The position numbers and the translations under genes are program-made. DNA of 64,000 nt from contig NZ_KI912183.1 in the NCBI RefSeq assembly GCF_000189755.2, forward strand, positions 2,358,257 to 2,422,256, in the 5' to 3' direction. This document shows positions 1-64,000 of the stretch, in pieces. The notes beneath the pieces were generated by a model that searched no databases, was not told where the DNA came from, and was given only the letters and a program-made list of their open reading frames with translations. How positions within the stretch are numbered: position 1 is the first letter of the stretch; every line of letters starts with the position of its first letter. Source of the DNA: Desulfotomaculum nigrificans DSM 574. GTDB taxonomy: Bacteria > Bacillota > Desulfotomaculia > Desulfotomaculales > Desulfotomaculaceae.

Positions 1-64
1 AGTTTTGTATGTGGATTATAGTTAATTAGGAGCGGCAAAGAATTATTGAAAAGGCAGGGTAAAT

Positions 65-1030
65 ATGAGCAATATTTTGAAACATATCGAGAATAAACTG
101 CTAAATGGGAAGTTGATTGACTTTGCAGAAGCACTGGAACTGTCTGAGGATAGGATTAAAAGTGAGGAATTATTTAGCCTGGCAGATCAGATATGCAAAA
201 AATATATGGGGAATAAGGTTGATCTGTGTTCCATCATCAATGCAAAGTCGGGAGAGTGTTCTGAGAACTGCAAATACTGTGCCCAGTCCGGACATTACAA
301 CACCGGGGTTCCAAGTTATCCGCTCATCGATATCCAGGAAGTATTGGCTTTAGCTAAAGAGAACGAAAGAAACGGCGTTCACAGGTTTTCCATTGTAACC
401 AGTGGAAAAAGCCTGACCAACAATGATTTTGAAAAAGTTTTAGAAATGATTGCAGCGTTGCGGGTGGAGACAAATCTAAAGCTGTGTGCGTCTCTTGGTA
501 GTATCTCCTTTGAACGGGCGTTACGTCTAAAAGAGGCAGGTCTTTCAATGTACCACCACAATATTGAAACATGCAAGGAATACTATGCAAACATCTGTGA
601 CACCCATACCTATGATGACAGAATACATACCATCAAAAATGCAAAAAAGGCAGGGCTTGAAGTATGCTGCGGCGGTATTATTGGGATGGGCGAAAGTATG
701 GAACAAAGGATAAAAATGGCCTTTGAAATCAGGGAGCTGGGTATTACTTCGATTCCTATCAATATCCTGAATCCCATTAAAGGGACACCCTTGGAACATG
801 TTGAAAAAATTGAGCCGATGGAAATAGTAAGGACCGTTTCATTGTTCCGGTTAATTATACCCTATGCTTCTATTAGGTATGCCGGTGGAAGAAGTGCATT
901 GGGAGAACTCCAGCAAAAGAGTTTCATGGCTGGCCTCAATGCATTGATGGTCGGGAACTACCTGACAACGGTAGGGAATACAATTCCAGATGACGTAAAA
1001 ATGATACAGGAAATTGGTCTGGAGGTATAG
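65..1030 (+). CDS. bioB: Biotin synthase (radical SAM)
   Basis: Inserts sulfur into dethiobiotin, the last step of biotin synthesis, using an S-adenosylmethionine radical and iron-sulfur clusters in the cytosol. The radical SAM cysteines are visible as C65, C69 and C72 (GECSENCKYCAQSGHY), and the 321-residue length is normal for BioB. The ATG at 65 follows a purine-rich AAGGCAGGG. It is the first of six co-directional biotin genes, and bioD begins 2 bases after its stop. No BirA-type operator is recognisable in the 64 bases upstream, so any promoter probably lies outside the window. The operon is clearly more A/T-rich than the genes after 6 kb. Confidence 0.97.
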   Translation: MSNILKHIENKLLNGKLIDFAEALELSEDRIKSEELFSLADQICKKYMGNKVDLCSIINAKSGECSENCKYCAQSGHYNTGVPSYPLIDIQEVLALAKENERNGVHRFSIVTSGKSLTNNDFEKVLEMIAALRVETNLKLCASLGSISFERALRLKEAGLSMYHHNIETCKEYYANICDTHTYDDRIHTIKNAKKAGLEVCCGGIIGMGESMEQRIKMAFEIRELGITSIPINILNPIKGTPLEHVEKIEPMEIVRTVSLFRLIIPYASIRYAGGRSALGELQQKSFMAGLNALMVGNYLTTVGNTIPDDVKMIQEIGLEV

Positions 1031-1032
1031 GC

Positions 1033-1752
1033 TTGGCAAGGGAAATATTTGTACTGGGTACAGATACAGATGTCGGGAAAACGGTGATATCGGCAGGCAT
1101 CATGTACAGGCTTCTGTTAAAAGGGTATAAGGCCTGCTATTTTAAGCCTGTTTCCAGTGGTGGAGCCTACATTGGGGGAGACTTCTATTCCTATGATGTA
1201 TCCTTTGTAAAAAACGTTTCGGGATTCCCTGAAGTGGAGGACAATATAAATCCCTTTCGATTTAGAACGCCGGTTTCACCACACCTGGCGTCCTCGCTTG
1301 AAAACAGGAAGATAAATATCAACGTGATATTGGATACATACAAAGAATTAAAAAAGAAATACGATTTCATCTTGGTGGAAGGGTGTGGAGGTCTTGCTGT
1401 TCCTTTAACAGATGAAGGATACATGCAGTACCAGCTGATCAAGGAACTTGGCCTGGGGTGTGTTTTGGTTTCTAAAACGACTCTAGGCACCATAAACCAT
1501 ACACTTTTGACATTAAAGTTTGCTGAAAACATTGGCATAAAGATCGAGGGTATACTTTTTAACGGTTACAATGGAAGCCGCTGGGAGGAAGACAATATCA
1601 AAACAATAAGAAAACTGGCGGATGTTGCTGTCCTCGGCATCATACCCAAAATGGAAGGAATTCATGTTGAAAACCTAAAAGCTGGAAATTTGAAAGCTGT
1701 TTTTGAGGAGTTAACATTTATCGAGGATTTAATTGCCGGAACAAAGGATTGA
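1033..1752 (+). CDS. bioD: Dethiobiotin synthetase
   Basis: Closes the ureido ring of 7,8-diaminopelargonate with CO2 and ATP to give dethiobiotin. The N-terminal P-loop GTDTDVGKT (residues 9-17) and a VEGCGGLAVPL segment are the family's signatures; 239 residues is typical. It starts with TTG, with GGAGG inside the end of bioB as ribosome binding site. The 2-base gap after bioB and 6-base gap before bioF indicate tight translational coupling in the biotin operon. Confidence 0.95.
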   Translation: MAREIFVLGTDTDVGKTVISAGIMYRLLLKGYKACYFKPVSSGGAYIGGDFYSYDVSFVKNVSGFPEVEDNINPFRFRTPVSPHLASSLENRKININVILDTYKELKKKYDFILVEGCGGLAVPLTDEGYMQYQLIKELGLGCVLVSKTTLGTINHTLLTLKFAENIGIKIEGILFNGYNGSRWEEDNIKTIRKLADVAVLGIIPKMEGIHVENLKAGNLKAVFEELTFIEDLIAGTKD

Positions 1753-1758
1753 AAGCAA

Positions 1759-2922
1759 ATGTACAAGTTTGCGGAAGCTTTGGAATCGATAAAGGAAAAA
1801 GGTCTTTATCGAGAAATGTTGTATCTTGATGCTGTGCCAGGACCGCATACGATGGTTGGGGGCAAACAGATGCTTCTGCTGTCATCGAACAACTATTTGG
1901 GTTTATGTAACGATGATCGGCTTAAGGAAGCGGCCATTGCAACCATAAGAGAGTTCGGGGTGGGGTCGGGTGGCTCAAGACTTACCACAGGAAGCTACAG
2001 GTTGCACAGAGAACTGGAAGAAAGGCTTGCCCAATTTAAGGGAACGGAAGCATGTCTGGTTTTCAGCACGGGATATGCAGCAAATTTAGGGACAATTGCA
2101 GGTCTTGCGGACAAGGGCTGGGTCATCTTTTGCGACAGGCTGAATCATGCCAGCATCATTGACGGCTGCCGCTTGAGTGGAGCAAAGCTTGTAATATACA
2201 AGCATTGTGACATGAACGATCTTGAGAAAAAGATTAAAAGGTATCATACAGGTAAAGGTTTGATTGTGAGCGACGGGGTGTTCAGTATGGACGGAGATAT
2301 AGCACCCCTTGCCGAAATCGTAAAACTAGCGAAAAAATATTCTATAATGACAATGGTTGACGATGCTCATGCCACAGGTGTTTTGGGACCGAACGGGGGA
2401 GGTTCCGTCGATTACTTTGGCTTACAAAATGAAGTGGATATTCAAATGGGCACCTTGAGCAAGGCTTTCGCCAGCGAAGGAGGATATATCGCCGGGAAGC
2501 AGAGCTTGATAGACTACTTGAGACACAAGGCAAAAAGTTTTATCTACTCGACGGCCCTGGCACCGCATAATATAGCGGTTTCGTTAAAAGCACTGGAGCT
2601 CATTCAAAAAGAGCCTGAAAGAAGAAAAAGCCTCCTTGAGAAATCTCGGTGGTTCAGAGGCGAATTGGTCAAAAATGGTTTTGACGTACCAATGAACAAC
2701 ACGCCGATTATACCGTTAATGGTTGGTGAAGCAGACAAGGCGGTTACATTCAGCAGGATGCTATATGATGAGGGAGTCTATGTTCCTGCCATCAGGCCGC
2801 CGACGGTTCCCAATGGATCCAGCCGGCTGCGTTTTTCCATCATGGCGACGCATACCCATGAGGATTTGGCGATGGCACTCCAAAAGAGTATCGTTATTGG
2901 AAAAGAACTGGGTTTAATTTGA
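1759..2922 (+). CDS. bioF: 8-amino-7-oxononanoate synthase
   Basis: PLP-dependent alpha-oxoamine synthase that condenses a pimeloyl thioester with alanine to give 8-amino-7-oxononanoate. The Schiff-base lysine is K235 in GTLSKAFASEGGY, and the cofactor-binding VDDAHATGV lies near residues 200-208. At 387 residues it is full length. The relative 2-amino-3-ketobutyrate CoA ligase (Kbl) shares the fold, but the position between bioD and bioH/bioC makes BioF the better call. ATG start at 1759, 6 bases after bioD. Confidence 0.94.
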   Translation: MYKFAEALESIKEKGLYREMLYLDAVPGPHTMVGGKQMLLLSSNNYLGLCNDDRLKEAAIATIREFGVGSGGSRLTTGSYRLHRELEERLAQFKGTEACLVFSTGYAANLGTIAGLADKGWVIFCDRLNHASIIDGCRLSGAKLVIYKHCDMNDLEKKIKRYHTGKGLIVSDGVFSMDGDIAPLAEIVKLAKKYSIMTMVDDAHATGVLGPNGGGSVDYFGLQNEVDIQMGTLSKAFASEGGYIAGKQSLIDYLRHKAKSFIYSTALAPHNIAVSLKALELIQKEPERRKSLLEKSRWFRGELVKNGFDVPMNNTPIIPLMVGEADKAVTFSRMLYDEGVYVPAIRPPTVPNGSSRLRFSIMATHTHEDLAMALQKSIVIGKELGLI

Positions 2923-2949
2923 ATTTTAGCACAGGAGTAGACTATCAAA

Positions 2950-3699
2950 TTGGCCAAACAAAAATTAATCCTGCTACCCGGATGGGGTATGGATTCAAAG
3001 GTGTGGAGCCCGGTTACAGAGGTTTTATCGAAATATTTTGTTCTTATTTATTGTGACTGGTACCGGGTGAAGTCGGTTGAAGAGTATACCGCACGGGTTT
3101 CCCGTGTAATCGATAAAAACGTTGACGGGTGTTTTTCACTGCTTGGGTGGTCTTTAGGCAGTCTATTGGCCATTGAAGCCGCATGTCTGTACAAAGATAG
3201 GATAAACAAGTTAATACTTGTCAGTGGAACCAGCCGGTTTATCAGGGATAAAAAAAGCGGATATAGGTGCGGTTGGCCGCGGAATGTTGTTGAAAAGATG
3301 AAATCTGCGCTGCTCCATGATCAACAAAAAACGCTCGATTCCTTCTGTAAGGCCATGTTTTCCGAAGAAGAAATACAACAAGGGTGGCCTGAGACGTTCA
3401 CGGGAAAACCTGACCGAAACAGAGGAACTTATGAGACACAGGAATTGTTGGCCGGCCTGGATTTTTTAATGCAAGCTGACTACCGGGAAAAGCTGCATGA
3501 AATCGAGGCGCCTGTGCTGATGATCCATGGCGAAAAAGACACCATTTGTCCTGTTTCCGCCTCAGAATATATTTCGTCCCAATTGAAAGGGGATGTCTTC
3601 CTCAAGATTATGAAAGGGGTTGGACATATTCCTTTCCATACGGGAATGGAAGAATTTAATTACCACTTAAAGGGGTTTATTACCAGAGGAAAAGCATGA
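2950..3699 (+). CDS. bioH: Pimeloyl-ACP methyl ester esterase (BioH-like)
   Basis: Alpha/beta hydrolase expected to remove the methyl group that BioC adds, releasing pimeloyl-ACP for BioF. The nucleophile elbow GWSLG has S68; D197 (HGEKDT) and H226 (GVGHIPFH) complete a plausible triad. The N-terminal LLPGWGMDSKVW resembles the oxyanion region of BioH. It starts with TTG and overlaps bioC by 4 bases (ATGA), so the two are probably translationally coupled. The family assignment rests partly on operon context, because many hydrolases share this fold. Confidence 0.82.
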   Translation: MAKQKLILLPGWGMDSKVWSPVTEVLSKYFVLIYCDWYRVKSVEEYTARVSRVIDKNVDGCFSLLGWSLGSLLAIEAACLYKDRINKLILVSGTSRFIRDKKSGYRCGWPRNVVEKMKSALLHDQQKTLDSFCKAMFSEEEIQQGWPETFTGKPDRNRGTYETQELLAGLDFLMQADYREKLHEIEAPVLMIHGEKDTICPVSASEYISSQLKGDVFLKIMKGVGHIPFHTGMEEFNYHLKGFITRGKA

Positions 3700-4529
3700 T
3701 AGACAAGAACGTGCTTAAAAAAAATTTCAGCAGGAATGCTGTCAACTATGATACATACGCAGTCATTCAAAAGAAGATGGCCCATCAGTTGTTAAAGACA
3801 ATTTCTTTTGAACACAAGGATACTCATGACAGTATTAACATTCTGGATATTGGATGTGGTACAGGATACTTCACAGAACAACTGGTACGTTGCTATCCAA
3901 ATGCCAACATAACGGCTGTGGATATTGCACCGGGGATGATTGAATACGCCAGGAAAAAGTTAAGAAGCAAAAAAATTGAATTTCTATGTGCTGATATTGA
4001 GGAAGTAGAAATAAACAGGAAGTATGACCTGATTGTTTCCAATGCAACTTTTCAATGGTTCAACCAATTGGAACAGACCATCATAAAGCTTGATGCTATG
4101 TTGAAGAACAGTGGAATGCTTGCCTTCTCAACCTTTGGCCCAATGACTTTTAATGAGTTGCACCGGTCCTATAAAATGGCCGGAGATAAACTAAACCTGG
4201 TGATTGATTCACTGCCGGGACAGAAATTTTTTAGCTGCGAAGATCTTTTGAATATCTGTCAGAGAAGCTTGGCAGACACAAGTTTTTCGTATAAGGTTAC
4301 CAGTTTAGAAAAATATGAATATGAATACTTCGATACAGTAAGGGATTTTTTGAAATCTGTTAAAAAAATCGGTGCAAACAACAGTAATTGTGACCGTAAA
4401 ACAATTCCGGCGCTGATAAAAGAAATGATAAAGATATACGAAACTACATTTACAGAGGGCAACAGGATTAAAGTGACCTACCATTGCATTTTTTTGACGG
4501 TAGAAAAACGAAAGACAGATCCGGTATAA
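3696..4529 (+). CDS. bioC: Malonyl-ACP O-methyltransferase
   Basis: Methylates the free carboxyl of malonyl-ACP so that fatty acid synthesis can build the pimeloyl chain. The SAM-binding motif [13 protein letters not shown] begins at residue 49, and FQWF and LAFSTFGP segments typical of BioC follow. The length of 277 residues fits the family. Together with the overlapping upstream esterase this indicates the BioC-BioH route to pimelate rather than BioI or BioW. Confidence 0.92.
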
Positions 4530-4539
4530 GGAGAAGCTA

Positions 4540-5895
4540 ATGAATTTACATGAATTGCAAAAGAAAGATTTAAACTACATCTGGCACCCGTGTTCCCAGA
4601 TGAAAGACTATGAAGAATTTCCGCCCATTGTTGTGGAGAGAGGAGAGGGTGCCTATCTTTTTGACGTTTCAGGTAACCGATACCTGGATGCAATTTCTTC
4701 GTGGTGGGTAAATCTTTTCGGCCATTGTAATCACAGAATTAACAATGCGGTCAAAAAGCAGCTTGATCAATTGGAGCACGTCATATTTGCGAATTTTTCC
4801 CACCGACCGGCCATCGAACTTGCGGAGAAAATTGTTGAAATAACTCCCGATGGATTGAACAAAGTATTTTTTGCTGATAACGGTTCTTCGGCAGTTGAAG
4901 TTGCCTTAAAGATGAGTTTTCAATACCACCAGCAAACAGGAAGCTGCCAAAAGAAAAGATTTATTGCTGTTTCAGACGCCTATCATGGTGAAACGATCGG
5001 GGCTTTATCTGTTGGAGACATAGATCTTTACAGCAAAATCTATAAGCCCTTGTTATTGGATACCATCAAAGTACCCGGTCCCGATTGTTACCGTTGTATC
5101 TATGGCCAGGAACGTCAAAGCTGCCAGACCGAATGTTTTCATCAGATGGAAAATGTTATCGAGCAGAAGCATAATGAGGTATGTGCAGTAATTATTGAAC
5201 CAATGGTACAGGCGGCAGCAGGAATGAAAATGTACCCTGCACAATACCTGACGAAACTAAGAGAGATCTGTTCTCAATATAATATCCATCTTATCGCGGA
5301 TGAAATCGCCGTGGGGTTTGGCCGAACCGGAAAGATGTTTGCCTGTGAGCATGCATCTGTTTCCCCTGACATCATCTGCCTGTCAAAAGGACTCACAGCA
5401 GGCTACCTTCCGCTTTCACTGGTGGTTGTAACCGATAATATATATAATGCCTTTTATAGTGAATACACCGAGCAAAAAGCCTTTCTGCACAGCCACAGCT
5501 ATACCGGAAATCCTTTGGCATGTTCTGTGGCTCTGGAATCATTAAACATTTTTAAAGAAGACAATGTTTTAGAGCGAAACAAATCAAAGGCTGAACAAAT
5601 TAACAAAATAACCAAAAACCTGGCAAGCAAACATCCATATATCGGAGAGTTCAGACAGATAGGTATGATAGGCGCTTTGGAGCTTGTTGAAGATAAAGTC
5701 ACTAAACAAGCCTTTGCTTGGGAAAAACGGGTGGGGTACAATATCTGCAAACTAGCTTTAAAAGAGGGGTTGCTTTTAAGACCCTTAGGTAATGTTTTAT
5801 ACTTTATGCCTCCTTATATTATCGAAGAAAAAGATATTGAACGGATGGTGACGGCGACTTTTAAAGCAATTAATAACTATTTTGGAATAGATTAA
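4540..5895 (+). CDS. bioA: Adenosylmethionine-8-amino-7-oxononanoate aminotransferase
   Basis: Class III PLP aminotransferase converting 8-amino-7-oxononanoate to 7,8-diaminopelargonate. The Schiff-base lysine is K283 in [14 protein letters not shown]254 in [10 protein letters not shown] binds the pyridine nitrogen, and the N-terminal YIWHPCSQM motif is diagnostic of BioA. It has 451 residues. An internal [17 protein letters not shown] stretch adds four cysteines near residues 183-199, as in many Firmicute BioA proteins. It closes the operon; a GGAGAA ribosome binding site precedes the ATG. Confidence 0.95.
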
Positions 5896-5994
5896 ATTAT
5901 ATGCTTGCATCCCCAAAAAGGACACAGAAGTCCATTCCATAGTGACCTGAGTAAATTTTTTGAATCACCTTTGTATCTCATTAGAATGTTTTAT

Positions 5995-6026
5995 AGCCCC
6001 GTTGTTTAAAATAAATTAACGGGGCT
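5995..6026 (+). terminator. Hairpin after the biotin operon
   Basis: A perfect 9-base-pair stem (AGCCCCGTT with AACGGGGCT) encloses a 14-base A/T loop about 100 bases after bioA. It lacks a clear T-run, so it may be a weak terminator or a transcript 3'-end stabiliser. The rest of 5896-6137 holds nothing recognisable except the possible promoter at its end. Confidence 0.5.
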
Positions 6027-6079
6027 AATATACTACTTGCCGGAGATGTTGGCATGGAATAATTTTAAAAAAAGTAAGT

Positions 6080-6109
6080 TTGTACTAATTTTTTCTGGTA
6101 AAATATTAA
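6080..6109 (+). promoter_or_regulatory. Possible sigma-A promoter for the PfpI gene
   Basis: TTGTAC (6080-6085) and TATTAA (6104-6109) are 18 bases apart, with the gene start 28 bases further on. The match is only moderate and the surroundings are A/T-rich. Confidence 0.3.
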
Positions 6110-6137
6110 TTGGATAATTCATAGAAGAGGTGATATT

Positions 6138-6650
6138 ATGTCTAAAGGAAAAGTTGCCCTCTTTGTGGAGGACATATACAATGATCTGGAGTTCTGGTAT
6201 CCTTATTACCGCATGAAGGAAGCAGGTTTTGAAGTGGTGGTTGTGGGTACCGGCAGGCAGGATGTTTTTGAGGGCAAGTCTGGTATACCGGCTAAAGCGG
6301 ATATATCATCTGACCGGGTGGATGTTAAGGAATTTGCCGCTGTTATTATTCCCGGGGGTTATGCGCCGGATAAAATGCGCATTGACCCCAATATGCTAAG
6401 GATAGTCAGGGAAATGATGGAGAGCGGCAAGGTAGTTGCTTCCATTTGCCATGCCGGTTGGGTGCTGGTTTCCGCCGGTGTGCTCAAGGGCAAAAAGGCC
6501 ACTGCCTGCAAAATGATTAAGGATGACCTGGTTAATGCCGGGGCGGAATATCTGGATCAGGAGGTTGTAGTGGACGGGAACTTAATTACTTCCCGGGTAC
6601 CCGATGATCTGCCCGCCTTCTGCCGGGAGATTCTTAAAAAGTTAGGATAA
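6138..6650 (+). CDS. DJ-1/PfpI-family cysteine hydrolase
   Basis: Member of the DJ-1/PfpI superfamily, which includes deglycases and intracellular proteases. The nucleophile elbow ASICHAGWVL places the reactive cysteine at C104, followed by H105. The 170-residue single-domain length matches the PfpI/YraA group, and the GGYAPDKMR segment is typical of the subgroup. GAGGTG precedes the ATG. It is monocistronic, between the biotin operon and the TPP riboswitch. The substrate cannot be told from sequence. Confidence 0.88.
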   Translation: MSKGKVALFVEDIYNDLEFWYPYYRMKEAGFEVVVVGTGRQDVFEGKSGIPAKADISSDRVDVKEFAAVIIPGGYAPDKMRIDPNMLRIVREMMESGKVVASICHAGWVLVSAGVLKGKKATACKMIKDDLVNAGAEYLDQEVVVDGNLITSRVPDDLPAFCREILKKLG

Positions 6651-6692
6651 TGATTTCATTAGTGTAATCACTAATGGAGACAATTTAATAAT

Positions 6693-6773
6693 AGACACAG
6701 GGGAGCGATAAGCTGAGAAAGGTTAAGACCTGACCCTCATAACCTGATCTGGGTAATGCCAGCGAAGGGAGTG
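6693..6773 (+). promoter_or_regulatory. TPP riboswitch (THI element)
   Basis: Conserved thi-box segments are present in order: ACACAGGGGAGC, AGCTGAGA, then ACCTGATCTGGGTAATGCC and AGCGAAGGGA. It is followed 25 bases later by a strong terminator hairpin. It sits 190 bases before cytX-thiSGHF, whose products take up and make thiamin precursors. By known mechanism, thiamin pyrophosphate binding should favour termination and switch the operon off. Confidence 0.95.
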
Positions 6774-6797
6774 ATTAGACGGCTAATATCGGGTATT

Positions 6798-6840
6798 GGT
6801 GTACCTTTCTTATTGTTTTGAAGGTACACCTTTTTATTTT
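6798..6840 (+). terminator. Riboswitch-controlled intrinsic terminator
   Basis: GGTGTACCTT (6798-6807) pairs perfectly with AAGGTACACC (6821-6830) and is followed by TTTTTATTTT. This is the expected expression platform of the TPP riboswitch. Confidence 0.9.
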
Positions 6841-6842
6841 TA

Positions 6843-6906
6843 GCATATCGGAAAGCATAAGCTTTCCGATATGCACAAGGGCTTTGCGCCAGCCAAGTTT
6901 TCTTTG
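6843..6906. repeat. Hairpin repeat family 2, copy A
   Basis: A perfect 14-base-pair stem GCATATCGGAAAGC / GCTTTCCGATATGC with an ATAA loop, followed by ACAAGGGC and then CCAAGTTTTCTTT. The same elements recur in the same order at 21566-21657. It lies between the TPP terminator and cytX, and holds no coding potential. Confidence 0.7.
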
Positions 6907-6964
6907 CCGGGGTAATTTTATAAGCTTGGTTTGGCACAGATTAAGCGGGAAAGGGTGAAGTTGC

Positions 6965-8173
6965 ATGAGTAAAACGATAGGCGGTATAAGTATGTTTGCC
7001 CTGTGGTTGGGGGCGGCGGTTTCTTTAGCTGAAGTTATGACCGGTAGTTTACTGGCCCCCCTGGGGTTGCAGAAGGGTATCATAGTGATCCTGGCTGGCC
7101 ATTTAATTGGTACTTTAATCCTGGCGGCAGTGGGGGTCATTGGCTTCCGGGAGAAGAAAACAGCCATTGAATCGGCTAAACTTTCCTTTGGTAAATATGG
7201 TTCCAATATGGTGGCCATACTTAATTGCATTCAACTAATTGGTTGGACTTCTATTATGTTAATCCAGTGTTCCAAGTCTTTACAGGTGGTGACCCAAAAG
7301 CTCTTTGGGTTTAATAACTTTACTGTGTTAACGGTGTTGGCCGGGGCTTTGGTACTTATCTGGACCTTGTCTGAACACAAGGGTACGCATCTAATCAATA
7401 ATTTGGCGGTAACACTGTTGTTTGGCTTATGTGTGGCCATGGGATTAGCGGTTCTTAAGGGTCAGGGGGTGGTTCCCGCCACCGGTGACATGACCCTGGC
7501 AGCGGGCCTGGAATTATCAGTGGTAATGCCTTTGAGCTGGATTCCCTTGATTTCTGACTATACCAGATCGGCCAAAAGTGGGCGGGGCAGTTTTTGGGGC
7601 AGTTTTCTTGGTTATTTTTTAGGTAGTTCTTTCATGTATATCATTGGCCTGGCCAGTGCCATATACACCGGCAGCCCTGACCCCATTGAAATTTTAATGA
7701 AGTTAAACATGGGCTTTGCCGCGGTGATGATTATTATCTTATCAACGGTAACCACTACTTTTCTTGATGTGTATTCAACGGTGATGTCCACCACCAGTGT
7801 CACGCAAAAATTCAGCCGCAAAACACTGATTGTGGTATTTACTGCTTTAAGTACCGGGCTGGCACTGTACTTCCCCATGGAAAGTTATACCGACTTTTTA
7901 TACATGATTGGCTCAGTATTTGCCCCGGTATTTACCATCGTTTTGTTGGATTACTATATCCTGAAAAAGAACTATTCCCAGTTTAGTTTTAATGTCCCTG
8001 GCCTGATTGCCGCAGCGGTGGGAGTCTATGCCTACTATCAACTGGCGGCGTTTAACCTTATTTTAGGTACGTCTGTGCCGGCTATGCTGGTCACCGGGGC
8101 AGTCTATTTAGTCCTGGTAACTGTGAGCAAATATATTAGGCAGCACCACCAATTGGCTAGGGAAGATATCTAG
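6965..8173 (+). CDS. cytX: CytX-type hydroxymethylpyrimidine permease
   Basis: Membrane transporter of the cytosine/purine permease (NCS1) family with about 12 hydrophobic segments over 402 residues. Its place directly behind a TPP riboswitch and ahead of thiSGHF identifies the CytX subgroup, thought to import the thiamin pyrimidine precursor. The SWIPLISDYTRSAKSG segment is characteristic of this permease family. The ATG at 6965 follows GGGAAAGGGTGAAG. Substrate is inferred from context, not from sequence. Confidence 0.87.
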   Translation: MSKTIGGISMFALWLGAAVSLAEVMTGSLLAPLGLQKGIIVILAGHLIGTLILAAVGVIGFREKKTAIESAKLSFGKYGSNMVAILNCIQLIGWTSIMLIQCSKSLQVVTQKLFGFNNFTVLTVLAGALVLIWTLSEHKGTHLINNLAVTLLFGLCVAMGLAVLKGQGVVPATGDMTLAAGLELSVVMPLSWIPLISDYTRSAKSGRGSFWGSFLGYFLGSSFMYIIGLASAIYTGSPDPIEILMKLNMGFAAVMIIILSTVTTTFLDVYSTVMSTTSVTQKFSRKTLIVVFTALSTGLALYFPMESYTDFLYMIGSVFAPVFTIVLLDYYILKKNYSQFSFNVPGLIAAAVGVYAYYQLAAFNLILGTSVPAMLVTGAVYLVLVTVSKYIRQHHQLAREDI

Positions 8174-8199
8174 CAGGTGGTGGAAAGGAGTGAGGCAGT

Positions 8200-8400
8200 C
8201 TGAACATCTTAATTAACGGTAAAGTGGCTGATTTCCCGGCGGGGATGACCATTGCCCAACTGGTTAAAGAAAAGGGATTAAACCCTAACACCATCATTAT
8301 TGAGTACAATCAAGAACTGGTTAGCCAGGAGAAATGGACGGAAATTATACTGCAGGAAAATGACCGGTTGGAAATCTTAAGATTCGTTGGAGGAGGCTAA
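8200..8400 (+). CDS. thiS: Sulfur carrier protein ThiS with CTG start
   Basis: Ubiquitin-fold sulfur carrier for thiazole synthesis; its C-terminal Gly is adenylated by ThiF and thiocarboxylated. The frame from 8200 encodes 66 residues beginning (M/L)[18 protein letters not shown] and ending RFVGGG, the classic ThiS tail. A TGA lies in frame at 8191 and the only start-like codon before the first beta strand is CTG at 8200. AAGGAG (8185-8190) lies 9 bases upstream. An internal ATG at residue 16 would remove the first strand. The stop precedes the thiG ATG by 4 bases. Confidence 0.88.
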
Positions 8401-8404
8401 ACAT

Positions 8405-9172
8405 ATGAAAGACATTTTTAAAATAGGTGGGCGGGAATTAACCAGTAGACTATTTCTGGGCACCGGTAAATATTCCACCAATAAAATTGTTCCGCAGGTG
8501 ATGGAGGCAGCCGGGTCCCAGGTGGTGACAGTGGCCCTGAGACGGGTGGATATTGATTTTGAGGAAGAAAATATCTTAAATTATGTGCCCCAGGGCTGCG
8601 TTTTAATGCCCAACACTTCGGGGGCCAGAAACGCCCAGGAAGCCATTCGTATCGCCAGGCTGGCCAAAGCCGCCGGTTGTGGTAACTGGGTAAAAATTGA
8701 AGTAATATCGGACAACAGGTATCTCTTGCCGGATAACTACGAGACCATTAAGGCTACGGAAGTGTTGGCCGCGGAGGGCTTTATGGTCTTTCCTTATATC
8801 AGTCCGGATTTAATGGTGGCCAAAGAGCTGGAGAAGGTCGGGGCGGCTGCGGTGATGCCGTTAGGAGCACCCATCGGCAGTAACCGGGGTCTTAAAACTA
8901 AGGAACTGATTAGAATTTTAATTGAAGAAATTTCTCTGCCTGTTATAGTGGATGCCGGTATTGGCCGCCCCTCGGAGGCAGCCGAAGCCATGGAGATGGG
9001 AGCCGCTGCGGTGCTGGTGAATACCGCTGTGGCCACCGCCGATGATCCGGTGATGATGGCCCGGGCCTTTGGTCTGGCTGTGGCGGCCGGCCGGGCAGCC
9101 TTTCTGGCGGGACCAGGTGCCACCCAACAATATGCCGTCGCGTCTTCACCTTTAACCGGCTTTTTAAGGTAG
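8405..9172 (+). CDS. thiG: Thiazole synthase ThiG
   Basis: Forms the thiazole phosphate moiety of thiamin from 1-deoxy-D-xylulose 5-phosphate, dehydroglycine and ThiS-thiocarboxylate. The Schiff-base lysine is K97 in [10 protein letters not shown]; the phosphate-binding [11 protein letters not shown] and VLVNTAVA segments follow. The protein is 255 residues from the ATG at 8405, which has GGAGGAGG ideally spaced inside the end of thiS. An upstream in-frame TTG at 8387 is a poorer start because it overlaps that ribosome binding site. Confidence 0.97.
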
Positions 9173-9185
9173 CGAGGTGAATAAT

Positions 9186-10289
9186 ATGAGTTTTTACGAT
9201 ATATACCAGTCATACCGGGAATTTGACTTTGCCGGCTTCTTTGCTGGCTTAACAGATCAGGATATAACCAGAATCATTTATAAAAACCGTTTGTCCGAAT
9301 TGGATTACCTGGCTTTGTTATCACCGGCGGCGGAATCACATTTGGAGGAAATGGCCCAACGGGCCCACCGTCTGACAGTACAGCATTTTGGCAAGGTAAT
9401 TTTCCTATATACTCCGCTGTACCTGGCCAATTACTGTGTAAACCGGTGTGTTTATTGCGGCTTTGCCGCGCATAACCAGATTCCTCGGCGCAAATTGACC
9501 CTGGCTGAGGTGGAAGAAGAAGCTAAACTTATTGCTGCCACCGGATTAAAGCATCTCCTAATTTTGACCGGTGAATCCAGGCAGCACTCACCGGTGAGCT
9601 ATATGAAGGATTGCCTGGAGGTATTGAAGAAGTATTTTTCCTCTATTAGTATTGAAGTATATCCCCTCACCGAGGAAGAATACGCTGAGTTAATTGCAGC
9701 CGGGGTGGACGGCATGACTATGTATCAAGAAGTATATAACCCGGAGGTTTACGCCGAGCTGCACCCGGCGGGCCCTAAGCGCAATTATCTCTTCCGGTTG
9801 GATGCTCCGGAGCGGGCCTGCCGGGCCGGCATGAGAACCATTGGTTTAGGGGCCTTGCTGGGACTCAATGACTGGCGTACCGAAGCATTTTTTACCGGCC
9901 TACACGCCAATTATCTGCAAAGCCGATATACCGACGTGGAGGTCAGCATTTCACCGCCCCGTATGCGTCCCCATGTGGGAGGGTTCCCACCCCGGGTAAC
10001 CGTGAGCGATAAAAACCTGGTGCAGTATATCCTGGCCTACCGGTTATTTATGCCCCGGGGAGGCATTACGGTTTCCACCCGGGAGTCAGAGGAATTAAGG
10101 AACCGGCTGGTTAAGCTGGGAGTCACCAGAATGTCCGCCGCGTCTTGTACCGCCGTGGGAGGTCGTTCCCATGCCGAAGGCGGTACTAACCAGTTTGATA
10201 TTGCTGATGAGCGGGATGTACCGGCCATGGTACAGATGCTTTATCAGCAGGGCTACCAACCCGTCTTTAAAGATTGGCAGCTACTGTAA
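9186..10289 (+). CDS. thiH: 2-iminoacetate synthase ThiH (radical SAM)
   Basis: Anaerobic tyrosine lyase that cleaves tyrosine to dehydroglycine for the thiazole ring. The radical SAM motif is CVNRCVYC (C84, C88, C91), and 367 residues is the normal length. ATG at 9186 is preferred over GTG at 9177 because GAGGTGA lies 5 bases before the ATG. Having ThiH rather than the oxygen-dependent glycine oxidase ThiO fits an anaerobe. Confidence 0.95.
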
Positions 10290-10300
10290 GGAGTTAAGAC

Positions 10301-10909
10301 ATGAATGAATTTGCGAAAGCCTTAGCGGTGGCTCTGGGGCCGGAAGGCTTAAACAAAGTACAGCGAGTTAAGATAGGCATTGCCGGTACCGGCGGCCTGG
10401 GTTCAAATTGTGCCCAGTTTTTGGTCCGCAGCGGCTTTAGAAAGTTCAGGCTGGTGGATTTTGACCGGGTGGAGTATAGTAACCTGAACCGGCAGTTTTT
10501 CTTTAACCGCCAGGTGGGGCAACCCAAGGTGGAGGCCCTGAAGCAAAACCTGCTGGAGATTAACAAAGATATTGAGGTGGAAGTGCTGCCGGCAAAAATC
10601 GAGGCTTACAATGTGGCCGAATTGTTTGCCGATTGTGATGCCGTCATTGAAGCTTTGGATCGGCCGGAGTATAAGAAGTTGGTGGTGGAGGCTTATCTTA
10701 ATTCCGGCAAACTACTGGTGGCCGCCTCGGGTTTAGCCGGCTATGGCAAAACTGATGGTATCACCATTCATAAAATTAAAGATAAATTTTTTATCGTTGG
10801 TGACCTGGTGTCAGAGGTCACAACGGACTGCCCTCCGCTGGCCCCGGGGGTAATTGTCACAGCTGCTAAACAGGCAGATGTGGTGCTCAATTATTTCTTA
10901 ACTAAATAG
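10301..10909 (+). CDS. thiF: ThiS adenylyltransferase, short ThiF form
   Basis: E1-like enzyme expected to adenylate the ThiS C-terminus. The nucleotide-binding GTGGLGSN starts at residue 29, and DFDRVEYSNLNRQ and the KVEALKQNLLEIN region match the ThiF/MoeB fold. At 202 residues it is shorter than E. coli ThiF, and no CxxC zinc pairs are visible, as in the short ThiF family 2 of clostridia. It ends the thi operon. AAGGAG precedes the ATG. Confidence 0.92.
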   Translation: MNEFAKALAVALGPEGLNKVQRVKIGIAGTGGLGSNCAQFLVRSGFRKFRLVDFDRVEYSNLNRQFFFNRQVGQPKVEALKQNLLEINKDIEVEVLPAKIEAYNVAELFADCDAVIEALDRPEYKKLVVEAYLNSGKLLVAASGLAGYGKTDGITIHKIKDKFFIVGDLVSEVTTDCPPLAPGVIVTAAKQADVVLNYFLTK

Positions 10910-10931
10910 CACATGGTTAAATCAAGAGGTT

Positions 10932-11161
10932 GACGGAGTATTCCCCTGGGTTAGCTGTTAGCCATTCGCCGTTTGCTATTTGCTTTTTGACTTTTAGGCC
11001 GTCCTCTTAGGTCCTGTAAAAGAAAAACATGACCGAAGATAACAGCTATTGAGGCTAAAAACAGGCCCTTTAAGAAATACCCAATAGGCTTATAGCGAAT
11101 GGCGAACAGCGAACAGCCAATAACCACTATAGGGAATACCCCTTAGCCAAGACTAACAGCT
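10932..11161. repeat. Modular intergenic repeat island 1
   Basis: The gap between thiF and rsmA is filled by family-1 repeat words. The left arm has GTATTCCCCTGGGTTAGCTG and a GCCATTCGCCGTTTGC segment; the right arm has GCGAATGGCGAACAGCGAAC and GGAATACCCCTTAGCCAAGA, largely the inverted complement. The arms could fold into a long imperfect hairpin. No open reading frame is credible here. Confidence 0.75.
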
Positions 11162-11187
11162 GACCGGAATCTTCCGGTCTTTCTTAT
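11162..11187 (+). terminator. Intrinsic terminator after the thi operon
   Basis: GACCGGAA (11162-11169) pairs with TTCCGGTC (11172-11179), followed by TTTCTTAT. It directly abuts repeat island 1. The two-base loop means the inner pairs probably open. Confidence 0.65.
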
Positions 11188-11261
11188 ATCCTCTTAAGTG
11201 TAAAAGACATAACGGGTATAATAATGGTATAAAATAAATTTAGAGAGGATCGGTAAATTCG

Positions 11262-12152
11262 TTGCGCGAATTAACTTCACCCACTACAGTCAGGGAAATT
11301 ATTAAAGCCCATGGCTTTAAAGTTAGAAAAGCCCTGGGGCAGAACTTTTTAATGGATGCCAACATTATCGATAAGATAGTACGGGCGGCTAACTTAAGTG
11401 AAAATGATTTAGCCTTTGAGATTGGGCCCGGCTTGGGTGTACTGACCAGAAGGTTAGCCCAAGAGGCGGGTAGAGTTTTAGCTGTAGAAATTGACCAAAA
11501 TCTGCTGCCTATTTTAAATGAAACTCTGGCCGATTTGCCTAAGGCCGAGGTTATTCAGGCCGATGCCCGGAAGGTGGATTTTGATCAATTGGCCGCAGAA
11601 CGGACCCAGGGGCAATTTGGCCCGGGTGGTAAGGCCTATAAACTGGTGGCAAATTTACCCTATTACATAACCACACCCCTGCTATTGCACCTGTTAACCA
11701 GCGGTTTTAACTTGGAGTTGCTGGTGGTGATGATTCAAAAAGAGGTGGCGGACCGGCTGCAAGCCAGCCCCGGGGGTAAGGATTACGGCAGTCTCAGTGT
11801 GGTGGTGCAGTATTATACGGTGCCGGAAATTGTCTGTAAGGTACCCAAAACAGTCTTTTACCCGGTCCCGGATGTGGATTCAGCGGTCATCAGGCTAACC
11901 CGCCGGCCGGTCCCTCCGGTGCAACTGAGAAATGAAGAAACCTTCTTTAAGGTCGTACGGGCAGCCTTTGGCCAACGGAGAAAAACCTTAATTAATGCTT
12001 TAACCGGTTCCGGGCTGGCCAGCAAGGAAACCTGGCTCTCAGTACTAAATGAAACAGGACTTGACCCCGCCAGAAGGGGTGAAACATTGTCTCTGGAGGA
12101 ATTTGCTGCTTTGGCGAATCAGTTCTGGCTGCTTAGGGAAGAAGCTTGGTAG
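11262..12152 (+). CDS. rsmA: 16S rRNA dimethyladenosine transferase
   Basis: Dimethylates the two adjacent adenosines near the 3' end of 16S rRNA during small-subunit maturation. The SAM motif EIGPGLGVLTRRLA, the catalytic NLPYYITTPLL and FGQRRKTLINAL are all present; 296 residues is typical. TTG start at 11262, with GAGAGGATC upstream and TATAAT-like sequence at 11217-11222. It begins the conserved rsmA-yabG-ispE neighbourhood known from B. subtilis. Confidence 0.96.
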   Translation: MRELTSPTTVREIIKAHGFKVRKALGQNFLMDANIIDKIVRAANLSENDLAFEIGPGLGVLTRRLAQEAGRVLAVEIDQNLLPILNETLADLPKAEVIQADARKVDFDQLAAERTQGQFGPGGKAYKLVANLPYYITTPLLLHLLTSGFNLELLVVMIQKEVADRLQASPGGKDYGSLSVVVQYYTVPEIVCKVPKTVFYPVPDVDSAVIRLTRRPVPPVQLRNEETFFKVVRAAFGQRRKTLINALTGSGLASKETWLSVLNETGLDPARRGETLSLEEFAALANQFWLLREEAW

Positions 12153-12163
12153 GCTATGGGGAG

Positions 12164-12312
12164 ATGCTTTGGGGTCTGGCTGTTGGCTATTAGCTTGTGG
12201 GTACAACAGGACCATTAAGGAATGCTCATTAGTCTAATGGCCAATAGCGGGACCCGGATGGAATACCCCTTAGCCCGGACTAATGGCTGACCCAAAAGAA
12301 ATGCCTGTAAGC
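12164..12312. repeat. Modular intergenic repeat island 2
   Basis: Contains CTTTGGGGTCTGGCTGTTGG on the left and GGAATACCCCTTAGCCCGGA on the right, with GGCCAATAGC between, the same words as island 1. It occupies nearly all of the gap between rsmA and the YkuK-like gene. Confidence 0.75.
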
Positions 12313-12325
12313 ACGGAGGCTCGCT

Positions 12326-12796
12326 ATGATTTTTATCAGCCCTTCCAAAGGAAAAATGAGCTTTGAAGAGATGATGCAGGACATATTAAATTATATTAAT
12401 GGACTGCCCTCTTCTTCATATAAAATCGTGGTGGGGACCGACTCGCAGGTACGTAAGGAAACCTGTTTGGTGACTGCCGTAATTGTGCATCGGAAGGGTA
12501 AGGGAGCCAGATTTTTTTACCATAAGAAGATACAGCGAAAAATTAAAAGCTTACGGCAAAAAATTTTTTATGAAACCTCCTTAAGCCTTGAACTGGGGGC
12601 CAAGATAACGAACTTTTTAGCCCAAAGCGGGCTGGATCAACTAAGTTTGGAAATTCATATTGACGTGGGCTGCCAGGGGGAGACCAGGGAATTAATTAGG
12701 GAAGTAGTGGGCATGGTTACCGGTAGTGGCTTTGCCGCCAAAATCAAGCCCGATTCCTTTGCCGCTTCCAGTGTAGCGGATAGGTATAGTAAGTAG
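12326..12796 (+). CDS. YkuK/DUF458 ribonuclease H-like protein
   Basis: 156-residue protein of the YkuK (DUF458) family, predicted to adopt an RNase H-like fold. The acidic positions in VVGTDSQVRK (near residue 38) and EIHIDVGCQGETRELI (near 110) are the expected metal-binding sites, and the C-terminal KPDSFAASSVADRYSK is strongly conserved in the family. Function is not established; a role in sporulation or nucleic acid processing is only inferred. ATG at 12326 follows CGGAGG. Repeat islands flank it on both sides. Confidence 0.85.
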   Translation: MIFISPSKGKMSFEEMMQDILNYINGLPSSSYKIVVGTDSQVRKETCLVTAVIVHRKGKGARFFYHKKIQRKIKSLRQKIFYETSLSLELGAKITNFLAQSGLDQLSLEIHIDVGCQGETRELIREVVGMVTGSGFAAKIKPDSFAASSVADRYSK

Positions 12797-12799
12797 ATG

Positions 12800-12930
12800 C
12801 TTGAAGGTATTCCATCCTTAAAACAGGACCCCAAATCAAATCCTCAAAGCCTAATAACTGGACCCCAGAGAATGACTCAGAAGGCGAAAAGCGAACAGCT
12901 AGACCCCAAAGAAATACCCTCAAGCAAACC
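12800..12930. repeat. Modular intergenic repeat island 3
   Basis: Contains GAAGGTATTCCATCC, GGACCCCAGAG, GGCGAAAAGCGAACAGCTAG and ACCCCAAAGAAATACCCTC, the family-1 words. A 122-codon open frame running through 12797-13165 consists largely of this repeat and island 4 and is rejected as a gene. Confidence 0.7.
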
Positions 12931-13012
12931 TGTGACATCTGGAAATCAAATGGCATATATTAAATTAACCAGGTGGGAAGCGACAGCAAGCGCAAATTGC
13001 TGGCACCCCTCA

Positions 13013-13036
13013 AAAAGCCCCAAAGTAGGGGCTTTT
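13013..13036. terminator. Bidirectional intrinsic terminator
   Basis: AAAAGCCCC and GGGGCTTTT form a perfect 9-base-pair stem around AAAGTA, with T-rich sequence on the right. It sits between the YkuK-like gene (plus) and the OsmC-like gene (minus), so it may serve both. Confidence 0.75.
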
Positions 13037-13049
13037 ACTTATTTGCACT

Positions 13050-13227
13050 TCTTTGGGGTCTTGCTGTTAGTCTTGGCTAAAGGGTATTCCACCTGGGTCC
13101 TGCTGTTAGCTGTTAGACTAATGGGTATTCCTCGGGGGTCCGGCCGTCGGCTCTCAGCCATCTGACAGCCAACACAGCCAACGGCCAATAGCTAATAGCG
13201 GACCCCAGAGGAATACCTTTAAGCCAA
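13050..13227. repeat. Modular intergenic repeat island 4, tandem units
   Basis: Shows about 40-base tandem periodicity. GGGGTCTTGCTGTTAGTC...GGGTATTCCACCT is followed by GGGTCCTGCTGTTAGC...GGGTATTCCTCG and then GGGGTCCGGCCGTCGGC. The right end returns in inverted form (GGACCCCAGAGGAATACC) and runs into the stop codon of the minus-strand OsmC-like gene at 13219-13221. Confidence 0.75.
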
Positions 13228-13665
13228 ATACCCTTTCTCCGGGAAACGCTGGCCGTTAAGTTCAAAGGCAAAAACAATAGAACTTACTTTGTTCAGATTA
13301 TTGGCCACGGAGCAGTATTTTTCTTGGGACAGTCTGATGGCCCGTTCTACCTTGTCCGGGGTTAACTGGGCTCCTTTTAAGGAATATAACAGGCGAATGT
13401 CTGTGAAGAATTTGGGGTCCACTTCGGCCCGGTCACCCTCCACTGCCACCGAAAACTCATCTATGGTTAAGTGCATTTTCTCCAAAATATGTACCACATC
13501 TATACCGCTGCAGCCGGCCAGAGCCATTAACAGCATTTCGGTAGGTCTGGGCCCCCTGTCGGTACCTCCTATTTCCTTGCCGGTGTCCATAATTACCCGG
13601 TGATTAGAACCGCTGATACCTTCAAAACACATGCCACCCTGCCAGGTTACAGTCCCTTTAAACAT
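13219..13665 (-). CDS. OsmC/Ohr-family protein
   Basis: 148-residue member of the OsmC superfamily, which reduces organic hydroperoxides through paired cysteines. The TDRGPRPTEMLLMALAGCSGIDV segment carries the first conserved cysteine (C53 region), and the second lies in EKYCSVANNLNK. The spacing fits the YhfA/OsmC subgroup rather than Ohr. It starts with an ATG read from 13665, preceded on its strand by a GGAGGAATTT ribosome binding site. Its stop codon lies within repeat island 4. The gene is divergent from yabG. Confidence 0.88.
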   Translation of the reverse strand: MFKGTVTWQGGMCFEGISGSNHRVIMDTGKEIGGTDRGPRPTEMLLMALAGCSGIDVVHILEKMHLTIDEFSVAVEGDRAEVDPKFFTDIRLLYSLKGAQLTPDKVERAIRLSQEKYCSVANNLNKVSSIVFAFELNGQRFPEKGYLA

Positions 13666-13797
13666 TTGTGAAATTCCTCCTTCATCATCATCATTTATTT
13701 CCCAATTTTACAACATTGACGCCAACATTGGCAATCAATCACACCCTTTCTACCTCTTACATAAGATGAAGCAAAGCTATGAAAGGGGGGTAGGGTG

Positions 13798-14709
13798 ATG
13801 TCCAAAATACAAGAGGGCGATATAGTTGCCCGCCGGTCATATAGTCGTGACGTTTTCTTTAAAGTACAATCCATCTACCAGGGGGAGGATGGCAAAACCT
13901 ATGCCATGCTCAAAGGTCTGGATATCAGATTATTTGCCAGCTCCCTGGTTGACGATTTGGTAAAAATTGATGCTAAAGAAGTGGCTGCTTATTGGACCAA
14001 TACCCTGAGAAAAAATGCTGAGGTTATGGACCGGGTCATGAGACGCCGGATGGAAGAGAGAGGTAAGAGGTTAAAAAGGTGTACTGATGGAGTTTGTTTA
14101 ATCCGGGGTGCCGGGGATGAGAAGGTCAGTCCAACTGATGTCGAGGGTTTTGATGTGCCCGGTACAGTACTGCACCTAGACGGAGATAAAGATTACCTCG
14201 ATCTTTGTATGACCACTTACAAAAACCTGTCTATTCCAGCCTACGGATATGCCATAGACGAAGAAGATCAACCTAAAAGGATAGCAGAGCTGTTGCAAAA
14301 ACATTACCCTGATATCCTGGTACTTACCGGGCATGACGGCATTAAAAAAGGGGCCAAGGATCTAACTGATATAAACAACTACCATAACAGTAAGTATTTT
14401 ATTGAAGCTGTTAAAATAGCCAGGACTTTTGAAAAAAGTCGGGATGACCTGGTGATTTTTGCCGGCGCTTGTCAATCCTGCTATGAGGCCATTTTAAGAG
14501 CCGGTGCCAACTTTGCCAGCTCGCCCAAGCGGGTATTAATTCATGCCTTTGATCCTGTTTTTGTGGTAGAGAAAATTGCCTACACCTCCATCCACGACCC
14601 CATTGCCATCCGGGACATTATTTCCAGCACCATCACCGGCTTTGACGGCATTGGCGGTGTGGAAACCCGGGGGAAGCATCGCCTGGGCGTGCCCAGAACC
14701 GAATATTAA
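13798..14709 (+). CDS. yabG: Sporulation-specific protease YabG
   Basis: Cysteine-type protease that trims spore coat proteins in the mother cell; in B. subtilis it is sigma-K dependent. The N-terminal GDIVARRSYSRDVFFKV, the central VLTGHDGIKKG, and AGACQSCYEAILRAGANFASSP with conserved cysteines are characteristic of YabG. It has about 303 residues. ATG at 13798 (or GTG at 13795) follows GGGGGG. Upstream, CATAAGATG at 13760 with AC 17 bases earlier is one base off the sigma-K consensus, which agrees with the known regulation but is only suggestive. Confidence 0.95.
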   Translation: MSKIQEGDIVARRSYSRDVFFKVQSIYQGEDGKTYAMLKGLDIRLFASSLVDDLVKIDAKEVAAYWTNTLRKNAEVMDRVMRRRMEERGKRLKRCTDGVCLIRGAGDEKVSPTDVEGFDVPGTVLHLDGDKDYLDLCMTTYKNLSIPAYGYAIDEEDQPKRIAELLQKHYPDILVLTGHDGIKKGAKDLTDINNYHNSKYFIEAVKIARTFEKSRDDLVIFAGACQSCYEAILRAGANFASSPKRVLIHAFDPVFVVEKIAYTSIHDPIAIRDIISSTITGFDGIGGVETRGKHRLGVPRTEY

Positions 14710-14769
14710 GTACCCCTTCCTAAATATCTGCATATGATGGTCTAGGAATTTTTAGGGAGGGATTCCTTT

Positions 14770-15774
14770 ATGGATAATTATTTAAAAACCCTGACAAGGG
14801 TCCGCTGGCGGCTATTGGGTTTTAAAAATGTGGTGGGTGTGGGCGTAGGGTATAAACATGTTGGCATGAGTCGTACCGAAAGGCCGGCCATTATCGTCTT
14901 TGTATCTAAAAAAGAAGCCCCGGAAAACCTTAGCCGGGAGCAAACCGTACCGATTAAAATTAACGGGTTGGAAACAGATGTGATTGAAATTGGCGAGGTT
15001 CGTTTTTTAGAGGAAAGAACCCAGTTAGTTAGACCGGCTCAACCGGGGATTAGTATTGGCCATTACCGCATAACTGCCGGTACCTTCGGGGCAGTGGTCA
15101 GGGATAGGCATACCGGGGAAAAGTTAATTTTATCCAACAATCATATTCTGGCCAATGCCACCAGCGGCAATGATGGCAGGGCAGCCATCGGCGATCCCAT
15201 ACTGCAACCGGGTGAATATGACGGGGGCAGCAAGGATGACCGCATTGCCACTTTGTTAAGGTATATTCCTATACAGAAAGGGGAGGTACCGGCCACCTGT
15301 CCCGTGGCCAACGGGGCGGCCAGACTGGCCAATATGTTTGTGCACGCTGTCCGGCCTAATTACCAACTGAAATTTTTTAAACGGGGCGGTGCTGCCAATA
15401 TTGTGGATTGCGCGGTGGCCCGCCCGCTGCGCCCGGATTTGATAACCGAGGAAATCCTGGGCCTGGGGCTGGTGCAGGGTGTGGCTGAGGCTAAACTTGG
15501 CATGAAGGTAGTAAAAAGCGGCAGAACCAGCGGTATTACCAGGGGAACGGTAACTGCCGTAGGGGTAACCCTGGATGTTAAACTGGACGACAACACTTCC
15601 GCCCATTTCAGCGACCAGGTTGTGACAGATATGAAATCCCAGGGCGGCGACAGCGGTTCGCTGGTGCTGACAGAGGGCAATAAAGCGGTGGGTCTGTTGT
15701 TTGCCGGCTCCGACCGGGTAACGGTCTTTAACCATATTCAAACTGTCCTGGACAAATTAAACGTTGAGTTTTAG
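14770..15774 (+). CDS. Trypsin-like serine protease domain protein
   Basis: 334-residue protein with a chymotrypsin-fold pattern. The histidine is in LSNNHILAN (H125), the aspartate is D213 in IVDCAVARPL (or D157 in DDRIATLL), and the serine is in GGDSGSLV (S295). The N-terminal 80 residues, with FKNVVGVGVGYKHVG, resemble the propeptide-like region seen in related clostridial proteins. There is no signal peptide, so it may act inside the cell or on the forespore or mother-cell side. GGGAGGG precedes the ATG. It follows yabG by 60 bases. Substrate unknown. Confidence 0.75.
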   Translation: MDNYLKTLTRVRWRLLGFKNVVGVGVGYKHVGMSRTERPAIIVFVSKKEAPENLSREQTVPIKINGLETDVIEIGEVRFLEERTQLVRPAQPGISIGHYRITAGTFGAVVRDRHTGEKLILSNNHILANATSGNDGRAAIGDPILQPGEYDGGSKDDRIATLLRYIPIQKGEVPATCPVANGAARLANMFVHAVRPNYQLKFFKRGGAANIVDCAVARPLRPDLITEEILGLGLVQGVAEAKLGMKVVKSGRTSGITRGTVTAVGVTLDVKLDDNTSAHFSDQVVTDMKSQGGDSGSLVLTEGNKAVGLLFAGSDRVTVFNHIQTVLDKLNVEF

Positions 15775-15780
15775 GATATT

Positions 15781-15812
15781 ACCCCCGGGACGAAAAATTC
15801 CGGGGGTTTGTT
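15781..15812 (+). terminator. Intrinsic terminator
   Basis: ACCCCCGGGA pairs with TTCCGGGGGT (one G-T pair) and is followed by TTGTTCC. It ends the yabG-protease unit. Confidence 0.75.
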
Positions 15813-15914
15813 CCGTGGTAATATATGACATGGGTGCTTAAAAATAAGTTATGCTCCAGAAAATTGGACAACCTCCTAAATCAGTTAATCAGTTCAATAA
15901 TTAGCTGGAATTAC

Positions 15915-15940
15915 GCCTTTTGTCAAAAAAGGCATTTTTT
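15915..15940 (+). terminator. T-rich hairpin before the c-di-AMP riboswitch
   Basis: GCCTTTT pairs with AAAAGGC around GTCAA, followed by ATTTTTTG. It looks like an intrinsic terminator, but no gene lies directly upstream; it might insulate the riboswitch transcript. Confidence 0.5.
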
Positions 15941-15979
15941 GTGTATAGTTAGAGCAGGCCTTACTGGTCATACCAGCTA

Positions 15980-16094
15980 AGGCTAAATCTACTAAATGCC
16001 GAATCCCGTAACGGGTACGGAGGAACCGTTCTTGGGGTGAATCCTTTTTAGGTAGGGTTATCCTTGCCCGAACCCGTCAGCTAACTCCGGAGGC
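15980..16094 (+). promoter_or_regulatory. c-di-AMP riboswitch (ydaO/yuaA type)
   Basis: The conserved segments appear in order: GCCGAATCC near 15998, GGGGTGAATCC near 16033, TAGGTAGGG, and CCCGAACCCGTCAGCTAAC near 16067, followed by GGAGGC. These match the ydaO-yuaA aptamer core as I know it. It ends 4 bases before the ribosome binding site of the CAP-protein gene. Known members usually switch genes off when cyclic di-AMP is high and often control cell-wall proteins. Confidence 0.88.
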
Positions 16095-16115
16095 AAAAAG
16101 GAGAGGATGGAAAAA

Positions 16116-17102
16116 ATGCATTATCGTCTCAAAAGGATCTCGGTGTTCCTGGCTACCCTGTTCATGTTGACCCTCATGTTGCCCCTGATGGCCCCGCAGG
16201 CTGCTCTGGCTGCGGCCGGTGATGACCAGGACATGGTCGCCTTAGTTAACCAGAGCCGGGCTAAGGCAGGGCTCCCCGCACTGACCTACGATCGCGACTT
16301 ATCTATTCAGGCTGCCAAAAACCTGGATTATTATCAATCAACCGGTAAAATTCCCAGCTCTGCTACCCTTTATCAAATAGCTCAAAGCAATGGCTACAGT
16401 TCTCTAGGCCAAACTATTGTTACCGGCAGTACTGTTCAGGCCATGGTAGATAAACAGTTGAAGTACTATGGCAGCCGTTCTATTTTAAATAGCAAATACA
16501 ACCGTATTGGTCTGGTTATTGCCGACACCTCATATGGTAAGCTTTGTGTACAACTGCTGGCCTATAAGCAGGAAACCCAGGCTCAACCGGCTCCCCGGCC
16601 CGCGCCTGCACCGCAGCCTGCACCAGCGCCGGCTTCCCAACCTGAGCCGACTCCTGCCCCGGCACCGCAACCAGCACCCACTCCGGCACCTGCTCCACAG
16701 CCTGCTTCCTTTATGAATAAGCTGCAGCAGCAAGTGGTGGATCTGGTTAACGCCGAGCGGGCTAAATATGGCCTGCCGCCCCTGGTGGCCAAACAAGACC
16801 TGACCAATGTGGCCCAGTTAAAGGCCCAGGATATGTACCAAAACAAATATTTTTCTCATACTTCCCCCACTTACGGTTCTCCCTTTGATATGATGCGTAA
16901 GTATGGCATTAGCTACACCTACGCCGGCGAGAACATCGCTATGGGACAAACCACCGCCCAGCAGGTTATGAATGATTGGATGAACAGTGAGGGTCACCGG
17001 GCTAACATCCTAAACCCGAACTATACTGAGATCGGGGTGGGTGTTGCCCCAAGTTATACCGGTTACGGATACACTTGGGTGCAGGAATTTGTCCGTAGAT
17101 AG
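16116..17102 (+). CDS. Secreted protein with two CAP/SCP domains
   Basis: Signal peptide (about residues 1-30, ending AALAAAG), then a degenerate CAP-like domain (about 35-160; VNQSRAKAGLPAL but no active-site histidines). A Pro-Ala linker of PAP/QPAP repeats follows (about 162-200), and then a complete C-terminal CAP domain with VNAERAKYGLPPL, FSHTSP, GENIAMG and SEGHRANILNPNYTEIG. CAP proteins of this kind (YkwD-like) are secreted and wall-associated. ATG at 16116 is preferred over 16107 because AAGGAGAGG then has normal spacing. It is controlled by the c-di-AMP riboswitch directly upstream. Confidence 0.88.
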   Translation: MHYRLKRISVFLATLFMLTLMLPLMAPQAALAAAGDDQDMVALVNQSRAKAGLPALTYDRDLSIQAAKNLDYYQSTGKIPSSATLYQIAQSNGYSSLGQTIVTGSTVQAMVDKQLKYYGSRSILNSKYNRIGLVIADTSYGKLCVQLLAYKQETQAQPAPRPAPAPQPAPAPASQPEPTPAPAPQPAPTPAPAPQPASFMNKLQQQVVDLVNAERAKYGLPPLVAKQDLTNVAQLKAQDMYQNKYFSHTSPTYGSPFDMMRKYGISYTYAGENIAMGQTTAQQVMNDWMNSEGHRANILNPNYTEIGVGVAPSYTGYGYTWVQEFVRR

Positions 17103-17174
17103 ACAGTTGACCACCTGTTCCGCAAAAGTGGACAGACATAATTACTTGTACAATTACATTTACCAAGAAACACC

Positions 17175-17207
17175 AACAGGAGGATATATTTCCTCCTGTT
17201 TTTTTAC
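17175..17207 (+). terminator. Strong intrinsic terminator
   Basis: AACAGGAGGA (17175-17184) pairs perfectly with TCCTCCTGTT (17191-17200), followed by a T-run. It ends the CAP-protein transcript. Confidence 0.92.
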
Positions 17208-17298
17208 TATTTCTTAAGGATTGACCACATTTTCAGCACATTTCTCCAGCCAATCCAATATATATATAAGGAGATATTCTGAAAGGAGGCTAAGATTA

Positions 17299-18927
17299 AT
17301 GGCCATGAAAAAGAGGCCTAAGCCTAAATACCGGCAAAGATTAGGCGAAACAACCACAACCAGACCCGTCAATACGGTACGGCTGAATGTGGAAGAAGTG
17401 GTGGCTGAAAATACAGAACAAACCATTGTCCGTGGCAAAATCTCTGGATCTGACGTGAAGCCGGAGGTAGACAAAATTCTTTCCACTGATGCCACCGGTA
17501 AAGTTAAAAAGGTTGAGGTAATTCCCGACAAGGTTATTATCGAAGGAATCCTGAAACTGGAAGTTTTGTACTCTGCCTTTAAAGAAGACCAGTCGGTGCA
17601 TACTTTCCGGACCGACTTACCTTTTACAGATTTTGTCGAAGTTAGGGGTGCCAGGCCGGGCATGAATGCTGATATTGACATAGTAGTAGAGGATGTGAGC
17701 CTGACCAGAGATCCCAAATGCGCTGATGACTGGGATGTTGCCGCTGTATTAAAGGTTACTGCTCGGATTACCGAAACCCGGGAAGTCAATGCGGTAACCG
17801 AGTGTCCCACCGGTTTTAAGTGCGAAACCGAAAGGATGAAAGTTAAACATTTGGTGGGCTCTGGCAATAAGCAAGTGCTGATAGATAAATACTTTGAGCT
17901 GCCCCCGGATACTCCGGATGTAGATAGAGTTAGAAGATGTTCCTGTGATGTGGAAATTACCGATACCAGGATTATTAAAGACAAAGTCTTATTTGATGGG
18001 AAAGTAACCTTAGAGTGTACTTATACAGCTCTGAAGGATCATAAACCGGTGCATACCTTCGAGCGTACCTTTAAGTTTAACGATTTTATCGAAATAAAAG
18101 GCGCCGAAAAGGACATGGATGTTGACGTGGACGCTATGGTCGAATCCTGCACGGTAGAGGTTGCCGAGGGTAATGCCTGTAAGCTGGACGTCACCATTGT
18201 GCTGAATGTTAAGGTGCGGGTATCGGAAGAACGGGATGTTGATGTGGTAACCGATATTGAAGGTGCCACCGTCAAAACCGCCCCGCTATCCATGGAAAGC
18301 CCGGTGGGTGAAAAATGCAAGCAGGTAGTCATCCGTGACGCTGCTGAAATACCGGCCGGCAAGCCAGATGTTGACAAAGTTAGAGAAATCACGGCCCGTA
18401 ACTTCACCATTACCGATGTGGACATTGTTCCGGATAAAGTACTGGTACGTGGCAAGGTTGAATTTGAAGTAATGTATAAATCCATGAAACCGGATCATGC
18501 GGTACACATGTTACACCGCAAGGTTCACTTCAAGACCTTTATCGATGTGCCTGGTGCCCGCTCCGGAGACAATGTGGATGTTGATATTAACGTTGAATGG
18601 GCCAATGCCAAGATGGATGGTTGTGATTTGGTGATTGAGGCTGTACTGGAGGTTTGCGCCAAGGTTACTGAAACCATCGAACGGGAAGTTGTTATCGAGT
18701 ATACATTGCCCAAACCAACCGCACCGCCCACCACTGCACCGCCGGGAGCTTGTGTGCCTGGTACCACCTTTAATTACACCATTGTTCAGGGCGATACCTT
18801 AAACAAACTGGCCGCCCGTTTCGGCACCACCGTTCAGGACATTTTAAACGTCAACCCGCAAATCACCAATCCCAACCTAATTAATGTAGGTGATGTTATT
18901 AAAATTCCTTGCGTGGCCAAGGGTTAA
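17299..18927 (+). CDS. SipL-like spore envelope protein (DUF3794 x3, LysM)
   Basis: 542-residue protein with three DUF3794 repeats of about 150 residues each. Each has the pattern VIPDKV(I/L)..G...LE..Y.A.K...(V/P)VHTF followed by (D/E)FxE(V/I)(R/K)GA. A short Pro/Thr linker leads to a C-terminal LysM domain (YTIVQGDTLNKLAARFGTT) that should bind peptidoglycan. This architecture matches clostridial SipL, which anchors the coat protein SpoIVA to the cortex side. ATG at 17299 follows AAAGGAGG; longer in-frame starts lack a ribosome binding site. No signal peptide, as expected for a mother-cell cytosolic protein. Confidence 0.85.
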   Translation: MAMKKRPKPKYRQRLGETTTTRPVNTVRLNVEEVVAENTEQTIVRGKISGSDVKPEVDKILSTDATGKVKKVEVIPDKVIIEGILKLEVLYSAFKEDQSVHTFRTDLPFTDFVEVRGARPGMNADIDIVVEDVSLTRDPKCADDWDVAAVLKVTARITETREVNAVTECPTGFKCETERMKVKHLVGSGNKQVLIDKYFELPPDTPDVDRVRRCSCDVEITDTRIIKDKVLFDGKVTLECTYTALKDHKPVHTFERTFKFNDFIEIKGAEKDMDVDVDAMVESCTVEVAEGNACKLDVTIVLNVKVRVSEERDVDVVTDIEGATVKTAPLSMESPVGEKCKQVVIRDAAEIPAGKPDVDKVREITARNFTITDVDIVPDKVLVRGKVEFEVMYKSMKPDHAVHMLHRKVHFKTFIDVPGARSGDNVDVDINVEWANAKMDGCDLVIEAVLEVCAKVTETIEREVVIEYTLPKPTAPPTTAPPGACVPGTTFNYTIVQGDTLNKLAARFGTTVQDILNVNPQITNPNLINVGDVIKIPCVAKG

Positions 18928-18956
18928 CTATAAAAAACTTTTAAGGAGGAAAGAAA

Positions 18957-20018
18957 ATGCCAAACGGAATAACCCAAGTAGGTAATTGCGTTTTAGTTAA
19001 GCTGCCCATCGTAATTGCCGATATCCCTGGTTCGGTTAACGTAGATAACGTCACCTGTCTGGATGAGCAGGCTAAAAAGGTAGATCACATTGATGTCGTG
19101 ATTAGGGATTTAGAGGCTGATGCCGTTTTTTCCGGTCCCCATGGCACCAGGGCCGTTCCATGTCCGCCCAAGGCTACCAAACATTTTGGCGAACCCTGTC
19201 CCCCCGGTCCGTCAACTATCCGCAGTATCAATGTACATGGAACCGTGCACAAGCAAATTTACTTCGTCAATAGGGATGACGATGTACGCCATATGGCTGA
19301 AGATGTTCCTTTTACCAAGAACATCCATTTACGCCCGCCTCTGGAAGTTGAGAACCCGAATAACATCTCTATTGATTTCCGGGATGTAGATGTAAATGCC
19401 GATTTCCAACTGCCTCGGGCTACTCGCATTCAGCAGAATATAACTATTAACTTTGTGCTTAAGGTAACTGAAGATCAGCAAATTTGGATTCAAACCTGCC
19501 CGCCGCCGGAAACCATTCCGGGTCGGGAACTGGTGGCCAACGCCGGTCTGGAAGACTGGATCAATGCCACTACACCGGCCATTTGGAGTGCCAGCAACGT
19601 GGCCCGGTCTGACGCAGCCCACAGCGGCCAATTTGCAGCCCTGCTGGGTAGTAACGTGACCAATCCGGCAGCTTTAAGCCAGCGGCTAGATCCCACTGTT
19701 ATCCGTCCCGGCTTACAATACACCCTGTGCTTCTGGGCTAGAATATTTACTCCGCAGACTATTGGCGGTACGCCAAATTTCGCCCTTACCGCCCAACTGG
19801 CCTTCTATGATGAGGCCGGTAACCGGATAGGCACAGCGCCGGTGAACGTAGCTGGTTTAACTACCAATTATGCTCAATTTTGTTCAAATGCTACCACTCC
19901 TCCCAACGGAACATCCTTTGCCCAGGTGGAATTCTCCTTCCAGCCTGGACCTAACAACAATTCCGGAGTGCTCATTGATGATGTTTCCGTTAAGGCCAGT
20001 GGTACCCCTGCTGTATAA
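18957..20018 (+). CDS. Unrecognised protein with C-terminal CBM-like domain
   Basis: 353-residue protein of no recognised family. Residues 1-185 contain VEV/VIRDLEAD and KQIYFVNRDDDVRHMAEDVPF segments that loosely resemble the DUF3794 units of the upstream gene, suggesting common ancestry or a shared partner. Residues about 190-350 (LVANAGLEDWINATTPAIW to GVLIDDVSVKAS) look like a carbohydrate-binding beta-sandwich of the CBM4/9 type. No signal peptide. It follows the SipL-like gene by 29 bases with AAGGAGG, so the two are probably co-transcribed. A spore-surface role is inference. Confidence 0.7.
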   Translation: MPNGITQVGNCVLVKLPIVIADIPGSVNVDNVTCLDEQAKKVDHIDVVIRDLEADAVFSGPHGTRAVPCPPKATKHFGEPCPPGPSTIRSINVHGTVHKQIYFVNRDDDVRHMAEDVPFTKNIHLRPPLEVENPNNISIDFRDVDVNADFQLPRATRIQQNITINFVLKVTEDQQIWIQTCPPPETIPGRELVANAGLEDWINATTPAIWSASNVARSDAAHSGQFAALLGSNVTNPAALSQRLDPTVIRPGLQYTLCFWARIFTPQTIGGTPNFALTAQLAFYDEAGNRIGTAPVNVAGLTTNYAQFCSNATTPPNGTSFAQVEFSFQPGPNNNSGVLIDDVSVKASGTPAV

Positions 20019-20037
20019 CAACTAGTTAACTTCTGAT

Positions 20038-20068
20038 GAAGTCGCCCACCGGGCGGCTTCCCTATTTA
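20038..20068 (+). terminator. Intrinsic terminator
   Basis: GAAGTCGCCC pairs with GGGCGGCTTC (one T-G pair) around ACC, followed by CCTATTTA. It separates the SipL-like unit from the next promoter. Confidence 0.7.
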
Positions 20069-20098
20069 TACCAGCGTTAGTGATGTGGCCAAAGGGTC

Positions 20099-20125
20099 AC
20101 TTATGTTTCTGCCCCACATATACTA
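20099..20125 (+). promoter_or_regulatory. Candidate sigma-K promoter
   Basis: AC at 20099-20100, 16 bases, then CATATACTA at 20117-20125. This matches the sigma-K pattern (AC, 16-17 bases, CATAnnnTA) at every defined position, 36 bases before the GTG start of the next gene. The context is spore-like. The motif is short, so chance remains possible. Confidence 0.5.
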
Positions 20126-20160
20126 TAGTGTTAGTTTTGGACTCAAAAGGGGGGACTAAA

Positions 20161-20877
20161 GTGGAAAACAATAAACACGAGGAATCGGTAACCTCCACCA
20201 ATACGGCCACCTTTTCGCCTAACCAGGCTAGGGCAGCCGAAACGGGTGGATTGGATGAGGCACTCTTTAAACTACTGAACTTTCAGGCTCAGCATGGTGC
20301 GGATCAAAACTATACCATGATTATGTTGGCATTAATGAATTTGCTGGGCATCGTCAACTGTATGGAACGTCTGTTACCAGAAGGAGCCAGGACCGGAGGA
20401 GCGGCTGACCTGGCCAGCCGGATTGCCGGCATGTTGGGGGTGCCCAATATGCCGCCACCGGCACCGCCAAATAACCAGGGCGCACCCAAGGGGGGTATTG
20501 ATCCGGCTATGTTAGCTGCCCTGGCCGGCATGTTCGGAGGACCAAGAGGCCCCGCCGGTCCCGGTGAAGCTGCCGGTAAAGGGGGGATTGAGCCGGCCTT
20601 ACTGGCCGCTCTGGCCAGCATGATGGGAGGACCGGGAGGCGGGCCTAATCCGGCTGCCCTGATGGGTATGCTGGCCAATATGATGGGACTAGGCTCAATG
20701 CGGCCAGCGGAACCCCACCGAAAAGAAGCGCCGTCCAGGGAAGAAAAACCATCACCACCTGAGGAGAAACCAGGCCAAGCCAAAGAGCCCCCCAATAGGG
20801 AATCAGGACCGATGCCGCTGCCCCGGGGAGTGCTAAGATGGGATCCACGCCTGGGATCACCCACATCTTCAAATTAA
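20161..20877 (+). CDS. Unrecognised Gly/Pro/Met-rich protein, probable spore component
   Basis: 238 residues from a GTG with AAGGGGGG upstream. Residues 1-70 are ordinary and partly helical (EALFKLLNFQAQHGADQNYT). Residues 90-185 carry imperfect internal repeats (GGIDPAMLAALAGMFGG, GGIEPALLAALASMMGG, PNPAALMGMLANMMGLG) linked by Gly/Pro. The C-terminal 50 residues are Pro/Glu/Lys rich. No signal peptide. I recognise no family. A sigma-K-like promoter stands upstream and two YbaB-like genes follow at 14 bases. A structural or matrix role in the spore envelope is inference. Confidence 0.7.
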   Translation: MENNKHEESVTSTNTATFSPNQARAAETGGLDEALFKLLNFQAQHGADQNYTMIMLALMNLLGIVNCMERLLPEGARTGGAADLASRIAGMLGVPNMPPPAPPNNQGAPKGGIDPAMLAALAGMFGGPRGPAGPGEAAGKGGIEPALLAALASMMGGPGGGPNPAALMGMLANMMGLGSMRPAEPHRKEAPSREEKPSPPEEKPGQAKEPPNRESGPMPLPRGVLRWDPRLGSPTSSN

Positions 20878-20891
20878 GGAGGTAATAACCG

Positions 20892-21197
20892 GTGTTTGGA
20901 AATTTCAGTGGTATCTTATCCCAGGTACAGAACATGCAATCACAGTTAAAAGAAATACATGTGGAAGTAACAGTGGGGGAGGGTAATGTGGTGGTGGCCA
21001 TGAACGGGTCCCAACAATTACTGAGTATCAAAATTTCTCCCCAACTAATTAATATTAATGAAATAGCAAAACTGGAAGACATGGTGGCTGAAGGACTGAA
21101 CAAAGTGCAGTACGAGACCAGGAACAAAGTCCAGGAGCATGTCAGCAAAATAACCGGTATTAATTTGGCTAATTTTGCGCATATGTTCCAGGGTTAA
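20892..21197 (+). CDS. YbaB/EbfC-family protein, first paralogue
   Basis: 101 residues with the YbaB plan: N-terminal helix MFGNFSGILSQVQNMQSQLKE, a beta segment VEVTVGEGNVVVAMNG, then a C-terminal amphipathic helix. YbaB/EbfC proteins are small dimeric nucleoid-associated DNA binders, normally encoded between dnaX and recR. Here the gene sits in a spore-type cluster beside a second copy, 14 bases after the Gly/Pro-rich gene and 14 bases before the paralogue. GTG start with AAGGAGG upstream. The function in this context is unknown. Confidence 0.82.
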   Translation: MFGNFSGILSQVQNMQSQLKEIHVEVTVGEGNVVVAMNGSQQLLSIKISPQLININEIAKLEDMVAEGLNKVQYETRNKVQEHVSKITGINLANFAHMFQG

Positions 21198-21211
21198 GGG
21201 GAGGTGGCTTG

Positions 21212-21511
21212 ATGTTAGGCAATATGACTAAAATTTTAGGCCAAATGCAGCAGTTACAGGAACAGCTGAAAAAACTTACCGTTGAGGCAACTGCCGGAGA
21301 CGGGACGGTCAAAATTATTATGAATGCCCAGCAAAATGTTTTGGCAGTTCGGTTTGACCCGGATAAAGCAGGCAATATCGGACCGGAAGCTCTTGGCCAA
21401 ATGATAATCGAGGCCTTTAATGAGGCTCAGGCAGCCAGTAAGGCCAAAGCCAGGGAGGAAGTGACAAAGGTTACAGGCCTTAATTTATCTTCTCTGCCGG
21501 GGCTTTTTTAA
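21212..21511 (+). CDS. YbaB/EbfC-family protein, second paralogue
   Basis: 99 residues with MLGNMTKILGQMQQLQEQLKK, VEATAGDGTVKIIMN and LPGLF at the C-terminus, aligning end to end with the previous gene and with canonical YbaB. Of the two copies this one is closer to the usual family pattern. ATG at 21212 follows GGGGAGG; the TTG at 21209 is less likely. The pair may act as a heterodimer (inference). A terminator follows directly. Confidence 0.85.
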   Translation: MLGNMTKILGQMQQLQEQLKKLTVEATAGDGTVKIIMNAQQNVLAVRFDPDKAGNIGPEALGQMIIEAFNEAQAASKAKAREEVTKVTGLNLSSLPGLF

Positions 21512-21524
21512 CTCAATAATCTAA

Positions 21525-21559
21525 GGGCGGTCAGTTTTGCCAGCTGACCGTCCTTCTTT
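21525..21559 (+). terminator. Intrinsic terminator after ybaB pair
   Basis: GGGCGGTCAG pairs with CTGACCGTCC (one G-T pair), followed by TTCTTTT. Confidence 0.85.
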
Positions 21560-21565
21560 TACTTG

Positions 21566-21657
21566 GCATATCGGAAAGAACTTTCCGACATGCATAAGGG
21601 CAACTAAGGCTCCGCCTGCGCTAAAGCTTGGCGGAACCAAGTTTTCTTTAGGCATGC
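21566..21657. repeat. Hairpin repeat family 2, copy B
   Basis: GCATATCGGAAAG / CTTTCCGACATGC hairpin, then ATAAGGGC, an extra GC-rich hairpin segment around CTCCGCCTGCGC, then CCAAGTTTTCTTT, ending in GGCATGC. Shares its elements and their order with 6843-6906; copy B is longer in the middle. Confidence 0.7.
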
Positions 21658-21680
21658 AAAATTTGTCTTATAACGCTGTA

Positions 21681-21708
21681 ACACATAGTCAAAGTTACTC
21701 ATAATTTA
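21681..21708 (+). promoter_or_regulatory. Possible sigma-K promoter for the Cys-rich gene
   Basis: AC (21681), 17 bases, then CATAATTTA (21700-21708) fits the sigma-K pattern, 56 bases before the ATG. The sequence is A/T-rich and the same nonamer occurs by chance near 32650, so this is weak. Confidence 0.3.
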
Positions 21709-21764
21709 ATGTAAGAACGTTCCCGGGAATCGTTCACAGATTTAAACATAAGGAGGAATTTTGG

Positions 21765-21965
21765 ATGTCTAACGTATTAGAGGGAATTAAGGAAAAAGTA
21801 GGTGCATCTTGGAGTGGAAACTTAGGTCTGTGCTGCTGCCTGTTGCTGGCTCTCTTCATCATCGGTATTGCCCTGGTATTCTGCGGCTTACTGCCCTGGC
21901 ACCTGCTTGGCCTGTACCTGTTCTTAGCTCTGGCCATCTTCTGCTGCTGCTTCTGCTTCTGCTAA
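21765..21965 (+). CDS. Cysteine-rich membrane microprotein, family unknown
   Basis: 66 residues: a hydrophilic N-terminus MSNVLEGIKEKVGASWSG, then two hydrophobic segments separated by GLLPWHLLG. Each outer end carries a cysteine cluster (LGLCCC after residue 20 and FCCCFCFC at the C-terminus), nine cysteines in all. AAGGAGG lies 8 bases before the ATG, and a perfect 14-base-pair hairpin follows, so this is a well-formed small gene. The cysteines could cross-link or bind metal at the outer face (inference). No family recognised. Confidence 0.8.
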   Translation: MSNVLEGIKEKVGASWSGNLGLCCCLLLALFIIGIALVFCGLLPWHLLGLYLFLALAIFCCCFCFC

Positions 21966-22001
21966 ACTGCCCAAATAAAAGTTTTCAATTTATTTATGAG
22001 G

Positions 22002-22033
22002 GGAAAGGGCTACACCCTTGTGTAGCCCTTTCC
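22002..22033 (+). terminator. Long perfect hairpin after the Cys-rich gene
   Basis: GGAAAGGGCTACAC pairs with GTGTAGCCCTTTCC over 14 bases with a CCTT loop. There is no T-run, so it may stabilise the transcript as much as terminate it. Confidence 0.65.
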
Positions 22034-22078
22034 TACCTAAAATGATTTGGGCTAGGGCAAGTCAGGGAAAGGGAGTTG

Positions 22079-22618
22079 ATGACGGTGGGCGAAAGATCCA
22101 GCAACCGGCTCGCCAGTAACCTTGAACAGCTGGTCTCCAGAATTGAAAATGCCTACGCACAAAGGAGCAGTGAACTGGAACAGGTTTCCGGTGTGCTGGG
22201 AAATATGGATAAATTAGTGGATGTCATGGCCAGAGTAGAGATGCAAGCCATTGCCGAACGCCAGCTGAATGAAAAATTAGAGAGGTTAAATTTGCTGGTG
22301 GAAAAACTAGCTGCCCGTGAAGCCGCCGCCACTAAGGAAATTTCCATTGAGGAAACCCTGCGTAAGGTCATCAAAGGAGTCAAGGTTACCGGCAAGGTTA
22401 TGGATATTGTAGCCGGTAGTTTAGGGATCATGGTTGATTCAATTAGCGCAGCTGTAAAGAGTGACGGTGCTGCGGATACCACCAGGGGTAAAACCGGTAC
22501 CGAATCAGTGGATTTAGCCAGTGTGTTAAGCCCTATTGGTAGTATTCTACAGGGGTTGCTTGGCACGGAACCTGTTGATTCCGGCCAAGGTAAGACAGGA
22601 ACCAAAGAGGAGGCTTAG
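22079..22618 (+). CDS. Unrecognised coiled-coil protein
   Basis: About 179 residues. Residues 10-90 are strongly helical with heptad-like spacing (LEQLVSRIENAYAQRSSELEQ to LERLNLLVEKLAAREAA). A hydrophobic helix GKVMDIVAGSLGIMVDSISAAV lies near 125-147. The tail carries two GKTGT motifs with similar surroundings. ATG at 22079 (or TTG at 22076) after AAAGGGAG. No family recognised. It precedes the subtilase by 35 bases, so the two may be co-transcribed. Confidence 0.65.
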   Translation: MTVGERSSNRLASNLEQLVSRIENAYAQRSSELEQVSGVLGNMDKLVDVMARVEMQAIAERQLNEKLERLNLLVEKLAAREAAATKEISIEETLRKVIKGVKVTGKVMDIVAGSLGIMVDSISAAVKSDGAADTTRGKTGTESVDLASVLSPIGSILQGLLGTEPVDSGQGKTGTKEEA

Positions 22619-22653
22619 CGGTAGTGGGGCCCTGATGACAGAGGGATGAGGTT

Positions 22654-23751
22654 ATGGCCGGAATAACAACCAGACAAAGAATAATACTTTTTAAAGCCCG
22701 CCTCCACCGCGGTGAACTGACCCCTCCGCATATCAATTTAATCAATTGGGTGGGGGCCCAGGAAGTACTCCCCCTGCCAAATGTCAACGGTGTAGTTTGC
22801 AATCTACCGGCGGATATATCGGATGAAGAAATTTTGGCCACCGGCGCAGTGACGGCGGTGGAGGAAAACGTTAGGGTGCGGCTGGTACCCTGGACGCCGG
22901 TAAAATTTAGTCCTTTCTGGTCGGAGCAAGACCAGTTAATTCCCTGGGGTGTGCACTATATCGGGGCGACCCAGTGTTGGGGGGTGACCAGGGGCCGGCA
23001 TATTAAAGTGGCAGTGGTTGATACGGGGATAGACGGTAATCACCCGGATATCCAGGCCAACCTGAAAGGCGGTATAAATTTCGTTAACCCGGGCACTTCC
23101 TACTTTGATGATAACGGTCATGGTACACATGTGGCAGGCACCATAGCCGCCGTGGATAACGGCTCAGGCATCATCGGGGTGGCTCCGGAGGCTTCTTTAT
23201 ATGCAGTTAAGGTATTGGACCATCGCGGTGATGGTAACGTGCTTAATGTGATTTACGCTCTACAATGGTGTTTACAAAACAAAATAGACATCGTGAATAT
23301 GAGTTTTGGTACCGATAGTTATAGTCGGGCCCTGGAGGAAGCTGTCAAAACCGCCCGGCGTAACGGGCTGCTGATGGTGACCGCTGCCGGTAACGACAGT
23401 GGACCTAATACGGTGGATTACCCGGCGGTTTTCCATGAAACTATAAGTGTGGCTGCCGTGGATGGCAGAGGGCAACTGGCCGGTTTCAGTAGTAGTGGAC
23501 CGGAAGTGGACCTGTTGGCTCCCGGTGCTAACATAATTTCTACTTACCGGTGGGGAACCTACACCCGCCTGAACGGCAGTTCAATGGCTGCGGCCCACAT
23601 CAGCGGCGCTGCCGCATTAGTAAAGGCTAAATACCCTGAGGAAGATGTTGATCTGCTGCATCGGCGACTGGTATCAGGGGCAACGCCGCTAAAGGGGCCG
23701 GATAAAGGAATGACCGGTGCGGGGATCATTAGGGTGGATAATTCGATATAA
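22654..23751 (+). CDS. Subtilisin-family serine protease (S8)
   Basis: 365 residues with the full subtilase triad: D123 (VAVVDTGIDG), H156 (NGHGTHVAG) and S310 (NGSSMAAAH); the oxyanion asparagine is N247 in AAGNDSG. Residues 1-95 look like an I9-type propeptide (VVCNLPADISDEEI). No signal peptide is evident, so it may act inside the cell or in the spore, as ISP- or CspB-type proteases do. GATGAGG precedes the ATG. The spore-like neighbourhood supports a germination or coat-processing role, but that is inference. Confidence 0.92.
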   Translation: MAGITTRQRIILFKARLHRGELTPPHINLINWVGAQEVLPLPNVNGVVCNLPADISDEEILATGAVTAVEENVRVRLVPWTPVKFSPFWSEQDQLIPWGVHYIGATQCWGVTRGRHIKVAVVDTGIDGNHPDIQANLKGGINFVNPGTSYFDDNGHGTHVAGTIAAVDNGSGIIGVAPEASLYAVKVLDHRGDGNVLNVIYALQWCLQNKIDIVNMSFGTDSYSRALEEAVKTARRNGLLMVTAAGNDSGPNTVDYPAVFHETISVAAVDGRGQLAGFSSSGPEVDLLAPGANIISTYRWGTYTRLNGSSMAAAHISGAAALVKAKYPEEDVDLLHRRLVSGATPLKGPDKGMTGAGIIRVDNSI

Positions 23752-23877
23752 CTTCCTAATTATTTATATTTGCCCCGGTCGGAAGGTAAACTCCGGCGGG
23801 GGTTGATTTATGAGTGTATAATGGCCGGGCGTACGGTAAAAAATAGAATAGAAATCGGCGAGAAAGAGGTGGCAGCA

Positions 23878-24123
23878 TTGAAGAATAACCCTGAGATTAA
23901 AAATCACCAAAATATAACCAAGACTTTTAAGATTGGCGGGCTGCCAGGGGGGCAGCACGATAAGGAGGAAATAGAAACTTATCTGTCCCAAATAGACGGG
24001 GTTGATAAAGTGGTGGTTAACCTGGAGGATAGTACCGTGTCCGTGGACTTTGACCCGGGGGCAATCCATACCGACTATTTACGGGGCACCCTGAGAAGCC
24101 TGGGACATGATATTTTAGGTTAG
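23878..24123 (+). CDS. HMA-like small protein lacking the metal-binding CxxC
   Basis: About 81 residues from TTG 23878, with AGAGGTGG ideally placed. The fold pattern KTFKIGGLPGG..DKEEIETYLSQIDGVDKVVVNLEDSTVSVDF resembles a ferredoxin-like heavy-metal-associated (HMA) domain. However, the MxCxxC loop is replaced by GLPGGQHDK, so it should not bind copper in the usual way. A longer reading from 23770 or 23821 lacks a good ribosome binding site but cannot be excluded. Function unknown. Confidence 0.65.
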   Translation: MKNNPEIKNHQNITKTFKIGGLPGGQHDKEEIETYLSQIDGVDKVVVNLEDSTVSVDFDPGAIHTDYLRGTLRSLGHDILG

Positions 24124-24129
24124 GTAAAT

Positions 24130-24148
24130 AGCAGGCCAATGGCCTGCT
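24130..24148 (+). terminator. Short hairpin terminator
   Basis: AGCAGGCC and GGCCTGCT pair around AAT, followed by AATCTTATT. Confidence 0.6.
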
Positions 24149-24192
24149 AATCTTATTAGGATGAGGATTTGATGATGTGGCGGAGGGAGTAA

Positions 24193-24639
24193 ATGGACGG
24201 TAAACTACTGGCACTTATTATCGCAGCAGTATCAGGACTAACCATGGCGTTACAGGGTACCATTAACTCAGCCCTGGGCAAGGTGGTGGGACTATGGGAA
24301 ACTACATTTATTGTCCATGCCGTAGGCACGGTGGTGGTGGGGGTGTTAGTTTTTGTTTGCCACTTGGGGGCCTGTGATCTGGGGAAATGGGTAAGTGCTC
24401 CCTGGTATACCTACCTGGGTGGTGTGCTAAGCGTGCTGATTGTTTATATGGTAGCCCGCAGCATACCGGTGGCCGGGGTGGCTCCGGCCACTACAGCCAT
24501 TATTGTGGGCCAGGTACTTACCGCCGGTGTCATTGACCACCTGGGTCTCTTTGGAGTAGAGCGCATTCCCTTTAATTGGTATAACCTGCTGGGTACATTA
24601 ATGCTGGCGGGAGGAGCGTTTCTGCTGCTTAAAAAATGA
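24193..24639 (+). CDS. YdcZ/DUF606-family membrane protein
   Basis: 148-residue inner-membrane protein with about five hydrophobic segments. MALQGTINSALGKVVGLWETTF and the ARSIPVAGVAPATTAIIVGQ region are typical of the YdcZ (DUF606) family, related to small drug/metabolite transporters. Substrate unknown. GGAGGG precedes the ATG. Repeat island 5 begins immediately after the stop. Confidence 0.85.
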   Translation: MDGKLLALIIAAVSGLTMALQGTINSALGKVVGLWETTFIVHAVGTVVVGVLVFVCHLGACDLGKWVSAPWYTYLGGVLSVLIVYMVARSIPVAGVAPATTAIIVGQVLTAGVIDHLGLFGVERIPFNWYNLLGTLMLAGGAFLLLKK

Positions 24640-24642
24640 CTT

Positions 24643-24882
24643 ACGGGTATTTCTTTGGGGTCTGGCTATTGGCTGTTAGCTATTGGCCGTTGGCTTTTGG
24701 CATTTGCTTTCAGCTGTCAGCCATCGGCTATCAGCTTGATTAGGGATCTGCTTCGGGTTTTAACAGAAAGCAGATGGCTGAAGGCTAATAGCCGGACCCT
24801 TGAGGAATGCCCATTAGTCTAACAGCTAACAGCAGGCCCCAGATGGAATACCCATGAGCCAAGACTAACATCTGACCCCTAA
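24643..24882. repeat. Modular intergenic repeat island 5
   Basis: Begins ACGGGTATTTCTTTGGGGTC, continues through GGCTATTGGCTGTTAGC-like words and TTTCAGCTGTCAGCC, and ends in inverted units GGAATGCCCATTAGTC and GGAATACCCATGAGCCAAGA. The right end TGACCCCTAAGCC provides the stop codon (24879-24881) of the minus-strand L,D-transpeptidase. Confidence 0.75.
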
Positions 24883-25460
24883 GCCGGAATATATATCGTT
24901 TCTCCCACCTGCAGGTTATCAGGATTAACCAGGTTATTGGCGGCGATCAGGGCATCTAATGAAACCCCAAACCTCAGGGCCAATTGCCAGAGGGTATCCC
25001 CCGGTTGAACGATATAGGTGGAGTGATCCAGCGGGGGGCCGCTGCCGTCGGCTTGGTTATCGGGGAGCCCAACGGTGTGGTGATTGTAACCCGGCACCGC
25101 CGCAATGTGTACCGGTGTACCAATGGGTATTTGCGGAAACAATTCTTCCACATGGGAGTTGTGCATCCGAATACAGCCTAAGGAAACCCGGTTACCGATG
25201 GAAGACGGGTTATTGGTGCCGTGAATACCGTAATTGCCCCCGGGAATATTTAGTCCCATCCAGCGGGTGCCCAACACACCGCCGGGATTGACCACTTTAT
25301 TTATCACCTGGTAGTCCCCGGCCGGGGTAGGAGTAGCAGGTTTCCCCACAGCAATGGGGTAGGTTTTAATCAACTGCCCCCCCACCACATAGTTCAGCTG
25401 GCGGGTACCTGGATCAATAAACAGTTCAGCCCCCGCCCGGTACATCAAAATATTGGCCAA
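24879..25460 (-). CDS. L,D-transpeptidase (YkuD) with C-terminal LysM
   Basis: 193 residues. The YkuD catalytic domain has H80 and C96 in GIHGTNNPSSIGNRVSLGC. A C-terminal LysM (YIVQPGDTLWQLALRFGVS, about 147-193) should bind peptidoglycan. Domain order is the reverse of B. subtilis YkuD. No signal peptide, as in spore-associated YkuD proteins; it may cross-link spore or cell wall peptidoglycan. Read leftward from ATG 25460 with GGAGGGAG upstream. Its stop lies in repeat island 5. Confidence 0.9.
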   Translation of the reverse strand: MANILMYRAGAELFIDPGTRQLNYVVGGQLIKTYPIAVGKPATPTPAGDYQVINKVVNPGGVLGTRWMGLNIPGGNYGIHGTNNPSSIGNRVSLGCIRMHNSHVEELFPQIPIGTPVHIAAVPGYNHHTVGLPDNQADGSGPPLDHSTYIVQPGDTLWQLALRFGVSLDALIAANNLVNPDNLQVGETIYIPA

Positions 25461-25574
25461 AGTTTCTCCCTCCTTTCTCCTGGTTAATACATCATATGAA
25501 CGGGGAGGCTGATGGGTGTAGTCTATGGGTTAGTTCATGTGGGTCAAGCAGTAAGCCTCTTGACAACACCCAAA

Positions 25575-25618
25575 TAGCAGGCCAAAATCAGTGATAGCCA
25601 ATAGCCAATAGCCAATAG
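25575..25618. repeat. Short tandem of repeat family 1
   Basis: TAGCAGGCC followed by about three copies of the 7-base unit AGCCAAT, directly before the ispE ribosome binding site. The words are those of repeat family 1. Confidence 0.5.
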
Positions 25619-25636
25619 TTGAAGGAGGAATTTTTA

Positions 25637-26485
25637 ATGGGGCTTAGCTTAACCGCCCATGCCAAAATAAATCTAACTTTAGACGTACTGTCCCGGCGTC
25701 CGGATGGTTACCATGAAGTAGAAATGATTATGCAGAGTATTAAGCTGCATGATCGTTTGGAGTTCTCGCCTGCGGTGGGGGAAATTACCCTGACGTCTAC
25801 AGGTCTGCCGGTGCCAATGGGGCCGGATAACTTAATCCTGCGGGCGGCCCGCCTGTTACAACAACGGGTGGGGGTAAACCACGGGGCACATATCCATTTA
25901 GATAAGCGTATTCCGGTGGCTGCCGGGTTAGCCGGTGGTTCCACCGATGCGGCAGCAACTTTACAAGGACTTAACCGGCTATGGCAGCTGGAACTTAAAC
26001 AGGACCAACTGATGGAGCTGGCCAGGCAATTGGGCGCCGATGTCTCATTTTGCCTAACAGGCGGTACCGCCATAGCCCGGGGCATCGGGGAGGTTCTGAC
26101 ACCCCTGGCACCGGCTCCGCGATTTGGGGTTATTTTGGTCAAACCACCCTTTGGAGTTAGTACAGCCAGGGTGTACCAGGGATTGGACCTAAATAATCTG
26201 GGGCACCGGCCCCATACCTCGGCCATGGTAGAAGCACTGAAGCAAGGTGATCTGGATAAGGTGGCTTATTGTTTGGCTAACGTACTGGAAAGTGTAACTT
26301 TAAATTTATATCCGGAACTGAAGGAAATAAAACAGCAACTGATGCAAGCCGGGTGCCGGGGGGTATTAATGTCCGGTAGCGGGCCCACTGTTTTTGGCCT
26401 GACGAAGGATGAAAAATCCGCCGAGCAAATTGCCGGGAAGTTAAATTACCCGGGTTATCAGGTAATTGCTACCAGTATGGTGTAG
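25637..26485 (+). CDS. ispE: 4-diphosphocytidyl-2-C-methyl-D-erythritol kinase
   Basis: GHMP kinase of the MEP isoprenoid pathway. [20 protein letters not shown] at the N-terminus, the ATP-binding [15 protein letters not shown] and the C-terminal [13 protein letters not shown] are diagnostic. 282 residues from the ATG at 25637, which has AAGGAGG in place; the TTG at 25619 overlaps that site. ispE after yabG is the conserved Firmicute order, here separated by the 17-25 kb block. Confidence 0.96.
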
Positions 26486-26517
26486 TTTTAAGTGAATTTA
26501 AGATATTCAGAGAAAAT

Positions 26518-26547
26518 TTAGCAATTAAAGTAAAAATCTGATATAAT
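26518..26547 (+). promoter_or_regulatory. Extended -10 sigma-A promoter for the GntR gene
   Basis: TTAGCA (26518-26523), 18 bases, TATAAT (26542-26547), with TGA before the -10 forming an extended -10 element. It lies 30 bases before the ATG. Confidence 0.6.
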
Positions 26548-26577
26548 AACCATTATTAAATTAAAGGAGGCGGAGTA

Positions 26578-27267
26578 ATGAGCGAACCCCGTTTACAACC
26601 AATAAAGTTAGATGCATATAAGCCTTTAAGGGAGGTAGTGTTTGAAACTTTACGGGAGGCTATCATTACCGGTAAGTTAGAGCCGGGGGAACGGCTGATG
26701 GAAATACAGTTGGCCGAAGAGATGGGTGTGAGCCGTACTCCGGTTAGGGAAGCCATACGGAAGCTGGAACTGGAAGGATTTGTGGTGATGATTCCCCGCA
26801 AGGGAGCCTACGTGGCCGGAATTTCCCACAAAGATATAACCGATGTTTTTGAAGTACGGGCGGCATTGGAGGCACTGGCAGCCGGCTTGGCCGCAGAACG
26901 CGCCACCGAAGAAGAGATAGAAAACCTGAACCGTTCGTTAATAGCCTATTCCGAGCAAACCAACCGGCAAAATATTACCGGCATTGTGGAAACAGATACT
27001 GATTTTCACGATTTGCTTTATAAGTGCAGTCGTAATGAACGACTAATCATGATTATTACTCACCTGCGGGAAATCATTCAAAGGGTAAGGACGGTGTCAT
27101 TATCCCAACCGGGCCGTAGTAAAGATGCCATCGAGGAGCACCGGCAAATAGTTGATGCCATTGCCGATCGTAATGTGGAATTAGCCCAGACCCTGGCCCG
27201 GGAACACATATATAATGCCGAGAACATTATGCTTAATTCCCTTAAGGGGGCCAAACAGGAAAAATGA
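26578..27267 (+). CDS. GntR/FadR-family transcriptional regulator
   Basis: 229 residues: an N-terminal winged helix (about 15-80; VFETLREAIITGKLEPGERL and MGVSRTPVREAIRKLELEG) and an all-helical FCD ligand domain (about 85-215). FCD domains usually bind a carboxylate, often with a metal held by histidines such as those in FHDLLY, THLRE and EEHRQIV. Ligand unknown. AAAGGAGG precedes the ATG. It overlaps the next gene by 4 bases, so it may regulate its own operon. Confidence 0.93.
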   Translation: MSEPRLQPIKLDAYKPLREVVFETLREAIITGKLEPGERLMEIQLAEEMGVSRTPVREAIRKLELEGFVVMIPRKGAYVAGISHKDITDVFEVRAALEALAAGLAAERATEEEIENLNRSLIAYSEQTNRQNITGIVETDTDFHDLLYKCSRNERLIMIITHLREIIQRVRTVSLSQPGRSKDAIEEHRQIVDAIADRNVELAQTLAREHIYNAENIMLNSLKGAKQEK

Positions 27268-28052
27268 TTGACGCCCTGGTGTTAGCCGGCAGTTTAAATA
27301 ACGGACCGCTGTGTCACTGCAGTGCGGCTAAATATGAAGCGTTAATTAAAATTGGGCCGGAAGCCATAGTAAGCTATGTGATTAAGGCTCTGTTACAATC
27401 CGGGGAGATAAGGCGGGTCATGGTGGTGGGGCCGCCGGAATTGCAGGAAATACTGCCGCCGCGCATAATTTATGTGCCATCGACTCAAACTGTAATGGAG
27501 AATTTACGCCGGGGTTGCGGTCTGGCCAAGGGTCAGCTGTTGGTAACCACAGCGGATATTCCACTGCTTACGCCTGAATCAGTACAAGGATTTCTAAAGC
27601 TGTGCGGCGACCGGAGTGCTGATCTGTATTTTCCGGTGGTGCCCCGGGAAATAGTGGAACAAAAATACCCGGGGGTTAAAAGAACATATATTCATTTTAA
27701 AGAAGGGATTGTCACCGGGGGCAACATTTTTTTGGTTAATCCTCGGGTGGTGGATAGATGTCTGACAGTGGGTCAGGAATTGGTGGATTTGCGTAAGAGT
27801 CCCCTGGCTTTGGCCCGCCGGGTGGGGCTAAAGCTTTTGTTAAAACTTCTGTGCCGAGCCCTTTCTTTGCGTGAGGCTGAGGCCAGGGCTTCGCAATTGC
27901 TGGGTATAGCAGGCCGGGCGGTAATATGCCGTTACCCTGAAATTGGGGTGGATGTGGATAAACCAAGCGATTTAAAACTGGTGAGCCAGGTACTGGGCTA
28001 TCATTTTTCGCCGGAAGACGCCAATGCTGAGGTTATTTACAGGTTAAATTAA
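27264..28052 (+). CDS. MobA-like nucleotidyltransferase family protein
   Basis: 262 residues with a GT-A nucleotidyltransferase fold: DALVLAGSLN at the N-terminus (a degenerate LAGGxxxR signature), KIGPEAIVSYVIKAL, TTADIPLLTPESV with the metal-binding aspartate, and GVDVDKPSDL near the C-terminus. The first loop is unusual: it has LAGSLNNGPLCHCSAAKYEA instead of the Gly/Arg-rich pattern, so its activity is uncertain. It overlaps the GntR gene by ATGA. Substrate cannot be named. Confidence 0.75.
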   Translation: MIDALVLAGSLNNGPLCHCSAAKYEALIKIGPEAIVSYVIKALLQSGEIRRVMVVGPPELQEILPPRIIYVPSTQTVMENLRRGCGLAKGQLLVTTADIPLLTPESVQGFLKLCGDRSADLYFPVVPREIVEQKYPGVKRTYIHFKEGIVTGGNIFLVNPRVVDRCLTVGQELVDLRKSPLALARRVGLKLLLKLLCRALSLREAEARASQLLGIAGRAVICRYPEIGVDVDKPSDLKLVSQVLGYHFSPEDANAEVIYRLN

Positions 28053-28065
28053 AAGGAGACGTGCA

Positions 28066-29283
28066 GTGACTAATACTTTTGTGACGCTACAGCAAATTTT
28101 AGAAGCCAGACAGAGATTAGCCGGGGTGAGCCGCAGTACCCCGTTGGATCAATCGGAAACATTTAGCGTAATGACCGGCTGCCAGGTGTTTTTCAAACTG
28201 GAGAATCTACAAAAAACAGGCTCCTTTAAATTGCGGGGTGCTTACAATAAAATTGCTGCTCTAGGCCGGGAAGCTGCCAACGGCGTGGTGGCTGCTTCTG
28301 CCGGTAATCACGCCCAGGGGGTAGCCTTTGCCGCCAGCCGGGCCGGTATTCCGGCCACCATTGTGATGCCCGAAGGGGCGCCCATCACTAAAGTGCAGGC
28401 CACCGAAGCCTATGGGGCCAAGGTGGTGCTGAAGGGTCAGGTTTATGATGAGGCCTTTGCTGCCGCAGAAGAGATTCAGCGCCAGAGTGGGGCTGTGTTT
28501 GTGCATGCCTTTGATGACCCGCTGGTCATCGCCGGACAGGGTACCGTGGGCCTGGAGTTGCTGGAAGAGTTGCCGGATGTTGAGGCTGTTTTAGTGCCCA
28601 TTGGCGGCGGTGGGCTTATTTCCGGGGTAGGCTGTGCCATCAAGGAGCAAAAACCCAATGTACAAATTATTGGCGTACAGGCGGCAGCGGCTCCCAGTAT
28701 GCTGGAGGCCTGCCGGACCGGTAAGGTGCAAGAGTTAAAATCGGCTTATACAATTGCCGACGGGATCGCCGTAAGGCGCCCGGGGCAACTGACCTTTGAT
28801 ATGGTACGCAAGTATGTGGATCAAATTGTTACGGTGGATGATGAGGAAATTGCCTGGTCCATTTTGATGTTGCTGGAACGCTCTAAACTGGTGGTGGAAG
28901 GAGCCGGTGCTGTTGGTTTAGCAGCACTGCTGTATAAAAAGTGTGGCCTGGCGGGTAAAAAAGTGGCCATTGTACTCAGCGGTGGTAATATTGATGTAAA
29001 TGTGGTTTCCATTATTATTGAGCGGGGTCTGGTTAAGGCCGGTCGCTATTTACGGTTACGCACCGTTATAACGGATAAACCGGGCTCATTGCAAAGATTA
29101 GTGGGGTGTCTGGCCCAGTCCGGGGCCAACATTATTTCCATCGCGCATGACCGAATAAAGCCTAATGTACCTTTAAAACAAGCAGAGGTGGAAATTTCTT
29201 TGGAAACCCGCAATCACCAACATATTGAACAAATTGTCGAAACCATGCATAAAATGGGGTATGGCGTAGAAATTTTGAAATAG
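28066..29283 (+). CDS. ilvA: Threonine ammonia-lyase with ACT domain
   Basis: PLP enzyme deaminating threonine to 2-oxobutanoate for isoleucine synthesis or catabolism. K55 in GSFKLRGAYNK is the cofactor lysine; GGGGLISG binds phosphate. A single C-terminal ACT domain (about 325-405; VITDKPGSLQRLVGCLAQSGANI) indicates the medium form of 405 residues. GTG start with AAGGAGA upstream. Whether it is biosynthetic (IlvA) or catabolic (TdcB-like) cannot be decided by sequence alone. Confidence 0.9.
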   Translation: MTNTFVTLQQILEARQRLAGVSRSTPLDQSETFSVMTGCQVFFKLENLQKTGSFKLRGAYNKIAALGREAANGVVAASAGNHAQGVAFAASRAGIPATIVMPEGAPITKVQATEAYGAKVVLKGQVYDEAFAAAEEIQRQSGAVFVHAFDDPLVIAGQGTVGLELLEELPDVEAVLVPIGGGGLISGVGCAIKEQKPNVQIIGVQAAAAPSMLEACRTGKVQELKSAYTIADGIAVRRPGQLTFDMVRKYVDQIVTVDDEEIAWSILMLLERSKLVVEGAGAVGLAALLYKKCGLAGKKVAIVLSGGNIDVNVVSIIIERGLVKAGRYLRLRTVITDKPGSLQRLVGCLAQSGANIISIAHDRIKPNVPLKQAEVEISLETRNHQHIEQIVETMHKMGYGVEILK

Positions 29284-29326
29284 TTGCAAAAAATTAATAA
29301 TAAATTAAAAGAAAGTTTTGAAATGA

Positions 29327-29355
29327 GCAGGAATTTCCTGACCACTGCAGAATAT
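29327..29355 (+). promoter_or_regulatory. Sigma-H promoter of spoVG
   Basis: GCAGGAATT, 11 bases, GCAGAAT matches the sigma-H consensus RnAGGAwWW / RnnGAAT at every defined position. It stands about 45 bases before the spoVG start. B. subtilis spoVG is the classic sigma-H-dependent gene, so sequence and established regulation agree. Confidence 0.8.
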
Positions 29356-29397
29356 CTAGCCCAACGGAATTTGGAATAGCGGAAGGTGGTGAATATT

Positions 29398-29652
29398 TTG
29401 CACGTGACAGATGTGCGGGTACGGAAGGTACTTCAAGAAGGCAAAATGAAGGCCATTGTATCAGTTACTCTTGATGATGCATTTGTTATCCATGATGTTA
29501 AAGTGGTTGAAGGCCAAAATGGGTTATTTGTGGCTATGCCCAGCAGAAAGACTCCGGACGGAGAATTCCGAGACATTGCCCACCCCATTACTTCTTCGGC
29601 CCGCGAAATTATCCAAACTGCAGTACTGCAGGCCTACAAGGAAGCAATTTAA
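29398..29652 (+). CDS. spoVG: Septation/RNA-binding regulator SpoVG
   Basis: 84-residue protein matching SpoVG from the first strand ([10 protein letters not shown]) through [21 protein letters not shown] to the end. SpoVG binds RNA/DNA and affects septation, sporulation and virulence regulation. TTG at 29398 is chosen because GGAAGGTGG lies 8 bases upstream; GTG codons at 29386 and 29389 are inside that site. It is followed by an intrinsic terminator and then glmU, the conserved order. Confidence 0.95.
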
Positions 29653-29674
29653 CTAATTGTATGAATCAGATATC

Positions 29675-29700
29675 AAGGGAGCACCAGCTCCCTTTTTTGT
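29675..29700 (+). terminator. Intrinsic terminator of spoVG
   Basis: AAGGGAGC and GCTCCCTT pair around ACCA, followed by TTTTG. Confidence 0.88.
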
Positions 29701-29741
29701 TGTTTGAGGATCTATCTAAATATTCTTTGTTTATACCAAAA

Positions 29742-29768
29742 TTGACAGTTTAAAGAGGAAATTGTAAT
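29742..29768 (+). promoter_or_regulatory. Possible sigma-A promoter of glmU
   Basis: A perfect TTGACA (29742-29747) with TGTAAT 15 bases later, 85 bases before glmU. The spacing is short, so the assignment is tentative. Confidence 0.4.
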
Positions 29769-29853
29769 TCTTTGTGGAAAAACTAAGGTTGGTAGAAAGA
29801 GTTTAAATTATTAAGGATATGATATATCTAAGAAGTAAAAAGGAGGGCACCGG

Positions 29854-31221
29854 ATGGAACTTGCTGCAGTAATCCTGGCAGCAGGTAAGGGAACCAGGAT
29901 GAAGTCAGACCTGCCAAAAGTCCTGCACCCTGTTGGCGGCAAGCCAATGTTAGGTCATGTGCTTGACGCAGTGGCCCAGGCTGGCGCTACCCAAAGAATA
30001 GTGGTGGCTGGTTTTGGGGCCCGGCAGGTAATTGACTTTGTCGGTAATGATGCCAGGGTGGTATTGCAAGAAAAGCAGTTAGGTACGGCCCACGCTTTAT
30101 TGCAAGCCGAGGATGAACTAAAAGATTTTTCCGGTGATCTGTTAGTGGTTTGCGGGGATACACCACTTTTAAGAGGCAGTACTTTAGCTAATCTGGCCCG
30201 GCATCACCGGGAAACAGGGGCGGCAGCAACCTTACTTACTGCCGAGATGGCCGATCCCACCGGCTATGGCCGGGTTATCCGGGCCGCCAACGGTAATGTA
30301 GCACGTATTGTGGAACAAAAGGACGCAAGCCCGGAGGAGTTGCAGGTTAAGGAAATCAACACCGGTGTATATTGTTTTAAGGTACCCGGTTTGTTTGCCG
30401 CCTTAAAGGAAATATCCCCGGCCAATGCCCAGGGGGAATATTATCTTACTGATATTATTGGCATATTTACCCAAAGAGGAATGAATGTACAAGCGGTGGC
30501 TCTGGCAGATGCTCAGGAGGTTCAGGGCATTAATGACCGTATCCAGCTGTCCCGGGCGGCAGCGGTGCTTCGCCGCAGGACTCTGGATGACCTGATGGCC
30601 TCGGGGGTCACTATTGTAGATCCCAATAATACATACATTGATCAAGGGGTTAAGATTGGTCGAGACAGCACTATTTTACCCTTCACCTTTCTTTTGGGGA
30701 ATACGGAGGTAGGCTCCGGTTGCACCATCGGCCCCGGCAGTAAAATTACCGACTGTATGATTGGTGAACAAGTGGAGATACAATACTCGGTGGCCATAGC
30801 AAGCCGTATCGGTAGCGGTGCAGTAGTGGGCCCTTATGCCTATATCCGACCTGGTACAGTGGTTGGTGAACAAGTGAAGATCGGCGACTTTGTGGAAATT
30901 AAAAAATCCACAATTGGCAAAGGCAGTAAAATACCCCACTTAAGTTATGTGGGGGATGCTGTCATCGGAGAAAAGGTCAACGTTGGGGCAGGTACCATCA
31001 CCTGCAACTATGACGGTAAAAATAAATATCAAACCATCCTTGAAGATAATGCCTTCATTGGCAGTAATACCAACCTGGTGGCCCCGGTAAAGGTGGGCCA
31101 GGGTGCGGTGGTGGCCGCCGGTTCCACCATTACCAAAGATGTCCCACCCAATGCCCTGGGCGTGGCCAGGGAACGGCAAACCAATGTAGAAGACTGGGTG
31201 AAGAGAAGGGATAGTAAATAG
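29854..31221 (+). CDS. glmU: Bifunctional GlmU (uridyltransferase/acetyltransferase)
   Basis: Acetylates glucosamine-1-phosphate and couples it to UTP, giving UDP-GlcNAc for peptidoglycan. The N-terminal [19 protein letters not shown] is the pyrophosphorylase signature. The C-terminal half (from about 250) is a left-handed beta-helix of hexapeptides with [20 protein letters not shown] and the [10 protein letters not shown] catalytic region. 455 residues, full length. AAAGGAGGGC precedes the ATG. Confidence 0.98.
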
Positions 31222-31225
31222 CCTT

Positions 31226-31372
31226 GCTCTTAGGTCTAGCTGTTCGCTATTCGCCGTTCGCTGGAAAGACTTTCAAAACTATAAGGTAATGTTTTTATAG
31301 CGAATGACGAAAAGCGAATGACGAAAAGCGAATGACGAAAAGCGAATGACTTGACCCCAAAGTAAAACTTAT
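31226..31372. repeat. Modular intergenic repeat island 6 with 14-bp tandem array
   Basis: Left part: CTTAGGTCTAGCTGTTCGC and TATTCGCCGTTCGCTGG. Right part: 3.7 perfect copies of the 14-mer AGCGAATGACGAAA at 31299-31350, then TTGACCCCAAAGTA. Left and right are inverted relative to each other. It fills the gap between glmU and prs. Confidence 0.85.
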
Positions 31373-31390
31373 TAGTTTGGAGGTAACTTA

Positions 31391-32338
31391 ATGTCTTCCG
31401 GTAGCAAAAGATTAAAGATATTTGCGGGTAATGCTAACCCGGAATTGGCCAGGGAAATTTGTCAATACCTGGGGGTTTCCGTGGGGGATGCGCAGGTTTT
31501 ACGATTCAGTGACGGTGAGATTCGGGTTAAAGTGGATGAGAGTGTGCGGGGTGCTGATACTTTTATCATTCAACCCACTTGCACGCCGGTAAACGAGAAT
31601 TTAATGGAATTATTAATTATGGTAGATGCCCTGCGCCGGGCTTCCGCCCGCCGTATTACCGCAGTCATACCTTATTACGGTTATGCCCGGCAGGATCGCA
31701 AAACCAGAGCCAGGGACCCCATTACTGCCAAATTGGTGGCTAATATACTTACGGCCAGCGGCTGCCGGAGGATGGTAACCATGGATCTACACGCTGGCCA
31801 GATTCAAGGCTTTTTTGATATTCCGGTAGATCATTTGCCCGGGGTACCTATTTTAGCTGAGTATTTCCGTGAATCCTTGGATGGAGATGTAGTAGTAGTG
31901 TCCCCGGATATTGGCGGGGTTACCAGAGCCAGAGATCTGGCCGAGCGCATCGGTGCGCCGTTGGCCATCATTGATAAACGCCGTCCGGAGCCAAACGTGG
32001 CCGAGGTAACTAACATTATCGGTAACATTAAAGGAAAAACCGTCATCATGATTGATGACATTATTGATACAGCCGGCACCATTACCAAAGGGGCCGCCGC
32101 TTTGATGGAGCGGGGGGCCAGGGAAATTCATGTTTGCTGCACCCACGCAGTTCTTTCGGGCCCGGCTATCCAGCGGTTAGAGGAATCTGTCATTAAACAA
32201 GTGGTGGTTACCAACACCATTCCGCTGCCACCGGAAAAAATGATTGATAAAATTAAGGTACTATCAGTGGCGCCGCTGTTGGGTGAAGCCATTATCCGCA
32301 TTCATGAAGACCTTTCGGTGAGCAAATTGTTTTCCTAA
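31391..32338 (+). CDS. prs: Ribose-phosphate pyrophosphokinase
   Basis: Makes PRPP from ribose 5-phosphate and ATP for nucleotide, histidine and tryptophan synthesis. The [18 protein letters not shown] flexible region, [12 protein letters not shown] and the PRPP-binding [12 protein letters not shown] are diagnostic. 315 residues. GGAGG precedes the ATG. glmU-prs is the conserved order. Confidence 0.98.
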
Positions 32339-32344
32339 ACAAGA

Positions 32345-32372
32345 TAGCCCGTAGACTATAGTCTGCGGGCTA
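32345..32372. terminator. Hairpin between convergent prs and a small minus-strand gene
   Basis: TAGCCCG...CGGGCTA with TAGACT/AGTCT inside forms a long stem. Modest T-richness lies on both sides, so it may terminate both converging transcripts. Confidence 0.65.
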
Positions 32373-32404
32373 ATTTAACTTTCAAAAAAGAAAAGATTTT
32401 ATGT

Positions 32405-32533
32405 CTACCAGTGGGCAGACCAGTTATAGTAAAAATCAACATTCATTTCCTCATCCGGTACTTCCGGAGAGTAGGACCAACTACTGACGCCGGTTTCCAG
32501 CATATCAGGTCTCCCTTCCTCCTGGTTACTCAC
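32405..32533 (-). CDS. Small acidic protein, family unknown
   Basis: 42 residues read leftward from GTG at 32533: begins VSNQEEGRPDMLETGVSSWS and ends DFYYNWSAHW. GAGGGGGTGA lies 5 bases before the GTG on that strand, and the stop falls just before the prs terminator. The protein is acidic and rich in Tyr, Trp and Ser, with no hydrophobic segment. I recognise no family. It is too short for a routine gene caller, and its reality rests on the strong ribosome binding site and the clean frame. Confidence 0.6.
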   Translation of the reverse strand: MSNQEEGRPDMLETGVSSWSYSPEVPDEEMNVDFYYNWSAHW

Positions 32534-32615
32534 ATAAGTCACCCCCTCGTTAATGGTAGAGTGTCATTAATTGAAGGGGAGTATACATTATCCTTTAATT
32601 TCCATTAAAAAACGG

Positions 32616-32644
32616 TTGACAGTGAATTAATTGGTTGGTAAACT
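32616..32644 (+). promoter_or_regulatory. Sigma-A promoter for the SAM riboswitch transcript
   Basis: TTGACA (32616-32621), 17 bases, TAAACT (32639-32644), about 30 bases before the SAM aptamer. Confidence 0.6.
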
Positions 32645-32672
32645 TACATCATAATTTAATATTTTAAATGTG

Positions 32673-32790
32673 CTCTTATCCCGAGAGGTGGAGGGACTGG
32701 CCCAATGAAACCCGGCAACCATCCGGCATGACCCCGGACAGGTGCTAATTCCTGCAGAAGAAATTTTCTTCTGACAGATAAGAGGTGTTA
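32673..32790 (+). promoter_or_regulatory. SAM-I riboswitch (S-box)
   Basis: S-box core is visible: CTCTTATCCCGAGAGGTGGAG at the 5' side, GGGACTGGCCCAATGAAACCC, CGGCAACC, AGGTGCTAATTCC, and closing GATAAGAG, which pairs with CTCTTATC. A terminator follows. By known mechanism S-adenosylmethionine binding favours termination. It controls the homocysteine operon beginning at 32875. Confidence 0.96.
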
Positions 32791-32806
32791 AGCGACATCA
32801 AACGTT

Positions 32807-32837
32807 AAGCCTCTTCTGTTAAGAAGAGGCTTTTTTG
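32807..32837 (+). terminator. S-box intrinsic terminator
   Basis: AAGCCTCTTC pairs with GAAGAGGCTT, followed by TTTTGATT. This is the expression platform of the SAM riboswitch. Confidence 0.93.
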
Positions 32838-32874
32838 ATTGCGGGGCAAAGAGCACGGAAGGAGGAAAGCAAAA

Positions 32875-34077
32875 TTGGGAATTGAACGTACCTATGCAGA
32901 AATTAACGCCCGGATTAAGTCGGGCAAAGCAGTAGTGCTCACCGCCGAGGAGGTAATCGGTAAAGTCAGAGAACAGGGATTAACTAAAACCGCTGCGGAA
33001 GTGGATGTGGTAACGACAGGAACCTTTGGGCCCATGTGCTCTTCTGGTGTCTTCTTAAACTTCGGGCACTCTGCGCCCCGGATGAGAATGACCAGGGTTT
33101 GGTTAAATAATGTGCCGGCTTACACCGGTGTGGCTGCGGTGGATGCCTACTTAGGGGCCACGGAAATTCCGGAAGATGACCCGGCCAACAGCGATTTCCC
33201 CGGTGAATTTCGTTACGGCGGTGGTCATGTTATTGAAGATTTAGTCAGCGGTAAACGGGTTAAGTTAAAGGCCTTATCCTACGGTACCGATTGCTACCCC
33301 CGGAAAGAGATTGAAACCAGCATCACCCTGGATGAAATTAATGAGGCCATTTTATTTAATCCCCGTAACGGTTATCAAAACTATAACTGTGCGGTAAATA
33401 CCAGTGATAAGACCATTTATACTTATATGGGGACCCTGAAACCCCGGCTGGGCAATGCCCACTACTCCACCTCCGGCCAACTAAGTCCTTTGATGAAGGA
33501 TCCCAACTTTGCCACCATTGGCATTGGCACCCGTATTTTCTTGGGCGGCGGTATCGGTTATGTAGTTTGGAACGGCACCCAGCATTTCCCCGGTTGGCTC
33601 AAGGACAGTGAGGGAAATATTGTAGGATCCGCGGGAGGAACCCTGGCGGTGTTAGGCGACTTGAAACAAATGAAGCCCCAGTGGCTCCGCGGCACCAGTT
33701 TCCGGGGTTACGGCGCCACCTTAACGGTAGGACTGGGAATACCTATTCCGATTTTAAATGAAGAAATTTTACGGTTTGCCGCTTTATCCGATGAGGAACT
33801 GCACGCGCCCATCGTGGATTACAGTAATAACTATCCTAACCGGGTAGGGGGTAATTTGGGCCTGGTTTCCTATGCCCAGCTTAAGTCCGGTAAAATCACC
33901 ATAGACGGTAAGGAAGTGCCCACCGCGCCCCTTTCCAGTTATCCCAAGGCTAGGGAAATTGCCCATACCCTAAAGGACTGGATTCAAAAGGGTGATTTTC
34001 TGTTAACCGAACCGGTGCAGTTGTTGCCTGGACCTGATGCCGGACTAACCGGCAAAACCCTGGAGATCAGGTCATAA
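32875..34077 (+). CDS. Homocysteine biosynthesis protein (COG1900/DUF39, MA1821-like)
   Basis: About 400 residues. GTFGPMCSSGVFLNFGHS carries the conserved cysteine C55, and IGIGTRIFLGGGIGYVVWNGTQH is typical of COG1900. In Methanosarcina, MA1821 with the ferredoxin MA1822 allows sulfide-dependent synthesis of homocysteine from aspartate semialdehyde. Here the gene stands first behind a SAM riboswitch, supporting the same job. TTG at 32875 has GGAGGAAAG upstream; the longer frame back to 32839 lies in the terminator region. It is followed by the ferredoxin and UPF0280 genes. Confidence 0.9.
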   Translation: MGIERTYAEINARIKSGKAVVLTAEEVIGKVREQGLTKTAAEVDVVTTGTFGPMCSSGVFLNFGHSAPRMRMTRVWLNNVPAYTGVAAVDAYLGATEIPEDDPANSDFPGEFRYGGGHVIEDLVSGKRVKLKALSYGTDCYPRKEIETSITLDEINEAILFNPRNGYQNYNCAVNTSDKTIYTYMGTLKPRLGNAHYSTSGQLSPLMKDPNFATIGIGTRIFLGGGIGYVVWNGTQHFPGWLKDSEGNIVGSAGGTLAVLGDLKQMKPQWLRGTSFRGYGATLTVGLGIPIPILNEEILRFAALSDEELHAPIVDYSNNYPNRVGGNLGLVSYAQLKSGKITIDGKEVPTAPLSSYPKAREIAHTLKDWIQKGDFLLTEPVQLLPGPDAGLTGKTLEIRS

Positions 34078-34114
34078 ACGGATATACCCAACATGAGAAA
34101 GGAGCGGTTAACAT

Positions 34115-34516
34115 ATGGCACCCCATAAAATTGTTTTGCGTTTTGATTCCACCACTTCGGATCAGCCAATTATTTACCACTTGGTGAAAGATTACGATTT
34201 AATGGTTAATATAGTAAAGGCTCAGATCAACCCTCACCTGGAGGGAACCATGGTTTTGGATCTGGATGGGGAAAAATATGAAGAAGGTATTGACTACCTG
34301 CGCCGTCAAGGGATTACTGTGCATCCCTTAAATCAGGAAGTGGTGCGCAATAACGACCGCTGCACCAGTTGCGGGGCCTGTACTTGCCACTGCCCGGCGG
34401 GGGCCTTGTATATGGAGCGTCCCTCCATGCAGGTGCACTTCAATGGCGATAAATGTGTGGTTTGTTTACAATGTCTCAAGGTTTGCCCCGTTAGGGCCAT
34501 GGAGGTAAGAATATAA
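34115..34516 (+). CDS. NIL-domain ferredoxin of homocysteine synthesis (MA1822-like)
   Basis: 133 residues: an N-terminal NIL domain (about 1-75), also found in methionine transport ATPases, then two 4Fe-4S motifs, C83-x2-C-x2-C-x3-CP and C114-x2-C-x2-C-x3-CP. It is expected to deliver electrons for reductive sulfur transfer with the preceding COG1900 protein. AAAGGAG before the ATG. It ends 1 base before the next gene. Confidence 0.92.
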   Translation: MAPHKIVLRFDSTTSDQPIIYHLVKDYDLMVNIVKAQINPHLEGTMVLDLDGEKYEEGIDYLRRQGITVHPLNQEVVRNNDRCTSCGACTCHCPAGALYMERPSMQVHFNGDKCVVCLQCLKVCPVRAMEVRI

Positions 34517-34517
34517 A

Positions 34518-35261
34518 TTGACTTATACCGAACGCACCTACCGTGAATTGCATCATCAGGGTGATTTAATTCATTTTCAAGTGAGCATTAAAGAAACCGA
34601 CCTTGATATTGGTGTGCGGCGGGAACGATTTTCCCCGGACCTGGTGCGCCGGGTGAAAGAAATAATTAGTGAGCAGCGTACATTGCTGGAGGAATATATT
34701 AAAGGAGATCCGGATTTTCAAACCACCCTGGTGCCACATCAGCTGCGACCCGGTGCCCCGGCCTTGGCCGTAGCTATGGCAGAGGCGGCCCGATTGGCCG
34801 GAGTGGGGCCCATGGCTGCTGTGGCCGGGGCCTTTGCCCAGTATGTGGGTAAGGATCTGGCCCGGCAGTCCCGGGATGTGATTGTGGAAAACGGCGGCGA
34901 TATTTTTCTTCGCTCTGCCCGGCCCCGCAAAGTAGGTATTTTTGCCGGGCCTTCACCCTTTACCAATAAAATTGCCCTGGAGGTACAACCCTGGCAGACA
35001 CCGCTGGGTATTTGTACCTCCTCGGGTACCGTAGGACATTCCCTTAGTTTCGGTAAGTCAGATGCCGTTGTTATCCTGGCGCCATCGGCGCCTCTGGCTG
35101 ATGCGGTGGCCACAGCAGCCGGTAACCTGGTGCAAACTGAGGCTGATGTACAAAAGGCGGTTGACTTTGCCGCCAAAATTCCAGGCGTAATTGGAGCTGT
35201 GGCCATCAAGGGAGAAAAGTTGGCCGCCTGGGGGCAGGTAAAACTGGTACCAATGTTTTGA
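34518..35261 (+). CDS. UPF0280/COG2122 protein (MA1820-like)
   Basis: 247 residues of the UPF0280 family, which is related to ApbE-like flavin transferases: VAGAFAQYVGKDL, VIVENGGDIFLR and GICTSSGTVGHSLSFG are its signatures. In Methanosarcina the homologue is encoded beside MA1821/MA1822 and is associated with homocysteine synthesis. TTG start with GGAGGTAAG inside the ferredoxin gene, so translation is probably coupled. Confidence 0.9.
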   Translation: MTYTERTYRELHHQGDLIHFQVSIKETDLDIGVRRERFSPDLVRRVKEIISEQRTLLEEYIKGDPDFQTTLVPHQLRPGAPALAVAMAEAARLAGVGPMAAVAGAFAQYVGKDLARQSRDVIVENGGDIFLRSARPRKVGIFAGPSPFTNKIALEVQPWQTPLGICTSSGTVGHSLSFGKSDAVVILAPSAPLADAVATAAGNLVQTEADVQKAVDFAAKIPGVIGAVAIKGEKLAAWGQVKLVPMF

Positions 35262-35341
35262 GAGGAGAGAAATGGGGTCTTATTATTTGCCGGGTTTTAG
35301 TGTAAAATGGACAAAAAACCTAAGGCAGGTGTAATTTATTA

Positions 35342-35569
35342 ATGAAAAAACCAGTATGCCCCATTTGTCATGAGGATATGGTCATGATTATGTCCGAAGC
35401 AAGTCAGAACAAAGAGCCGCAAATTTTTGCCTTGAATGAACTGGTGCGTAATGCTGACGGAACTTACGGCATCAACCAGCAGCGGGGGTTGCCGGTGGTG
35501 GTGACCCTGTGTGAAAGCTGCGGTTATCTGATGCAGTTTTCGGCCCATAAAATGAATGTCGAGGACTAG
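35342..35569 (+). CDS. Small zinc-ribbon-like protein
   Basis: 75 residues with two cysteine knuckles, CPICHEDM (near residue 6) and CESCGYLMQF (near 57), probably binding one zinc. The core between them is a mixed alpha/beta stretch. No specific family recognised. GGCAGGTG lies upstream of the ATG. It may be involved in nucleic acid or protein binding; no function is claimed. Confidence 0.72.
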   Translation: MKKPVCPICHEDMVMIMSEASQNKEPQIFALNELVRNADGTYGINQQRGLPVVVTLCESCGYLMQFSAHKMNVED

Positions 35570-35669
35570 CCTGTCACCATAATGCAAGAAATTTGTTAGA
35601 CTTTTGTTATGGCCATAGGTCAAAATGGGCTTTACAATGGGCATATCAAAGCACCAAGGAGGCGTTGAT

Positions 35670-36089
35670 ATGCAGCTTACTGTTAGCGATATTTTAGATG
35701 TGGCTATTAAATCAGAGGAGAGCAGTTGTAAATTTTATAAGGATATGGCCGCCAAAGCCCAGAATCCTGTCACAGAAAAAGTACTTTTAAAGCTGGCCCA
35801 GGATGAGCAAGACCACCTGAACTATCTGCTCTGGCTGAAATCAGGGAAACCAATTAATGAGCAGGTTTATTTTGACGGGTTTGAGGAAGCCGGGGAATTA
35901 TACCCGGAAATGTCTCCCGGGGAAGTTTTACAAGTGGCGATGCAGCGGGAGGGTGCTGCAGCCAAAATGTACCGCCAAATGGCAGACATATTTAAGAAAC
36001 ACCCGGATAAACAATTTATCTTTGAACGCATGGCCAGAGAAGAGGATACCCACAGCGCAGCCATAGCCAAAATGATGGAACAATTCTAA
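35670..36089 (+). CDS. Rubrerythrin-like ferritin-fold protein
   Basis: 139 residues with a four-helix ferritin-like fold carrying two ExxH-type pairs: IKSEESSCKFYKDMA, AQDEQDHLNYL, MQREGAAAKMYRQMA and AREEDTHSAAIAKM. It is expected to hold a di-iron site that handles peroxide in anaerobes. There is no rubredoxin domain. ATG at 35670 follows AAGGAGGCG; the longer frame to 35625 lacks a ribosome binding site. Confidence 0.88.
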   Translation: MQLTVSDILDVAIKSEESSCKFYKDMAAKAQNPVTEKVLLKLAQDEQDHLNYLLWLKSGKPINEQVYFDGFEEAGELYPEMSPGEVLQVAMQREGAAAKMYRQMADIFKKHPDKQFIFERMAREEDTHSAAIAKMMEQF

Positions 36090-36098
36090 AGGCCGCAT

Positions 36099-36134
36099 AA
36101 CCCCGTCAGCCCTAGCGGTTGACGGGGTTTGATA
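36099..36134 (+). terminator. Intrinsic terminator
   Basis: AACCCCGTCA pairs with TGACGGGGTT around an 11-base loop, followed by TGATATTT. Confidence 0.8.
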
Positions 36135-36182
36135 TTTACAACGACCTTCATAAAATGATGGAATTTTACAAAAATATACAAC

Positions 36183-36220
36183 TTTTTTATTTTAAATGAA
36201 GTTTTTTATTTTAAATGAAG
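36183..36220. repeat. 19-bp perfect tandem duplication
   Basis: TTTTTTATTTTAAATGAAG is present twice head to tail. It lies in the gap between the rubrerythrin-like gene and the converging threonine aldolase. Probably replication slippage. Confidence 0.8.
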
Positions 36221-36303
36221 CATTGTTATTACCAACGGGGAAGTCAGGAGTAATCCGTGGAAAAGGCAACTGGTGGTTATGCTGGCTAGGGCCTGATGCT
36301 TTT

Positions 36304-37338
36304 TTAGCAGAGTATCTCCTTAGCAGCGGCCAGAGCATACTCAATATCCTCTGCCGCAACATCTTTATGGGTCACCAGACGGATAAGGTTAGGGCCAAAG
36401 GTGGAGCATTTTACCCCACGTTCTGCCAATTGGTTGACTAATTCGGCAGCGGTGAGACGGCCTTTAACTTCCACTATTACAATATTGGTTTGCACCCTGG
36501 CCGGGTCAATGTGCAGGCCCGGTAGCTCCGCCAATCCGGCAGCTAACCTTTTGGCATTGGCATGATCTTCGGCCAGGCGGTCTATGGACTTTAAGGCCAC
36601 CAGCCCGGCGGCTGCTAAAATACCGGCCTGGCGCATGCCACCACCCAGGGCTTTGCGATATTTACGGGCCCGGGTGATAAAATCTTTACTGCCAGCAAGC
36701 AGGGAACCCACCGGAGCGGCTAGTCCCTTGGAAAGGCAGAACATAACAGAATCACAATACTGGGTAAATTCCCGGACATCAATACCCAGGCTGACTGCGG
36801 CGTTAAAAATCCGGGCCCCGTCAACATGCACCTGCAGTCCCCGTTGTTTAGCAATTGCATAGATTTCGCTCATTATATTAGGAGGTAGAATGGTACCCCC
36901 ACCCCGGTTAAAGGTGTTTTCCAAACAGACTAAAGAAGTATGGGGGAAATGGATGTCTTCGGATCTAAGGGCGGCCTTTAATAACTCCGGCCCCTTGTCC
37001 GACAGCAAGCCGTTTACGGGCTGCAGTTGTACGCCCGCTAACATGGCCGGGCCGCCCACCTCATAATAATATATGTGAGCTTCGCTATCCAGAATTACCT
37101 CATCACCCCGGCCGGTATGTGTTAACACTGCTATTTGGTTACCCATGGTACCGGAGGGAACAAACAATGCTGCCTCTTTACCCACCAGAGCCGCAGCTTC
37201 CTGCTCCAATTGGTTGACGGTGGGGTCTTCGCCATATACGTCATCACCCACCACGGCCTTAGCCATGGCTGCCCGCATTTCATCTGTGGGCAGGGTAATG
37301 GTGTCACTGCGTAAATCTACAGTTCTAATAGTCATCAT
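36304..37338 (-). CDS. ltaE: Low-specificity L-threonine aldolase
   Basis: PLP enzyme splitting threonine or allo-threonine to glycine and acetaldehyde. The N-terminal [45 protein letters not shown] and the cofactor lysine K204 in [14 protein letters not shown] are all characteristic. 344 residues. On its strand AGGAG precedes tandem ATG codons. It is transcribed opposite to its neighbours on the left. Confidence 0.95.
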
Positions 37339-37431
37339 CTCCTAACCGGAATTTTGCTGTATCAAGTAAACAACAGCTTAAAATATCTGTTTTAAATTAT
37401 ACTACAACATTGGCCGCAGGTTATTCCGTTA

Positions 37432-37465
37432 GCTAACAAAATAAGGCTGTGCAGTGGCACAGCCT
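37432..37465 (-). terminator. Intrinsic terminator of the PRC-barrel gene
   Basis: On the minus strand AGGCTGTGC and GCACAGCCT pair around CACT, followed by TATTTTGTT, about 70 bases after the PRC-barrel stop. Confidence 0.75.
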
Positions 37466-37535
37466 AAAAGTCAAGTTCATAGTAAAAATATGTTAAAATA
37501 CCCGGTCTAAATCATCTTGCTTTTTTCCTCTTTTA

Positions 37536-38519
37536 CTATTTTTTATCCGCCGACGGATCTTCAGCTTTAACCTCAGTCTCGTCCCCATTCTTAACCGCTG
37601 ACTCATTCGTCTCCCCGGCCTGCTCTTCTTCCCTGGTCAGTTGTGCTTCCGGGGGCAGGTCAACCACTTCTACTTTATCTTCCGTGGGTTTGGCCCGGGT
37701 TAGTTCATTATCTTCGCCCCGCGCGGCTTCGGGTGGGAGGTCTTGCACCACAACCGGGTCCTCAACGGGTTCAGATCTGTCCTTGCCCCTAACCTTATCC
37801 AGCTGGCGGTTTAAGCTTTCACCCAGATCTTTAGTCAAATTGCCCAATTCTTTGGTTTTACTTTCCAGTTCTTCTTTGGTTTTGCTGCTTATTTCTTTAG
37901 TTTTTTGCAGTGTGTTTTCTAAAAATTGGCTGGTGCTGTTTTTAAAGGTTTTAACTGTTTCTTGTAGTCCCCCGTCAACTTTAACCAGATTATCAATGGC
38001 TTCGTTGGAGGTAACCACCATTTCCTTACCGATGGTCCGGGTGAAACTAATGTCTAAAAATACTCTGCCTTTCATAAAGCTGTCCAGCAGGCTGCCGGAC
38101 AGTTCCAGACCCACAATGGCACCGGTGTTTTCTTCCACAAAATATTCATCCACAATACCCAGATGAGTGCCGTTTTCAGCCATGACCCGGCAGCCAATAA
38201 GATTTAATTTTTCCTTATACAGTTTAAGAATCTCGGGTAAACTGGCGCCCTTTTCCACGTGAGTGCTTTGGTCAATGGTAATGGCATCTTTACCTATGCT
38301 GCAGACCTTTCCATAGGGAGCAAATTTCTGTTCTTTAAACCAACCTTTTTGCTCTATGATCAGGGCGGCAACTTTCTTCTGGACGGGATCCACTACCAAA
38401 CCCTTAACTGTACCTATTTGCTGGCCTTCGGCAAGGCTAATAACTGGCATCCCAACATATTTTTTGCTCTTGCGCATAACAACAAAGGCCCCCTTTTTTT
38501 GCATACTTTTTGTAATCAT
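37536..38519 (-). CDS. PRC-barrel protein with coiled-coil acidic tail
   Basis: About 327 residues. Two PRC-barrel units (about 15-80 with VGMPVISLAEGQQIGTVKGL, and about 95-165 with GCRVMAENGTHLGIVDEYF), then a long helical Lys/Glu segment (KTKEISSKTKEELESKTKEL). The acidic tail contains DLPPEA twice. PRC-barrels in Firmicutes often occur in sporulation or RNA-related proteins. The ATG at 38519 has GGAG 8 bases upstream. Function unknown. Confidence 0.8.
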   Translation of the reverse strand: MITKSMQKKGAFVVMRKSKKYVGMPVISLAEGQQIGTVKGLVVDPVQKKVAALIIEQKGWFKEQKFAPYGKVCSIGKDAITIDQSTHVEKGASLPEILKLYKEKLNLIGCRVMAENGTHLGIVDEYFVEENTGAIVGLELSGSLLDSFMKGRVFLDISFTRTIGKEMVVTSNEAIDNLVKVDGGLQETVKTFKNSTSQFLENTLQKTKEISSKTKEELESKTKELGNLTKDLGESLNRQLDKVRGKDRSEPVEDPVVVQDLPPEAARGEDNELTRAKPTEDKVEVVDLPPEAQLTREEEQAGETNESAVKNGDETEVKAEDPSADKK

Positions 38520-38616
38520 CTTTATGCTCCTGAGCTGTTTGATATGACCAGCAATAGGGAATAATAACAACAGTGATAAAATCTTCTTTTTTAATTTTCG
38601 TTAGGGGGTAAACTAA

Positions 38617-39249
38617 GTGGCAGAGGCAATGTTAAATGCCAATCCAAGAGAGGAACGCACCAGGTCCAGTCTCAGACAGATCAGGGAACAGGGTGGTATA
38701 CCCGGGGTGCTTTACGGTAAACAGACTGGCTCCATGGCCATTTCAGTTGATGCCAAGGAATTAAAAAAAATTCTTGGCTCAGTGAACGGTCGTAACACCC
38801 TGATTAATATGAATGTTAACGGTGCCAAACGCACCGTTATAGTGAAAAGCCTGCAAATGGACCACCTGCATCGTGGGATACAACACGTGGATTTTCAAGA
38901 GGTATCCGAAAATACCAAAATACGTACCGTGGTGCCGGTACATTTAGTGGGTACACCCATTGGTGTGACTCACGGCGGCATCATCCAACACGATCTGCGC
39001 AGTGTGGAAGTGGAATGTTTGCCCAGCCAAATTCCCAACCACATTGAGGTGGATATAAGTAATCTGGAAATCGGTGACGCTTTATCTGTAAGTGATTTAA
39101 ACCTGCCGCCGGGGGTTAAAGTATTGGATCACCCGCATACCACTGTTGTTGGCGTAGCCAATGCCAAGGCTCCGGAACCCGCCGGGCAACCGGAGGTGGC
39201 ACCGGAACCAGCGGCAGAAGCCCAGGCCAAGACCTCGGAGAAGGAATAA
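38617..39249 (+). CDS. rplY: 50S ribosomal protein L25/general stress protein Ctc
   Basis: Binds 5S rRNA in the large subunit. The N-terminal L25 domain (NPREERTRSSLRQIREQGGIPGVLYG) and a C-terminal TL5-type domain give 210 residues, the long Ctc form. The Pro/Ala/Glu-rich tail is unstructured. GTG start after TTAGGGGG. The rplY-pth pair is conserved in Firmicutes. Confidence 0.95.
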   Translation: MAEAMLNANPREERTRSSLRQIREQGGIPGVLYGKQTGSMAISVDAKELKKILGSVNGRNTLINMNVNGAKRTVIVKSLQMDHLHRGIQHVDFQEVSENTKIRTVVPVHLVGTPIGVTHGGIIQHDLRSVEVECLPSQIPNHIEVDISNLEIGDALSVSDLNLPPGVKVLDHPHTTVVGVANAKAPEPAGQPEVAPEPAAEAQAKTSEKE

Positions 39250-39316
39250 TCAGCTGCCTAACTATTGCCTCCACTCTTTCTTATGGGATACAATACCTCT
39301 GGCGGAGGTGATGGTT

Positions 39317-39919
39317 ATGAAATTAATTGTGGGTCTTGGTAATCCGGGACCAGAGTATGCTAAGACCAGGCATAATATAGGTTTTATGGTCATTGATGCC
39401 CTGGCCCGTGATCTGGGTATAGTGGTGGAAAAAAACCAACACAAAGCCCTGACCGGCCAGGCTTATTTAGGCCGCGAGAAGTTAATCCTGGCTAAACCAC
39501 AGACATATATGAATTTAAGCGGTCAGGCAGTGGTGGCCCTGATGAATTGGTATAAGTTACAGCCGGTGGATCTGCTGGTGATCTATGATGATATGGACTT
39601 ACCTCCTGGACGCCTGCGCATACGCCAAAGCGGCAGCGCCGGTGGCCAAAAGGGCATGAAGTCGATCATTGAGTTACTGGGCACCCAGGAATTTACCCGG
39701 ATGAAAGTAGGCATTGGCCGACCGGAACACGGGGCCATTGATCATGTGCTGGGTAAAATAGATGACCAGGAGGCAGCACTAATCAACCCGGCCATCATGG
39801 CCGCCGTGGAAGCGGCTAAAGTTTGGGTCTTGGACGGAGCTCCGGCGGCCATGAATAAATTTAACCGGGTGGGACTGCAGCAGGGGCTCACTGGTAATTC
39901 CTCGGGGGGCGGCTGTTAG
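39317..39919 (+). CDS. pth: Peptidyl-tRNA hydrolase
   Basis: Recycles tRNA from dropped-off peptidyl-tRNA. LIVGLGNPGPEYAKTRHNIGF with catalytic H19, KPQTYMNLSG, and DDMDLPPGRLRIRQSGSAGG are diagnostic. About 200 residues from the ATG at 39317, which has GGAGGTG 7 bases upstream; 39311 is an alternative. Its C-terminal Cys and stop (TGTTAG) fall in a GGCTGTTAGCC word of repeat family 1. Confidence 0.96.
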   Translation: MKLIVGLGNPGPEYAKTRHNIGFMVIDALARDLGIVVEKNQHKALTGQAYLGREKLILAKPQTYMNLSGQAVVALMNWYKLQPVDLLVIYDDMDLPPGRLRIRQSGSAGGQKGMKSIIELLGTQEFTRMKVGIGRPEHGAIDHVLGKIDDQEAALINPAIMAAVEAAKVWVLDGAPAAMNKFNRVGLQQGLTGNSSGGGC

Positions 39920-40018
39920 CCTTTTAGGTATTTCTTTGGAGTCTAGCTGTCGGCCTTCAGCCATCGGCTTTTTATAGTATTTCTAAAGATAGCAGCCCAC
40001 AATTAGCTGATAGCGAGG
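39913..40018. repeat. Modular intergenic repeat island 7
   Basis: Starts with GGCTGTTAGCC over the pth stop codon, continues AGGTATTTCTTTGGAGTC, AGCTGTCGGCCTTCAGCC and ends AGCTGATAGCG directly before the next gene. Confidence 0.65.
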
Positions 40019-40024
40019 TGTTTC

Positions 40025-40429
40025 ATGCAAGAGTGGACACTTTCCTTGCTCGCTGCCCTGCTGGCCTCCGGTGCTTCCTGGGTGGCCAACGGCACAGTGG
40101 TGCCAAAGACCGGCAGCCGGGGTATTGCCTACTTAACTCCTTTACTGGAGGAAACGGCTAAGACACTGGCGGCTGCTGCTCTGGGTGCAGCTCTTTTGTG
40201 GACCCATGTGGTCTTTGGTTTAATGGAAGCGCTGTTAGAGCTGCGGCGCCGTGGGGTCAGGGGTCTGCCGGCGGGTTGGTCGGCTTTGGCGGCCCATAGC
40301 CTATTTGGCTTGATTACGGCCTGGATATATGGCCGAAGCGGGGTTTTAGCGGCTTTGGCCGCTGCTTATCTGGCCCATGCCGCTTGGAATATGGCGGTGG
40401 TGGCCTATGCTGCCAGAAAGGCCAATTGA
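40025..40429 (+). CDS. Small PrsW-like membrane protein
   Basis: 134 residues, mostly hydrophobic with about four membrane segments. Motifs LLEETAKT (residue 39 on), FGLMEALLE, AHSLFGLITAW and AHAAWNMAV reproduce the EExxK / E / H / H spacing of PrsW-type intramembrane metalloproteases, at about half the usual length. It takes the place that fin (yabK) has between pth and mfd in B. subtilis. Protease function is inference from the motifs. The purine-rich AGCGAGGTG lies before the ATG. Confidence 0.6.
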   Translation: MQEWTLSLLAALLASGASWVANGTVVPKTGSRGIAYLTPLLEETAKTLAAAALGAALLWTHVVFGLMEALLELRRRGVRGLPAGWSALAAHSLFGLITAWIYGRSGVLAALAAAYLAHAAWNMAVVAYAARKAN

Positions 40430-40442
40430 GCTTGACGCGGTG

Positions 40443-40483
40443 TAAATGACCGGTAGATATAAATGACCGGTATATGATATAAT
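40443..40483 (+). promoter_or_regulatory. Direct repeats and extended -10 promoter before mfd
   Basis: TAAATGACCGGTA occurs at 40443-40455 and again at 40460-40472, directly followed by TGATATAAT (40475-40483), a perfect extended -10. No good -35 is present, so the repeats could be an activator or repressor site overlapping the promoter. Confidence 0.55.
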
Positions 40484-40519
40484 GTAACAAGTTGTGGGCT
40501 GAATATGGTTTTTGAAATT

Positions 40520-40566
40520 GCCTGGTGGAACGGGTGATATCACCCCCCTTTCAGTTCCTACCAGGC
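40520..40566 (+). ncRNA. Structured leader candidate upstream of mfd
   Basis: GCCTGGTGGAAC (40520-40531) and GTTCCTACCAGGC (40554-40566) form an outer stem with one bulge. They enclose the perfect 14-base palindrome GGGTGATATCACCC (40532-40545). No family recognised. Confidence 0.4.
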
Positions 40567-40571
40567 TGAAC

Positions 40572-40681
40572 TAGTTTACATAAGTATTCATTTGTGGTTG
40601 ATTAGTTTACATAATATCCCAAATTCTAAGATGTTATCACTCTGTGGTACATAAATACCTTAACCCCTTCACGGGTTAAGG
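40572..40681 (+). promoter_or_regulatory. Direct repeats and hairpin in the mfd leader
   Basis: TAGTTTACATAA occurs at 40572-40583 and 40603-40614, 31 bases apart (about three helical turns). CCTTAACCC / GGGTTAAGG at 40658-40681 is a 9-base-pair hairpin without a T-run. mfd starts 54 bases later. Confidence 0.4.
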
Positions 40682-40734
40682 TTACTTGCATTGCTTATTT
40701 TATCTTATTTTATAAAGAATAAACAGGAGAACAA

Positions 40735-43700
40735 ATGAAGGGACTACTTAAGCCACTTGAGGCAACAATTGAATATCAACACCTGCTGCAGGGACTGGAG
40801 AAGGGTTTTCGGCAGCAAATGGTCTTTGGTCTGGCCGGTTCCCAACGTAGTTATCTTTTTGCCGGGTTGGCCCATACCCGTCGCTCGGTGCTGGTGGTGG
40901 CCCCCGGGGAGACTGAGGCCGCAGCATTGGCAGACGATCTCACTTCGTTGTTACCGGACCTTTCGGTGCAACTTTTTCCTGTCTGGCAAATGCTGCCCTA
41001 CCAAGTGCTGGCCCATAGTAATGAGGTGCTGGCCCAACGTTTAAGGGTGCTGGAACAACTATCAGCGGGGGAACCCCTGGTGGTGGTGACCTCACCGGAG
41101 GCCCTGCTGCGCCGGCTCACGCCACCTGATATTTTCAGCCGGGCGAAACTGTCCTTAAGCCTGGGGCAGCGGGTAGACCTGGAAAAAATGCGCCAGGACC
41201 TGATCAAAATGGGTTACGAACGAGTAGATTTGGTGGAGGGACCGGGCCAATTTTCCAGCCGGGGCGGCATCATTGACATTTTTCCTATGACCGCTGCCCG
41301 GCCCGTACGCATTGAGTTCTTTGATGACGAAGTGGATTCCATCCGTCATTTTGACGTTGATAATCAGCGTTCACTGGATAAGCTGAAGGGAATCAGCATC
41401 TCTCCCTGCCGGGAACTGGTGCTTACTCCGGCAGCCTGGCAGCGGGGCAAGGAAAATTATGAAGCCGAATATAAAAACCAGCTAAAAAAATTACAACGGT
41501 CCGGCTCGGTGGATGCGGTGCACCAACTATCATCCCAGGGGGCTATGCTGCTAGACCAAATTCATGGTCAGATCCCCTTTGAAGGAATGGAACAGCTGCA
41601 CTCCTTTTTCTATCCTGAACCGGTTACTTTATTAGATTATTTTGCGGAAAAACCGCTGCTGTTGGTTGATGATCCCATCCGCTTTAAAGAAGTGGTTGAT
41701 ACCATATTAAGGGAACGGAATGAGACCTATACTGACTTGCTAGCCAAGGGTAAGGTGCTGCCGGGGCAATTTAACAGTTATTTGGATTGGCCCAAGTTGC
41801 TGGCTCCGTTAGAACGCTGCCAGGGGATCTATTGTTCCTTCCTGCCTAGAAACCCCCAGTACATTAAAGCGCAAAATGTGGTTAATTTTCCGGCCAAAGC
41901 CATGCACAGCTTTTTAGGCCATTACGAGGTACTGGCCGATGAGATTCGGCACTGGCGCCGCCGGGGCTATGCCGTAGTATTGCTGGTTTCATCCGAAGAG
42001 CGGGCCACTAACCTGCTGCAGCTTTTAAAGGATGCTAAAGTTGATGCTTTTCATATAAAACAGCTTGATAACGAAGTGAAAGAAGGGAATGTGGTCATTA
42101 CCGTCGGCCAATTGGCCAACGGCTTTGAACTAATCTCGGCCCGGCTGGCAGTGATTACCGACCAGGAGATATTCGGCCAGCGGAAAAAGGCCCGTAAGCA
42201 CAGGGTAAAAGCTGACTCCCGGATGGAGCCACTGGCTGACTTGAAGGCCGGCGACTATGTGGTGCATGTTAACCACGGCATTGGGCGCTACCTGGGAATG
42301 GTTTCGCTTAACATCGGGGGGCTGCAAAAGGATTATCTGCAACTGCAATATGCTGGGGAAGATAAACTGTATGTGCCCACTGACCAGGTGGGCATGCTGC
42401 AAAAATATTTGGGAGCGGAAGCGGATCATCCCAAGTTATCCCGGTTGGGAGGCACCGAGTGGGCCAAGGCCAAGGCCAAAGTTAAGGAAGCTGTCAGGGA
42501 TATGGCCAAGGAGCTTTTGGAGCTGTACGCTGCCCGGCAAACAGTTAAAGGTCATGCCTTTTCCCCGGACACTCCCTGGCAGGCGGAATTTGAGGCCCAG
42601 TTCCCCTATGAGGAAACCCCGGACCAACTCAGGGCCATCGCCGAAGTCAAGCGGGATATGGAAAAAGAGCGGCCCATGGACCGGTTATTATGTGGTGATG
42701 TGGGGTATGGCAAAACCGAGGTGGCCCTACGGGCCGCTTTTAAAGCCGTGATGGATAACAAACAGGTGGCAGTGTTAGTACCCACCACCATTTTAGCCCA
42801 GCAGCACTACAATACCTTTCGGGAGCGTTTTGCCAACTATCCCATCCGGATAGAGATGCTCTCGCGTTTTCGCACGCCCAAAGAGCAGCGCCAGGTGCTG
42901 GCAGGTCTTGCCACCGGGGAAGTGGATGTGGTCATCGGAACCCACCGCCTGGTGCAGGACGATGTTATTTTCAAAGATCTGGGACTGCTGGTGGTGGATG
43001 AAGAACAGCGTTTCGGGGTGGCCCATAAGGAAAGATTAAAACAAATGAGAAAAAATGTGGATGTATTAACCCTGACCGCCACCCCTATTCCCCGTACATT
43101 GCATATGTCCCTGGTGGGAGTACGGGATACCAGTGTATTGGAAACGCCGCCGGAGGAACGATTCCCGGTCCAAACTTACGTTTTAGAAGAAGACCCCACC
43201 CTGATCCGGGAGGCCATCCGGCGGGAATTAAACCGCGGCGGCCAGGTTTATTTTGTGCACAACCGGGTGATGGATTTGGATCGGCTGGCCGGTTGGCTGC
43301 AGGATTTAGTGCCGGAAGCCCGCATTGCCGTGGCCCACGGACAGATGAAGGAAGATGAACTGGAGCAAATCATGTTGGAGTTTATGGATGGTGCCTACGA
43401 TGTGCTGGTGTGTACCACCATTGTGGAAACCGGGCTGGATATTTCCAACGTCAACACCTTGATTGTCAAAGACGCCGATCACTTCGGTTTATCCCAGTTA
43501 TACCAGCTGCGGGGGCGGGTTGGTCGCACCAATCGTTTAGCCTATGCCTACTTCCTGTTTAGGCGGGATAAGGTCCTCACTGAGGTCAGCGAGCGGCGGC
43601 TTTCTGCCATTCGTGAGTTCACTGAGTTTGGTTCCGGCTTTAAAATCGCCATGCGGGATTTGGAAATACGTGGCGCCGGGAATATTTTAGGGGCTGAGCA

Positions 43701-44244
43701 GCACGGGCATATTGCCGAAGTGGGCTTTGATCTTTATTGTCGCTTGTTGGAAGAGGCAGTACACGAGGCCCGGGGAGAAAAAGTGGAACAGCCGGTGGAC
43801 ACCGCCGTGGAATTGCCGGTGGAAGCCTATATTCCTGATCAATACGTACCCGATGGAAACCAAAAGGTAGAACTTTACCGGCGGCTGGCCGGTATGCGGG
43901 AGCTTTCTGAAATAGCCGACATGGAGGAAGAACTGGTGGACCGCTTTGGGGATTTACCGGAAAGCGTACAAAACCTATTGAAAGTGACCGCATTAAAAAT
44001 CCTGGGCAGCCAGCTAAAGATTAAAAGTATTAGCCGTGGTCAGGGCTACTACCGCCTGTTATTTGCCCCGGAGGCACCTTTGGACGGGGAGAAACTGGTG
44101 GCCATCAGCGAAAAATATAAATACAATGTAAAATTCAATAACTCCACGGAAGGGTTTGAGATTAAACTGGCCAGTAAGGATAAGGGAACCGTGAGCCTGA
44201 GAAAATTAGAACAATTAGAGACATTTTTAGGCCGGCTAAAATAA
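40735..44244 (+). CDS. mfd: Transcription-repair coupling factor
   Basis: Removes stalled RNA polymerase at lesions and recruits UvrA. 1169 residues: UvrB-like N-terminal region (GQFSSRGGIIDIFP), an RNA polymerase-interacting domain near 500 (GDYVVHVNHGIGRYLGM), a RecG-like helicase core with Walker A CGDVGYGKTE, DEEQRFG box and LTATPIPRTL, then the C-terminal TRCF domain with VELYRRLAGM. Full length. Conserved pth-mfd-spoVT order. Confidence 0.98.
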   Translation: MKGLLKPLEATIEYQHLLQGLEKGFRQQMVFGLAGSQRSYLFAGLAHTRRSVLVVAPGETEAAALADDLTSLLPDLSVQLFPVWQMLPYQVLAHSNEVLAQRLRVLEQLSAGEPLVVVTSPEALLRRLTPPDIFSRAKLSLSLGQRVDLEKMRQDLIKMGYERVDLVEGPGQFSSRGGIIDIFPMTAARPVRIEFFDDEVDSIRHFDVDNQRSLDKLKGISISPCRELVLTPAAWQRGKENYEAEYKNQLKKLQRSGSVDAVHQLSSQGAMLLDQIHGQIPFEGMEQLHSFFYPEPVTLLDYFAEKPLLLVDDPIRFKEVVDTILRERNETYTDLLAKGKVLPGQFNSYLDWPKLLAPLERCQGIYCSFLPRNPQYIKAQNVVNFPAKAMHSFLGHYEVLADEIRHWRRRGYAVVLLVSSEERATNLLQLLKDAKVDAFHIKQLDNEVKEGNVVITVGQLANGFELISARLAVITDQEIFGQRKKARKHRVKADSRMEPLADLKAGDYVVHVNHGIGRYLGMVSLNIGGLQKDYLQLQYAGEDKLYVPTDQVGMLQKYLGAEADHPKLSRLGGTEWAKAKAKVKEAVRDMAKELLELYAARQTVKGHAFSPDTPWQAEFEAQFPYEETPDQLRAIAEVKRDMEKERPMDRLLCGDVGYGKTEVALRAAFKAVMDNKQVAVLVPTTILAQQHYNTFRERFANYPIRIEMLSRFRTPKEQRQVLAGLATGEVDVVIGTHRLVQDDVIFKDLGLLVVDEEQRFGVAHKERLKQMRKNVDVLTLTATPIPRTLHMSLVGVRDTSVLETPPEERFPVQTYVLEEDPTLIREAIRRELNRGGQVYFVHNRVMDLDRLAGWLQDLVPEARIAVAHGQMKEDELEQIMLEFMDGAYDVLVCTTIVETGLDISNVNTLIVKDADHFGLSQLYQLRGRVGRTNRLAYAYFLFRRDKVLTEVSERRLSAIREFTEFGSGFKIAMRDLEIRGAGNILGAEQHGHIAEVGFDLYCRLLEEAVHEARGEKVEQPVDTAVELPVEAYIPDQYVPDGNQKVELYRRLAGMRELSEIADMEEELVDRFGDLPESVQNLLKVTALKILGSQLKIKSISRGQGYYRLLFAPEAPLDGEKLVAISEKYKYNVKFNNSTEGFEIKLASKDKGTVSLRKLEQLETFLGRLK

Positions 44245-44246
44245 CC

Positions 44247-44276
44247 TTGCCGGCCTATCTTAATAGGTTGTATAAT
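44247..44276 (+). promoter_or_regulatory. Sigma-A promoter of the PrsA-like gene
   Basis: TTGCCG (44247-44252), 18 bases, perfect TATAAT (44271-44276), 30 bases before the start codon. Confidence 0.6.
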
Positions 44277-44306
44277 GGCCATAACATATAAAAGGAGGAA
44301 ATAAAA

Positions 44307-45332
44307 TTGCATTATAAACTTCGTGTGGGATTATTGGCCCTGCTCAGTCTGCTGCTTATATTGACTGGTTGTGCCAGTAATAATGCTGATGTGGTGGCCA
44401 CCGTTAACGGTAAAGAGATTACCAGGGCCGAGCTGGACAAGCAGGTAAATATGACTGTGGAACAATATAAACAACAAGGCATAGACTTAACCAGCAAAGA
44501 AAACAAAGACATGAAGGCCCAATTGGAAAAAAGTGTGCTGGACGATTTGATTACCAAAACCCTGCTGATGCAGGAAGCGGAAAGACAAAAATTAACTCCT
44601 TCTAAAGAAGAGGTGGACAAAAGCATCAAGGATATTAAGGCCACCTTTGGCAAAGAAGAAGATTTTAAAAAAGCTTTAGCAGAAGTCAAAATGACCGAAC
44701 AGGATGTTAGGGAAGATATAACCTTCCGCCTTACTTACCAAAAACTTGTGGACAAGGTGACGGCTGACGTAAAGGCCCCCACCGAAGCAGAAATTGCTAA
44801 ATATTACAATGAGCATAAAGATCAGTTTGGCACTCCGGAACGGTTGGAGGTAAAGCACATACTGTTTGCCTTTGACGGCAAGGTACCTAATGCCCCTAAA
44901 CGTACCGAGGCAGAGGCACTGCAGGCAGCTAAACTGGCTTTAGCCGAAATAACCCAAAAGGGACGCGACTTCGCTGCTGTGGCGCGGGAAAAGTCTGATG
45001 ATTTAGGTACTCGGGAGAACGGTGGTAGCTATACCGTAGATAAAGGTGCCGGTACCACAGACCCGGCCTTTGAAAAAGCCGCCGCCGCCCTTAAGCCCGG
45101 GGAAATCACTAAACAACCGGTAAAAAGTGCCTATGGCTATCACCTAATTAAACTGGAAAAAATTGAACCCGCTACCCAAAAGAGCTTAGCTGAGGTCAAA
45201 GACCAGATTGCCGCCCAGCTAGAAAGCGAGGCCAAGCAAGCCAAATTTTCCCAATTTGTAGATGAATTAAAGAAAAAGGCTGAGATAGACAATCGTTTAG
45301 CCCCAAAAACCGGCGATTCGTCAAAAAAATAG
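44307..45332 (+). CDS. PrsA-like lipoprotein peptidyl-prolyl isomerase
   Basis: Extracytoplasmic foldase. The N-terminus has a lipoprotein signal with lipobox LILTGC (acylated C22). A SurA-like N-terminal helical region follows (about 30-150), then a parvulin/PpiC domain (about 175-280; VKHILFAFDG, GGSYTVDKGAGTTDPAFEKAA, SAYGYHLIKLEKI). 341 residues. TTG start after AAAGGAGG. B. subtilis has no prsA here, but related clostridia keep such a gene between mfd and spoVT. Confidence 0.92.
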   Translation: MHYKLRVGLLALLSLLLILTGCASNNADVVATVNGKEITRAELDKQVNMTVEQYKQQGIDLTSKENKDMKAQLEKSVLDDLITKTLLMQEAERQKLTPSKEEVDKSIKDIKATFGKEEDFKKALAEVKMTEQDVREDITFRLTYQKLVDKVTADVKAPTEAEIAKYYNEHKDQFGTPERLEVKHILFAFDGKVPNAPKRTEAEALQAAKLALAEITQKGRDFAAVAREKSDDLGTRENGGSYTVDKGAGTTDPAFEKAAAALKPGEITKQPVKSAYGYHLIKLEKIEPATQKSLAEVKDQIAAQLESEAKQAKFSQFVDELKKKAEIDNRLAPKTGDSSKK

Positions 45333-45378
45333 GGAAAAAACCAAAACCCGAAAATATTTTGCTCAGGTTGGAAAATAA

Positions 45379-45409
45379 TGAATAACACCTTCCCTGCTGT
45401 TATATACTA
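45379..45409 (+). promoter_or_regulatory. Sigma-G-like promoter of spoVT
   Basis: TGAATA (45379-45384), 18 bases, TATACTA (45403-45409). Compared with the sigma-G/F consensus (TGAATA and CATACTA) only one base differs. B. subtilis spoVT is sigma-G dependent, so sequence and established knowledge agree. Confidence 0.7.
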
Positions 45410-45464
45410 TCAGTGAAAGCTAATCCGCGTAGATTATGCAGAAAAAGGAGGGAAGGAAACTATT

Positions 45465-46025
45465 ATGAAAGCAACTGGTATCGTTCGTCGTATTGACGAT
45501 TTAGGTCGGGTTGTAATTCCTAAAGAGATAAGAAGAACCTTAAGGATTCGTGAAGGAGACCCCCTTGAGATCTTTGTAGATAGGGAAGGTGAGGTAATAC
45601 TTAAAAAATACTCACCTATTGGAGAGCTGGGTGACTTTGCTAAAGAATATGCAGATTCATTATATGAGGCTCTGGGTCACATTGCTTGCATTGCCGACCG
45701 GGATACCATTATTGCAGTGGCCGGCGCTCCCAAAAAAGAATTTATCAACAAACCCATAGGTCCCAATGTTGAAAAGGTTATGGAAGATCGTAAGGCAGTT
45801 GTTATTAACAACCCTGGCAACGATCCTCATTGTAAGGAATGCGGCATTACCGAAGATGGTGAATGTAAATATTCTTCAGAAGTAATAGCTCCGATTATTT
45901 CTGAAGGCGATCCCATTGGTGCAGTTATCTTAGCTTCCAAAGATCCTGATACCAAAATGGGAGAAATGGAACTTAAATTGGCGGAAACCGCAGCAGGTTT
46001 CTTAGCAAAACAAATGGAACAATAA
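45465..46025 (+). CDS. spoVT: Stage V sporulation regulator SpoVT
   Basis: Forespore transcription factor that adjusts sigma-G genes. The N-terminal AbrB-type swapped-hairpin domain (KATGIVRRIDDLGRVVIPKE) and a C-terminal GAF-like domain (about 55-185) give 186 residues. GGAGGGAAGG precedes the ATG. The GAF half carries two cysteines in HCKECGITEDGECKYSS, as in clostridial SpoVT. Confidence 0.97.
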   Translation: MKATGIVRRIDDLGRVVIPKEIRRTLRIREGDPLEIFVDREGEVILKKYSPIGELGDFAKEYADSLYEALGHIACIADRDTIIAVAGAPKKEFINKPIGPNVEKVMEDRKAVVINNPGNDPHCKECGITEDGECKYSSEVIAPIISEGDPIGAVILASKDPDTKMGEMELKLAETAAGFLAKQMEQ

Positions 46026-46036
46026 CGTAAATCCGA

Positions 46037-46058
46037 GGGCCTAACAGGCCCCTTTTTT
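46037..46058 (+). terminator. Intrinsic terminator of spoVT
   Basis: GGGCCT and AGGCCC pair around AAC, followed by CTTTTTTT. Confidence 0.85.
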
Positions 46059-46066
46059 TGCCTGGC

Positions 46067-46175
46067 AGGTATTCTCCTTTGGGGCCGGCTGTTCGCTTTT
46101 CGCTATTCGCCGTTCGCCAAAGAGATCTTTGCGAAAAGCGAATGACGAAAAGCGAATAGCTGACCCAAAAGTAAA
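46067..46175. repeat. Modular intergenic repeat island 8
   Basis: Contains GGTATTCTCCTTTGGGGCC, GGCTGTTCGCTTTTCGC, TATTCGCCGTTCGCC, a central AAAGAGATCTTT palindrome, then GCGAAAAGCGAATGACG and TGACCCAAAAG. The two halves are clear inverted complements, so the transcript would fold into a long hairpin before mazG. Confidence 0.8.
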
Positions 46176-46191
46176 GCTTAGGAGGGTTATT

Positions 46192-47721
46192 ATGGACAAG
46201 CTAATTACTATTGTCGGCCTGGGGCCAGGTGATCCGGGCATGTTGCCCATGAAAGTTTGGGAACAACTAAATTCGGGCGTGCCGGTTTATTTACGGACCA
46301 AAATACACCCCACTGTTGACTGGTTAGATAAACAGGGAATAAAATATAAGGCCCTGGATAAATATTATGACCGGGCCGCCACCTTTGATGAGGTTTACTT
46401 ACAAATAGCCCGGGAAATTATCCGGGTAGCCCAAAATGGGCCGGTTATTTATGCTGTTCCGGGTCATCCCATGGTGGCAGAGGAATCCGTGCGATTAATT
46501 TTATCCTTTGCTGCCAAAGAAGGGATCCAGGTGCGGGTAGTGCCGGCCATGAGTTTCCTGGATGCCCTGTCCGCCAGCCTGGGGCTGGATCCGGCCAAGG
46601 GAATGCATATTTTGGATGCCCTGAGCTTAGATGAGCAGCACCCGGATCCGCGGGTGGGTACGGTGGTAACCCAAGTTTATGACCGTATTACCGCTGGCGA
46701 AGCCAAACTGGCCCTGATGGAATATTATCCTGATGAACATACAGTGACAGTTGTGCGGGCAGCGGGGATCCCCGGGGAAGAGAGAATAGAACGGGTGCCT
46801 TTATATGAATTAGATCGACTGACCTGGCTGGATCACTTGACTAGTTTATACATAGAGCCCTTAGCGGCAGAGCCGGCTGTGACAGAGGAGTTTAATAACA
46901 GTGAAACAACCGGTGGGGCGGGTGAAGATACCGTCTACCACTGTTCTTTTCCCCTGGACCCTTTAGTGGAGGTTATGGCTGCCCTGCGGGCGGAAAACGG
47001 TTGTCCTTGGGATAGGGAGCAAACACACCAATCCTTAAAACAATACTTAATTGAAGAAACTTATGAGGTTATTGATGCCCTGGACGAAGGGCCAATGTAT
47101 AAAATTTGTGAAGAATTGGGAGACTTATTATTACAAATTGTTTTTCATGCACAAATTGCCAGCGAGAATAATCACTTTGACATGAATGATGTAGTGGAGG
47201 CCATTACCGAAAAAATGCTGCGTCGCCACCCCCATGTTTTTGGTACCACCCAGGTTAAAAATAGCCAGGAAGTGCTGATTAACTGGGATAAAATCAAGGC
47301 CCAGGAGCGTGGTGAAGAGTCTCAAGTAAAACCTCTACTGGCCAGTATACCCAGGGGGTTACCCGCTTTGTTGCGAGCGGAAAAGGTGCAGGCCAAGGCG
47401 GCCCGGGTGGGATTTGATTGGCCGGATTATCACGGTGCATTGGATAAAGTTAAGGAAGAATTGCAGGAAGTTATCCAGGCCCTGCAAGCACCAAACGATG
47501 CAGCTGTGGCAGAAGAAATAGGGGATTTGCTCTTTGCGGTGGTTAATTTGGCAAGGCTTTTAGAGGTAGAGGCCGAAGGGGCTTTAACCCAAACCACGAA
47601 TAAATTTATCAAAAGGTTTAATTATATTGAACAGCAGGCCACCCGGTCCGGGCAAAAATTGACCGAATTAAATTTGCAGCAAATGGACCAATGGTGGGAA
47701 GAAGCAAAGGCTAAAGAATAA
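46192..47721 (+). CDS. mazG: MazG nucleotide pyrophosphohydrolase with methylase domain
   Basis: About 509 residues (YabN type). The N-terminal tetrapyrrole methylase-like domain (about 1-225; TIVGLGPGDPGMLP) is followed by two MazG units (about 255-370 with CPWDREQTHQSLKQYLIEETYEVIDAL, and about 400-490 with EELQEVIQAL and EEIGDLLFAVVNLARL). MazG hydrolyses non-canonical NTPs. ATG at 46192 follows GGAGGG. Conserved position after spoVT. Confidence 0.95.
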   Translation: MDKLITIVGLGPGDPGMLPMKVWEQLNSGVPVYLRTKIHPTVDWLDKQGIKYKALDKYYDRAATFDEVYLQIAREIIRVAQNGPVIYAVPGHPMVAEESVRLILSFAAKEGIQVRVVPAMSFLDALSASLGLDPAKGMHILDALSLDEQHPDPRVGTVVTQVYDRITAGEAKLALMEYYPDEHTVTVVRAAGIPGEERIERVPLYELDRLTWLDHLTSLYIEPLAAEPAVTEEFNNSETTGGAGEDTVYHCSFPLDPLVEVMAALRAENGCPWDREQTHQSLKQYLIEETYEVIDALDEGPMYKICEELGDLLLQIVFHAQIASENNHFDMNDVVEAITEKMLRRHPHVFGTTQVKNSQEVLINWDKIKAQERGEESQVKPLLASIPRGLPALLRAEKVQAKAARVGFDWPDYHGALDKVKEELQEVIQALQAPNDAAVAEEIGDLLFAVVNLARLLEVEAEGALTQTTNKFIKRFNYIEQQATRSGQKLTELNLQQMDQWWEEAKAKE

Positions 47722-47829
47722 AAATGTCAAGCCAAAGTTTTTCGGGAATATTTTTCCTTTTAGGGAGGAAAACCCAATAATATAGCGAAATAGCAAATAA
47801 TCATTATGATTATCGAGGAGGGTCCTTAT

Positions 47830-48117
47830 TTGAACAAGGCCGAATTAATCTCTGCCGTAGCAGAAAAAACCGAATTAACCAAGAAAGATGCTGAAAAAGC
47901 TGTATCTGCCGTTTTGGATAGCATTCAGGAGGCTATGGCCAAAGGTGACAAAATCCAACTGGTAGGTTTCGGTACCTTTGAATCCAAAGCACGTAAAGCC
48001 AGGGAAGGTCGTAACCCGCAAACCGGGGAAACCATTCAGATACCTGCCACCAGGGTACCTGTATTTAAACCGGGTAAAGCCCTGAAAGATGCTGTGGCTA
48101 ATCTTCCTGTAGAATAG
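47830..48117 (+). CDS. hbs: DNA-binding protein HU
   Basis: Histone-like dimer that bends DNA nonspecifically. [21 protein letters not shown] and [22 protein letters not shown] are the HU signatures. 95 residues from TTG 47830, which has GAGGAGGG upstream; the longer frame from 47806 overlaps that site. Confidence 0.95.
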
Positions 48118-48147
48118 GTAGTTCATTTATCCCGGAGGTTTTTTATA

Positions 48148-48393
48148 TTGCGTTTGGACAAGTTTCTCAAGGTCTCCAGGGTTATTAAAAGACGCACATT
48201 AGCCAAGGAAGTTTGTGATAGTGGCCATGCTTTAGTCAATGGCCGGGTAGCTAAAGCAGGATTAGAGGTAAAACCCGGTGACAGGGTTGAACTAAACTTT
48301 GGCCCAAGAAAATTAATTTTTGAAATTCTAGACATTAAAGAAACCGTTCCGGCAAAAGAGGCCGGCAGCTTATACAAAATCATTGAGCAATAA
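48148..48393 (+). CDS. rqcP: S4-domain ribosome quality control protein RqcP (YabO)
   Basis: 81-residue S4 RNA-binding protein (LRLDKFLKVSRVIKRRTLAKE). B. subtilis YabO/RqcP acts with RqcH in adding alanine tails on stalled 50S subunits. Its place between mazG and yabP matches yabO. TTG start with CGGAGG upstream. Confidence 0.92.
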   Translation: MRLDKFLKVSRVIKRRTLAKEVCDSGHALVNGRVAKAGLEVKPGDRVELNFGPRKLIFEILDIKETVPAKEAGSLYKIIEQ

Positions 48394-48410
48394 TCATTTC
48401 TTTGTGAACC

Positions 48411-48438
48411 AGGGTACTTCCGAAATAAGAAGTACCCT
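48411..48438 (+). terminator. Intrinsic terminator after rqcP
   Basis: AGGGTACTTC and GAAGTACCCT form a perfect 10-base-pair stem, followed by GAATTTGTTT. Confidence 0.72.
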
Positions 48439-48512
48439 GAATTTGTTTATGGCTAATATTTTTCCGGCAAGGTGAAGAAAATAAAACAAAATAATATCGG
48501 GGGGATTATCAA

Positions 48513-49469
48513 GTGAAAAATCGTTGGATACGTTGCTTCACCTTGTTGATGGTTGTTTTAGTCATTGTTGCTGCCGGTTGTGCCAAAGGGCCGGCCAAAA
48601 AACCGGAAACAGGACATAGGGTCTATAAGTCTGAGCCCACTATTAGTTTGTATGAAAATGAAACTGGTCAAAAGAAACAAATTAAGCTGGAGGAATATGT
48701 TGCTTCGGTGGTGGCAGCGGAAATGGAACCCACCTGGCCGGTCAATGCTCTGGCTGCCCAAGCCATTTTAGCCCGGACTTTTACCATGGAAAATATTGAG
48801 TCCGGCAGGGTAAGAAATTTGCACGGGACGGATGTTTCCACCAGCGTGGAAGAATCCCAGGCCTATGATCCTTCCCGGGTGAACGCTAATGTAAGAAAAG
48901 CCGTCCAAATGACCCGGGGACAAGTTATTACCTACAACGGAAAATATATCAAAGCCTGGTTTTCCGCCAGTAATGGGGGCAAGACCGCCAGCGCTACTGA
49001 GGGATTGGCTTATTATAAGACCCCGACCCCGTACATTAGAGCCAACGTCGATGATCCCTTGTCGATCCGGAATACCACACCGGAAATAAAACAGTGGACC
49101 GCCACTATACCCGGCGCTAAAGTCAGGGAGGCAGTTAAGAGTATTGCCGGTCGTGATCCCGGACCGCTAACCTCCGCTGGTATTGCCCAAAAGGGTCCCT
49201 CCGGCCGCACTGAGCAATTGAGAATTAACAATACCGTAGTGGGTGGTCCGGCCTTCCGCCTGGCTGCAGGCAGCACCGATGTACGATCCATGTTCCTGAC
49301 CAATGTAATGGTACAGGGAGGTAATCTGGTGCTAACCGGCAAAGGTTACGGCCACGGTGTAGGTATGTCCCAGTGGGGTGCCAGAAACATGGCTCTGCAA
49401 GGCAAATCACCCCAAGATATAATTAGGTTTTATTTTAAAGATATCAAGATCGAGAAGCTTTATAAGTAA
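48513..49469 (+). CDS. SpoIID/LytB-domain lipoprotein
   Basis: 318 residues. The N-terminal lipoprotein signal ends with lipobox VAAGC. The SpoIID domain (from about 50; LEEYVASVVAAEMEPTWPVNALAAQAILARTF, VYNGKYIKAWFSASNGGKT-like region) ends with GYGHGVGMSQWGARNMA. SpoIID is a lytic transglycosylase used in engulfment; this lipid-anchored relative may act at the same stage or in germination. GTG start. It is inserted between rqcP and yabP, where B. subtilis has no such gene. Confidence 0.9.
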   Translation: MKNRWIRCFTLLMVVLVIVAAGCAKGPAKKPETGHRVYKSEPTISLYENETGQKKQIKLEEYVASVVAAEMEPTWPVNALAAQAILARTFTMENIESGRVRNLHGTDVSTSVEESQAYDPSRVNANVRKAVQMTRGQVITYNGKYIKAWFSASNGGKTASATEGLAYYKTPTPYIRANVDDPLSIRNTTPEIKQWTATIPGAKVREAVKSIAGRDPGPLTSAGIAQKGPSGRTEQLRINNTVVGGPAFRLAAGSTDVRSMFLTNVMVQGGNLVLTGKGYGHGVGMSQWGARNMALQGKSPQDIIRFYFKDIKIEKLYK

Positions 49470-49495
49470 AAGCGGCCTTTTGGTCGCTTTTACTT

Positions 49496-49826
49496 ATGGG
49501 TATTCCTTAGTGGTCTAGCCTATAGGTATTACTTCGGGGTTCTGCCTTATAGGTATTACTTTTAGGTCCTGCCTTGGCTTATAAGCTTTTCTTTTGGGTC
49601 CCCGCAATTAGTCTTGGCTCACAGGTATACCACCCGGGTCCTGCTGCTAGCAAAGAGCGAAAAGCGAAGGGCGAAAAGCGAACAGCGAATGGCTAAGAGC
49701 CGCCCCAGAGAATATCCCAAAGCCAACAGCCAACAGCAGGACCGCAAAGAATTGCCCCTGGGCCAAGACCGGCCCCTAAAGCGCCGAGACTAGACCCCGG
49801 AGGAATACCCTCAAGTCTAATAGCAT
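49496..49826. repeat. Modular intergenic repeat island 9, longest
   Basis: This gap holds at least five degenerate units with GGGTATTCCTTAGTGGTC, GGTATTACTTCGGGG and GGTATTACTTTTAGGTCC. These are followed by AATTAGTCTTGGCTCACAGG, GAGCGAAAAGCGAAGGGCG and GGAATACCCTCAAGTC. Left units point one way and the rightmost the other. No gene is visible. Confidence 0.8.
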
Positions 49827-49867
49827 ATATATTACTGATCATGCCCCGGGGGGAACGGAGGGATACC

Positions 49868-50149
49868 GTGGAACAGTACAGCCAGCACCTATTAACTATT
49901 GAAGGGCGGAAAAAATTAAAGTTAGAAGGGGTTCAACATGTAGGGAGCTTTGATGAAAAGGAAATTACGTTGGATACCAATATGGGTTTTCTCCGGTTGA
50001 AGGGTGAGGGAATGCACATAACTCACCTCAATCTTGATGAAGGCAGCCTGGTGGTGGAAGGATTTATTAACGGGTTAGAGTATATGGAAGGCCGCACGGC
50101 CAAGGGCAGTAAACGGGCCAAGGGCTTAATGAATCGGCTCCTTAAATAA
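49868..50149 (+). CDS. yabP: Spore cortex protein YabP
   Basis: About 93 residues of the YabP/YqfC family (HLLTIEGRKKLKLEGVQHVGSFDEKEI, LRLKGEGMHITHLNLDEGSLVVEG), required for spore cortex formation in B. subtilis. GTG at 49868 is chosen for its GGAGGG; ATG at 49841 lacks a ribosome binding site and sits against the repeat island. yabQ follows. Confidence 0.92.
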   Translation: MEQYSQHLLTIEGRKKLKLEGVQHVGSFDEKEITLDTNMGFLRLKGEGMHITHLNLDEGSLVVEGFINGLEYMEGRTAKGSKRAKGLMNRLLK

Positions 50150-50205
50150 TATCTCATATCTAACCCCTCACATCTAACTTCTTAAATTGGAGGGTGGTGC
50201 AGCCA

Positions 50206-50769
50206 TTGGTCCCCTTGCTGGATCAGTTTTACTATTTCGCTTTAACAATATTTGTAGGGATGGTGTGCGGGTTTTGTTATGACCTGTATAAAGTAACCAG
50301 GGGAACATTAAGGCTGCGACGGTTAGGAACCGCCTTGGGTGATGTTTTATTTTGGCTGATGCTTACCCTGGTGGTTTTTGTGTTGCTTTTATTGGGTAAC
50401 TGGGGTGAGGTAAGATTATATGTTTTATTGGGCCTAGCCCTGGGAGCTGTCATATATCTGCACTTTCTTAGCCGACGAGCCACCTCACTATTGCAGTGGG
50501 CTTTTAGAGTGGTGCACCAATTCCTAAAATTATTGCTAAAGGTATTCTTCTTTCTGGTCACGGCAATTTGTTTTCCCTTTAGGATATTGTACCTGTCTAT
50601 AGTAATCCCACTGAAGATGGTGGCAGGGATAACCGGGAAAGTAATCAGGGGAGCCGGGGCGCTGGTGCATAAGTTGGTTGGCAAACCAATCAGCAGAGTA
50701 AAAAGAGGCATCAGAGGTCGATTATCCTCGATTTTCCCCATTTTTGAATATAAGGATGATAATAAATAG
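50206..50769 (+). CDS. yabQ: Spore cortex protein YabQ
   Basis: About 187 residues with N-terminal membrane segments (FYYFALTIFVGMVCGFCYDLYK, FWLMLTLVVFVLLLLGNW, LYVLLGLALGAVIYLHF), then a basic C-terminal region. YabQ localises to the forespore outer membrane and is needed for cortex. TTG at 50206 fits the GGAGGGTGG. Conserved yabP-yabQ-divIC order. Confidence 0.92.
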   Translation: MVPLLDQFYYFALTIFVGMVCGFCYDLYKVTRGTLRLRRLGTALGDVLFWLMLTLVVFVLLLLGNWGEVRLYVLLGLALGAVIYLHFLSRRATSLLQWAFRVVHQFLKLLLKVFFFLVTAICFPFRILYLSIVIPLKMVAGITGKVIRGAGALVHKLVGKPISRVKRGIRGRLSSIFPIFEYKDDNK

Positions 50770-50784
50770 GCCAAATGGCCTATT
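50765..50784 (+). terminator. Intrinsic terminator at the end of yabQ
   Basis: AATAGGCCA and TGGCCTATT pair around AA, overlapping the stop codon, followed by TTGCGTTTTTT. Confidence 0.75.
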
Positions 50785-50892
50785 TTGCGTTTTTTAGGGC
50801 ATGATTTTTATCCTAATTTTCCAGGGCTGGCAGGAAATTCTTAAGTCTTGTAGTAAATTTGTAATTAATATGTAGTAAGTTTGTACACAGAC

Positions 50893-50923
50893 TGTGGATA
50901 TCTTGTGGATAACTTGTGGATTC
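50893..50923. promoter_or_regulatory. Three DnaA-box-like sequences in 11-bp phase
   Basis: TGTGGATAT (50893), TGTGGATAA (50904, the exact complement of the DnaA box TTATCCACA) and TGTGGATTC (50915) are spaced exactly 11 bases apart. TTGTACACA at 50881 may be a weak fourth box on the other strand. They lie just upstream of the HTH gene and divIC. Confidence 0.55.
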
Positions 50924-50942
50924 TCTTTGGGAGTTGAACTGG

Positions 50943-51179
50943 TTGCAGATCGAGATTAGGGGAGCGGAGAAACTCAGCTTTAGGGAACGTCAGGTTGTTA
51001 CATTAAAGGAAATGGGCTATTCTACCGAACGTATAGCAGCTAAATTAAAACTGAGTCCCAGCTCCGTAGGGACTTTATATAATCGTGCCCGTTCTAAAGG
51101 GTATCAGGTGGTTATTGTGATACCGGGGCATAATTTGGGTCTGTTTGATGTTGAGGAAGAGGAGGAACTGGGTGAATGA
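50943..51179 (+). CDS. Small HTH protein (sigma region 4/LuxR-like)
   Basis: About 78 residues with a helix-turn-helix: KLSFRERQVVTLKEMGYSTERIAAKLKLSPSSVGTLYNRARSKGY, close to sigma-70 region 4 or LuxR-type HTH. No receiver or other domain is present. The acidic C-terminus (DVEEEEELGE) overlaps divIC by 4 bases. TTG at 50943 fits TTGGGAG; an earlier GTG at 50916 lies in the DnaA-box-like repeats. It may regulate divIC, but that is inference. Confidence 0.75.
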   Translation: MQIEIRGAEKLSFRERQVVTLKEMGYSTERIAAKLKLSPSSVGTLYNRARSKGYQVVIVIPGHNLGLFDVEEEEELGE

Positions 51180-51598
51180 ACTCCACAGGTAAGGAAAAGG
51201 TGACCGATTTAAAACTGCATCGGGAAAAAAAGATGCCCGCCGGGGGGCGGCGCCGGCGGGGGGGCGGCAGGTTGATCCTCATGGTTTCTTTGGCCATTGT
51301 AGGATATGTTACCTTTACTTTAGGAAACCAAATCAGTCACCTGCACGCTATGCAAAATAATGTGGAAAATATTCAATCCCAGATTGAGGATTTAAAGAAA
51401 AAAAACTCTGCCCTGAGGGAAGAGATTAAAAAAATTAAGTCCGATGCGTATGTGGAACAGGAGGCAAGAGAAAAACTGGGCCTGGTAAAACCGGGCGAGA
51501 CACTGGTGGTACCCGCCCAAAGTCCCGCTGGAGGTGCTACCCCGCCGGTAACGCAGGAACAATCCTTTAAAGTTAGAGACAAGAACATATATGACTGA
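51176..51598 (+). CDS. divIC: Cell division protein DivIC/FtsB
   Basis: Bitopic septum protein. A basic N-terminus with Gly/Arg-rich RRRRGGG, one membrane segment (LILMVSLAIVGYVTFTLG, about 32-50), a coiled coil (about 55-85; NVENIQSQIEDLKKKNSAL), then the conserved EQEAREKLGLVKPGE. 140 residues. Overlaps the HTH gene by ATGA, so the two are translationally coupled. Confidence 0.92.
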   Translation: MNSTGKEKVTDLKLHREKKMPAGGRRRRGGGRLILMVSLAIVGYVTFTLGNQISHLHAMQNNVENIQSQIEDLKKKNSALREEIKKIKSDAYVEQEAREKLGLVKPGETLVVPAQSPAGGATPPVTQEQSFKVRDKNIYD

Positions 51599-51686
51599 TA
51601 AAGCTTCATATTGACACTAATTGGGTGATTACCATATAATTTTAATAACTAACGTGGTTTGCCATTAAGGAGGCACTTGCAAGTAC

Positions 51687-52076
51687 ATGTCGTTGGAACA
51701 AGGTAGTATTGTAGAGGGAGTCGTTACCGGGATAACCAATTTCGGGGCTTTTGTGGAGTTGCCCGGAGGACTTACTGGCTTGGTGCATATTTCGGAAGTT
51801 GCCGAAGTTTACGTCAAGGACATCAACGAGTTTCTCAAGGTTAACGACAAGGTAAGGGTAAAAGTAATTGCCATTGATCCCAAAGGAAAAATCGGATTAT
51901 CTTTGAAACAAGCTAACCCCAGTGCAAAATCAGCCAGGGGGACGCGTAAACCTAAATTTGAACAGTCCTTTGAAGATAAGCTGGCACGTTTCTTAAAAGA
52001 CAGTGATGAACGTCTGGCCGACCTTAAAAGGCAAACTGATGCAAAAAGAGGAGGCCGTGGTGGCCCGAGATTTTAG
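51687..52076 (+). CDS. yabR: S1-domain RNA-binding protein YabR
   Basis: 129 residues: one S1 domain at the N-terminus (GSIVEGVVTGITNFGAFVELPGG...GLVHISEVAEVYVKDI), followed by a basic Lys/Arg-rich tail ending RGGRGGPRF. GGAGGC lies upstream. Conserved after divIC in Firmicutes. Confidence 0.93.
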   Translation: MSLEQGSIVEGVVTGITNFGAFVELPGGLTGLVHISEVAEVYVKDINEFLKVNDKVRVKVIAIDPKGKIGLSLKQANPSAKSARGTRKPKFEQSFEDKLARFLKDSDERLADLKRQTDAKRGGRGGPRF

Positions 52077-52098
52077 TTAATAAATGAAAATGTTTGGT

Positions 52099-52124
52099 AA
52101 GCATTCTCTTTTTAGGGGATGCTT
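52099..52124 (+). terminator. Probable terminator after yabR
   Basis: AAGCAT and ATGCTT pair with additional weaker pairs around TTTTTA, followed by ATTTTA. Confidence 0.55.
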
Positions 52125-52132
52125 ATTTTACT

Positions 52133-52311
52133 TTGGGGTATTTCTCTCGGGTCAGCTGTTAGCCTAAGCTAAAGGGTATTCCACCCGGGTCCCGCTGTTC
52201 GCTATTGGACTCATATGTATTTCTTTGGGTCTTGTTGTTGGACTTTAGGGTATTGCTTTGGGGTCTTGTTATACTTTTTAGCCTAAAGAAATACCCCTGA
52301 GCCAAAGGAGG
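52133..52311. repeat. Modular intergenic repeat island 10
   Basis: About four units of 33-40 bases: GGGTCAGCTGTTAGCC...GGGTATTCCACCC, GGGTCCCGCTGTTCGC...GTATTTCTTT, GGGTCTTGTTGTTGG...GGGTATTGCTTT, and GGGGTCTTG. An inverted GAAATACCCCTGAGCC then runs directly into the ppx ribosome binding site. Confidence 0.8.
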
Positions 52312-52318
52312 GTTCCAC

Positions 52319-53221
52319 TTGCGTCTTGCCAGTATTGATATTGGCACTAACTCCACCAGACTTTTATTGGCTGAAGTAAATAATGGGGTAGTTACCACTG
52401 TTAAGACCGGACTCATTACCACCCGGCTGGGCCAGGGCATTAATGATGGGCGATTATTACCTGCGGCCATGGAACGAACCATCGCGGCCATTAAAACATT
52501 CCTGGCCCAAAGCAGGGAGTTTGGTGCCACCGGAATAGTGGCCGCTGCCACCAGCGCCGTTAGGGATGCTGTAAACCAGGCGGAATTTTTGCAGTTAACC
52601 AGGGAAGCAACCGGCTTGCAGGTGAAGGTTTTATCCGGGGAGCAGGAAGCTGCCGCCAGTTATCGGGGGGTATTGGCAGGGTTACCTATAGCGCCTCAGT
52701 CAACCTTAGTGCTGGATGTAGGTGGTGGTAGTACGGAATTTATTTGGCCCGCCGGTAATGCGGTTCATTATGTGAGCCTGCCGGTGGGAGCGGTGCGCAT
52801 GACCGAAGGAGGTCATAGCGATGAACAAATTAAAGAAATTATATCTGACACCCTGCTGCAGATAAAAAAACAACTGGCCGGTTCCTTTTCTCTAGTGGCC
52901 GTAGGAGGTACCGCCACTTCCCTGGTAGCCATGTCCCTGCAATTGTCCCAATATGAACCGGCCCTGGTTCACGGGCATTACCTTTCACTGGCGGAAATTG
53001 ACAGGTTATTGACTGTGCTAATAGCGGCCGGTACCGAGGGAAGAAAGAAAATTATCGGCCTGCAGCCTGATCGTTCCGACATTATTCTGGCCGGGGTAAG
53101 AATAATCAAGCTGGTACTGGAAGGTCTGGAATTACAGGGATTAACGGTTTCGGAAACAGATATTCTGCATGGGCTGGTGCTGGAACTGGCGCAACAAATG
53201 TCGAAACAAAAATTGGAATAA
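52319..53221 (+). CDS. ppx: Ppx/GppA-family phosphatase
   Basis: 300 residues of the actin-fold exopolyphosphatase/pppGpp phosphatase family: ASIDIGTNSTRLLLAEV (phosphate 1), LDVGGGSTEFIW (phosphate 2) and VGGTATSLVAM. Only the N-terminal two-domain part is present, as in short clostridial Ppx1/GppA. TTG start with AAAGGAGGG. Whether the substrate is polyphosphate or pppGpp cannot be seen. Confidence 0.92.
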   Translation: MRLASIDIGTNSTRLLLAEVNNGVVTTVKTGLITTRLGQGINDGRLLPAAMERTIAAIKTFLAQSREFGATGIVAAATSAVRDAVNQAEFLQLTREATGLQVKVLSGEQEAAASYRGVLAGLPIAPQSTLVLDVGGGSTEFIWPAGNAVHYVSLPVGAVRMTEGGHSDEQIKEIISDTLLQIKKQLAGSFSLVAVGGTATSLVAMSLQLSQYEPALVHGHYLSLAEIDRLLTVLIAAGTEGRKKIIGLQPDRSDIILAGVRIIKLVLEGLELQGLTVSETDILHGLVLELAQQMSKQKLE

Positions 53222-53231
53222 CCTACCAATA

Positions 53232-53264
53232 ATGACAAGTATTTCCCTACCCCTATACTATAAT
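53232..53264 (+). promoter_or_regulatory. Candidate Spo0A-type promoter of spoIIE
   Basis: ATGACA (53232-53237) and perfect TATAAT (53259-53264) are 21 bases apart. B. subtilis spoIIE and spoIIG promoters are known for this long spacing, which needs Spo0A. TGACAAG occurs at 53233 and 53274, only a partial 0A-box match. Confidence 0.5.
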
Positions 53265-53296
53265 GAATCCAAGTGACAAGATAAGGGGTGGGCCGT

Positions 53297-55759
53297 TTGT
53301 TTGATAGAATTGATGTTTATACCTACCATCGGGCTGGAACCGGGCCGACAAAGAAGAAAACACCTCGCCAACCAGTACCTTCGATTAAGAAGGCTGCGGC
53401 CGGCGTCAAAAAATCTCCTATGGCCTGGGTGGGACAAGCTCTTACCTGGGAAAAGTTTATCCTTTGCCTGGTGGGTTTATTGTTAGGCCGGGCTGTACTG
53501 TTAGGGGAACTTTCACCCTTTGGGGTGGCCTTTACCGCGGCAGTTGCTTGGATGTTTGGACCTATGCCGATGGTGGCGGCATCTGTCATTCTTGGTTTAT
53601 ATACAGTTGCAGATGGTATGCAATTTTGGAGTTCCTGCGCAGTAGTAATAGTTTCTTTTCTGGCCATGTTTTCCATCAAGCCCCAGGTGAATAAACCCTG
53701 GTTGGTAATTCCCGGCATGGTCACGGCAACCACTCTGACGATAAAAATAATCTTTGTTAGTGTCCAGGGGGCATCTTTATATCCCTATATAACTGTAGGT
53801 TTTGAAGCGGTATTTGCCGGGGTCTTAACCTTTGTTTTCTTACAATGCCTGGCACCCTTTGCCCGGGGAGCAGTTTCCCGAGCCATGTCCGGGGAAGCGA
53901 CCTTTTGTTTTCTCATTTTAATTGCCGGAATAATTGCCGGTACCGGTGGCCTGGAATATGAAAATGTTACCCTGCGGGGAGTTATCAGCCGGGCCGTTAT
54001 ATTACTGGGGGCCATGGTTGGCGGCGGCGGAGTAGGCGCTGCCACCGGAGCAGTGGTGGGAGTTATTCCCGGTATAGCCTTTACCGTGGCGCCGGTTATT
54101 ATGGGAGCCTATTCTTTCGCTGGTTTATTAGCGGGTTCCGTGCGTTCCTTTGGTAAACTGGCGGTGGCGGTTGGTTTTTTGCTGGGTAACATTGTACTGT
54201 CCCTTTATGTGGCTAACTATGGCGACTTAACCAGAGTATTAATTGAAACCGGTGTTGCCACTGCCTTATTTTTGGTGATTCCCACCAGCCTGCAGGAGAA
54301 GGTTAAAGCACATTTACCCAGACCCGCCGGGGAAACTGTCCAGCCCAAACCGATGCAAGAGACCAGAATAAGAGAGCTAACTGTTGATCGGATCAGAGAT
54401 TGGTCATCCATATTTAATGAACTCTCCCGGAGTTTTGAACAGGTATCTTCCACTGTGCAGCAATCCCAGGAGGAGTATGGACTGCAGCAGTTGTTTTCGG
54501 AGGTCAGCAGCAAGGTCTGTGATGGCTGTGCCCTCTATCGCACCTGCTGGGAAAGGGACTTTTACCGCACCTATCAAATTATGCTGGATATGCTGTCTAC
54601 CGTTGAATTGCAGGGGAGAGTCACCATAGATGATTTATCGGATGAACTTAAAAAGCGTTGTGCCCGGTTAAAGGAAATGTCCATTACTATCAGCTGTCTT
54701 TATGAGACTTATAAAGTCAATCGTTACTGGCAGCAGCGGTTACTGGAAAGCCGGGAACTGGTCTCCGAACAACTTAAAGGAGTTTCCCAAATCATGGAGA
54801 ACCTGTCCAGTGAATTGGAATTTGATGTGGAACTGAACGGGGAAATTGATGAAGCGCTACAACACCATTTTGCCAAAATAGGCATTCCCATTGAAGATTT
54901 ATATACATTGCACAAAGAAGACGGTTTAATGGAGGTGGGCATTGTTAAGCCGGCCTGCCGGGGTGAAATGGAATGTCGCTTTACCGTGGCGCCGGTGGTA
55001 TCAAAAGTAGTGGGGCGTGCCTTTACGGTGGCCAGTACCAATTGTCAACTAAAGGAAGGGGAAGACAAGTGTTCCTTTAAGCTATATCCGGCTTTAAAAT
55101 ATCACATTGATGTTGGTGTAGCAAAGCTGGGCAAGGATGGGAGCCCGGTATCGGGGGACAGTCATTCCATTATCCAGTTGAAAGAGGGCAGAATGGCCCT
55201 GGTTCTGTCCGATGGCATGGGTACAGGCCCTAAAGCTGCCAAAGAGAGCAGTACCATTGTATCGCTGTTGGAGCACCTGTTGGAATCTGGTTTTGACCAG
55301 GATCTGGCAGTAAAAACCGTTAACTCCATTATGATGCTCAGGTCGCCGGGAGAGAGCTTTTCCACCGTGGATTTAGCGGTGCTGGATCTATATACCGGTA
55401 ATGTTACCTTCCTCAAGATTGGCGCCGTACCCAGTTTTTTGGTCCGCGGCCGGCGAGTGGGGATCGTAAAGGCCAATGCCCTGCCGGTGGGGGTGGTGGA
55501 GGACATTCAATTTACTTCTGTTAACCGCATACTGGAAGAGGGTGATTTGCTGGTAATGGTCAGCGATGGGGTGTTAGATGCTTATACCGGCAATACCGAT
55601 AAGGAGCAGTGGATGTCAGAATTACTGCAAAGTTTAGGTACCGCCAAGGCCCAGGAAACAGCAGAAACAATTTTAAATTTAGTTCTTAATGTTTCCGGGG
55701 GGGGAATACCCGATGATATGACGATTATCACGGCCCGGCTAAAAAAAACTGAGTTTTAG
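53297..55759 (+). CDS. spoIIE: Stage II sporulation protein E (SpoIIE phosphatase)
   Basis: About 820 residues. N-terminal half with about ten membrane segments (about 50-330), a central region (about 350-580) with CDGCALYRTCW, and a C-terminal PP2C-like phosphatase domain (from about 610; LSDGMGTGPKAAKESS, VSDGVLDAYTG). It dephosphorylates SpoIIAA to release sigma-F in the forespore. TTG at 53297 fits AAGGGG; GTG at 53288 is too close to it. Confidence 0.97.
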   Translation: MFDRIDVYTYHRAGTGPTKKKTPRQPVPSIKKAAAGVKKSPMAWVGQALTWEKFILCLVGLLLGRAVLLGELSPFGVAFTAAVAWMFGPMPMVAASVILGLYTVADGMQFWSSCAVVIVSFLAMFSIKPQVNKPWLVIPGMVTATTLTIKIIFVSVQGASLYPYITVGFEAVFAGVLTFVFLQCLAPFARGAVSRAMSGEATFCFLILIAGIIAGTGGLEYENVTLRGVISRAVILLGAMVGGGGVGAATGAVVGVIPGIAFTVAPVIMGAYSFAGLLAGSVRSFGKLAVAVGFLLGNIVLSLYVANYGDLTRVLIETGVATALFLVIPTSLQEKVKAHLPRPAGETVQPKPMQETRIRELTVDRIRDWSSIFNELSRSFEQVSSTVQQSQEEYGLQQLFSEVSSKVCDGCALYRTCWERDFYRTYQIMLDMLSTVELQGRVTIDDLSDELKKRCARLKEMSITISCLYETYKVNRYWQQRLLESRELVSEQLKGVSQIMENLSSELEFDVELNGEIDEALQHHFAKIGIPIEDLYTLHKEDGLMEVGIVKPACRGEMECRFTVAPVVSKVVGRAFTVASTNCQLKEGEDKCSFKLYPALKYHIDVGVAKLGKDGSPVSGDSHSIIQLKEGRMALVLSDGMGTGPKAAKESSTIVSLLEHLLESGFDQDLAVKTVNSIMMLRSPGESFSTVDLAVLDLYTGNVTFLKIGAVPSFLVRGRRVGIVKANALPVGVVEDIQFTSVNRILEEGDLLVMVSDGVLDAYTGNTDKEQWMSELLQSLGTAKAQETAETILNLVLNVSGGGIPDDMTIITARLKKTEF

Positions 55760-55767
55760 TGGATCTA

Positions 55768-55797
55768 AGAGGTTAGATGGGAGATCACTTCTAACCT
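55768..55797 (+). terminator. Intrinsic terminator of spoIIE
   Basis: GAGGTTAGA and TCTAACCTC form a 9-base-pair stem, followed by ATTACTTTTT. The following 290 bases to tilS are A/T-rich; apart from the 13-bp tandem repeat I see nothing specific. Confidence 0.8.
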
Positions 55798-56042
55798 CAT
55801 TACTTTTTACGCCGGTTTTGCTGGCGGTTTCGGACTTTTGTAAGGTGCAGAAAAAGGATATATTTGGCCCGCTCCGGCAGTATATATCATAATTATGAAG
55901 TGTTTATTTTAGCCGGCAATTTTTACAGTATTTTGATTTAGGGCGGTATTCTTTAACAATTATGAAGGAGAATAACTATTGATGTTGAACATTATAAACT
56001 TATAATTGTCAATTGATACAAAACTGTTTGAGGTACATATTT

Positions 56043-56068
56043 GAAATACATAGATGAAATACATAGAT
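56043..56068. repeat. 13-bp perfect tandem repeat upstream of tilS
   Basis: GAAATACATAGAT occurs twice head to tail, ending 9 bases before the tilS ribosome binding site AAGGAGAG. It may be slippage or a regulator site. Confidence 0.8.
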
Positions 56069-56088
56069 ATATAAGGAGAGTTTAGAAT

Positions 56089-57516
56089 ATGGGGGTGTTA
56101 GAGAAGGTTCGTGCTGAAATTATCCGACACAAAATGGTTCAACCAGGAGACCTGGTGGTTGTGGGTGTTTCGGGCGGACCGGATTCTGTAGCACTGTTGC
56201 ATGTGCTGTACTGCTTGCGGGACGAATTGGGTATATCCTTGCATGTAGCCCATTTAAATCATATGTTTAGGGGCGAAGAAGCAGAGGAAGACGCCTCTTT
56301 TGTGCAGGATCTAGCGGCTAAATTGGGAATTCCTTGTACTGTGGAGGAACGTGATGTTCCTGCTTATGCCCGGAAGAATCATTTATCGTCCGAGGTGGCG
56401 GCCAGGGAGGCCCGTTACCGCTTTTTTAGGGACGTCCTGCAAGCTACCGGCGGGAGCAAGCTGGCCCTGGCGCATCATGCAGATGACCAGGCGGAACTGG
56501 TATTGATGAATATTTTGCGGGGAACCGGCCTGAAGGGATTGTCCGGTATGTGGCCGGTACGGGACCAGGTGTATATAAGGCCTATGCTGGAGGTAAGGCG
56601 CAAGGATATAGAACAATATTGCCATGACCATAACTTAAGTTTTCGGATAGATAGTTCCAATCTAAAGAATATCTACCTGCGTAACCGGATTCGTCAGCAG
56701 CTTATACCTTGGTTGGAAAAAGAATATTGTCCTGGCTTGGTTCCTATAATAAGTCGGATGACTAAACAGATCCGCGATGAGGAGATGTTTTTGGAAAGCC
56801 TGGCGGTGCAGGCCTATAGCCAGGTTGTCTTGTCAGAGCATCCGGCAGCGGTGGTATTACACCGGCAGAAATTACTGGCCCAACCTACCGTTATGGCCCG
56901 GAGAGTGCTAAGGGTCGCCTGGGGTCGCTTAAGAGGAAACAAGCAGGATTTAACTTTTGATCATGTGGAAAACCTGATTAATCATCTGAAGGGTGGTGGC
57001 CCGGAAAGAATTTTTCAACTTCCTGACGGGATAGCCGCCAGGCTGGCTTACGAGACGTTAACCCTAACCCATATTGTTGGTGATAATGAACCACATGCTT
57101 CCTATTTTTACGAACTGGCGGTACCAGGTGAAGTGACTATTCCGGAAACGGGATGGAAAATTGTTAGTAAAGTAATTGATAAAAAAGAACTGGCCGTTGC
57201 CCCCAGGCAGCTGCCCTCCCATGTGGTGGCTTTGGACTACGCCAGGGTCATGCAGCCCCTGGCGGTAAGAAACAAACGGGATGGGGATGTCATGGTACCC
57301 TTTGGTTTAGGCCAAACTGTAAAACTGAAAAAGCTTTTTATAGATCGTAAGGTGCCTCGGCATCTGCGGGATCGGATACCCATTGTGGTGGAACAGCCCA
57401 CCGGCAGAGTGCTGTGGGTTGCCGGTATCAGAATGGCTGATGAAATCGGGATAACACCATCCACCCAGAAAGTTATGCTACTAAGCCTGGAAATTGGGAA
57501 TAGTAATAATACATAA
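56089..57516 (+). CDS. tilS: tRNA(Ile)-lysidine synthase
   Basis: Adds lysine to the wobble cytidine of tRNA-Ile(CAU). The PP-loop VSGGPDSVALLHVL begins at residue 27; AHHADDQAELVLMNILRGTGLKGL follows, and the C-terminal TilS domain has VKLKKLFIDRKVPRHLRDRIP. 475 residues. AAGGAGAG lies before the ATG. ftsH follows; the usual hprT between them is absent. Confidence 0.96.
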   Translation: MGVLEKVRAEIIRHKMVQPGDLVVVGVSGGPDSVALLHVLYCLRDELGISLHVAHLNHMFRGEEAEEDASFVQDLAAKLGIPCTVEERDVPAYARKNHLSSEVAAREARYRFFRDVLQATGGSKLALAHHADDQAELVLMNILRGTGLKGLSGMWPVRDQVYIRPMLEVRRKDIEQYCHDHNLSFRIDSSNLKNIYLRNRIRQQLIPWLEKEYCPGLVPIISRMTKQIRDEEMFLESLAVQAYSQVVLSEHPAAVVLHRQKLLAQPTVMARRVLRVAWGRLRGNKQDLTFDHVENLINHLKGGGPERIFQLPDGIAARLAYETLTLTHIVGDNEPHASYFYELAVPGEVTIPETGWKIVSKVIDKKELAVAPRQLPSHVVALDYARVMQPLAVRNKRDGDVMVPFGLGQTVKLKKLFIDRKVPRHLRDRIPIVVEQPTGRVLWVAGIRMADEIGITPSTQKVMLLSLEIGNSNNT

Positions 57517-57591
57517 ATTGATCAGGAATATCTCATGTGGTAAAATATTCATTATCTTGTATATTGGCCTTGGCAGGGAGGAGTGGCTTGT

Positions 57592-59418
57592 TTGAATAAG
57601 GTTCTTAAAAACCTTAGTATTTACTTGTTAATTGTTCTGGTGATCATATTCTTAATTCAGTTTGCCGGCGAGAAAAAAACCACTGTGGTGCCTTTACGCT
57701 ATGATGAGTTTATTTCGGCTCTGGAACAAAATAAAGTTGATTCTGTGGAAATGACCACAGATAAATTTACCAACATTATATACGGCAAGTTTAAGGACGG
57801 CAGGGAATTCCAAACGGACGGACCGGTTCAGGATGGAAGTTTACTGCCGTTAATCAAAGATAAAGGGGTCAAGTTTAAGCAAAACAAACCGCCGGAGCCA
57901 TCCTGGTGGACCGGCTTGTTAACCACCTTACTACCCATACTGGTCTTTGTGTTGTTGTTCTTCTTTATGATGCAGCAGACCCAGGGCGGCGGCAACCGGG
58001 TGATGTCCTTTGGTAAAAGCAGAGCTAAGCTGCATACGGATGAGAAGAAGCGCGTTACCTTTGAAGATGTGGCCGGTGCCGATGAGGTTAAAGAAGAGCT
58101 GGCGGAGATTGTTGATTTCCTGAAAAACCCTAAAAAGTTCAATGAAATTGGGGCTAAAATCCCTAAGGGTGTACTGTTGTTTGGACCTCCCGGTACCGGT
58201 AAGACTTTGCTGGCCCGGGCGGTGGCCGGCGAGGCCGGGGTACCCTTCTTCTCCATTTCCGGTTCTGATTTTGTGGAAATGTTTGTTGGTGTGGGTGCCT
58301 CCAGGGTACGTGACTTGTTCGAACAGGCTAAAAAGAATGCCCCCTGTATTGTGTTTATTGACGAGATTGACGCGGTGGGACGCCAGCGGGGTGCCGGTCT
58401 TGGCGGCGGTCATGACGAGCGGGAGCAAACTCTGAACCAATTGTTGGTGGAAATGGACGGTTTTAACCCCAATGAGGGTATTATCATCATCGCTGCCACT
58501 AACCGCCCGGATATTTTAGATCCCGCCCTGTTGCGCCCTGGTCGTTTCGACCGGCAAATTGTGGTTGATACACCTGATGTTAAGGGCAGGGAAGAAATTT
58601 TAAAAGTGCATGCCAAGGGTAAGCCCCTGGATGATGATGTAGACCTGGGAGTGCTGGCCCGCCGGACTCCCGGCTTTACCGGCGCAGATTTATCTAACCT
58701 GATGAACGAAGCTGCCCTTTTGGCAGCCCGGGTGGGTAAAAAGAAAATTGGTATGAGGGAACTGGAAGACTCCATAGAAAGAGTTATTGCCGGTCCCGAG
58801 AAGAAATCCAAGGTTATTTCAGAAAAGGAAAAACGCCTGGTATCTTATCATGAGGCCGGGCACGCACTGGTGGGTTACCTGCTGCCTAATACTGACCCGG
58901 TGCACAAGGTTTCCATCATCCCCCGTGGCCGGGCCGGTGGCTACACTTTATTGCTGCCTAAGGAAGACCGCTACTACATGACCAAATCGATGCTGCTGGA
59001 TCAAGTGGTGATGCTGCTGGGTGGTCGGGTGGCCGAAGATGTGGCGCTGAAAGAAATCAGCACCGGAGCCCAAAACGATCTGGAGCGAGCCACCGGCATT
59101 GTCCGTAAGATGATAATGGAATATGGTATGAGTGATGAGTTAGGGCCCTTGACCCTGGGGCATAAAACAGATACTCCCTTCCTGGGCAGAGATATTGCCC
59201 GAGACCGCAACTACTCTGATGAAGTGGCCTATGCCATTGACCGGGAAGTTCGTAAAATGATTGACCAGGCTTATAGTAAGGCGAAGGCTTTGCTGACCGA
59301 GTACAGGGCTACCCTGGATAAGATTGCCGAGGTATTGATGGAAAAAGAGACCATCGAAGCAGATGAATTTGCCCAACTGATGCGGGAATCCGGATTGGAA
59401 AAACCGGTTCATGCATAA
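57592..59418 (+). CDS. ftsH: ATP-dependent zinc metalloprotease FtsH
   Basis: Membrane-anchored AAA+ protease, 608 residues. Two N-terminal membrane segments (about 8-24 and 107-127) flank the periplasmic domain. The AAA domain has Walker A GPPGTGKT (198-205) and Walker B FIDEID (255-260); the protease has zinc motif HEAGH (420-424). TTG at 57592 has GGGAGGAG well placed; GTG at 57583 overlaps it. Confidence 0.97.
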
Positions 59419-59478
59419 AAGGAAACGCGTATCAAAGCGTTGGGACACCTGGGACATGACAGAAAAATCTTTAATACG

Positions 59479-59510
59479 AAGAGTGTGCCTCCAGGGCACA
59501 CCTCTTTTGT
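59479..59510 (+). terminator. Intrinsic terminator after ftsH
   Basis: GAGTGTGCC and GGGCACACCTC pair with one bulge, flanked by AAGA and TTTTGT. Confidence 0.8.
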
Positions 59511-59530
59511 ATTAAGAGGGGGTTAAAAGC

Positions 59531-59980
59531 ATGGAACGTACTTATTTGATGGTCAAGCCAGACGGAGTTCAACGGGGATTGGTGGGACAAATTATCAGCC
59601 GTTTTGAGCAGAGAGGCTACAAAATTGTTGGTTTGAAAATGATGCAAATTTCCCGGGAAGTGGCGGAAAAACACTACGGGGAGCATGTAGGGAAACCTTT
59701 TTTCCGGGGACTGGTTGACTTCATTACCTCCGGCCCGGTGGTGGCCATGGTGGTGGAAGGAAAAGATGTTGTGTCCGCCGCCCGTGAAATGATGGGGGCC
59801 ACCAACCCCCTGAAAGCTGCTCCCGGTACTATTCGTGCCACCTTTGGAGTAGATGTGGGACGCAACGTCATCCATGGTTCTGATTCATTGGAAAGCGCCC
59901 AGAGGGAAATCGCACTTTTCTTCCGACCCGAAGAATTGGTGGACTACGGACGTGCCATCGACAGCTGGATTTACGAGTAA
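59531..59980 (+). CDS. ndk: Nucleoside diphosphate kinase
   Basis: 149 residues. Phosphorylates NDPs via the histidine H115 in [27 protein letters not shown] and [12 protein letters not shown] are the family motifs. AGAGGGGG precedes the ATG, and a terminator follows at 59992. Confidence 0.98.
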
Positions 59981-59991
59981 GTTTTATACAT

Positions 59992-60023
59992 GAAATCTCC
60001 AGTTAAAAGCTGGGGATTTTTCT
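59992..60023 (+). terminator. Intrinsic terminator of ndk
   Basis: AAATCTCCAG and CTGGGGATTT pair (one T-G) followed by TTCTTG. Confidence 0.82.
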
Positions 60024-60082
60024 TGCAACTAATAGAAGAAGTTATATATTTATGCAAAAAATACTATAGAGGGGGTTGTAGA

Positions 60083-60472
60083 GTGGAATTAAAAGTAGGG
60101 TTGATCCATGAAGCGAGCATCACGGTGGAAGACAGCAATACAGCCATCGCCTATGGCAGCGGCGGGGTCCGGGTTTTTGCCACCCCTGCCATGATCGGCT
60201 TGATGGAAAAAGCCGCCTTGGAGCTGGCGGATCAATATTTACCGGAGGGACAAACCACCGTGGGTACCGAAGTCAATGTTAAACACACCGCCGCCACACC
60301 CGTTGGCATGAAGGTGGTGGCCCGGGCGGAATTAATTGAGATTGACGGCAGGCGTCTGGTCTTTAAAGTAGACGCATCGGACGAAGCAGGCCCCATCGGT
60401 TCCGGTACCCATGAACGGTTTATTATTAACCCGGAAAAATTTCTGCAGAAAGTGGAAAGCAAGAAAGCTTAA
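60083..60472 (+). CDS. FlK-like hotdog thioesterase
   Basis: 129 residues of the thioesterase family related to fluoroacetyl-CoA thioesterase: VRVFATPAMIGLMEKAALELA, TTVGTEVNVKHTAATPVG and GSGTHERFIIN. The substrate is unknown and fluoroacetate itself is unlikely; the family includes many general acyl-CoA thioesterases. GTG at 60083 after AGAGGGGG. Confidence 0.85.
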   Translation: MELKVGLIHEASITVEDSNTAIAYGSGGVRVFATPAMIGLMEKAALELADQYLPEGQTTVGTEVNVKHTAATPVGMKVVARAELIEIDGRRLVFKVDASDEAGPIGSGTHERFIINPEKFLQKVESKKA

Positions 60473-60739
60473 GGGGCACAGTCTTAGGGGTTAAGTCAAC
60501 AGCATTTTCAACAAGATGCCATTTTCCAAACGGATTATAAAACCAGAGGGTTGGAATGGGAAGAATAAGCCTTCTTTATGTTCGTTTTAGAACCATATAA
60601 TAAGTACTTACGGGAAACACTAAAACAAATGAATTTTGGAAGGTGACTGCATGACTAACAAAAGACAAGAAAATTTTAAAAAAATTTGCTATTTTCCAAA
60701 AGGAAAATAAAAAACTATATCGAATTAAGGTTTTAAAAA
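60473..60739. other. Gap without a convincing gene
   Basis: A/T-rich sequence before RNA element 1. A 19-codon frame beginning ATG 60651 (MTNKRQENFKKICYFPKGK) has GGAAGGTGAC upstream and could be a leader peptide, but it is too short to judge. Confidence 0.4.
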
Positions 60740-60897
60740 TAATTTGATAGCACGGTTGGAGTAGTCGGAGATAACCTCAAATAGGCAGTTTCCTTTTGGA
60801 ATTGTCTTGGTTTGTTGTGTTAATCCATACTCCATCAGAAAAGTGAAACGGCCTATTGGTACATGCTAAAATGTGCTTTAGGTCGTTTATTTTTTTG
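60740..60897 (+). ncRNA. Candidate structured RNA, copy 1
   Basis: Outer GGAGTA (60758) / TACTCC (60828), then conserved GGAGATAACC, inner AACC/GGTT, and hairpin AGGCAGTTTCC / GGAATTGTCT (60783-60807). A terminator AAACGGCCTA / TAGGTCGTTT plus ATTTTTTT ends it at 60897. Copy 2 lies 385 bases downstream with the same order and compensating changes. No coding frame is conserved between them. Confidence 0.6.
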
Positions 60898-61124
60898 TTA
60901 ATTCCAGGAAATATTAAAGATTGACTTATTTTTAAACGGTTGGGGGAGAAATTTGTTTAGGTTTGGGCTTTATAAAGGTACGTGACGAAGACTACAACAT
61001 TGTCCGTGAAATCGCCCAAGGAAGTAATACATAAAAGTTTTAAAAAAATAAAAAAATTTAAATTTAAAAGCAGGAATTCAAGTTTTGTTGTAGAAATATA
61101 TACAATATATAAAATAGTAAAAAA

Positions 61125-61287
61125 ACAATTTGATATTTTGGTAGGAGTCTTGGAGATAACCCCTGGTAGGCATTTCGTATTTGAAATGTCTAAGTAGGGG
61201 TTTTTATACTCCTTCTGGCCAGGAGAAAAGGAGACGGCCCAGACGGACATTCATTCAAAGAATGTCTGCTCTGGGCTATTTCTTTTA
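61125..61287 (+). ncRNA. Candidate structured RNA, copy 2
   Basis: AATTTGATA, GGAGT (61144) / ACTCC (61208), GGAGATAACC, AACCCC/GGGGTT, hairpin AGGCATTTC / GAAATGTCT (61168-61191). Then GAAAAGGAGACGGCC leads into a long terminator (GCCCAGACGGACATTC with GAATGTCTGCTCTGGGC and TATTTCTTTT). It is homologous in order to copy 1. I cannot name a known RNA family. Confidence 0.6.
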
Positions 61288-61336
61288 ATAAGGGAGGGGC
61301 AATGTACCAGAGGAAAAGTTAATAGTTTTTTATCGG

Positions 61337-61372
61337 GTTTCCACAATGTGACCCATAAATATCCTGTGGAAC
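61337..61372. promoter_or_regulatory. Inverted repeat upstream of glpF
   Basis: GTTTCCACA (61337-61345) and TGTGGAAC (61365-61372) are inverted with a 19-base spacer, about 100 bases before glpF. It could be an operator for a glycerol-responsive regulator; no family consensus is recognised. Confidence 0.4.
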
Positions 61373-61470
61373 AACCGGGCAATCTGTGATTAAAATGGAC
61401 GAGTATGGGGTTTAGTAGAATGATTCATTAAACACTAACCAACGAAGAAGGAAAATGGAGGGGGAATTTT

Positions 61471-62181
61471 ATGTCACCATTTTTAGCTGAAATTATTGGC
61501 ACTATGATTTTAATTATATTAGGTGATGGTGTTGTTGCAGGTGTTCTGCTTAGAAAATCTAAGGCAGAAAACAGTGGCTGGATTGTTATTACAGTGGGTT
61601 GGGGTTTAGCTGTGGCAATGGCTGCCTACGCTGTTGGAAGTTTTAGTGGAGCCCATTTGAACCCGGCCTTAACTATAGCTCTTGCCGCCATTGGCAAATT
61701 TCCTTGGGCTGATGTACCTTCCTATATTCTTGCTCAATTTATTGGTGCTTTTCTGGGTGCTGTTGTTGTATGGCTGCATTATTTACCTCACTGGAAAGAA
61801 ACTGAGGACCAGGGAGCAAAATTGGGGATCTTTTGTACAGGCCCTGGCATCCGTGACACCTTTGGCAACCTATTAAGTGAAATAATTGGTACCTTTGTTC
61901 TGGTATTAGGCATCTTAGCCATTGGAGCAAATAAATTTGCCGATGGTATTAACCCCTTTATTGTGGGTCTGTTGATTGTAGCCATTGGGGTTTCTTTAGG
62001 TGGTACCACCGGCTATGCCATTAACCCAGCCCGTGACCTGGGACCCCGTATTGCACACGCTGTGCTGCCCATTGCAGGTAAAGGAAGCTCAGATTGGGGC
62101 TATGCCTGGATTCCCGTTGTGGGACCAGTTATCGGTGGCATTTTGGGAGCCTTATTTTATAAAGCGTTCTTTTTAGCTTAG
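61471..62181 (+). CDS. glpF: Glycerol uptake facilitator (MIP channel)
   Basis: 236-residue aquaglyceroporin with six membrane segments. The two NPA motifs are HLNPALTIA (N64) and the variant AINPARDLGPRIAHA, whose D after the second NPA marks glyceroporins rather than water channels. GGAGGGGG precedes the ATG. It is followed by glpK at 42 bases. Confidence 0.95.
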   Translation: MSPFLAEIIGTMILIILGDGVVAGVLLRKSKAENSGWIVITVGWGLAVAMAAYAVGSFSGAHLNPALTIALAAIGKFPWADVPSYILAQFIGAFLGAVVVWLHYLPHWKETEDQGAKLGIFCTGPGIRDTFGNLLSEIIGTFVLVLGILAIGANKFADGINPFIVGLLIVAIGVSLGGTTGYAINPARDLGPRIAHAVLPIAGKGSSDWGYAWIPVVGPVIGGILGALFYKAFFLA

Positions 62182-63726
<1,545 letters not shown>

Positions 63727-63751
63727 TTTGATAGCGGCTTGAGAGATGGAG

Positions 63752-63796
63752 AAAGCCACACAATATCGGGACCTTTCCTGCTATTGTGTGGCTTTT
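63752..63796 (+). terminator. Intrinsic terminator after glpK
   Basis: AAAGCCACACAATA and TATTGTGTGGCTTT form a 14-base-pair stem, followed by TTAATAAAA. Confidence 0.88.
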
Positions 63797-63842
63797 TAAT
63801 AAAAGTTTTTACTGCCAAGTTTTTGCATCGGGGGTTAGAAGT

Positions 63843-64000
63843 GTGGAGACGGATAAAGCTCAGGTGGTGGTAATCGGTGGTGGAGCCACCGGCACAGGGA
63901 TACTTCGGGACTTGGCCCTCAGGGGTATTCCCGCAATACTGGTGGAACAGGGTGACCTGGCCCACGGCACCAGCTCCCGGTTTCACGGGCTATTGCACAG
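63843..64000 (+). CDS. glpA: Glycerol-3-phosphate dehydrogenase, N-terminal part
   Basis: Frame from GTG 63843 runs off the window after 52 codons. The FAD-binding [21 protein letters not shown] and [12 protein letters not shown] are typical of GlpA/GlpD. GGGGG lies 8 bases before the GTG. With glpF and glpK it completes glycerol uptake and oxidation. GlpA versus GlpD cannot be decided from this fragment. Confidence 0.88.

Follow-up and report, generated by a model that had tools for sequence, protein, structure and literature searches.

At the end of the window (the whole stretch of 64,000 nucleotides that was analysed), two leader copies precede the genes glpF-glpK-glpA, and this locus raises the question of what these copies do. 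The first-pass annotation described them as a pair of homologous structured RNAs and suggested either a tandem small RNA or a new aptamer class. The copies are very probably conditional-terminator leaders of glp genes, under the control of the glycerol-3-phosphate (G3P)-responsive antiterminator GlpP. The observed basis of this reading consists of the anatomy of the leaders, their homologues and gene contexts, the co-occurrence with GlpP, the matching of stem arms, the overlap with terminators and a missing glpP. We infer the binding of GlpP to the repeats and the effect of G3P, the direction of regulation being presumed from that of Bacillus subtilis. The features of the region are listed in Table 1.

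Table 1. Features of the glp leader region, with positions counted from the first letter of the window.
Feature	Position	Strand	Basis
Copy 1 (type B leader element)	60741-60896	+	Motif positions, alignment with copy 2, comparison with G008
Conserved TTGATA box, copy 1	60744-60749	+	
Copy 1 module GGTT / GGAGT-AGTC-GGAGA-T / AACC, predicted GlpP hairpin	60754-60776	+	Stem score 4, -2.8 kcal/mol
Copy 1 inner stem and hairpin, without a clear U-tract, not scored as a terminator in the loose terminator scan of the G000 repeat matches	60773-60822	+	Folds
TACTCC, partner of GGAGTA 60758-60763 (outer stem, copy 1)	60828-60833	+	Fold
Copy 1 terminator and T-tract	60847-60896	+	Folds
Remnant 3' end of chemoreceptor gene	60965-61106	+	99% identity with the terminal part of the G008 chemoreceptor gene
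Copy 2 (type A leader element), two serial modules ahead of glpF	61127-61286	+	Positions, fold, R1 model search
Conserved TTGATA box, copy 2	61130-61135	+	
Copy 2 module 1: GGT-A / GGAGT-CTT-GGAGA / TA-ACC	61140-61161	+	Motif scan, arm-pairing test
Copy 2 terminator 1: ACCCC...GGGGT, then TTTT	61159-61205	+	-23.8 kcal/mol
ACTCC, possible partner of GGAGT 61144-61148 (copy 2)	61208-61212	+	Fold
Copy 2 module 2: GGCC-A / GGAGA-AAA-GGAGA / C-GGCC	61217-61239	+	RNAalifold; helix 98.2% paired
Copy 2 terminator 2 and T-rich tail	61236-61286	+	-27.5 kcal/mol
glpF, glycerol facilitator (MIP)	61471-62181	+	
glpK, glycerol kinase	62224-63726	+	
Third site: TTGATA, single module GGCTT / GAGA-GAT-GGAGA / AAGCC (63736-63757), terminator to TTTTT	63725-63797	+	R1 search
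glpA-type glycerol-3-phosphate dehydrogenase, likely GTG start, runs off the window	63843-64000	+	Similar protein in L056 is GlpA

The motifs that had been named for the two copies are all present. In copy 1, TTTGATA (60743-60749) is followed by GGAGT (60758-60762), GGAGATAACC (60767-60776) and the AGGCA hairpin; in copy 2, TTTGATA (61129-61135) is followed by GGAGT (61144-61148), GGAGATAACC (61152-61161) and then the hairpin. The mean column identity in the alignment of copy 1 with copy 2 is 79%, and the fold z-scores are -6.25 and -8.57, respectively, with none of the 200 dinucleotide shuffles being as good. Both copies are real structured leaders that look functional, and the description of two related structured copies, each with a terminator, is retained. 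In copy 2, the first terminator has the arms ACCCC...GGGGTTTTT, and the second has GGCCCAGAC...GGGCT with a T-rich tail behind it; in copy 1, the second repeat pair is degenerate. The two main terminators were called from the folds and not from the simple terminator scan, whose output lacks both of them and contains the inner hairpin of copy 1 as its sole entry. Promoter sites are no commoner than in shuffles (3 against 4.2), and no promoter is therefore claimed. No known Rfam family was matched at the leader copies when the whole window was scanned with covariance models at curated scores. Elsewhere in the window, the riboswitches identified at curated scores are TPP (6689-6787), c-di-AMP (15987-16110) and SAM (32673-32784).

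The first annotation left out the purine repeats, a further stem enclosing each repeat pair and a third site, at 63725. The unit consists of a short stem (GGTT/AACC, GGCC/GGCC or GGCTT/AAGCC) and the loop that it closes; the loop carries two RGAGA repeats, with a spacing of 3 nt in most cases, and the 3' arm of the stem also serves as the 5' arm of the terminator. Two such modules are arranged in series in copy 2, while copy 1 and the third site contain one each. Judged by the homologues, the conserved part is a repeated module and not an aptamer core. GGAGATAACC, which was thought to be invariant, is indeed present in both copies, but it varies among the homologues (GGAGACGACC, AGAGATAAGC). 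Searched alone, it was found at 17 places in the genome; of the nine on the + strand, only the two window sites showed a leader. The proposed inner stem is also present, but it is read here as the foot of the first terminator, its 5' arm having an alternative partner, GGT(T), upstream. It is this pairing with the upstream GGT(T) that is more likely the regulated one. The third site lies between glpK and glpA, at the same place as in five relatives (L051, L052, L059, L060 and L295), and the first arm of its terminator begins with the AAGCC of the module. It is the simplest form of the module: judged by the sequence, five bases are shared between the module stem and the terminator, which compete for them.

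The structure was further examined by comparative folding. With RNAalifold on nine elements, the second terminator being left out, the GGCC/GGCC stem was predicted unprompted; at the first module, terminator 1 and the outer stem were predicted and the module hairpin was not. In an alignment of 15 elements, one of them from the window, standard pairs make up 90.5% of the four helices, compared with 85.2% in shuffles, and changes on both sides are seen at six pairs, against 2.0 in shuffles (0/500 as high), figures that lean in favour of the structure because the alignment was fitted to it and it was derived from nine of the 15 sequences. Homologues with compensatory changes do exist, in line with the covarying stems first proposed from the two copies. 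The outer GGAGT/ACTCC pairing stood in part: its GGAG portion is kept in 90.9% of cells, but the changes are one-sided (G-C or G-U) or leave the bases unpaired. As an extra state, the outer GGAG/YUCY stem is plausible, not proven. Isolated modules fold weakly (-2.5 to -6.2 kcal/mol), the best fold of the first module of copy 2 being another shape, and the terminators reach -17.8 to -27.5 kcal/mol. Such weak module folds next to strong terminators would be expected if a protein must hold the modules closed.

Taken alone, the bare repeat pattern (GGAGW-N2-6-GGAGA) is hardly enriched genome-wide, with 50 matches against 36 for the reversed pattern in the window's genome (G000) and 60 against 50 in G006. 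A loose terminator scan is passed by 12 of the 50 matches in G000, five of which also have a stem score of at least 3; three of these five are glp sites. The other two repeat pairs, with weak stem and terminator calls, are located at G000:C1:637491 (L248) and G000:C1:2099625 (L272).

The first homologues were obtained by a DNA search of 60 relatives, in which only clear matches were kept, followed by inspection of the loci. Related elements were found ahead of glpF in genomes of the same genus and of other families. Other sites are located before glpP (G006, G001), before glpQ and glpT (L054) and, elsewhere in the window's own genome, between glpP and glpA (L056). A model, R1, was then built from nine copy-2-like elements and gave 19 matches in 11 of the 113 genomes of the order (E <= 0.05). 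Seventeen of these matches precede glp genes (11 glpF, 2 glpT and one each for glpA, glpK, glpP and glpQ), one precedes a chemoreceptor gene and the weakest precedes another gene. This weakest match (L192, G037:C12:68797-68908, E 0.039), ahead of a 280-aa non-glp gene, would be either a chance match or a new context. Within the window, the R1 search identified copy 1 (E 0.0015, copy 1 being left out of the model) and the third site (E 0.0085); both are absent from the genome-wide matches at E <= 0.05.

The distribution of the element follows that of GlpP. This protein (PF04309) scores over the cut-off in 13 of the 113 genomes, and all 11 genomes with an R1 match are among them (hypergeometric probability 1.3e-13, a value that ignores kinship, as eight of the 11 genomes belong to one genus). 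The window's genome encodes GlpP at G000:C1:1956227 (196.7 bits). The GlpP genomes with no R1 match are G004, where no module was found beside the gene, and G051, where a module precedes pyruvate kinase. A second, truncated GlpP-like frame of the window's genome (L049, G000:C1:2598768-2599151) covers model positions 28-155 of 173.

To extend the comparison beyond the order, GlpP loci were taken from named genomes (80 places, mostly Clostridia according to the record titles) and from a plasmid collection (Bacilli and others), and the resulting 118 sources were scanned for the motif [AG]GAG[AT]-N2-6-[AG]GAGA adjoining a terminator. The scan gave 83 matches in 59 of the 118 sources. Excluded from the count were 18 matches lacking any recognised glp gene within 700 nt, 7 whose flanks were duplicates, 4 located within glp genes and 2 elsewhere in the window, which left 52 distinct modules with a glp gene within 700 nt (26 glpF, 10 glpP, 9 glpA/D, 3 glpK, 2 glpQ and 2 glpT). 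The repeats are spaced by 3 nt in 36 of the 52 modules. The stem score is below 3 in seven, and a few of the 52 are doubtful, such as L065 at 1454, which resembles a ribosome-binding site before glpP. TTRATA is found in only 4 of the 29 modules outside the order. Modules at glp genes extend to distant Clostridia and to a plasmid of the Bacillaceae. The glpF and glpD leaders of Cytobacillus (L171, Bacillaceae) carry the same module, with the stems GTGA/TCAC and GGT/ACC. No module was found at the settings used in the loci of Paenibacillus, Fusobacterium, Enterococcus, Planococcus and Vescimonas, and one weak match came from an E. coli locus, where the GlpP-like gene belongs to a record labelled plasmid.

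Nine further modules were inspected, eight from among the 18 excluded matches plus one newly found in L297, and the next gene was scanned in seven of them. The next genes encode DAO/BFD flavoproteins in four loci (L109, L115, L150 and L159), the one in L109 resembling a G3P oxidase below the curated cut-off. In L144, the next gene is dhaK, and in L122 it encodes an IclR-type regulator. In L297, the locus of G051, a GlpP-like gene is followed by the module with its terminator (about 3095-3106, reverse strand) and then by the pyruvate kinase gene. The module may be used by GlpP paralogues with roles other than glycerol use.

On average, the two arms of a stem match one another better than arms re-dealt among the modules. 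The mean arm pairing over the 52 modules is 3.68, compared to 2.77 (sd 0.14) when the 3' arms are re-dealt (0/5000 as high), and a stem score of 4 is reached by 28 modules, against 12.3 expected and a shuffle maximum of 23. Outside the genus, with one module per locus (n=31), the mean is 3.53 against 2.84, with one of 5000 shuffles as high; a score of 4 is found in 13 of the 31, against 6.7 expected, some shuffles being higher (maximum 15). Among the 45 modules that reach a stem score of at least 3, the overlap of the module arm with the terminator is seen in 40.

The motif was also compared with control motifs. Because the 80 loci were picked for holding GlpP, glp genes are near by design; these loci also served for the control motifs. 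Among the 171 matches of the true motif, 21, each in a different locus, lie between genes and are followed by a terminator and a glp gene; the seven control motifs gave 0 to 2, and an AT-rich motif gave 6 of 863. Two further control motifs (8 and 11 matches) overlap the true motif and are unfair controls. Exact GGAGA pairs have a terminator in 11 of 31 cases, two of them apparently coding, against 6 of 104 for eight other letter orders together; GAGAG (12 of 18 with a terminator) is also unfair because it overlaps the true motif. These controls are post hoc, as the motif had been spotted by eye in the elements of the order and in the first distant loci.

The following mechanism is proposed. 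Without GlpP-G3P, the nascent RNA would fold into the terminator, and transcription would stop ahead of glpF, where copy 2 has two successive terminators, and a second time ahead of glpA. When glycerol raises the G3P level, GlpP would bind the two RGAGA repeats in the hairpin loop just 5' of each terminator and keep the weak stem, of any of the three types, closed. Since the 3' arm of this stem is the 5' arm of the terminator, a closed stem would block the terminator and the glp genes would be read. A more elaborate version, which we consider possible but doubtful, is that the glpF leader forms a two-gate cooperative switch, in which, after closure of the first gate, the outer GGAG/YUCY stem would mask the first repeat, type B leaders being different. 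Such a switch, if true, would provide a steep, low-leak response to glycerol from a protein reading RGAGA-N3-RGAGA loops.

The available portions of the literature describe a comparable system in Bacillus. In B. subtilis, G3P-bound GlpP binds the antiterminator, and a GlpP site and a terminator are common to the promoters of glpD, glpT and glpFK, as stated in part of PMC9604022; a similar statement on the GlpP site and terminator is made for B. licheniformis in part of PMC6225680. The present leaders resemble the glpD, glpFK and glpT leaders of B. subtilis in their overlapping regulon, the 5' UTR terminator and the GlpP protein encoded in the genome, which makes a B. subtilis-type control by GlpP likely. 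In contrast to B. subtilis, two serial modules and an extra outer stem are found before glpF, a type B variant precedes glpP and a chemoreceptor gene, and the enzyme is of the anaerobic glpA type. Some of these differences may already have been described, as the comparison is based on descriptions and not on the B. subtilis leader sequences. The control of glp terminators by GlpP is already known, and the tandem two-gate architecture may be new. In the available portions of PMC9604022, PMC7430163, PMC3997798 and PMC6225680, as distinct from the original GlpP papers and the supplementary figures, GlpP is said to bind the leader or to prevent its terminator, and no explicit GlpP RNA consensus was found.

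Alternatively, the 113-nt fold might be a riboswitch that binds a small molecule (G3P or glycerol, for example) and controls its own terminator. The fold is strong and conserved, with compensatory changes, and the gene contexts would be consistent with a single metabolite. Tandem arrangements are known among riboswitches. Nevertheless, a riboswitch is improbable: a permissive Rfam scan of 1 kb, up to E=10, gave nothing at the leaders save one chance hit, all that distant lineages have in common is a short hairpin, purine-rich in its loop, and a terminator, and all 11 element-bearing genomes among the 113 searched encode GlpP. Because the shared unit is so short and the longer element was found, among the 113 genomes, only in those encoding GlpP, the new aptamer class suggested at first is not supported.

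A site for an ANTAR protein of the EutV/NasR type would consist of two hairpins, the second overlapping the terminator. Its logic is comparable, small hairpins excluding the terminator (part of PMC3369931), and three ANTAR matches are found in the window's genome. However, the known sites are described in the same part of that source as two small stems with hexanucleotide loops, with A first and G fourth, whereas here one loop is occupied by a motif of 12-15 nt that contains two RGAGA repeats, which falls outside the ANTAR loop definition. ANTAR proteins also occur in 99 of the 113 genomes, against 11 for the element. Differing thus in loop sequence, loop size and phylogenetic distribution from the ANTAR sites described, the module has very little chance of being one. 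The copies could finally be trans-acting small RNAs of about 150 nt. This reading suits the strong terminator at the end of each copy and the lack of a gene directly behind copy 1 in this strain, where termination would release a free RNA of 150 nt. The tandem small RNA is nevertheless highly unlikely: a glp gene directly follows 17 of the 19 R1 matches in the order, and the copy 1 counterpart in the near-identical G008 leads glpP.

Spaced repeats near a terminator are also a feature of other RNA-binding proteins. TRAP RNA sites contain spaced GAG-type repeats, and HutP sites, in the descriptions available, NAG-type ones. Unlike both, the module has a single RGAGA pair inside a hairpin loop and lies next to a different protein family.

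Under GlpP control, the preferred reading, a compact shared RNA signature is probably read by GlpP. Such a short signature, extending from Clostridia to a Bacillaceae plasmid, would permit the annotation of GlpP regulons and reveal the target of GlpP. Two solved structures, 3kts and 1vkf, are listed for the GlpP family. Added targets of GlpP are likely to include the chemoreceptor and dihydroxyacetone kinase, and possibly pyruvate kinase.

The position of copy 1 can be explained by comparison with G008, which is 99% identical here. The G008 sequence matches the window to about 60946 and then continues into an intact glpP. In the window, a deletion scar (about 60946-60965) is followed by the remnant of the chemoreceptor gene, and from 61104 on the window matches the glpF leader of G008. 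A transposase gene is located in G008 between the chemoreceptor gene and this leader. From this pattern, the best interpretation of copy 1 is that it led a glpP-chemoreceptor stretch since deleted from this strain. It would be an orphan of the glpP gene lost at that place, the genome keeping a glpP elsewhere. A tblastn search with six glp proteins detected no glp-gene remnant between the copies. A protein-coding reading was rejected for the 71-aa ORF at 60982-61197, which runs through the chemoreceptor remnant into the leader, in agreement with the non-coding nature first assigned to the conserved part.

Copy 1 belongs with the elements at L050 (1920), L058 (2011) and L060 (1124) to type B, which is characterized by GGCAGTTTCCTTT and GAAA(C/T)GGCC. 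Type B elements precede glpP in L050, in L058 and in the G008 counterpart of copy 1; in L060, the element precedes a chemoreceptor gene with a phosphonate-binding domain. Conservation in these leaders includes GGCAGTTTCC together with GAAA(C/T)GGCC at the terminator foot (60783-60803 and 60845-60853 in the window; L050, L058 and L060). Type B leaders may use a different switch, in which a conserved GUUUC would pair with GAAAY at the terminator foot. Chemoreceptors with a phosphonate-type binding domain (PF00015 and PF12974) are preceded by the element in two genomes (L060 1124-1242, L293 267-375), which suggests a putative chemotaxis controlled by GlpP. In L293, tandem modules (134-236 and 267-375), each with a TTGAT-containing box, are located before the chemoreceptor gene of G037.
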